Position numbers and translations under genes: made by a program
Part shown: one piece after another, positions 1 to 27,946 of the stretch
Layout: each line of letters starts with the position of its first letter
How positions within the stretch are numbered: the first letter of the stretch is position 1
Notes under the pieces: generated by a model
The model's database searches: none
Told to the model about the DNA's origin: nothing
Seen by the model: the letters and a program-made list of their open reading frames with translations, nothing else
Origin: a virus
DNA length: 27,946 nt
Direction: 5' to 3' (one strand)
IMG/VR virus record: IMGVR_UViG_3300028027_000185
Location: 1-27,946 of that record

Positions 1-2
1 AT

Positions 3-419
3 TCTTCTCAGATTGCGGCAAGCTTGGCACAGGATCGCACATTTAAAGAACAGGTCGCTCGACCAGCCCAACGCAATCTTGAGAAGATTCTAAATAAAAT
101 TATTCGTGAGAAGACAGATATTCTAGAACTTAAGTTTAACGAACTAACACTTACAGATGAAATTGCACAGTCCCAGATACTTGAGCGTTATGTTAAGAAT
201 CAAATTATGGTTCCAAACGAGGCTCGTGAAAAACTTGGACTTCCCCAGATTCCTGGCGGAGATGATCCATTTGTAATGACTCCTCGCCAAGCAACAGATG
301 CTCGTGCAAACAATGCAGGTAACAGGACAAGAGATGCAGAACGCACAAACAACTCTTCAGACAGTACAGCAACAGTTGCTGGACGTAATCCAAAAGGTGA
401 AGGAAGAGCGTCAGCTTAG
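3..419 (+). CDS. Portal protein, C-terminal part (partial at window edge)
   Basis: The reading frame is open from the first bases of the window, so this is the 3' end of a longer gene; the TTG at 24 is not a real start. The visible 138 residues include a helical stretch and then LTDEIAQSQILERYVKNQI, with the sequence REKLGLPQIPGGDDP after it. A proline-rich 'R..LGLP..PGGDDP' element before a disordered Asn/Thr/Ser-rich tail is typical of the C-termini of HK97/SPP1-type phage portal proteins. Portals form the dodecameric ring at the capsid vertex through which DNA enters and leaves. The position directly upstream of the prohead protease and capsid genes agrees with this. The family is inferred from motif style and gene order; the catalytically informative core is outside the window. 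Confidence 0.75.
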   Translation, partial: SSQIAASLAQDRTFKEQVARPAQRNLEKILNKIIREKTDILELKFNELTLTDEIAQSQILERYVKNQIMVPNEAREKLGLPQIPGGDDPFVMTPRQATDARANNAGNRTRDAERTNNSSDSTATVAGRNPKGEGRASA

Positions 420-434
420 TAATGTTACGAAATA

Positions 435-463
435 TTAACATTCAATAAAATGTCGTGTATAAT
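435..463 (+). promoter_or_regulatory. Sigma70-type promoter driving the protease start
   Basis: TTAACA (435-440), a 17-base spacer and TATAAT (458-463) form a near-consensus promoter in the gap after the portal gene. The -10 hexamer ends only 9 bases before the ATG at 473, so a transcript starting 6-7 bases downstream would carry at most 2-4 untranslated bases. No Shine-Dalgarno sequence precedes the ATG, which implies (nearly) leaderless translation. Confidence 0.65.
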
Positions 464-472
464 TAAGATAGT

Positions 473-1732
473 ATGAGTATTCAAAAAGTACAATGGCATA
501 CCGATGGCGAGACCGTCCGTATGGATATGCCCTTTTCAAAAATAGACCAAGAGCGTAGAATCGTATCTGGTTTTGCAACTCTGGACAACGTAGATAAGCA
601 AAATGACATTGTTACTCCAGAAGCTTCTATGAAAGCTTTTGAAGCATTTCGTGGTAACATTCGTGAGATGCACCAGCCAGTTGCAGTAGGCAAAATGGTT
701 GCATTCAAAGAAGATAAGTACTTTGACCCCGAAACAAAGAAGTTTTATAATGGTGTATATGTTTCTGCATATGTATCAAAGGGTGCTCAGAATACTTGGG
801 AAAAGGTTTTAGATGGAACTCTTTCAGGATTCTCAATTGGTGGCAAGATGAACAAATGGGAAGACGCATATGACGAGGGTATGGATAAAGCTATTCGTGT
901 TATTAAAGAGTATGACCTAATGGAACTATCACTAGTTGATACCCCTGCAAACCAGTTTGCAAACATCCTTTCTGTTGAGAAGGTTGATGGCGTAGACGTA
1001 GTAAAGGGAGACCTAGTAGATACAGTAATTGAAAATGTTTTTTGGGATAAAGAGTCTGGAATTGTTATGATCTCACAAGAAGAAGTTCAGACCAGTCCTG
1101 CTAATGGTAATGTAATGCAAAACATTGGTTTTGTTGAGAAGTCAGATGATGACAAACTCAACCTAGTAAAGTTCTTAGTTGATAGTGCTAAAGGCATTAA
1201 TACAATTGAGATAAACAAGGAGGATAGTATGACAGATGAAATTATAAACGAGGTTCCTGCAGAAGAAGTAGCAGAAACCGAAGCTGTTGAGATCGCTCCA
1301 GAGGCAGATGCCGAAGTTGAAGAAGTAGCCGTAGAAGCAGAAACTGAAGAGGTAGCAACCGAAGAGGTTGTAGCAGAAACAGTTGCTGAAGAGGTAGCAG
1401 ACGAAGAGGTGTCAGGTTCAGACGAGGAAACTGTTAACGCAGTCACTGAACTCAAGGATGCCGTTACATCAGCCTTTAGCGAAATCACCGCAGTAGTCAA
1501 GTCACTTGCTGACGAAGTTGCTGCACTTAAGAAGTCAACCGATTTTGCAAATGCAAAACTTGCAGATGCAGAAGGTGACTTTGACAATCTTGGGAAGCGT
1601 ATCGACGCAGTAGAAGCAGATACCGCATTCCGTAAGTCTGGCGATCTTGGACAGATCGTACAGGAACCAGCAATGGTTGAAAAATCAGTATGGGGTGGAC
1701 GTTTCCTCACAACATCCGATCTACTGAAGTAA
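473..1732 (+). CDS. Prohead (XkdF-like) protease fused to C-terminal scaffold
   Basis: The 419-residue product has two parts. Residues 1-170 read as a herpesvirus-assemblin/HK97-type prohead protease related to PBSX XkdF: the strand-rich VSGFATLDNVDKQNDIV segment (31-47), a His in EMHQP (H67), a Ser in GFSIGG (S121), and LSLVDTPANQ (152-161). H67 and S121 are the likely catalytic pair. Residues about 253-305 are a Glu/Val/Ala-rich acidic stretch, followed by a predicted coiled coil (325-385), as expected of a scaffolding domain. The protease processes the procapsid interior during maturation. The ATG at 473 is preceded by a promoter but no ribosome binding site, so it is probably a leaderless start. 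A second in-frame start with a strong ribosome binding site lies at 1229 (separate entry). Flanked by portal and capsid genes. Confidence 0.85.
   Translation: MSIQKVQWHTDGETVRMDMPFSKIDQERRIVSGFATLDNVDKQNDIVTPEASMKAFEAFRGNIREMHQPVAVGKMVAFKEDKYFDPETKKFYNGVYVSAYVSKGAQNTWEKVLDGTLSGFSIGGKMNKWEDAYDEGMDKAIRVIKEYDLMELSLVDTPANQFANILSVEKVDGVDVVKGDLVDTVIENVFWDKESGIVMISQEEVQTSPANGNVMQNIGFVEKSDDDKLNLVKFLVDSAKGINTIEINKEDSMTDEIINEVPAEEVAETEAVEIAPEADAEVEEVAVEAETEEVATEEVVAETVAEEVADEEVSGSDEETVNAVTELKDAVTSAFSEITAVVKSLADEVAALKKSTDFANAKLADAEGDFDNLGKRIDAVEADTAFRKSGDLGQIVQEPAMVEKSVWGGRFLTTSDLLK
1217..1223 (+). promoter_or_regulatory. Internal ribosome binding site inside the protease gene
   Basis: AAGGAGG followed by a 5-base spacer and an ATG at 1229, in frame with the surrounding gene. 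It is among the best Shine-Dalgarno matches in the window, and the parent gene has none at its own start. It marks a likely internal initiation site. Confidence 0.7.
1229..1732 (+). CDS. Nested capsid scaffolding protein (internal start)
   Basis: An in-frame ATG at 1229, 5 bases after AAGGAGG, would give a 167-residue protein identical to the C-terminal part of the protease gene. It starts MTDEIINEVPAEEV, has about 50 residues dominated by Glu, Val and Ala, then a long amphipathic helix with heptad-like spacing (DEVAALKKS...), and ends in a short basic/aromatic tail (VWGGRFLTTSDLLK). Acidic, helical, small proteins located just before the capsid gene are typical scaffolds. A scaffold nested in the 3' end of the protease gene is known from phage lambda (C and Nu3). 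Internal initiation would supply many scaffold copies per protease copy. The start codon and Shine-Dalgarno site are seen; the scaffold function is inferred. Confidence 0.65.
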   Translation: MTDEIINEVPAEEVAETEAVEIAPEADAEVEEVAVEAETEEVATEEVVAETVAEEVADEEVSGSDEETVNAVTELKDAVTSAFSEITAVVKSLADEVAALKKSTDFANAKLADAEGDFDNLGKRIDAVEADTAFRKSGDLGQIVQEPAMVEKSVWGGRFLTTSDLLK

Positions 1733-1766
1733 AAAAAATCTATAAAATCACTTGGAGGTGAAAAAT

Positions 1767-2864
1767 ATGTCGGAAGAAATCATTAAAAATCTACCAGGAG
1801 ACTACCCTAACTCAGATGGGTCAGCCTTCTCAGGTGGAATTGGTGGGGTTTCAGATCCTGGCTTCCCCTTTCTTGGAAACACAGAAGGTGACGCAAGTCT
1901 TGGTCTAACAGACGGTCCTAACGCCGTTAACCCATCATCAACCGCAAGCCCACGATACGATGGTGCTGGTATCCTTCGTCCAGATCAGGCTAGACGCTTT
2001 ATCGATTACGTTTGGGACGCTACCACTCTCGCTAATGATGGTCGTCGTGTAACAATGCGAGCTAACACAATGGAACTTGAAAAAGTTAACGTTGGAGAGC
2101 GTGTTGTTCGTGCAGCGAACCAGGGTGACGCATCATTCACAAATGCTGGAGCTACATTCAGCAAGGTTGAGCTTACTACAAAGAAGCTCCGTCTTGACTG
2201 GGAAGTTTCATCAGAAGCACTAGAAGATAATATTGAAGGAGGTGCTCTTGAAGACCACTTGGTTCGTCTTATGACAACCGCTTTTGGTAACGATATCGAA
2301 GATCTCGCTATTAACGGTGACACTGGTCAGTCAGGAGACGACTTCCTCAAGATTATGGACGGATTCATTGCCACAGTTGCTGGCGACGGATTTGCTCACG
2401 AAGCAGCAGTCTCACAGATTGATGCAGACTGGACAGTAGAGGATATGCAGAAACTTGTTCTTGCACTTCCTCGCCGCTACCGTGCTCTTCAGACTGGACT
2501 TAAGTTCTACGCAGGAACCGATACCTTTGCAAACATTGTAAAGAACAACGGTACTGTTTGGGATTCAATTGGTTCAACTGAAGCAGCTCGTGGTTCATAC
2601 CTTGGTGGTATTGACCAGACAATCGGTGGTGCTCGTCAGACTCGTGTTCTTGGTATTCCTGTATTGGAAGTTCCTTACTTCCCCAAGGACTACGTTGAAC
2701 TCACATTCCCACAGAACCGTATCTGGGGATTCCAGCGAGACATTACTGTTAACCGTTTCTACGTTCCAAAGAAAGACACAATCGAATACACCGTATTCGT
2801 TCGTTTCGGACTTAACTGGGAAGAGCAGGATGCTGTAGCTTACGCAAGCAAGCCAAGCTCCTAA
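1767..2864 (+). CDS. Major capsid protein (HK97-like fold)
   Basis: The 365-residue product forms the capsid shell. The start is the ATG at 1767: GGAGGTGA at 1754-1761 sits 5 bases upstream, which rules out the TTG at 1752 inside that site. The N-terminus (about residues 1-60) is Gly/Pro/Ser-rich and flexible. The middle carries strands and helices of HK97-type shell proteins, including ELTTKKLRLDWEVSSEALED and DIEDLAINGD, which resemble the spine helix and P-domain region. The C-terminal part (DITVNRFYVPKKDTIEYTVF) fits the A-domain beta sheet. Codons favour AAG, GAC, CGT and CTT, a pattern shared with the tail tube gene and different from the tape measure gene, consistent with high expression. 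It directly follows the scaffold and is followed by an intrinsic terminator. No separate promoter is evident, so it probably shares the transcript from 435-463. Confidence 0.85.
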   Translation: MSEEIIKNLPGDYPNSDGSAFSGGIGGVSDPGFPFLGNTEGDASLGLTDGPNAVNPSSTASPRYDGAGILRPDQARRFIDYVWDATTLANDGRRVTMRANTMELEKVNVGERVVRAANQGDASFTNAGATFSKVELTTKKLRLDWEVSSEALEDNIEGGALEDHLVRLMTTAFGNDIEDLAINGDTGQSGDDFLKIMDGFIATVAGDGFAHEAAVSQIDADWTVEDMQKLVLALPRRYRALQTGLKFYAGTDTFANIVKNNGTVWDSIGSTEAARGSYLGGIDQTIGGARQTRVLGIPVLEVPYFPKDYVELTFPQNRIWGFQRDITVNRFYVPKKDTIEYTVFVRFGLNWEEQDAVAYASKPSS

Positions 2865-2882
2865 TCACTAGGAATAAAATTG

Positions 2883-2917
2883 GGGGGCAGGGGAGTAAAA
2901 TCCTCTGCCTCCTTTTT
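2883..2917 (+). terminator. Intrinsic terminator after the capsid gene
   Basis: A 12-bp stem (2883-2894 paired with 2901-2912, with two G-U pairs), a 6-base GTAAAA loop and a T5 run (2913-2917) directly follow the stem. It separates the head transcript from the neck genes. Confidence 0.85.
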
Positions 2918-2925
2918 AATTTGAA

Positions 2926-2934
2926 TGCTATAAT
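2926..2934 (+). promoter_or_regulatory. Extended -10 promoter for the neck genes
   Basis: TGCTATAAT matches the extended -10 consensus TGNTATAAT and lies just after the terminator. The -35 position falls in the terminator stem and has no TTGACA-like sequence. A GAAGGAG ribosome binding site (2941-2947) and the ATG at 2959 follow, with an 11-base spacer. Confidence 0.6.
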
Positions 2935-2958
2935 TAAAAAGAAGGAGTTTGATAATTT

Positions 2959-4122
2959 ATGGAAATCTTAAGAGTCCCCCCATACCCAATCGTAACAACT
3001 TGGGATGTTCCAGAAGCGGAACAAACATATTTAGTTTACGTTGAGGATGTTGTAGACCACACTATAGAAACCACAGAGGTAACATCTACTGTTGATTCTC
3101 AGATTACATATTCACTCCCTCGCTCAAAAGTCCAATTTGATAGGGACTTTCTTTTTAGAATTTACGATACAGACATTTATGGAGAGATTGTTGTAGACTC
3201 AAATCTTACAATTTACCGTCCATATGTTGATCCAAATATGCTTGCAACAACAGGAACTCCATCAGAAATTGCAGAATACAAACGTTGGGAGATTATCGCT
3301 CGTTCAATGATCGACTCTTATCTTAGCAATGATTCTGCAACTGGAGAGGGATTCTATAATCACAAACTCATTGTCCAGGAAGTTGGTCAGGGTACAGACT
3401 ATTTTCCAATTTGGCACAACCCTAAAAAGGTATTAAAAGTATACGAAAACAATGTACTTGTATATAATGGAGAAGATGTTACACTTACAGTAACAGATGC
3501 ATCTTCTTCAAGTCCAGAAGGATATACTCTATTTGAAACTTCTGTTGCCCACGACCTTGTAGCTGGAGATACTGTGGTTCTTTCTGGATTCACACCAGTT
3601 GAATATAACGGATCATTTAAAGTTGATTCAGTATCAAGCTCTACAGAGTTTATGGTTAAAAAAGACTTTGCAAATAACGTTGTAAGTACTTATGGAACAA
3701 TGCAAAGATACTGGGAGTCAAAGTTTGTAATTACTCCAAACAACTCGGCAATTATGCGTCTAGAAGTAGGCTTGTACAATAGGGCGGAAAAGAAACCACC
3801 GACATTGCCACAAGCTGTAGGAGACCTTAATTACTATGGTCAGGGCAGAGGAACTGCTTTTCCAAGAGGCGTAGACTACGTGTTTATTCTTGACGTAGGA
3901 TATAAGGCTATTCCACCAGATGTTGAAATTGCAACAACGATGTTAATCGACGACCTTAAGTGTGGACGTAATGATTACTACCAGCGTTTTGTTACACAAT
4001 ACAGCACAGATCAGTTTGATATTAAATTCGCACCTGCGATGTTGGGGGGTACTGGCAATCTAATCGTTGACAAAATCCTTGATGGATATAAAGGTAATGT
4101 GATTAAGCCAGGAATTATCTAA
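2959..4122 (+). CDS. Head-tail adaptor with extra beta-rich domains
   Basis: The 387-residue product is longer than usual for a head-tail adaptor (commonly 100-200 residues). Three parts can be seen. Residues 1-92 form a strand-rich Ig/FN3-like N-terminal domain (IVTTWDVPEAEQTYLVYVED ... YRPYVDP). Residues 102-165 begin a helical adaptor core of the gp6/gp15 type (SEIAEYKRWEIIARSMIDSYL), and the core resumes from about 250 to the end (IPPDVEIATTMLIDDLKCGR). Residues 173-247 are an inserted beta module (VAHDLVAGDTVVLSGFTPVE, then YNGSF) of a type found in many phage virion proteins. Adaptors bind under the portal to extend the DNA channel. The stop codon overlaps the next start (TAATG). The adaptor assignment rests on gene order and the helical core. 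Confidence 0.65.
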   Translation: MEILRVPPYPIVTTWDVPEAEQTYLVYVEDVVDHTIETTEVTSTVDSQITYSLPRSKVQFDRDFLFRIYDTDIYGEIVVDSNLTIYRPYVDPNMLATTGTPSEIAEYKRWEIIARSMIDSYLSNDSATGEGFYNHKLIVQEVGQGTDYFPIWHNPKKVLKVYENNVLVYNGEDVTLTVTDASSSSPEGYTLFETSVAHDLVAGDTVVLSGFTPVEYNGSFKVDSVSSSTEFMVKKDFANNVVSTYGTMQRYWESKFVITPNNSAIMRLEVGLYNRAEKKPPTLPQAVGDLNYYGQGRGTAFPRGVDYVFILDVGYKAIPPDVEIATTMLIDDLKCGRNDYYQRFVTQYSTDQFDIKFAPAMLGGTGNLIVDKILDGYKGNVIKPGII

Positions 4123-4571
4123 TGGCTTGCGATACCAATGACTATATGTACCCACTTCTTGCAGACGTTTACTACCCAATTGTTCAGCAAGGTCCCTATG
4201 GAGATTTAAATAAAAACTGGGTTTTAGATAAAACAGTTGCTTGTGGTTTTGCACCTGCAGGTCGTAAATCAAAACCAATTGTTCAGGCAGGGGTAGAGCT
4301 ACTTCTCGATAATATTTTAATTGGAAGAACCAGATGTGATATTAGAACGTCCACAAATGGAACGGTAGATGCAATAACAAATGTCTTAATTACAAACATT
4401 AGAGATATGAATGGTAATGCTATTTATTATGAAACATCTGGTATTCGTAAAGGTAAAAATACACTATTTGAAGTTGCAGGAAATGATCCAATTGTAGGAC
4501 CATTTGGTGGTAAGGTGGAATACTGGAGAGTACTGCTACGCCGTTCAGATAACCAGGGGGTTGACGTATGA
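4122..4571 (+). CDS. Putative head closure (stopper) protein
   Basis: The product has 149 residues, is strand-rich, and starts at an ATG overlapping the upstream stop. Its position, second after the head-tail adaptor candidate and before the tail-completion candidate, fits the stopper that closes the connector. Visible elements are a short N-terminal helix, then beta segments (VELLLDNILIGRTRCDIRTS, NVLITNIRDMNGNAIYYETS) compatible with the small beta-barrel of head-closure proteins. No family motif is decisive. The stop overlaps the next gene by four bases (ATGA), which suggests translational coupling. The function is inferred from order and fold style only. Confidence 0.5.
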   Translation: MACDTNDYMYPLLADVYYPIVQQGPYGDLNKNWVLDKTVACGFAPAGRKSKPIVQAGVELLLDNILIGRTRCDIRTSTNGTVDAITNVLITNIRDMNGNAIYYETSGIRKGKNTLFEVAGNDPIVGPFGGKVEYWRVLLRRSDNQGVDV

Positions 4572-5248
4572 TAAGTGCAACATTTGAAACTTCAATGTTT
4601 ACAAAAATGATGAACAACATTGTTAACTATTCTATTGGATTTACCGAAGGCGTTCAAAAAGGCAAGCCAAGATTGTTAACTTCTCTTGCAGATGAAGCAA
4701 TATCTATTCTAGAAGAATACCTTGATGCCAGTGCTAGGGTAGACCCAGCATCCTTGGCACACGTTTATGAATGGGATAATTCTGGAAACAGTTCAGCAAG
4801 ATTGTTTGAGCTTAATAAATTGGTATCAAAAAATAAAGTTAAAATTTTTGCAAACCTTTTAACATCACAATCAATCAAGGATGGTTCAAAAGAACCATTC
4901 TATGATAAAGCTACAATAATGGAAAAAGGAATTCCAGTTGTTATAAAACCAAAAACTTCAAGTGTTTTGGCATTTGATCAAAACGGAGAAACAATTTTTA
5001 CATCTAAAGAAGTTTCCGTTCAAGATCCTGGTGGAGCAGCAGCCGAAGGAGGATTCCAAAAAGCATTCTCCTCATTCTTTGATGGGTTTGCTTCACAAGC
5101 TATTCTTTCTTCTGGGAACATTGCTAACTTTTTAAAAAATCCTACAGACTATTCAAGAAACCTCAGAGCAGGTTCTGTTGGTGGTAAGATGGTTGGAATC
5201 TCTACAGGCTATAACTGGATTTCACGAGCAGGAGGAATGATTGACTAA
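4568..5248 (+). CDS. Putative neck / tail completion protein (HK97 gp10-like)
   Basis: The product has 226 residues. It starts at an ATG in an ATGA overlap with the upstream gene, after a purine-rich AGGGGG at 4555-4560. The segment HVYEWDNSGNSSARLFELN (about 65-83) resembles the conserved H.YEW...G...ARLFEL block seen in many phage neck or HK97-gp10-like proteins. The N-terminus is helical; the C-terminal third is Gly/Ser-rich (DPGGAAAEGG, RAGSVGGK) and may be flexible. Located between the stopper candidate and the tail terminator candidate, it probably joins head and tail. Confidence in the exact role is modest. Confidence 0.55.
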   Translation: MISATFETSMFTKMMNNIVNYSIGFTEGVQKGKPRLLTSLADEAISILEEYLDASARVDPASLAHVYEWDNSGNSSARLFELNKLVSKNKVKIFANLLTSQSIKDGSKEPFYDKATIMEKGIPVVIKPKTSSVLAFDQNGETIFTSKEVSVQDPGGAAAEGGFQKAFSSFFDGFASQAILSSGNIANFLKNPTDYSRNLRAGSVGGKMVGISTGYNWISRAGGMID

Positions 5249-5820
5249 TGGCTATTTATTATCCACCAATTTTTATTAACAAATATTTGCAAGAAAAACT
5301 TGCAGTAAATGGGTTTGGGGCTGTGCCAATGTTTCCCACATACCCCAATGACTTTAGCATTGCTAATGACTTTACATTAGATGTTCTTATAGGCGGAGAT
5401 CTTTCAAGATTTAGTTTTGAGGGACAAGCAGCGGTATTTGACAGAATGTTTAAGATGCGTCGTACTCCATTTCCTCACATCAAGTGCGAACAACTTCTAT
5501 ATTACTTCTATGCATTAACAGAAGTAGCCGTAGTTAATTTAATTGAAATGACACAAAAGATTCAAGATCTGTTAGATGGTGGAGACGAATCTGCACAAGA
5601 CCTTAATGATTGGATTAAAACAAAAGTAAACGGAACTGTTGTAGTCGATGGAGAAGAATTTAATAAAGTAACTTTTGACGGAAAAGATTTTCTTCTTCCA
5701 TACTTTCATTACATAAAGATATATCAACTTGAAGAAACTCGTGACATTATTGATTTTGGAACTGCTCGTACATATGCAGGAAATAAAATAATTATTGACT
5801 ATGACTGGCATAAGTCATAA
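5248..5820 (+). CDS. Putative tail terminator protein
   Basis: The product has 190 residues. The ATG overlaps the upstream stop (TAATG), with AGGAGGA about 10 bases before it. It is the last gene before the tail tube protein, the usual place of the tail terminator that caps the tube. The fold looks mixed alpha/beta: a helix-strand start (PPIFINKYLQEKLAVNGF), then central strands, and a C-terminal segment YFHYIKIYQLEETRDIIDFG. There is no family motif that I can name with certainty, so the call rests on synteny. Confidence 0.5.
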   Translation: MAIYYPPIFINKYLQEKLAVNGFGAVPMFPTYPNDFSIANDFTLDVLIGGDLSRFSFEGQAAVFDRMFKMRRTPFPHIKCEQLLYYFYALTEVAVVNLIEMTQKIQDLLDGGDESAQDLNDWIKTKVNGTVVVDGEEFNKVTFDGKDFLLPYFHYIKIYQLEETRDIIDFGTARTYAGNKIIIDYDWHKS

Positions 5821-5822
5821 AC

Positions 5823-5834
5823 ACTAGTTATAAT
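5823..5834 (+). promoter_or_regulatory. Promoter for tail tube gene (ACTAGT-TATAAT)
   Basis: TATAAT at 5829-5834 lies directly after ACTAGT (5823-5828). A weak -35-like CTGGCA is 18 bases upstream (5805-5810). The same 12 bases occur before the gene at 27499. An AGAGGTGA ribosome binding site (5873-5880) is 6 bases before the ATG at 5887. Confidence 0.55.
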
Positions 5835-5886
5835 TATAAAGAGGAAACACCCCACCCAATTAAATAAATGAAAGAGGTGAAAAAAT

Positions 5887-6567
5887 ATGGCATATACACG
5901 TGGTGATAGCAAAAAGATTATCGTCGGTGCAGCAGCTCTCTTTACATATGAGGGTGGCGAACTTGGCGATGCAGATCTTCCTAATCCTACAGCCAACGTT
6001 TCTTACAAGGAGTCACTTACAAGTGACACAGACTACAGAAACGTCGGATATACCAGCAACGGTCTTGAACTTATGTTCCAGCCCGATTTCGGTGAAGTTC
6101 GTGTTGACCAGGTACTTGACGTAGCCAAGCTTTATAAGCAAGGTATGCAAGTTAATCTAAACACAGCATTCGCAGAAGCAACACTTGAGAACCTTCTCTT
6201 CTCACTCGCAGGAAAGTCAACTGACGTTGACCAACTTGAGAGCACAGCAGGAGATGCTTGGAATCAGAACTGGGACACTAACTTTGTTGGTGACTTTGCA
6301 ATGAATATGTCAGCAGGTGACATTGGAGAATGTCCTGTTGAACGTGGTCTTGTTGCAGTTGGTCCAGGTACAGGTGATTGTGCAGCTGGTAGTTCCAAGG
6401 AGCGTATCTATGTTGCATACCGTGCTCTCTCAATTGAGAACGTATCGGTAATGGCAAAACGTGATGAAGCAACAATGTTTGAAGTTTCATTCCGTCTCCT
6501 TCCTAATGATCTAGCATCATATGGAAAGATTATTGACCGCACAATAGCTAACCAAGCTTGGTCTTAA
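5887..6567 (+). CDS. Major tail (tube) protein
   Basis: The 226-residue product forms the tail tube. The ATG at 5887 has a good AGAGGTGA site. The sequence shows the alternating strand layout of lambda gpV-type tube proteins: an N-terminal KKIIVGAAALFTYEGG segment, a middle DFGEVRVDQVLDVAKLYKQG block, and a C-terminal block with KERIYVAYRALSIENVSVM and EVSFRLLPNDLASYGKI. The last motif is common in actinophage tube proteins. Codons favour AAG, CGT and CTT as in the capsid gene, as expected for an abundant virion protein. The gene is alone between its own promoter and a strong terminator, so it can be expressed to a high level independently of its neighbours. Confidence 0.8.
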   Translation: MAYTRGDSKKIIVGAAALFTYEGGELGDADLPNPTANVSYKESLTSDTDYRNVGYTSNGLELMFQPDFGEVRVDQVLDVAKLYKQGMQVNLNTAFAEATLENLLFSLAGKSTDVDQLESTAGDAWNQNWDTNFVGDFAMNMSAGDIGECPVERGLVAVGPGTGDCAAGSSKERIYVAYRALSIENVSVMAKRDEATMFEVSFRLLPNDLASYGKIIDRTIANQAWS

Positions 6568-6582
6568 TAATTAAATAATCAG

Positions 6583-6617
6583 AACTGCTCAGGCTTCGGT
6601 CTGGGCAGTTTTGTTTT
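6583..6617 (+). terminator. Intrinsic terminator with UUCG tetraloop
   Basis: A 12-bp stem (6583-6594 paired with 6599-6610, two G-U pairs) closes on a TTCG loop (6595-6598). It is followed by a T-rich tail TTTTGTTTT (6609-6617). C(UUCG)G is an unusually stable tetraloop. The element ends the tail tube transcript. Confidence 0.9.
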
Positions 6618-6621
6618 ACTG

Positions 6622-6627
6622 TACAAT
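6622..6627 (+). promoter_or_regulatory. -10 element giving a leaderless chaperone transcript
   Basis: TACAAT at 6622-6627 lies 6 bases before the ATG at 6634, so the A of the ATG is at the expected +1. There is no Shine-Dalgarno sequence and no clear -35. Only four bases separate it from the terminator's T tract. Confidence 0.5.
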
Positions 6628-6633
6628 AGAATA

Positions 6634-7323
6634 ATGGCAACTAAAATATATGACACAGCATATGTGTATTTAATAGATGGGACAGAGCTTTATTTAACAC
6701 CACTTAAAATTAAATATCTAAGACAGTTTATGGAAGCATTTGAAAATATAAAATCTGCAAATAACGATGAAGATTCAATTATTGCATTAGTTGAGTGTTC
6801 AAGAGTTGCAATGAAACAATACTATCCACAAATAAAAACAACAGAAGACGTTGAAGATAATTTTGATTTAGAAAGTATTTATACAATTTTAGATATTGCT
6901 GGCGGTATTAAAATACAAGACTCTTCAGAAGAACCAGTAAAAGAACAAGCAATAGAAAGTGGAGCATCTTGGGAAACTTTTGACTTAGTATCTCTTGAGT
7001 CCGAAGTATTTCTTCTTGGTATTTGGAAAGATTATGAAGAACTTGAATCTTGTTTATCGTTGCCAGAATTAACAGAAATATTAAACACAAAAAGAGAAAT
7101 AGATTATAGTGAAAAAAAATTTCTTGCTGCTATGCAGGGAATAGATCTAGACAAACAAAATGGTAGACAAGACGAAATAGATCCTTGGGAAGCAATGAAA
7201 GCAAGAGTCTTTAGTGGTGGAAACACCACAGATCCAAATGATATAGTTTCTTTGCAAGGTGTAAATGCAGCAAGAGCAGGATTTGGAATAGGTAATGGAC
7301 TTACCTATGAATCCTGGGACTAG
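6634..7323 (+). CDS. Tail assembly chaperone, long form (G-T-like)
   Basis: The 229-residue product has two parts. Residues 1-95 (VYLIDGTELYLTPLKIKYLR ... YTILDIAGGIKI) form a G-like domain, clearly paralogous to the whole short chaperone at 7364. Residues about 110-229 form a T-like extension (ESEVFLLGIWKDYEELESCL, ... KFLAAMQGIDLDK). In most long-tailed phages G and G-T come from one gene by programmed frameshifting and help the tape measure protein assemble the tail. Here the long form is a separate continuous gene. All six Arg codons are AGA and all Lys codons are AAA, in contrast to the short paralogue. It begins from a leaderless-type promoter without a Shine-Dalgarno site, consistent with low expression. 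Confidence 0.8.
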   Translation: MATKIYDTAYVYLIDGTELYLTPLKIKYLRQFMEAFENIKSANNDEDSIIALVECSRVAMKQYYPQIKTTEDVEDNFDLESIYTILDIAGGIKIQDSSEEPVKEQAIESGASWETFDLVSLESEVFLLGIWKDYEELESCLSLPELTEILNTKREIDYSEKKFLAAMQGIDLDKQNGRQDEIDPWEAMKARVFSGGNTTDPNDIVSLQGVNAARAGFGIGNGLTYESWD

Positions 7324-7327
7324 CGTA

Positions 7328-7336
7328 TGATATAAT
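7328..7336 (+). promoter_or_regulatory. Extended -10 promoter for the short chaperone
   Basis: TGATATAAT fits the extended -10 consensus TGNTATAAT. No -35 match is seen at the expected place inside the upstream coding sequence. AGGAGG (7352-7357) with a 6-base spacer precedes the ATG at 7364. Confidence 0.6.
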
Positions 7337-7363
7337 TAATTGAGTTCAAATAGGAGGAACACA

Positions 7364-7681
7364 ATGGCAGTAACAGTAAATGAAACACAAGATATCGTTC
7401 TAATCGATGGTACGGTAATCTCCATACGACCTTTGAAGATCTCACTTCTTCGTGAGTTTATGAAAAAGTTTGAGGGTATTTCTGCAGTAGCAGAAGACAA
7501 TGATAAGTCTATGAACATTCTTATGGAATGTGTGCAGATTGCAATGAAGCAGTACAAGCCTGAATTGTCAGCAGATCTAAAGGTACTAGAAGACAACATT
7601 GATCTTCCAACAGTATACAAGATTGTTGAAGCAGCATCTGGAATTAACCTTTCGGATGGTGTAGCTGGTTTAATGGTTTAA
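7364..7681 (+). CDS. Tail assembly chaperone, short form (G-like)
   Basis: The 105-residue product starts at the ATG at 7364, six bases after AGGAGG; an upstream in-frame alternative start at 7340 would include the ribosome binding site in the coding sequence and is rejected. The whole protein aligns with the first ~95 residues of the upstream gene: IVLIDGTVISIRPLKISLLR matches VYLIDGTELYLTPLKIKYLR, and MECVQIAMKQYKPEL matches VECSRVAMKQYYPQI. It ends where the long form's T-like extension begins, and no T frame or slippery site follows before the tape measure start. Lys codons are AAG in 7 of 8 cases and both Arg codons are CGN, resembling the capsid gene. It probably supplies the abundant G partner. 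Confidence 0.8.
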   Translation: MAVTVNETQDIVLIDGTVISIRPLKISLLREFMKKFEGISAVAEDNDKSMNILMECVQIAMKQYKPELSADLKVLEDNIDLPTVYKIVEAASGINLSDGVAGLMV

Positions 7682-7705
7682 ATTCTAAAATAGGGGTGCA
7701 AATGA

Positions 7706-10700
7706 ATGGTTGATGAAGTTCAAGGAAATATTAATGTAAACATTGATACTTCTGCTGCTATTGCATCCTTGAAGAGATTACAGGGTCAAATCTCTCAGTT
7801 CCACACCAGTATGGCTAAGGGTGGAGCCACAGCAAACCGTGAAGCAGCACTTCTTCAACAAAGTTTAATTAATAGCATTAATAAAACTGGTCAGTTCTCT
7901 GCCAGTATGACGAAAGTTGCCTCATCAACTGAAGCTTTTACAACAGCACTTGAAAGTAATAAGTTGTCGATGGGGCAACATTTTCGTTATGCAATGGCTT
8001 CTACCAAAATGTTTGGTAAAGGTTTTATTAACGAATTTAACACAATTCAAAAGGTAGCAGAATCTAGAGTAAGAACTTTACAGACACAGTTTATCGGTTT
8101 AGGTAGAGATGCCAATGGTGCTCTATCAGCAATCAAGGTAAGACCCCTTATCCTTGATATGAATGACCTTGCTACAAAAACACAAATTGCTGCACAAAAA
8201 GCACAGATATTTAATAAGCTTGTTAATCAAGGTGCAACCAATCTTCTAAACTGGGGTAAGAATACACAGTGGGCTGGTCGTCAGCTTATGGTTGGTTTTA
8301 CAATCCCCCTGACAATTTTTGCTTCTACCGCTTCTAAAGCGTTTATGGAAATAGAAAAGCAGGTAATTGCATTTAAACGTGTTTATGGAGATTTTAGTAC
8401 AACTAAAAAACAAACAGATGATATGGCAGAATCTGTTAAAGCTCTTGCTAATGAATTTACACAATATGGAATAGCAGTTAAAGACACTATGAGTCTTGCA
8501 GCTAAAGCTGCTGCTATGGGTAAAACTGGTGCAGACCTTACAGCACAAATTAAAGAAACTTCTCGTCTTGCCGTGCTTGGTCAGGTAGATCAACAACAAG
8601 CCCTCGATACCACTATTTCTCTTACCAATGCGTTTGGTCTTGCTGCAGATCAACTTGCTGGCAAGATTGACTTCCTTAACGCAGTTGAAAACCAAACGGT
8701 AACATCCATTGAAGACCTTACTGTTGCTATTCCAAAAGCTGGTCCTGTTATTCAACAACTTGGCGGTAACGTAGAAGACCTGTCATTCCTTTTGACAGCT
8801 ATGCGTGAAGGTGGCATTAACGCTTCTGAGGGTGCTAACGCACTTAAGTCAGGTCTTGCTGCTCTAATTAATCCAACTAAAGCTGCATCCGATATGCTTG
8901 CAGGGTATGGAATTAATATTCAACAAATGGTTCAATCTGACAAAGGTAATGTTAAAAAACTTATTGTTGATTTTGCATCATCTTTAGATAAACTTGATCC
9001 ACTTAGTCGTGCAAGAGCCATTGAACAGATGTTTGGCAAGTTTCAATTTTCACGTATTTCAACACTTTTTCAGAACGTAATTAAAGAGGGCAGTCAGGCA
9101 CAGCAAGTTCTTAAACTAGCAAGTTCTTCTAGCCAAGAACTAGCCATTCTATCACAACGAGAACTTTCAAAAGTTTCAGAGTCAACAACCTATAAATTTG
9201 AAAAAGCAATTACTGATTTCCAAACCGCACTTGCTCCAGTTGGTGAACAGTTCCTTAAACTAGTAACTCCAATTATTGAATTTGGCACAAAGATGCTTGA
9301 AAAGTTTAATGGTCTTGGCGATGGAGTTAAGGGATTTATTACAACTATTGTTGCAGGTGTTGGTGTAGTTGGACCAGTACTACTAATGACTATTGGTTTG
9401 TTTGCTAATGCTATTGCCAACATTATTTCAGTAGTACAATTCCTTAGAGCTACGTTTAGCGGTACAGCAAAGGGTAGCAAAGATGTTGCAACTTCAACAG
9501 AATATATGACACAAGCACAACTTGTTGCAGAAGCAGCAGCTGCTGGTCTAAATCAAACACACTCAAGACTTATTCAAACATATAACGTTGAAAGAGGAGC
9601 ATTAGATAACTTAACCAGAGCCTATCAAGCAGCTGCACGAGCAGCAGGTCTTCCAATTATGGGTGCTCCAATTGCTGGTAAGGGAGGGACAACAGTTCCA
9701 CCAATGCCAATGGGTAAAAAATATGCTGCTGGTGGAGTTATTCGTGGACCAGGATCTGGCACTTCAGATTCAATTCCTGCAATGCTTTCTAATGGTGAAG
9801 CAGTTATCCCTGCCAAACAAGTTAAAAAATATGGTGGATTTATTCAATCAATGATTTCTGGAAACGTTCCAGGATTTGCTGGTGGAGTAATTCTTCCATC
9901 AAACCTTGCAAAACTTGGAAGAACAATTAAATCTCGTTCAGTATATGAAGCACCAGCAGAACAAGCAAACCTTGGATATCTTACAAGCTCTATGGCTGGC
10001 AAAGCTCCAGAAAACTACTTAAGACAACATTCTGGTAGTGGAGGACATAGCTTTGAGCCATTTGGCGTAGGTGGAGCCTATATGAGAGCAGACGGAACTC
10101 CAGTAATGGTAAAGCCAGTTCAAAATGAACAACTTGCTCGTGCTGAAATGTTTGGAACACGAATTGCTCGTGAAGCACACGGACTTCAAGCACCAGAACA
10201 AAGATTAGTTGTTATAAAAGATCCAACAGACTTAGCTGGTGAACGTAGATTCCTTGCTCTTGAATCTCCCTATAATTCAACTTTTGCACCGCCAGGGCAA
10301 CAGTCGTTTACAAAAAATGAGTTTTTTCAACAACTAGTTGCTTCATTAGTTAGAAATGATAAAGATCTTCAGGCTGCGAATCTATGGAAAAATGTTCTTG
10401 CAGATGTTGGACCTGCTGGGGTATTTGCAAAAGCATCTGGCGTTAGGTCTCTAACAGCCGATCTTCCATCAATGCAGGAACAGGCAATGATTAACCTACT
10501 TGGTGTTAAAGGTGGTGCAAGAAAAGACTTTGCTCTTGCTACTGCAGATCTAGCAAGAAGTATGTCACCAGCACAATATTCTGCAGGAATTCTAAAAGAA
10601 ATTGATCAAGTATTGCCAAGACTTAAATCTACAGTAAATTCTTTTAATTTAAGTCCAGAAGAAAAGCCTGTATACGAAGCAATGATTGCAAGACTTGAAG

Positions 10701-13700
10701 CTGGTAGAAACGTTGATTGGACACAGATGCAATCAGTTCATTCAGCAGCTATGCCAACAGCACCAAAAGCCCAAGGTTTTGCATTAGGCGGTTTTGTTGG
10801 TAAAAAACCATTAATTAAGCCAATTGCTAAAACCCCAACAACTCAGGCAAATGCTAAAAAACCAGCAGCACAAGCTTTTGATTTTGACGATACCTTAATT
10901 AATTTTGACGATTATTTAAAATCAAGTAGAGCAGAACAAAGTAAGGTTCCTTGGAAACAAAGAATTAAGTGGTGGAGTGATGAAGAACTTAGAGGTGCAA
11001 TTGGTGTTGCAAAACCAAAAACAAAAGTTATTAATCAACTTCTTAAAGTACAAAAACAAGGTAAACAGATTATTGTTCTTACCGCAAGACCAAGCAGTGC
11101 AGACAATATTACTAGAGAACATCTTGCTGCCCTCGGAATTGATCCTACTAACATTAAAATTGTTTCAAGAGATAGATCAAATCCAGAAATGGCTAAACTT
11201 AAAGCTCCAGAATTAAAAGGTAAACTTGCAGGACAACTTATTAATGATTTTGAAATTGAAGCATTTTATGACGATCTTCTTGAGAATAGAAACGCTTTAG
11301 CTGCATTAGGTATTAAAACATACGACCCACTTAAAATGGCTACTGGTGGGGTTGTCCGTGGTCCAGGATCGGGAACATCTGATTCAATTCCTGCAATGCT
11401 TTCAAATGGTGAAGCTGTCATTCCTGCAAAACAAACTAAAAAGTATAGTGGTTTTATTGAGTCAATGATTTCTGGAAATGTTCCTGGATTTGCACTTGGT
11501 GGTTTTATTGGACAAGCAGCAAATGCGTTTAAGTTTATGTTTGCTAAAAATCAACAAGGCAAATTTAGAAATTTTGGATATTCAGGAATGAATCCATTTA
11601 CTGGTCCAGCACAATCTTCAAAAAGATTACAGCAAGGTGCAGAAATATCTAAACAAGATCTTCCAATATTACAAAGTCTTAACAACCTTATTAATGGTGG
11701 TATGTCTCCCCAAAAAGCTCTTGCTGCTATTCAACAAGATCCAAGATTTTCTAAAGATTTTGCACAAATTATAAGAGACCGTGGAATAGGAAGTATTGGA
11801 AGACACTCTTTAGAAATGTCTTCTAGTGCTTATGGATTAGAAAGTTTTGCAGGATTAAAAACATCACAAGGTAGGGATAGAAGACTTCAAGATCTTTTAA
11901 ACGCACAAAGTAGATATACAAGTAGTGGTGCAAAAGATTATTTAGAGTCACCACTTTTTGCATTAAATAGATTAGGGGCTAATCTTTTAGATCCAAGATC
12001 TGGATCACGAGATAGCCTCCATAGACTTCGACTAGCTATGAGTCCATCAACAATTGCATCAAAACTGTTTCCTGGAAAAATGGCATCATACTATACAAAA
12101 AATATGGTACATAGAAGTGAAAATACTAACCTTGAAAACACTTTGGGGCATCCTAAAGATTATAACCCAACTGTAAACTATAGTAGAACTTTTGGTCCAG
12201 GAATGTATTTTGCAAAAAATAAAAAATTATCAGACACAACATTTAGAGCATACGGAAATACTCAATATAAACAAAACCTTTCGCCAGAAGCAGTGCAAAC
12301 CATTAAAGACAGCAAGGGCTACATTACATTAGATAGACTGTTTAAGTTTATAAAAAAGAATCCAGAACTTGGAACAGATAGGGGAACAGCTCTTCCAAGA
12401 ATAATTGTTGGTGGAAAAGATGTAGACTCTAGAATATCTGGAGCACCATATGACGACCCATTAATTCAGGCACTAATTAAACAAGGATATTTGGGATACA
12501 AGCACGGAGATGCTTTTACTAGTTGGATGACAGGTCTTCCTGGATTCAAATTAAAAAAATATGCTAAGGGAGTAGTTAGCGTACCTGGACCCAAGGGGGC
12601 AGGGGATGTAACTCCAGCAATGCTATCTCCAGGAGAAGCAGTAATTCCAACTAAGATGGCTAAGAAGTATGGCGGTCTTATTAATGGAATGATTGCTGAC
12701 AATATTCCTGGCTATGATGAAGGTCTTGGTACAAAATCTGTTTCATACAATGGAAGGAATATTCCACTAGCTGCTTCAGCCAATGTCGAAAAATTTGACA
12801 AATTAATAGCCTCTGTTCAATCTGGAGCAATTGGTGTTGAAAACGGAGCTGTTATATTAGAAGAAACTTTTGCATCACTTTCTTCAGAGGGTCGCAAAAT
12901 TTCTTTTAAAGATTTTTCTGGCAAACTTATGTCGGTAACAAAAGCAATAGAAGGATCAGAAATAGCAATTAACAGAATAAATAGCACTGTTGCTTCGGTT
13001 TCAGGAGAAATAACTCTTAAACAATCAAAAGGTACAAGCCTTATAACAGATCTAGAATCTTTAAATAATCCAGTTCTTCAAGATGAATATGATAGAGCCA
13101 AAGCAGCAGCAGAAGCTGCAAAAACAGCAAGACTTGCTGCTGGATTACCTATTGGTCAATCAGAACAAATTGATAGAGCACACCTAGCCCCTGTTTCTGG
13201 TGCTGGCAAAATATTATCTTCGGGAGCTGGTTGGCATCCAGATTTATGGACACCGCAAGCATCAGACGAAAATCAAATGACAGAACAACTAAGAATGTCT
13301 GCCGATAAAAGAACAGCTTTGTATGACGAATACATTAAGCATTTAGCAGACGAAGGATTAAGTGCAGAAAAAGCTGCAGCAATGATTCAAAAAGTTAATC
13401 AAGGACTAGCACTATCCGATGAAGAACTTTTAATTCAAAGAAACATTTTACAAAAAATGTTAGCAGATCAGTCATCTGCTGTACACAAGAGTAGTGGCAT
13501 TAAAGGATATGCTGTTGGATCCGTAGGTGCTGCAACAGCAAGAGAAACATATGGATTTACTCCATCATCTGGAACTAGACCTGCAGCTGACACTGCAGCA
13601 GCAATGGCGGAAGTAGACAGACAACTTGCAGTTACTACCTACACAGAAGAGGGTACTAGATTAGTACAGGTTAGAGCAGATGCCATAGATGCAGGTATAG

Positions 13701-16700
13701 TTACTGGATTTGATGCAGCAACACAACGAAACTCTCCACCACAAGCAGCAATTGATGCTGGTGAAGATTATGGAAATGCTTTAAATACTGGTGCAAGGTC
13801 ACAAATTGATGATGCAAAAGCTGCTGGACAAGAACTTGGACAAGCTACCGTTAATGGTACACAAGCGGCTGTTGATGATACAAAGAAACCAGCAGGACAA
13901 CGAGTTAGCAGAAGATTTGGTAGATTAGCTGGAGCTGTTGGCGGTACTGGTTCACAACTACTAATGATCCCAGACCCTCAAAATCCAGGTATGTACATTA
14001 GCAAATACGAATCTGATCGTAGAGATGCTAAGAGAGAAGAAATCGAAAGACGTACAAAAGCAGCCTTTGGAACAAAAGAACAAAGAAAAGCTTTTGGCAT
14101 AAAAACTCCAATAGAAAAAGTTGGTGGAAAGATTGCTGCTGGTGTTAAGGGTATGGGCGGTATGGGAGCTGGTATGGGAGTATCTATGGCTGGTGGAGCA
14201 TTAATGATGGTTCCTGGTATGCAAGAAGTTGGTATGGGAATGTCAATGCTTGGTTCACTCTTTATGATGATGCCAGCTGCCGCTGCTGGTGTAGTTGCAG
14301 CTTTAGCAGCAGTAGCATTTGGAGTTTATAAATTAATAGAAGCACAAGAAGAACAACGTAAAAAATCAATTGCACTTGCAAATGCTGCTGTAATGAGTCA
14401 AGCTGCCCTTGAAAAAATGTCTCAAGATTTTGGTACAGTAAGCGTTACACAAGCAAGAAAAGCTGAACAAGAAGCAAGGCTAACAAACGTAACAGAAAAA
14501 CAATTAACTGCTGGAGAACAATACATTACAGAAATGGAATCTGGCAAAAAACTTCTTGCAGATGTTAAGTTGCAACAAACAGCTGGAAAATCTTCTACAG
14601 AAATTGGACAAAATGTCGCAAGCAATCTTGCAACTGCTGTAGCACAACAAGTAATTACTAAAGAACAGGGAGATGCAATTATTGCTGCACTTGGAATTGC
14701 TTCTGGTAATCTTGGAATTGGCAGTGCTGCATCACAACAATTTAGTAAATATACCGCAGATTTATCAAAAACTGCAATAATGACTTCCAAAGATGCACTA
14801 AATAATATTAAGTCTCAAACTCAAAAAACTTCTGCTATGGCTACAACTTCATCATCTGGAACTCTTTCTTACGATCAAGCACCAACTTTGCTTGACCCAA
14901 ATGGAGCAAGACAACTATCAACTAAATCAACAAATTACTACGGTCAAGCAGTCGGTGGTATTGACACAATTAATGCTGCATACGATGCAAAAGTTAAAGA
15001 AGCTAAAACACAAGAACAAATAAACATACTTGAAGGGCGAAGAGCAACTGCTTTAGAGAAGCAAAGAGGCTACGCTGCCGATATATATGCTGAAATTGAA
15101 AAACAAAAAACAACGATTACCGATACAGAATTTAGTAGTAATTTCTTAACAAATATAAAAGAAAATTTTGGTCCAGAAAGTGATGCTGCAAAAACAGCAG
15201 AAAACATTAATAAACTTGGAGCCGAAAGTGGTGACTTTAAACTAAGACTTCAAACTCAGTTGGCATCTGGAACACTAAGTCCTGCATCTATAGATCAACT
15301 TTTGCTATACGGTCAAGAAAGTCCAGATTTTGGAATTAATTATACTGCAGCAATTACTGCTCAGGGAGAAAAAGAAGCTACAGATTTAGTTAGTTATGCT
15401 CAATCTGCTCAAGGAACGACTCAAAGAATCACAATTCTTCTTGATACGTATGCAAATATGGATGCTGAAGCTGCAAGACTTCTCGCACTTGGAGTTAAAG
15501 GTGCTGCAGAAATTGGAGTTAACATTAATGCAACTGGTACAACACAATTAACCGATATCGGTATAATTATGGACAAATTTAGTAGCAAATCAGAAGTTCC
15601 TGTAAAATTCTTAATGAACAATACTTCAACAGTTAACTGGAAGAGATGGGAAAAATTTGCAAAGAGCGGCAAACTAACAAGAGATCTAGTAATTAGAGTA
15701 TCAGCAACTGGACAGTTAGCAATTCTAGATGCATACCTCAAGGCAAAGGGTATCAAGGGCATAAGTGGTGAAGACATAACACGTTATGAGCAAGGAGCAC
15801 TAACAGTAGGAAATGCTTCTGGAGATGCAAGAAAAAATGCAAGAGTGAATAGAGAAATCGATAACGCAAATAAAGAGTTTGTAACAGCAGCAGAAAAAGC
15901 TGCAGCTAGACTTAATAGGATAAATGGCGGTGGCGGTGGAGACGACGGCGGCGGCGGTGGCGGTGGTGGTGCTGCTCCTACAGAAGATCCAATAATGGCA
16001 AGACTTCAAGCTAGACTGGCTAAACAGAATGCACTCCTAGCAGTTATTTCTCTTAAAGAAGAAAAAATAAATAAACTTTACGATGAACGTAAAAAAGCTC
16101 TTGAAGAAATTTCTGCAATTAATGCTAATATTGCAGAACAACAAAAAGATCAACTTGACCTTGCTAACGCATTAGCTACTGGTGACGTTGCTGCTGCAGC
16201 TAAAGCGGTACAGGCTCAACGTGCTACCGCCGCAGCTTTCGCACAAGAGCAACAAATGAAAGCTCTTGAAGAGCAACGACAGAACGCCCTTGACCTTGTT
16301 ACATTTAAAGGAAAAACAAGAGCAGAAATAGAAGCAAAAATTGATATATTAAATATGAGAATTGCAAAACTTGAATATAGAACTTTAGCTGGTGGTGGTG
16401 GCGGCGGCGGTCGCAATAATAATGGTGGCATTATAAATACTGGACCTACAGCTGAAGAAATAGCTGCTCGACGAGCACGACGAAGAGCTGCAAGAAATGC
16501 AGCTAATGCTGAAGCAAATCTTAATGCTAATCGTACTAACAATAATTCTGCAAGTTCAACTAATAATTCTGCAAGTTCAAATAGCAATTCAACTCCAGAT
16601 GTTTATAGTTGGAAAATAGGTGGACACATTACTGGACCAGGAACAGGAACCTCTGATTCAATTGCTGCTAGATTATCAAATGGAGAATATGTAATTAATG

Positions 16701-17041
16701 CTAAGTCTGTACAAAAAATTGGAATACCACTATTAGATGCAATTAATGCCCAAGGATTTGCCAATGGTGGAATGGTAAATCTTGCACATTTTACTAAAGA
16801 CGGAAAGAGTTTTGACATAAATGCCAAAGCATTTAGTATGGGTGGATTTGTAACACCAAAAACTAATAGATACAGTCTTGGAGGAATTGCAAAAATGTCA
16901 AACAACGATCCTTCGGCAGTGTATAATTATAGTGTAACTGTTAATGCAGCTACATCTTCAAATGCCGATGAAATTGCACAAACTGTAATGCAGAAAATTA
17001 AGCAGGTAGAAAGAACAAGACTTAGGGGTAATAGATACTAA
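7706..17041 (+). CDS. Giant tape measure protein with embedded enzyme-like domains
   Basis: The 3,111-residue product sets tail length and is ejected during infection. The start follows AGGGGTG (7692-7698) by 7 bases. Layout: N-terminal coiled coils (1-200); TP901-type tape measure core (about 205-450); hydrophobic segment (542-580); repeat R1 (673-730); kinase-like block (775-1015); HAD-like domain (1056-1205); repeat R2 (1211-1268); ADP-ribosyltransferase-like block (1440-1615); repeat R3 (1619-1673); a block with DRAHLAP (1823-1829); the TMP-type motif GFDAATQRNSPPQAAIDAG near 2000; a long Gly/Met/Ala-rich hydrophobic stretch (2148-2213); coiled coils; Gly linkers (2741-2757, 2896-2905); an Asn/Ser-rich repeat; repeat R4 (2970-3025). 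The tape measure role is firm; the inserted domains are pattern-based. Later parts favour AGA and AAA codons. The stop overlaps the next start (TAATG). Confidence 0.9.
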   Translation: MVDEVQGNINVNIDTSAAIASLKRLQGQISQFHTSMAKGGATANREAALLQQSLINSINKTGQFSASMTKVASSTEAFTTALESNKLSMGQHFRYAMASTKMFGKGFINEFNTIQKVAESRVRTLQTQFIGLGRDANGALSAIKVRPLILDMNDLATKTQIAAQKAQIFNKLVNQGATNLLNWGKNTQWAGRQLMVGFTIPLTIFASTASKAFMEIEKQVIAFKRVYGDFSTTKKQTDDMAESVKALANEFTQYGIAVKDTMSLAAKAAAMGKTGADLTAQIKETSRLAVLGQVDQQQALDTTISLTNAFGLAADQLAGKIDFLNAVENQTVTSIEDLTVAIPKAGPVIQQLGGNVEDLSFLLTAMREGGINASEGANALKSGLAALINPTKAASDMLAGYGINIQQMVQSDKGNVKKLIVDFASSLDKLDPLSRARAIEQMFGKFQFSRISTLFQNVIKEGSQAQQVLKLASSSSQELAILSQRELSKVSESTTYKFEKAITDFQTALAPVGEQFLKLVTPIIEFGTKMLEKFNGLGDGVKGFITTIVAGVGVVGPVLLMTIGLFANAIANIISVVQFLRATFSGTAKGSKDVATSTEYMTQAQLVAEAAAAGLNQTHSRLIQTYNVERGALDNLTRAYQAAARAAGLPIMGAPIAGKGGTTVPPMPMGKKYAAGGVIRGPGSGTSDSIPAMLSNGEAVIPAKQVKKYGGFIQSMISGNVPGFAGGVILPSNLAKLGRTIKSRSVYEAPAEQANLGYLTSSMAGKAPENYLRQHSGSGGHSFEPFGVGGAYMRADGTPVMVKPVQNEQLARAEMFGTRIAREAHGLQAPEQRLVVIKDPTDLAGERRFLALESPYNSTFAPPGQQSFTKNEFFQQLVASLVRNDKDLQAANLWKNVLADVGPAGVFAKASGVRSLTADLPSMQEQAMINLLGVKGGARKDFALATADLARSMSPAQYSAGILKEIDQVLPRLKSTVNSFNLSPEEKPVYEAMIARLEAGRNVDWTQMQSVHSAAMPTAPKAQGFALGGFVGKKPLIKPIAKTPTTQANAKKPAAQAFDFDDTLINFDDYLKSSRAEQSKVPWKQRIKWWSDEELRGAIGVAKPKTKVINQLLKVQKQGKQIIVLTARPSSADNITREHLAALGIDPTNIKIVSRDRSNPEMAKLKAPELKGKLAGQLINDFEIEAFYDDLLENRNALAALGIKTYDPLKMATGGVVRGPGSGTSDSIPAMLSNGEAVIPAKQTKKYSGFIESMISGNVPGFALGGFIGQAANAFKFMFAKNQQGKFRNFGYSGMNPFTGPAQSSKRLQQGAEISKQDLPILQSLNNLINGGMSPQKALAAIQQDPRFSKDFAQIIRDRGIGSIGRHSLEMSSSAYGLESFAGLKTSQGRDRRLQDLLNAQSRYTSSGAKDYLESPLFALNRLGANLLDPRSGSRDSLHRLRLAMSPSTIASKLFPGKMASYYTKNMVHRSENTNLENTLGHPKDYNPTVNYSRTFGPGMYFAKNKKLSDTTFRAYGNTQYKQNLSPEAVQTIKDSKGYITLDRLFKFIKKNPELGTDRGTALPRIIVGGKDVDSRISGAPYDDPLIQALIKQGYLGYKHGDAFTSWMTGLPGFKLKKYAKGVVSVPGPKGAGDVTPAMLSPGEAVIPTKMAKKYGGLINGMIADNIPGYDEGLGTKSVSYNGRNIPLAASANVEKFDKLIASVQSGAIGVENGAVILEETFASLSSEGRKISFKDFSGKLMSVTKAIEGSEIAINRINSTVASVSGEITLKQSKGTSLITDLESLNNPVLQDEYDRAKAAAEAAKTARLAAGLPIGQSEQIDRAHLAPVSGAGKILSSGAGWHPDLWTPQASDENQMTEQLRMSADKRTALYDEYIKHLADEGLSAEKAAAMIQKVNQGLALSDEELLIQRNILQKMLADQSSAVHKSSGIKGYAVGSVGAATARETYGFTPSSGTRPAADTAAAMAEVDRQLAVTTYTEEGTRLVQVRADAIDAGIVTGFDAATQRNSPPQAAIDAGEDYGNALNTGARSQIDDAKAAGQELGQATVNGTQAAVDDTKKPAGQRVSRRFGRLAGAVGGTGSQLLMIPDPQNPGMYISKYESDRRDAKREEIERRTKAAFGTKEQRKAFGIKTPIEKVGGKIAAGVKGMGGMGAGMGVSMAGGALMMVPGMQEVGMGMSMLGSLFMMMPAAAAGVVAALAAVAFGVYKLIEAQEEQRKKSIALANAAVMSQAALEKMSQDFGTVSVTQARKAEQEARLTNVTEKQLTAGEQYITEMESGKKLLADVKLQQTAGKSSTEIGQNVASNLATAVAQQVITKEQGDAIIAALGIASGNLGIGSAASQQFSKYTADLSKTAIMTSKDALNNIKSQTQKTSAMATTSSSGTLSYDQAPTLLDPNGARQLSTKSTNYYGQAVGGIDTINAAYDAKVKEAKTQEQINILEGRRATALEKQRGYAADIYAEIEKQKTTITDTEFSSNFLTNIKENFGPESDAAKTAENINKLGAESGDFKLRLQTQLASGTLSPASIDQLLLYGQESPDFGINYTAAITAQGEKEATDLVSYAQSAQGTTQRITILLDTYANMDAEAARLLALGVKGAAEIGVNINATGTTQLTDIGIIMDKFSSKSEVPVKFLMNNTSTVNWKRWEKFAKSGKLTRDLVIRVSATGQLAILDAYLKAKGIKGISGEDITRYEQGALTVGNASGDARKNARVNREIDNANKEFVTAAEKAAARLNRINGGGGGDDGGGGGGGGAAPTEDPIMARLQARLAKQNALLAVISLKEEKINKLYDERKKALEEISAINANIAEQQKDQLDLANALATGDVAAAAKAVQAQRATAAAFAQEQQMKALEEQRQNALDLVTFKGKTRAEIEAKIDILNMRIAKLEYRTLAGGGGGGGRNNNGGIINTGPTAEEIAARRARRRAARNAANAEANLNANRTNNNSASSTNNSASSNSNSTPDVYSWKIGGHITGPGTGTSDSIAARLSNGEYVINAKSVQKIGIPLLDAINAQGFANGGMVNLAHFTKDGKSFDINAKAFSMGGFVTPKTNRYSLGGIAKMSNNDPSAVYNYSVTVNAATSSNADEIAQTVMQKIKQVERTRLRGNRY
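9722..9892 (+). repeat. Tape measure repeat R1 (GPGSGTSDSIPAMLSNGE type)
   Basis: Residues 673-730 carry GGVIRGPGSGTSDSIPAM followed by LSNGEAVIPAK and a segment ending in NVPGF. This motif type recurs in phage tape measure proteins. It is close to 87% identical in protein to R2 by eye, and shares a 23-base exact match with it (9767-9789 and 11381-11403). Confidence 0.85.
10031..10750 (+). other. Kinase-like domain inside tape measure protein
   Basis: Residues about 775-1015. The segment GGAYMRADGTPVMVKPVQ, then a helix with AEMFGTRIAREAHGL, resembles the N-lobe of HipA or phosphatidylinositol-kinase-like folds: a Gly turn, a strand with a Lys (K803) and a Glu in the following helix (E814). 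I could not find a clear catalytic HxD or DxG pair in the expected C-lobe, so an inactive or divergent nucleotide-binding domain is equally possible. The domain lies between R1 and the HAD-like domain. Confidence 0.35.
10871..11320 (+). other. HAD-like phosphatase domain inside tape measure protein
   Basis: Residues about 1056-1205. Motif I is AFDFDDTLINF with D1059, D1061 and T1063 in the DxDxT pattern. Motif II is VLTARP with T1126. Motif IV is FYDDLLEN with D1189 and D1190. A Lys-rich stretch between them could supply motif III. The set matches the haloacid dehalogenase superfamily, whose members hydrolyse phosphate esters through an aspartyl intermediate. All key residues appear to be present, so activity is plausible. 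The substrate cannot be told; 5'-nucleotide or polynucleotide 3'-phosphatase types are options. Confidence 0.65.
11336..11511 (+). repeat. Tape measure repeat R2
   Basis: Residues 1211-1268 carry GGVVRGPGSGTSDSIPAM, then LSNGEAVIPAK and NVPGFALGGFIG. It is nearly identical to R1. A fragment of its tail (GFALGGFVG, from G1024, nt 10775) also occurs alone between the kinase-like and HAD-like domains. Confidence 0.85.
12023..12556 (+). other. ADP-ribosyltransferase-like domain inside tape measure protein
   Basis: Residues about 1440-1615. MVHRSENTNLENTL supplies H1469 and FGPGMYFAKNKK supplies Y1501, followed by SDTTFRAYGNTQY. The H and Y are 32 residues apart; in diphtheria toxin the matching H21 and Y54 are 33 apart, with a similar G-x-Y-x-x-x-N-K-x pattern. 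A terminal block IKQGYLGYKHGDAFTSW resembles the last strands of such enzymes. I see no clear catalytic Glu, so transferase activity is uncertain. The block sits between R2 and R3. Confidence 0.45.
12560..12730 (+). repeat. Tape measure repeat R3 (divergent)
   Basis: Residues 1619-1673 read GVVSVPGPKGAGDVTPAM, then LSPGEAVIPTK and NIPGYDEGLG. It keeps the PAMLS-GEAVIP core of R1 and R2, but the first half is of the second known motif variety. Confidence 0.75.
16541..16580 (+). repeat. 21-base tandem repeat coding an Asn/Ser-rich linker
   Basis: A 19-base exact unit (16541-16559) recurs at 16562-16580, giving a period of 21 bases or seven codons. It encodes NNSASST/NNSASSN in the linker ahead of R4 in the tape measure protein. 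Being in frame, it can expand or contract without breaking the gene. Confidence 0.8.
16613..16780 (+). repeat. Tape measure repeat R4
   Basis: Residues 2970-3025 read GGHITGPGTGTSDSIAAR, then LSNGEYVINAK and QGFANGGMV. It is the copy nearest to the C-terminus, where this motif commonly occurs in tape measure proteins, and may be the ancestral one. Confidence 0.8.
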
Positions 17042-17859
17042 TGACATACATAGAGAATAGAAAAAAGTATACTCGTCCACAAGCAATGATTTGGGCAGAG
17101 AGCGATAACATTATCGACTCAGTAACATCTGTTATTACAAACGTTGTTGCAAATGGAACGGCAATAGTTTTTACAGGAAGCAATACTGCAAGTATTACAA
17201 CAGGAAATTTTGTGACAATTTCTGGAATCACCCCTTCAACATTCAATTTTAATAATGTTCAAGTTACTCAAAGTAATGCAACAACATTTACAGTTTCTAG
17301 CAACGTTACTGGAACTTATACTTCTGGAGGAACTGCAATAAAATATATTTCCAGCACCTCTGAGGTTGGTTCTACATCTAATCTAAATACTTTTCTTATT
17401 CTTTCAGACCACAATCGTTCAGAAATTGATTTAGGAAAAACTCGTATTGAAAATCGTCAAAGAATGATTAATGGTCGTATGCGTTCTTTTCACGTAGCAG
17501 ACAAACAAAAGATTTCTGTTTCTTGGAATATGTTACCCTCAAGAAGATTTAGCGACAACCCATTATTTAATACGACTACTGGACAGTCAACAATGACAGG
17601 AACGTTAGACCAGCATACTGTTGATGGTGGTGCAGGTGGTGCAGACCTATTAGACTGGTATGACAATCATACAGGACCGTTCTGGGTATACCTTGCATAC
17701 GACAAACCAAGTAACTTTCAAACAAACCCATACGACCATTTAACAGAATACATTGAACCAATAGAAATGTATATTGCTGATTTTTCTTATACAGTAGTTC
17801 AGCGTGGAGGCTCTACCTTCGATTTTTGGAATGTTTCTGTAACGCTGGAAGAGGTTTAG
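17041..17859 (+). CDS. Distal-tail-like minor tail protein
   Basis: The product has 272 residues; the ATG shares its A with the tape measure stop. It lies directly after the tape measure gene, the usual place of the distal tail protein that starts the tail tip. Residues about 30-102 are an inserted beta module (GNFVTISGITPSTFNFNNVQ, TTFTVSSNV) of the same type as in the head-tail adaptor. The rest (RQRMINGRMRSFHVADKQKI, SVSWNMLPSR, and the C-terminal IEMYIADFSYTVVQRGG) has the strand-rich layout of distal tail or tube-like proteins of actinophages. The next gene starts two bases after the stop. The role is inferred from synteny and fold style. Confidence 0.6.
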   Translation: MTYIENRKKYTRPQAMIWAESDNIIDSVTSVITNVVANGTAIVFTGSNTASITTGNFVTISGITPSTFNFNNVQVTQSNATTFTVSSNVTGTYTSGGTAIKYISSTSEVGSTSNLNTFLILSDHNRSEIDLGKTRIENRQRMINGRMRSFHVADKQKISVSWNMLPSRRFSDNPLFNTTTGQSTMTGTLDQHTVDGGAGGADLLDWYDNHTGPFWVYLAYDKPSNFQTNPYDHLTEYIEPIEMYIADFSYTVVQRGGSTFDFWNVSVTLEEV

Positions 17860-17860
17860 T

Positions 17861-20800
17861 ATGTACTCCGACAGCTATCTTAAAACTCACCTTGACCAAT
17901 CTTCAACGGTAGAGGTTGAGTCATTAGTATACGCAGAAATCAATATGAATGATGCTACTAACATTGATGTTATTGGTAACTATAGAAATCGTCCAGCTGT
18001 ACCAGAAACAATTCACGAAACGTTTGGAAAGACTGGGGCAGACCTAGCGGCTTATAATGGCTATACAGATGCAGACATAGTAGTAGACGGCTCCTACCTT
18101 GACGATGAAGATCTTCCTGCAAGCTTTACATCAATTAATCAAAAACAAAAACTTCTGTATTCTTTAGAAGATTGTTTTGGAAAGTTTAGACCACGATCTG
18201 GAATTAACAAGGCTGCGTATTTTCCAGGGCATTACAGTCACAATGTTAATAGCAAAATGATGAGTCGCCCAAGATATTATATTGCAGACAAAGATGACAA
18301 GTTTAAATATTGGACTTCATTTAGAACAGAAGCTGATGGGCTAACTACAAAAGAACGAGGCGTTTCATATAGTTTAGAAGAAGATGGCTCAAGTCCATAC
18401 TACATTGATGATGCTGCACCCTTTATTACTTATATAAACCCAATTCCAATTAATAGAATAGTTATTAAAACGCAAACGCACGTTGGCACAGAAAATCTTG
18501 GAAGCATATTCGATGGCACTGTTAGAATCCCAGATCCGTTATACGATTATGAAAATGACATTGTAAATAGAACAGTACCAATTGATTGGAAAATTGAATA
18601 CTTAGACCCAACATCAAATACTTGGGAAGATGCTATAACTTTTAATGATGATGATAATTCTCCATTTCCACTAATTAATAGAAATGGATACTTAGAACTT
18701 CAATATTCTTCTGGAAACTGGTCAGTAGCAGAAAGTTCGGTTGGCACTAATTCATCACTATTTACAGACTTTAATAATCCAGCCTCAGCAGATATAAAGT
18801 ACGTCCGTGGCTTAAGAATTGTAGTAAATACAATGAGTAAGAAAGATGTTACATTTGACCTTATTGAATTATCTCCTCGTCTTGCATTAGATATAAGTTC
18901 TTTAACACAAGAATATTCTGTAAATAAAATTGCCTCAGATCTCGGTAACAGTGGGTTGCCAGTAGGACAGCTTTTAGTTTCAACAGGTTCAATTTCCATT
19001 GCAGATTTTGACGAGGTATTAAATACAAACAATATAAATAGTGTAATTGCAAACTATGTAAAAAGAAACATTCAGATTAAGTTTTATGAAATAGTTAAAG
19101 ATGTATCATCAGTAGTAGATGATGAACCAGCAATACTAAACTATTATGTTCCAATTAAAACAATGTATGCAGAATCTTTTCCAGAAATTAAAAATACTGA
19201 CAGAACAGCAACCATAAATTTAAGAGACTTATACTTCTATTTTGAGTCTATTACTGCACCAGAAATGCTAATTACAGATGCATCTTTTAGTTACTCAATT
19301 TCCGCCTTGTTTGATTCAATTGGTTTTACTAATTACATTTATCTTAAATCATCTGTTGATCCAGAGCCAATTATTCCATATTTCTATGTTGCCCCAAATT
19401 CAACTGTTGCAGAAGTACTACAACAATTAGCAATTTCAACACAAACAGCAATGTTTTTTGATGAAGACAATAACTTTGTTTTAATGAGTAGAAGCTATAT
19501 GCTTGCTTCTCCTGGAGAAAGAGACCCAGCAAATCCATCTTCAGAAGTTGACACAGTTTTGCGTGGCAACCCACAAGGCTCAGACCTATCAAATATTATT
19601 CAAATTGCAAGCAAAGAAAATAATATTTTTAATGATGGAAAGATTACTTATACAACTAGATACATTCAAAAAGATATTAAAGAAATCAGACTTGCAAATG
19701 TTACAGATAGAGACAGGGTTTTTGTTTATAGAAAAGCACTTCTTTGGGAGGTCACTGCAGACCCCACTACAAAATCTCAGAATGAAGAGACAGCCTCTCA
19801 AAGTGCTTATGCCTTATCTGCTATACCACTAAATACTGCAGTGTCTAATGCACTGCCAACAGTTGTTAGTGGAGAAATTATAAATAATGTAATTGATCTT
19901 GGCGAAGCTATCTATTTCCTACCTCGCTATAATGGATACTTCTATTCCAATGGAGAAATTATTCGATTTGATGCGGTAGAGTATAGCGTATCTCAGCCAT
20001 TTGAAACAGGATCTATTACAGCATCAGGCATAACCAGTACTCAAAATACGGTTACTGTACCATCAACATCTTCTTTAAGGGTTGGTCAAAAATTAACTAA
20101 GATATCTGGAGCTGGAAGATTTGGAGACGGTGCAACAGTTCAATCAATTATAGATCCTACGTCTTTTATAACATCTGTTAATCACGCATCAACTGGTAAC
20201 ATTGAATTTGCCGCAGGTACAGGAGAGTCAACTAAATGGATTAATAACGTAGAAGAATATCAAAAGTACTTTGCACAAGTTCCATTTAATGGAAAAATGT
20301 ATCCCACTGGTCGTGTAAGAATATTTAGTGAACCATATTATGAAGATAACACTACACTTAAAGAGGGTGCTGTAGCAAAACACGGTAGAGGACAATTTAA
20401 TACCTTGGTTATTAATCACAACGTAGGACTTCCTGAATGGGTAAATGCAAACATTTCTGGTGTACAGATGCAATTTGAAAGTCTTTTTGGAAAGAGTTAT
20501 GGCTTGCAATATAATCTTAGAGTTACAAACACTGACGCAACAACTACTAAGGTATTTAAAATAGATACAGATGATTTAAAATATATTAGAGTTGGACAAA
20601 AAGTTACTGGTAATGGCATTCCCGAAAATACAATAATTATTAAAAAAATAAAAGATGGTTTTAAAGTAAAAAAAGAAATTGAAACTCTTGCCCTTCTTGC
20701 TGGCGATCCTCCAACAGTAAAAGTTAGTGGAATAAAAGTTTACGATACTTCTTTGATTGTTCCACCAGAACCTGGAGCTGCAGGATTTGGAACTCCTCCG

Positions 20801-22510
20801 TTAGACTCTTTAACTATTGCAAAACAGTCTATTAGAAGTGAAGTAATTAGAAATTATATTGGAACTCCTGATTCATTTTCTTCAGAGTTACAGCCAGAAA
20901 CAGTTTCATCTTATCAAACATCAAGAATTAAATCTTCAGCATTAAGCTTTACTGGTCCAACATTTCCACCAGAAGTTACTCCAAGAGATTTTGTTTCCTA
21001 TACATATAAAGAGCTTGATGCTAAATATCGTCATTTTGGTACAAGAATGAGACTTATTGGTTTAAATGAAAACAGTGAAGATGTTTATCAATCACCTTCA
21101 GGAGCAATGAATTATTTCCAATTAGCTACAAATGATCCAGCAAAAGCAACAATAATTAATGGTGGATCTGGGGGTATTGGAATATTTACAGATCCTGTTA
21201 CTAATAATGGATATTTCTTTGAGCTTGCAGCATTAACAGTGGATAACGTAGATCAGTATACTGACTCAGATAATGTTGCAAATATATTGTTTTATAAAAC
21301 AGTACAACAAGCAAATCAAGACCCAGCAGATCAAACAATTCCAGCAGTTCCATTACTTTTATGGTCTGGAAGAACGTCTATTAATGTTGATGATGGTAAA
21401 TTTGCTGGGGAATATAGAATTAAAGCAGAAACACACCCAACTGTTTTTGACCTTGGAATAGAATACAAAGAGTCTTCAGATGGAGATATTACATTTTATT
21501 TATATATTAATAACAAGCTTGTAGGATCTGTTGTAGATCCAGAACCAATTACAAATAGAAAACCAAACGTTTCGCTATTTGTTCGTGGAACATCAAAATG
21601 TATGTTTGAAAATGTATTTGCCGTTGCTGCCAATGAAGCATCTAACTATGTTGATCCGTATGAAGTTCCAAACAGAACATTTACAAATTTTACAAAAGAG
21701 AAAAATTTTGATCCAGCATTAAATAGATATACACTTCCAGACGCAATTCAAGACTCATATCTGTCTGGAATAAGTCCTATCTCAACAAGATCTGGTGACG
21801 TATACTTTGAAGAGTTTGGAACAATTATGCGTGAGATGGCATATTTTAATATTAAATATGATAAAGCATACCCAGCCTTTATTTCAAAAATATTGCCAAA
21901 CTTTAATACGCTAGGAGGATATTCAATTGGAGGATTTTTTTCAACTGCATATGGTGCAGAATTTTTAATATTTAATGTTACCGATACAATTTTGGTTTTA
22001 GACGAAACAACTGGTAATGCATTAAGAATTGCTGGGGTAACATTTACCCAACAATCACAACACGAATATACTGTAGACGAATACTTTCAAGAAAAAACAA
22101 ACCTATCAGACCCATCCACATTTAATGGAGTAATATCTAATAACCCAATATCAAATAAAAGAAACTATCAACTAATCAAAAACAGTAGAATTAACTATGG
22201 AAGAAATCAGTTTAATATATCGGCAGAATATATTCAATCTTCGGGTGCAGCTGAATCATTAATGGGTTGGATTACTACTAAAATTATTAATCCTAGAAAA
22301 TCTTTGGGTATTGATATTTTTGCTAATCCATCAATTCAACTAGGAGATATTGTTACTTTAGATTATAAGTCTGGAGATAGCAGTGTTGATGCAATTGCAG
22401 ATACAAATACAAGATTTGTTGTATATAATATACAGTATAAGAGAAATGGTTCTGGTCCGTCTATGACAGTATATGTAAGTGAAATTCCAAATATTAGTGG
22501 AGGAGATTAA
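17861..22510 (+). CDS. Large minor tail protein with lectin-like domain
   Basis: The product has 1,549 residues; the ATG follows GAAGAGG. Residues about 310-560 (DISSLTQEYSVNK, GLPVGQLLVSTGSISIADFD, ... VAEVLQQLAISTQTAMFFDE) resemble the central region of actinophage minor tail proteins near the baseplate hub, including a hub-like segment FYVAPNSTVAEVLQQLA. Two inserted beta modules appear at about 717-785 and 885-960. Residues about 1090-1260 (NGYFFELAALT, GDITFYLYINNKLVGSV, SLFVRGTSKCMFENVFAVA) look like a concanavalin/laminin-G-type jelly roll, which often binds carbohydrate or mediates adsorption. The C-terminus ends with a domain that includes LGDIVTLDYKSGD and a strand common to tail hub proteins. 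It likely forms the tail tip and contacts the host surface. The exact binding target is unknown. AGA and AAA codons dominate. Confidence 0.65.
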   Translation: MYSDSYLKTHLDQSSTVEVESLVYAEINMNDATNIDVIGNYRNRPAVPETIHETFGKTGADLAAYNGYTDADIVVDGSYLDDEDLPASFTSINQKQKLLYSLEDCFGKFRPRSGINKAAYFPGHYSHNVNSKMMSRPRYYIADKDDKFKYWTSFRTEADGLTTKERGVSYSLEEDGSSPYYIDDAAPFITYINPIPINRIVIKTQTHVGTENLGSIFDGTVRIPDPLYDYENDIVNRTVPIDWKIEYLDPTSNTWEDAITFNDDDNSPFPLINRNGYLELQYSSGNWSVAESSVGTNSSLFTDFNNPASADIKYVRGLRIVVNTMSKKDVTFDLIELSPRLALDISSLTQEYSVNKIASDLGNSGLPVGQLLVSTGSISIADFDEVLNTNNINSVIANYVKRNIQIKFYEIVKDVSSVVDDEPAILNYYVPIKTMYAESFPEIKNTDRTATINLRDLYFYFESITAPEMLITDASFSYSISALFDSIGFTNYIYLKSSVDPEPIIPYFYVAPNSTVAEVLQQLAISTQTAMFFDEDNNFVLMSRSYMLASPGERDPANPSSEVDTVLRGNPQGSDLSNIIQIASKENNIFNDGKITYTTRYIQKDIKEIRLANVTDRDRVFVYRKALLWEVTADPTTKSQNEETASQSAYALSAIPLNTAVSNALPTVVSGEIINNVIDLGEAIYFLPRYNGYFYSNGEIIRFDAVEYSVSQPFETGSITASGITSTQNTVTVPSTSSLRVGQKLTKISGAGRFGDGATVQSIIDPTSFITSVNHASTGNIEFAAGTGESTKWINNVEEYQKYFAQVPFNGKMYPTGRVRIFSEPYYEDNTTLKEGAVAKHGRGQFNTLVINHNVGLPEWVNANISGVQMQFESLFGKSYGLQYNLRVTNTDATTTKVFKIDTDDLKYIRVGQKVTGNGIPENTIIIKKIKDGFKVKKEIETLALLAGDPPTVKVSGIKVYDTSLIVPPEPGAAGFGTPPLDSLTIAKQSIRSEVIRNYIGTPDSFSSELQPETVSSYQTSRIKSSALSFTGPTFPPEVTPRDFVSYTYKELDAKYRHFGTRMRLIGLNENSEDVYQSPSGAMNYFQLATNDPAKATIINGGSGGIGIFTDPVTNNGYFFELAALTVDNVDQYTDSDNVANILFYKTVQQANQDPADQTIPAVPLLLWSGRTSINVDDGKFAGEYRIKAETHPTVFDLGIEYKESSDGDITFYLYINNKLVGSVVDPEPITNRKPNVSLFVRGTSKCMFENVFAVAANEASNYVDPYEVPNRTFTNFTKEKNFDPALNRYTLPDAIQDSYLSGISPISTRSGDVYFEEFGTIMREMAYFNIKYDKAYPAFISKILPNFNTLGGYSIGGFFSTAYGAEFLIFNVTDTILVLDETTGNALRIAGVTFTQQSQHEYTVDEYFQEKTNLSDPSTFNGVISNNPISNKRNYQLIKNSRINYGRNQFNISAEYIQSSGAAESLMGWITTKIINPRKSLGIDIFANPSIQLGDIVTLDYKSGDSSVDAIADTNTRFVVYNIQYKRNGSGPSMTVYVSEIPNISGGD

Positions 22511-22962
22511 TGTTAAATTCAACAAGTGATTTTTTAGCAGAACCAATTTATAGACAAAGGGATGCTGGTATAAAAATTGCTACCCCAGATATTTTATTAA
22601 ACACTGATCGTCTGTCTATTAATACAATGGAAGAGTATACTTTTGCTAGTATTAGCGGTATTGAACTACTATCCGTATCAAGACACGACCTCATTGATAG
22701 TCCATTAAATAATGAATATACTCCATTAGTAGACGCTGGAACAAGGTTTTCATCTACTATAGAAATACCAGTCACTGATGGCAGCAATAGTGTTTTTGGA
22801 TCTTTTGAAATTGATATTAATAAACACATAGTTTATGATGCAGCAAATACTATTAGCGTAGTTGACGGAAACATTGTCATTCAGTTAAAAAATCTTAAAT
22901 CAAACTATTATGTTGAGGTAGAAATTTTTTCAGATGTCGTTCCAACTAGTGTTATAATATAA
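22510..22962 (+). CDS. Small minor tail protein, unknown function
   Basis: The product has 150 residues; the ATG shares its A with the previous stop, after a strong GGAGGAGA site. It is almost entirely predicted strands (YTFASISGIELLSVSRHDLI, STIEIPVTDGSNSVFGSFEI, GNIVIQLKNLKSNYYVEVEI), compatible with a single beta-sandwich domain. It lies between the large minor tail protein and another tail-tip protein and is probably a virion component. I do not recognise a family. Confidence 0.55.
   Translation: MLNSTSDFLAEPIYRQRDAGIKIATPDILLNTDRLSINTMEEYTFASISGIELLSVSRHDLIDSPLNNEYTPLVDAGTRFSSTIEIPVTDGSNSVFGSFEIDINKHIVYDAANTISVVDGNIVIQLKNLKSNYYVEVEIFSDVVPTSVII
22945..22958 (+). promoter_or_regulatory. 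Promoter for the next tail gene (ACTAGT-GT-TATAAT)
   Basis: TATAAT at 22953-22958 is at the very end of the upstream gene, with ACTAGT at 22945-22950 two bases before it. AGGAGA (22964-22969) then precedes the ATG at 22974. A -35 is at best weak (TTCAGA at 18 bases). Confidence 0.45.
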
Positions 22963-22973
22963 TAGGAGATTTT

Positions 22974-24140
22974 ATGATTACAATTAGCGGAAAACAAATC
23001 CTTGCCAAATATTTAATTGAGCAAGCACCATCTTATGCATCCCACATTGCTGTTGGTTGTGGTTTAAACCCAGATGCAAACACTGACATAGAAAACTTTA
23101 CAAATGAAAAAACATTAAAGTTTGAAATGTTTAGAGAAGCAATTACTTCTAGAGGATACGTAACAGAAAATGGAATTTCTAAAATTGTTTTTAGTGCAAC
23201 ATTGCCATCGCAAGAAGTTTACTACATTTCTGAAGCTGGAATTTTTTCATCTAAGTCAAATCCAATAGCAACCGTCTCAGATAGCAGAATGGTTTATACA
23301 TTTTCATCTGCTGAAAATTGGGAGTATCACAGTGATACAGTAAGTGCAATTACGCCTTATACCGTAGCATATGAAGGAAGTGAAGGAGTACCCACACTTG
23401 CCGATGTTAATAATGGAATTATTGCTTCTGCTGGTTCTGCACCAAGATTAAGTATTCCTTTTTATATAGATACAACAGATCCACTTTTTCTAAATGGTAG
23501 TAGAATTCAATTTAAAGAACAGCCAAGACATTTAGATAGTTCAATTATGATTAGTGGTGGAATGTCTCAAATTACAAATACTGCAGGTGTATGGACTGCA
23601 ACTGGTGGAGAACACATACACATTAAAAATCAGTCACTACCTTTTGATGTTAACTCATCTTCAGATGAATTTGTAATAGCTTTTTCAGTTATTGAAACAG
23701 ATCCAGAAGCTATTAATCCAACATCTACAAAAATTATGATAGAGTTTTCAACTTCAGAAACAGAAGAAGCTGGAGAATATGCAAGATTGCAAGCAGAGGT
23801 TGTCTCAGGTGATTTTGACACAAATAATGGATACTTTTATTTTATAAAACAAATACCTTTTTCTGAATTAAAAACAAGTGCAAATTTTACTTGGAATGCT
23901 GTAAGGATAGCAAAAGTTTATGTAGATATTACTGGAGATAGAGATAACTTTGTTATTCTTGACGGACTTCGTTTTAATAATTTGTCCGATATGAATGCAA
24001 ACCCTCTCTATGGAATGACATCCTACTCACCATTTTATCAAGGGTCTGGAGAAAATATTAAACCAGTACTAAAAGAAGAGAATACAAATAACATTATTGA
24101 AGTTGAGTTTGATATTGAATTAGGATCGGTAACTTCGTAA
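22974..24140 (+). CDS. Tail-tip protein with tail-fibre-like N-terminus
   Basis: The product has 388 residues; the ATG follows AGGAGA. The N-terminus ISGKQILAKYLIEQAPSYAS and IAVGCG is of a type seen at the start of minor tail or fibre proteins of actinophages, probably the part that binds the tail tip. Residues about 60-150 continue with strands (KIVFSATLPSQEVYYISEAG), and about 155-350 look like a beta-sandwich similar to carbohydrate-binding or discoidin-like domains (WTATGGEHIHIKNQSLPFDV, FVIAFSVIETD, NAVRIAKVYVDITGDRDNFV). It may take part in host recognition. The domain type is inferred from strand patterns. The stop overlaps the next start (TAATG). Confidence 0.55.
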   Translation: MITISGKQILAKYLIEQAPSYASHIAVGCGLNPDANTDIENFTNEKTLKFEMFREAITSRGYVTENGISKIVFSATLPSQEVYYISEAGIFSSKSNPIATVSDSRMVYTFSSAENWEYHSDTVSAITPYTVAYEGSEGVPTLADVNNGIIASAGSAPRLSIPFYIDTTDPLFLNGSRIQFKEQPRHLDSSIMISGGMSQITNTAGVWTATGGEHIHIKNQSLPFDVNSSSDEFVIAFSVIETDPEAINPTSTKIMIEFSTSETEEAGEYARLQAEVVSGDFDTNNGYFYFIKQIPFSELKTSANFTWNAVRIAKVYVDITGDRDNFVILDGLRFNNLSDMNANPLYGMTSYSPFYQGSGENIKPVLKEENTNNIIEVEFDIELGSVTS

Positions 24141-24292
24141 TGGCTGAACCAGAAAACATAAAGAAAACTACTATTTATCAAGATCAGTTTGATGATCCAA
24201 ACATAAACTATATTCGTTTTCGTATTATATCTGAAGATGGGTCAAAAACTTCTCAGTGGTCACCAGTATATATTGTAGATACTACCCCATAA
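24140..24292 (+). CDS. Small 50-residue FN3-like tail protein
   Basis: A 50-residue product starting at an ATG that shares its A with the previous stop codon. It reads MAEPENIKKTTIYQDQFDDP, then YIRFRIISEDGSKTSQWSPV and YIVDTTP. The R-x-R-I-x-S-E-D...S-x-W-S-P pattern resembles the last strands of a fibronectin type III-like domain and is found in small proteins of many phages. The tight coupling to the preceding tail gene suggests co-expression. It is likely a virion or tail-associated protein; the function is not known. Confidence 0.65.
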   Translation: MAEPENIKKTTIYQDQFDDPNINYIRFRIISEDGSKTSQWSPVYIVDTTP

Positions 24293-24301
24293 ACAAGTAT
24301 C

Positions 24302-24310
24302 TGGTATACT
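24302..24310 (+). promoter_or_regulatory. Extended -10 promoter before the 144-residue tail gene
   Basis: TGGTATACT fits TGNTATAAT with one change. AGGAGA (24317-24322) and an ATG at 24327 follow. No -35 is evident. Confidence 0.5.
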
Positions 24311-24326
24311 ATTAAAAGGAGAAAAA

Positions 24327-24761
24327 ATGAAATTACCAAATCCACAACGAGGGCAACCATTTGATGTTTCCCTTATTTCAAGCATCATTACATCTATCAA
24401 TGATTTATGGGATAGCTTAGTTATTAATGCATCAAACTATGCATCTATTTGGACAATTGAAGGAAAGAAAAGCATTAGATCAAGTGAAATAAAAATTGTA
24501 ACTGGTAGAACAGAAAACATTAATGGCAAAATAACAGATGGCGAGATTAAAACATTCTCTTACACATTTGATTCACCATTTTTATTACCACCAGTTGTAA
24601 CTGCAACAACTGAAGCGGTGAGCGATGCATCACCATCAAAGAGTGCCTATACTGTAATCACATCCGTTAGCGTTTCAAAAGTTGAAGGCATTGTTAGATT
24701 TGAAACAAAAGGTGAAGCTAGTATTGCAGTAAACATTATTGCTGTTGGTGTCTCTGTATAA
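24327..24761 (+). CDS. Small tail-fibre-like protein
   Basis: The product has 144 residues. The start MKLPNPQRGQPFDVSLISSI followed by ITSINDL resembles a short N-terminal element seen in minor tail or fibre proteins of actinophages. The C-terminal half is strand-rich, with FDSPFLLPPVVTATTEAVSD and the final AVNIIAVGVSV resembling the small beta domains at fibre tips. It is the last structural-type gene before the regulatory and replication genes. The stop overlaps the next start (TAATG). Role inferred. Confidence 0.55.
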   Translation: MKLPNPQRGQPFDVSLISSIITSINDLWDSLVINASNYASIWTIEGKKSIRSSEIKIVTGRTENINGKITDGEIKTFSYTFDSPFLLPPVVTATTEAVSDASPSKSAYTVITSVSVSKVEGIVRFETKGEASIAVNIIAVGVSV

Positions 24762-25297
24762 TGCCGTCCCTTGAGTTTGACAGGGAAGCCTACAACTCAG
24801 CCCCAATTATTCCAGGTAATAAAAAGGTGTGGTTTCTTAATGGTGATTTGGTCAGAGTACATCATCTAAACAAATCTAATGGCATTATGTCTGTATACAA
24901 TATCATTAAAGATCAAATTGAAAGCTGTCTTATTTCAGACTTTAAACGCAATCGTGAACGAGCATACACTGTTGGAGAAACAGCAAAGCTAGTTAATAGG
25001 AACAAGAAGTATATGCCTGACCTTATGAAGCGTGGAGCAATACCACACCCCACAGGAAGCTCTAAGGATGGAGTAACAGGTTTTCAGATTAGAAGTTATT
25101 ACTCTGAGTCGCAGGTCCGTGAGATTCGTGATATACTGGCTTCTTACCATATGGGTCGTCCTCGCAAAGATGGACTCATAACAAATGATGTAACACCTTC
25201 CAAACAAGAACTTACTAGAAGAATGGGTGACGGTATATTGACATATACAATGACTGAAGACGGCAGGTTTGTGCCTGTGTGGTCGGAGAGTATTTGA
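24761..25297 (+). CDS. MerR-like DNA-binding protein with AT-hook-like patch
   Basis: The product has 178 residues. Residues 69-128 form a winged helix-turn-helix of the MerR type: YTVGETAKLVNRNKKYMPDL (helix-turn-helix), KRGAIPHP (wing start), SKDGVTGFQIRSYYSESQVR (wing and next helix). Residues 132-138 (GRPRKDG) match the AT-hook core GRP-R-K, suggesting extra contact with AT-rich DNA. There is no obvious effector-binding dimerisation domain of classical MerR regulators. It lies at the boundary of structural and replication genes, so a role in switching or controlling phage transcription is plausible but inferred. The ATG overlaps the upstream stop with only a weak ribosome binding site, indicating translational coupling. 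Confidence 0.7.
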   Translation: MPSLEFDREAYNSAPIIPGNKKVWFLNGDLVRVHHLNKSNGIMSVYNIIKDQIESCLISDFKRNRERAYTVGETAKLVNRNKKYMPDLMKRGAIPHPTGSSKDGVTGFQIRSYYSESQVREIRDILASYHMGRPRKDGLITNDVTPSKQELTRRMGDGILTYTMTEDGRFVPVWSESI

Positions 25298-25695
25298 TGA
25301 ATAGTTTCTATGCAAAAGTTAATAAAACTGATACTTGTTGGAATTGGTCTGGATCAACAAATGAAAATGGTTATGGATTATTTAGATTTAATGGTAAAAC
25401 ATCAAAGGCACATCGTGTATCTTATATCTTAACAAATGGATCAATTGATCCTGATCTTGTTATAGATCATTTATGTAAAAATAAAAAATGTGTTAATCCA
25501 GATCACCTAGATTTAGTTACACAAAAAGAAAACGTTGTTCGTGGATTAGCTGGAAAGGTTAACAATCCACAATCAATTAAAACACATTGTCCAAATGGAC
25601 ACGAATATTCTAGAATAGATAAAAATGGATATAGGCTATGTGGTAAATGTAGATCTATTCAAACAATGAATTCTAGAAAAAATAAAACACAGTAA
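25297..25695 (+). CDS. HNH homing endonuclease (free-standing)
   Basis: The 132-residue product starts at the ATG at 25297 (TGATG overlap, GGAGAG six bases upstream); the in-frame GTG at 25279 is rejected because it would take in that site. The sequence shows the HNH_3-type layout: CWNWSGSTNENGYGLF, AHRVSYILTNG, then VIDHLC (H58, C60), KCVNPDHL (C65, N67, H70) and a second zinc-binding set THCPNGH and LCGKC (C98, H102, C115, C118). These nick or cut DNA at specific sites and often spread as selfish elements between phages. Codons are AAA and AGA rich. It interrupts the flow between structural and replication genes. Activity looks intact from the motif residues. Confidence 0.85.
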   Translation: MNSFYAKVNKTDTCWNWSGSTNENGYGLFRFNGKTSKAHRVSYILTNGSIDPDLVIDHLCKNKKCVNPDHLDLVTQKENVVRGLAGKVNNPQSIKTHCPNGHEYSRIDKNGYRLCGKCRSIQTMNSRKNKTQ

Positions 25696-25724
25696 TTGAC
25701 AAATGCTAATTGCTGTGCTATCAT
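25696..25724 (+). promoter_or_regulatory. Strong consensus promoter for the replication genes
   Basis: TTGACA (25696-25701), a 17-base spacer and TATCAT (25719-25724), with TGC before the -10 (extended type). It begins at the first base after the HNH stop. AGGGAGA (25746-25752) and the ATG at 25756 follow. Confidence 0.8.
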
Positions 25725-25755
25725 TAGTAAACGATAACAATCCATAGGGAGACAA

Positions 25756-25965
25756 ATGGAAAACGAAAACACAAAGATCACAGTTGCTTTGGGGTATACC
25801 CTCAATCTTGGCAACTTCCAGTCATTGCGTGTAGATCTTGGTATTGAAGATCAACGCCGTGAGGGAGAAACAGTAGGCGAAGCATTTGAGCGTGTATACG
25901 AATTCGTAGAAGCCAAGCTTGCCGAAAAGGTTGCAGAAGCTTCAGCGGAGCTTGAGAACAAGTAA
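25756..25965 (+). CDS. Small protein of unknown function (replication operon)
   Basis: The product has 69 residues. The N-terminal half has strands (ITVALGYTLNLGNFQSLRVD), the C-terminal half one long acidic/basic helix (GEAFERVYEFVEAKLAEKVA). First gene after the strong promoter, with a good AGGGAGA site. Its stop overlaps the next start (TAATG). Such a small alpha/beta protein ahead of a helicase gene could be a single-stranded-DNA-binding or regulatory factor, but I see no specific motif and do not assign a function. Confidence 0.6.
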   Translation: MENENTKITVALGYTLNLGNFQSLRVDLGIEDQRREGETVGEAFERVYEFVEAKLAEKVAEASAELENK

Positions 25966-26273
25966 TGGCTGAACGCAAAGACCGTATGGCTTTGCTCAGT
26001 AGATACAGCAAGTTTCATACTATTAAGTATGAGCAAAAGCCAAACTTAAACTTAAACGTAGAGCAGTGGGCTTCCGATGCACTCATAGAGTCTTATGGAA
26101 TTCACGACTGCTACGACTTACTAGAATATTATTTTGATGTAAGCCCCAGTCCTAGCTGGAAATATTTTGCAAACTATGCAGATAAAATTATTGATGCTAG
26201 AGAACAATACAAACGAGATTTAATTGAGAGAAAACAACGCCGTGAAAAGGCAAGGGAGTGGTTAAGTGAATGA
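25965..26273 (+). CDS. Small protein of unknown function next to helicase
   Basis: The product has 102 residues. It contains WASDALIESYGIHDCYDLLE (middle), then YFDVSPSPSWKYFANYADKI, and ends with a highly charged helix (RKQRREKAREWLSE). It is mostly helical. The gene overlaps the helicase start by eight bases, implying that it is translated together with it. Proteins at this position in phage replication operons can be helicase loaders, but this is only position-based inference, because the family is not recognised. Confidence 0.6.
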   Translation: MAERKDRMALLSRYSKFHTIKYEQKPNLNLNVEQWASDALIESYGIHDCYDLLEYYFDVSPSPSWKYFANYADKIIDAREQYKRDLIERKQRREKAREWLSE

Positions 26274-27486
26274 TTCAGAAGCAAAGCTTATTTCAGCAGT
26301 ACTGGAAGACAAGCAAGCACACGTCCTGTTGCAAGCCAATGTCGATACAATTCTTCGTACTCACAATGACGTATGGACTTTTATTAGGACTTACTTTGAG
26401 CGTAATGGTACTGTCCCACCTACTAGTTTAGTAGTTGATAAGTTTCGTGACTTTACCCCAGTTCAGGGGGTAGGGGCTACTAAGCATCACTTAGAAGAAT
26501 TACAGGCAGACTATCTTAACGATAGCCTTAAAGATATCCTTCGTAATGCTGCTGCAGACGTACAAAGTGGGTCTGGTATAGAAGCACTAGAACACCTAAT
26601 CACAAAAACATCAGAGCTTAAAAAGAATACATCTGCTATCCGTGACATTGATGTAACAGACATTGATAATGCAATTGCGTACTACCAGCAGGTACAGGAA
26701 CAATCAGCATTAGGCATTACAGGCATTAAGACAGGTCTACCAGGCTTTGACAACTACCTTCCTGCTGGCATTACTCCAGGTCAGCTAGGAGTATTCCTTG
26801 CCTATCCAGGTATTGGCAAGTCGTGGTTGTCGTTGTACTTTGCGGTACAGGCGTGGAATCAGGGCAAGTCACCTATGGTTGTAAGCCTTGAAATGAGCGA
26901 GACAGAGGTTCGTAACCGTGTCTATACAATTATGGGTGATGGTCTTTGGTCTCACCGTAAGCTATCTTCTGGCGAGGTAGAGCTAGATATGCTTAAGTCT
27001 TGGCACGAAAAGAATCTACAAGGTAAGCCTGAGTTTCATATTATCTCTAATGATTCTGGTGGAGAAGTAACACCATCAGTTATGCGAGGGAAGATCGATC
27101 AGTATAAGCCAGACTTTGTTATTGTTGACTATCTACAACTTATGTCTCCTAACCAGAAGTCCGACAACGAAACTGTTCGTATGAAGAACCTGTCACGTGA
27201 GCTTAAGCTTATGGCTATCTCTGAAGAAGTACCTATTATTGCTATCTCGTCTGCAACACCTGACGATGTTAATAAACTAGATACAGTTCCTACACTTGGT
27301 CAAACAGCGTGGTCACGTCAGATTGCCTACGATGCTGACTGGGTTCTTGCTCTTGGTCGTGGTACAAACTCAGATATTATTGAGTGTGTATTTCGTAAGA
27401 ATCGTAATGGATTTATGGGTGAATTTCTTGTAGAGACTGATTTTGACAAGGGTAGATACAAGTATAAGGACTTTGAAGATAACTAG
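26266..27486 (+). CDS. DnaB-like replicative DNA helicase
   Basis: The 406-residue product has an N-terminal helical domain (1-130), a linker, and a RecA-type ATPase. Walker A is AYPGIGKS (179-186, K185), the catalytic Glu is in SLEM (E209), Walker B is FVIVDYLQL (D288), and the FRKNRNG segment (R377, R380) matches the arginine finger region of DnaB. The protein is somewhat short of the 450-470 residues usual for bacterial DnaB; the N-terminal domain looks reduced. It unwinds DNA at the phage replication fork. The GTG at 26266 is taken as the start because AGGGAG (26253-26258) sits 7 bases upstream and no better in-frame ATG exists. The start overlaps the previous gene. Codons are of the AAG/CGT type. 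Confidence 0.9.
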   Translation: MNDSEAKLISAVLEDKQAHVLLQANVDTILRTHNDVWTFIRTYFERNGTVPPTSLVVDKFRDFTPVQGVGATKHHLEELQADYLNDSLKDILRNAAADVQSGSGIEALEHLITKTSELKKNTSAIRDIDVTDIDNAIAYYQQVQEQSALGITGIKTGLPGFDNYLPAGITPGQLGVFLAYPGIGKSWLSLYFAVQAWNQGKSPMVVSLEMSETEVRNRVYTIMGDGLWSHRKLSSGEVELDMLKSWHEKNLQGKPEFHIISNDSGGEVTPSVMRGKIDQYKPDFVIVDYLQLMSPNQKSDNETVRMKNLSRELKLMAISEEVPIIAISSATPDDVNKLDTVPTLGQTAWSRQIAYDADWVLALGRGTNSDIIECVFRKNRNGFMGEFLVETDFDKGRYKYKDFEDN

Positions 27487-27493
27487 TTATAAT
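27482..27493 (+). promoter_or_regulatory. Promoter (ACTAGT-TATAAT) giving a leaderless transcript
   Basis: TATAAT at 27488-27493 follows ACTAGT directly. The 12 bases are identical to the tail tube promoter at 5823-5834. The ATG at 27499 is 5 bases after the -10, so the transcript would start at or next to the A of the ATG. No Shine-Dalgarno site is present. Confidence 0.5.
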
Positions 27494-27498
27494 GGGAT

Positions 27499-27825
27499 AT
27501 GGAAAATTTACACCATAAGCCAATTAAAAACTTTTATCTGGATGGAATAATTCAAGACGATGCGGCTATTGGTAGATTAAAAAAAGAATATATCAGGTTG
27601 ATAAAACTTGAGATGAAATTGTCAGGGTATACACCAAGATTAGATATTGACCCAGACTTCACAATAAGCTATAATCATAAGAAGAAGTATTACGAGTTTG
27701 AAATCACAATGTACGGCACATATATAGGGAAAAACAAATCACAATGGACAACAGGAATAGACGGAACACAAATAGTTCCTACACACAAGAGCAAATCAAA
27801 AGAATCCTTGCAGGATCAGGCATAG
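27499..27825 (+). CDS. Small protein of unknown function (leaderless gene)
   Basis: The product has 108 residues. The N-terminus is helical (DAAIGRLKKEYIRLIKLEMK), the middle strand-rich (DFTISYNHKKKYYEFEITMY), and the tail is polar. I do not recognise it. It lies between the helicase and primase genes, so a replication-related role is possible. The last 82 bases overlap the primase start in another frame, which suggests that the C-terminal tail has been shaped by the overlap or is not essential. Confidence 0.6.
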   Translation: MENLHHKPIKNFYLDGIIQDDAAIGRLKKEYIRLIKLEMKLSGYTPRLDIDPDFTISYNHKKKYYEFEITMYGTYIGKNKSQWTTGIDGTQIVPTHKSKSKESLQDQA

Positions 27826-27946
27826 ATGTAGAATCAGAAGTAGATTCTGACTACATTATATTTTGCCCTTATCACAATAACTCACGCTCACCAGCAGGAG
27901 AAATTGATAAGACCAATGGAACATTCTTCTGCTTTTCCTGTCACAA
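27744..27946 (+). CDS. CHC2-type DNA primase, N-terminal part (partial at window edge)
   Basis: The frame is open from 27702 and the first ATG is at 27744, with AGGGA at 27726-27730 as a distant ribosome binding site. The visible 67 residues contain YIIFCPYHNN (C41, H44) and FFCFSCH (C63, C66), the CHC2 zinc-binding motif of DnaG-type primases. Primases make RNA primers and usually work with a DnaB-like helicase, here encoded just upstream. The gene continues past the window, so the TOPRIM domain cannot be checked. Confidence 0.85.
   Translation, partial: MDNRNRRNTNSSYTQEQIKRILAGSGIDVESEVDSDYIIFCPYHNNSRSPAGEIDKTNGTFFCFSCH

Follow-up and report, generated by a model that had tools for sequence, protein, structure and literature searches.

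Paired short and fused putative tail assembly chaperone genes in place of a frameshifted gene in relatives of Streptomyces phages

Few recoding events of phages are as conserved as the programmed frameshift of the tail assembly chaperone gene, which is near-universal. How, then, are the two chaperone forms, G and G-T, delivered by a phage in which T is already in frame with a G domain and a second, separate G gene follows? The question was raised by a 27.9 kb IMG/VR virus contig (IMGVR_UViG_3300028027_000185), which was analysed over its full length of 27,946 nt (hereafter the window). The contig has a head-tail module on board. Its genes are arranged in the order portal end, prohead protease, capsid, connector genes, major tail protein and chaperone pair. 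The tape measure gene and the minor tail protein genes are found 3' of the pair, followed by genes for an HNH endonuclease and a DnaB helicase. The chaperone locus thus has the major tail protein gene on its 5' side and the tape measure gene on its 3' side, a position that is kept in the relatives. The features of the locus are as follows.

5887..6567, + strand: major tail protein gene, the upstream landmark (phrog_2175, E = 2e-31; the family is the annotated major tail protein in Streptomyces relatives).
6580..6613, + strand: predicted intrinsic terminator 3' of the major tail protein gene, with a stem of 15 bp, a loop of 4 and a T tract.
6622..6627, + strand: putative -10 element of the long gene, TACAAT, the end of which lies 6 nt 5' of the ATG.
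6634..7323, + strand: long gene, fused G-T, 229 aa (G domain about aa 1-97, T domain about aa 108-229).
7328..7336, + strand: putative extended -10 element TGATATAAT of the short gene, directly 3' of the long-gene stop.
7352..7357, + strand: Shine-Dalgarno AGGAGG of the short gene, read from the sequence.
7364..7681, + strand: short gene, G-only, 105 aa (phrog_10504, E = 4e-19).
7706..17041, + strand: tape measure gene, 3111 aa, the downstream landmark and presumed client (phrog_10030, E = 1e-100; PF10145).

The tape measure protein itself contains an acid-phosphatase/HAD-like stretch at about aa 1047-1168 (10844-11209), which is unusual within a protein of this kind. This stretch was matched by phrog_415 (E = 2e-9) and by PF03767 (E = 7e-6, just under the cut-off).

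The first-pass annotation had described a long G-T-like and a short G-like reading frame side by side, and both were found (6634-7323 and 7364-7681). A TTG at 7340 was considered as the start of the short gene and rejected, the true start being the ATG at 7364. The supposed paralogy of the two genes was borne out by 43% identity across 97 aa (E = 3e-21). Both products share the N-terminal G domain, and the longer one adds the C-terminal T domain. In the long gene, phrog_10504 was matched by the N part (E = 2e-22) and phrog_10474 by the C part (E = 4e-14). The T part of the gene has its homologue in the -1 frame of Streptomyces phages. The chaperones are homologous to annotated tail assembly chaperones of Streptomyces phages, and the model of the long gene also matched annotated tail assembly chaperones. 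The predicted fold of the short gene resembled that of the annotated tail assembly chaperone A0A6J5QVP5 (Foldseek, TM 0.79, E = 2e-7), and a match of the predicted fold to GT of phage N15 was also obtained (Foldseek, E = 5e-3). Phrog_1932 was matched by seven of the 46 family members. A search of the PDB by sequence and fold gave no useful match for the chaperones. From the gene order, the homologies and the predicted folds, we infer that the products of the pair act as tail assembly chaperones, one as G and the other as G-T.

Relatives, several hundred in all, were obtained from scans of viral contigs and each fetched locus was classified by reading frame. The same gene pair, which the first-pass annotation had proposed to look for in relatives, was present in 250 complete loci (168 distinct protein sets), and another 116 (79 distinct sets, cultured Streptomyces phages included) had a single G gene, with T encoded in the -1 frame; these numbers are no prevalence estimates, because loci recovered by several queries were counted repeatedly within them and sampling tracked query similarity. 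No third architecture was found among these 250 and 116 complete loci. Each complete pair locus contained exactly one T match, in frame within the long gene. The short gene was followed by no T homologue in any frame, in agreement with the earlier description of the window. Six loci were considered as exceptions to the two architectures and rejected. Five of them (L026, L040, L114, L146 and L401) reach contig ends. In the sixth (L038:3730-4100), the sequence past the short-gene start is unrelated to the family and the contig is probably chimeric. An assembly or sequencing indel was also rejected as the origin of the in-frame G-T fusion, because the fusion is common to 168 distinct sets.

The cultured Streptomyces phages of the Stanwilliamsviridae (Patelgo, BillNye, Stanimal and Bmoc) have the same gene order. 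They and their environmental cousins carry homologous G and T domains in the same position, with an upstream terminator. In both groups there is one G gene, with a slippery heptamer and T in the -1 frame, and the chaperone of Patelgo is annotated as a joined frameshift product. In the pair phages, by contrast, T is in frame with one G and there is a second G copy with its own start signals. The pair lineage is a large, mostly environmental group of long-tailed phages related to Streptomyces phages. Bacterial genomes were scanned for relatives for host assignment and none was found. In one frameshift-type locus (L259:2060-2460), a small gene, cupin-like by eye, lies between the major tail protein gene and the chaperone gene.

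Signals for transcription and translation were then compared between the two architectures. The first-pass annotation had given each gene of the pair its own promoter. Putative -10 elements of both genes were indeed present at conserved distances in 168/168 distinct loci, which argues for two promoters. A hairpin with a T tract 3' of the major tail protein gene was also present in all 168 pair loci, with a median of -22 kcal/mol (-23.5 kcal/mol and z -6.45 for the terminator of the window). The long gene is preceded in 168/168 distinct sets by a -10-like hexamer that ends 5-9 nt short of the ATG, and in 100 of them the distance is exactly 6 nt. In shuffled upstream sequence of the first 127 sets, such an element arose by chance in about 11 of 127 and in at most 18. 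A Shine-Dalgarno match of at least 5 was found for the long gene in 0/127. The frameshift type showed the close -10 geometry in 0/70 (motif scan) and a Shine-Dalgarno in 69/70.

In bacteria, and notably in Actinobacteria, leaderless genes are marked by TANNNT some 12 bp upstream of the start codon (PMC3160421), with the -10 box and the Shine-Dalgarno being mutually exclusive (PMC4633059). The criterion taken from these papers is a -10 hexamer whose first base lies about 12 nt before an ATG/GTG start, with no Shine-Dalgarno, and the long gene shows this arrangement. Because of the distance of the -10 element from the ATG and the missing Shine-Dalgarno, transcription of the long gene is predicted to start at the A of the ATG and to give a leaderless mRNA. 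Leaderless mRNAs of mycobacteria are translated about as strongly as leadered ones (PMC4633059), so the lack of a leader would not by itself have to make G-T the rarer product. Alternatively, the long gene could be leadered and carried by a longer read-through transcript from the tail protein operon, in which case the ratio would be adjusted only via the short-gene promoter. Terminators are never perfect, the start positions are predicted only, and transcripts of promoters located elsewhere would span the gene. However, the -10 element close to the ATG is constant in the pair type and absent from the frameshift sister type, and a leadered mRNA of the long gene would be devoid of an initiation signal since it has no Shine-Dalgarno. 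A leadered long gene is therefore considered unlikely, and a leaderless G-T mRNA is retained as the preferred reading.

The short gene is preceded by other signals. A TGnTATAAT-type element was found 23-38 nt upstream in 168/168, and in 166 of them the hexamer is TATAAT without deviation. A Shine-Dalgarno match of at least 5 was found in 112/127. A terminator between the long and short genes was detected in 1/168 only, so transcripts from the first promoter should cover the short gene too. A scan with the sigma-70 -35/-10 consensus did not score the chaperone promoters above chance, and the case for the promoters is built on conservation of the -10 elements. TATAAT was also found 9 and 5 nt before the ATG of two other genes of the window (473 and 27499), so more leaderless genes are likely in this phage.

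Codon adaptation was scored relative to the major tail protein in 127 pairs. In the pair type, the score was 0.63 for short G, 0.46 for long G, 0.48 for T and 0.51 for the tape measure gene. Short G had a higher score than long G in 126/127 pairs. In the frameshift type, G had a score of 0.61 and T a score of 0.50. The simplest reading is that codon choice tracks translation volume, G being abundant and T rare in both types, and that the G copy joined to T has drifted toward T-like codons. Taken together, the diverged start signals and the codon bias suggest that the G : G-T ratio is probably set by promoters and initiation.

A tree without an inferred root was made from the major tail protein and the N-terminus of the tape measure protein. 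The pair type was nested among frameshift types. Two changes of architecture were counted with the first sample and one with a sample containing more sister loci. In the one-change tree, the branch dividing the architectures had a low support (54), and the long-branched L259 shifted its position between the two trees. A reversion of L259 to frameshifting within the pair clade was considered and was unsupported after the addition of more sister loci. A single loss of the frameshift is the most economical reading and not proof, because the root was not inferred and the decisive branch is weak. In the G-domain tree, the long-G copies formed one clade (100/94) and the short-G copies another (96/91). 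Separate clades indicate one duplication before the group diversified, with both copies retained since, and one old duplication is most likely on this tree. Joining the long-G and short-G copies in a single clade that excludes every frameshift G copy gave a p-AU of 0.51.

Purifying selection acts on both genes, with a dN/dS of 0.07-0.09. Short G evolves slowly, with a mean pairwise identity of 69%, and is 58% identical to the G of the sister lineage. The G domain of the long gene evolves faster (52% mean pairwise identity) and is 42% identical to sister G. These values bear on another explanation, according to which the short gene has taken a different chaperone role and does not provide bulk G, the long gene being the sole classical chaperone. 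The copies are just 41% identical within one phage and fall into separate clades, but it is the short copy that evolves slowly and stays nearer to the ancestral G. It is also present in every complete pair locus, its codon bias is that of abundant structural proteins, and it keeps the ancestral layout of promoter and Shine-Dalgarno, which makes a new role for the short gene improbable. G and G-T could have diverged functionally beyond dosage.

Slippery sites were examined in both types. Of the 79 distinct sets of the frameshift type, 71 have an in-frame X XXY YYZ heptamer within the G/T overlap. Most of these heptamers are C CCA AAC or C CCA AAT and a few are A AAT TTG, and G GGA AAC is the heptamer of the frameshift types nearest to the pair type. 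The other 8/79 sets have a conserved CCCGGAA in place of the standard heptamer. The Boydwoodruffvirinae Streptomyces phages (L164, L166, L167 and L169-L173) have no standard heptamer in the G/T overlap, and the CCCGGAA that they have in common is a possible unusual slip site. A check of both genes of the pair for heptamers at the G/T border had been proposed in the first-pass annotation. In the long gene, no heptamer is conserved at the border, almost every copy is without one and those present are scattered. In the short gene, few heptamers were found near the end; they lead to at most 12 codons beyond it, none of them T-like. T is in frame with G, and a programmed frameshift at a slippery site is not the source of the long form. 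The fused gene of one small lineage, L097 and L107, contains a relic, CCCAAAT, at codon 95, the ancestral slip site, with an immediate -1 stop. A -1 slip at this relic would terminate at once and would give a G-length product, as in dnaX. A remaining contribution of frameshifting, for example a truncated product made at the in-frame A AAA AAA of the long gene (7113-7119), is very hard to credit despite that relic at the ancestral border, as the A-rich site was rejected for lying within T at a conserved Lys-Lys-Phe and varying among phages, A AAA AAR shows no excess (78 observed versus 95 expected from lysine codon use) and the heptamers at the border are scattered.

The following course of events is proposed. 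The phage carrying the pair would be a long-tailed phage related to the Stanwilliamsviridae and its two genes would be the G and G-T chaperones. In the ancestor, one gene would have given G and G-T through a -1 frameshift at a slippery heptamer at the end of G. This gene would have been duplicated once. The upstream copy would have become a single-frame G-T gene with loss of the slippery site, and the downstream copy would have lost T and the slippery site and retained the ancestral layout of promoter and Shine-Dalgarno. In the present locus, the terminator would stop transcription coming from the tail-tube operon. A weaker promoter would then produce a leaderless G-T mRNA able to continue into G, and a second promoter, with a consensus extended -10, a leader and a strong Shine-Dalgarno, would produce additional G. 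The excess of G over G-T would be the sum of the stronger promoter, read-through from the first promoter, the Shine-Dalgarno and better codons. By analogy with the lambda model, G would coat the tape measure protein and T would recruit tube subunits. In siphophage chaperones generally, G exceeds G-T, the two forms both bind the tape measure protein, T binds the tube protein, and virions contain neither form. Codon usage and initiation signals speak indirectly for such a pattern in the pair. We hold this scenario as a whole, from the ancestral frameshift through the duplication to the split into G and G-T with a ratio set by expression, to be likely. We lean with less assurance towards its narrower form, in which frameshifting was replaced once via duplication and the ratio was re-encoded as a leaderless mRNA for scarce G-T and a Shine-Dalgarno mRNA for abundant G.

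Short and fused chaperone genes are also found in T4-like phages, where they are presumably those of gp26 and gp51. Frameshifting is usual, not universal, for siphophage chaperones, and the T4-like phages are reported to be an exception in which a short gene and a longer fusion gene are used instead (Vladimirov, Gautam and Davidson 2022, via PMC10885494). The pair likewise consists of a short gene and a separate short-long fusion gene. The genes of the pair phages are in tandem, whereas in T4 opposite strands carry genes 26 and 51, and the pair phages, unlike T4, have frameshifting sister lineages that display the earlier state. Homology to T4 gp26/gp51 (PF12322) was undetected (hhalign probability about 1%), and PF12322 was matched at E = 0.001 in only 2/46 family members. 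The pair would thus work like the separate-gene chaperones of T4-like phages, and membership of that group is unsupported by homology.

In lambda, G and G-T are needed in unequal amounts, at about 30:1 (PMC5009743), as they presumably are in the pair phages. As in the pair, a short G and a long G-T have a common N-terminal domain; unlike in the pair, they come from a single gene with a -1 frameshift and slippage fixes the ratio. The Microbacterium cluster EA phages are actinobacterial phages that, like the pair phages, have apparently lost the frameshift; their chaperones are encoded in two ORFs, and a frameshift is not evident (PMC7302621). They are reported only as having two separately expressed ORFs, and no paralogous fused copy is described (PMC7302621). 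In view of the T4-like and Microbacterium precedents and of the lack of detectable homology to gp26/gp51, the pair is regarded as a new, apparently independent variant of short-plus-fused chaperones.

What is new here is the comparison of the situations before and after within one family, together with the split between leaderless and leadered expression. The states before and after the loss of the frameshift are found at the same locus, in close relatives and in large numbers. It can therefore be tested whether frameshifting is kept for the ratio or for the coupling of the two products. Annotation also benefits, since phrog_10504 and phrog_10474, both listed as of unknown function, can be assigned to the G part and to the T part, respectively. 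Codon usage agrees with the expression predicted for each part, down to the shift of the long gene's G domain to T-like codons upon its linkage to the rare product. If the proposed scenario is true, the G : G-T ratio could vary with the preference of the host for leaderless translation, e.g. during starvation. This family shows how a near-universal recoding trick can be replaced.
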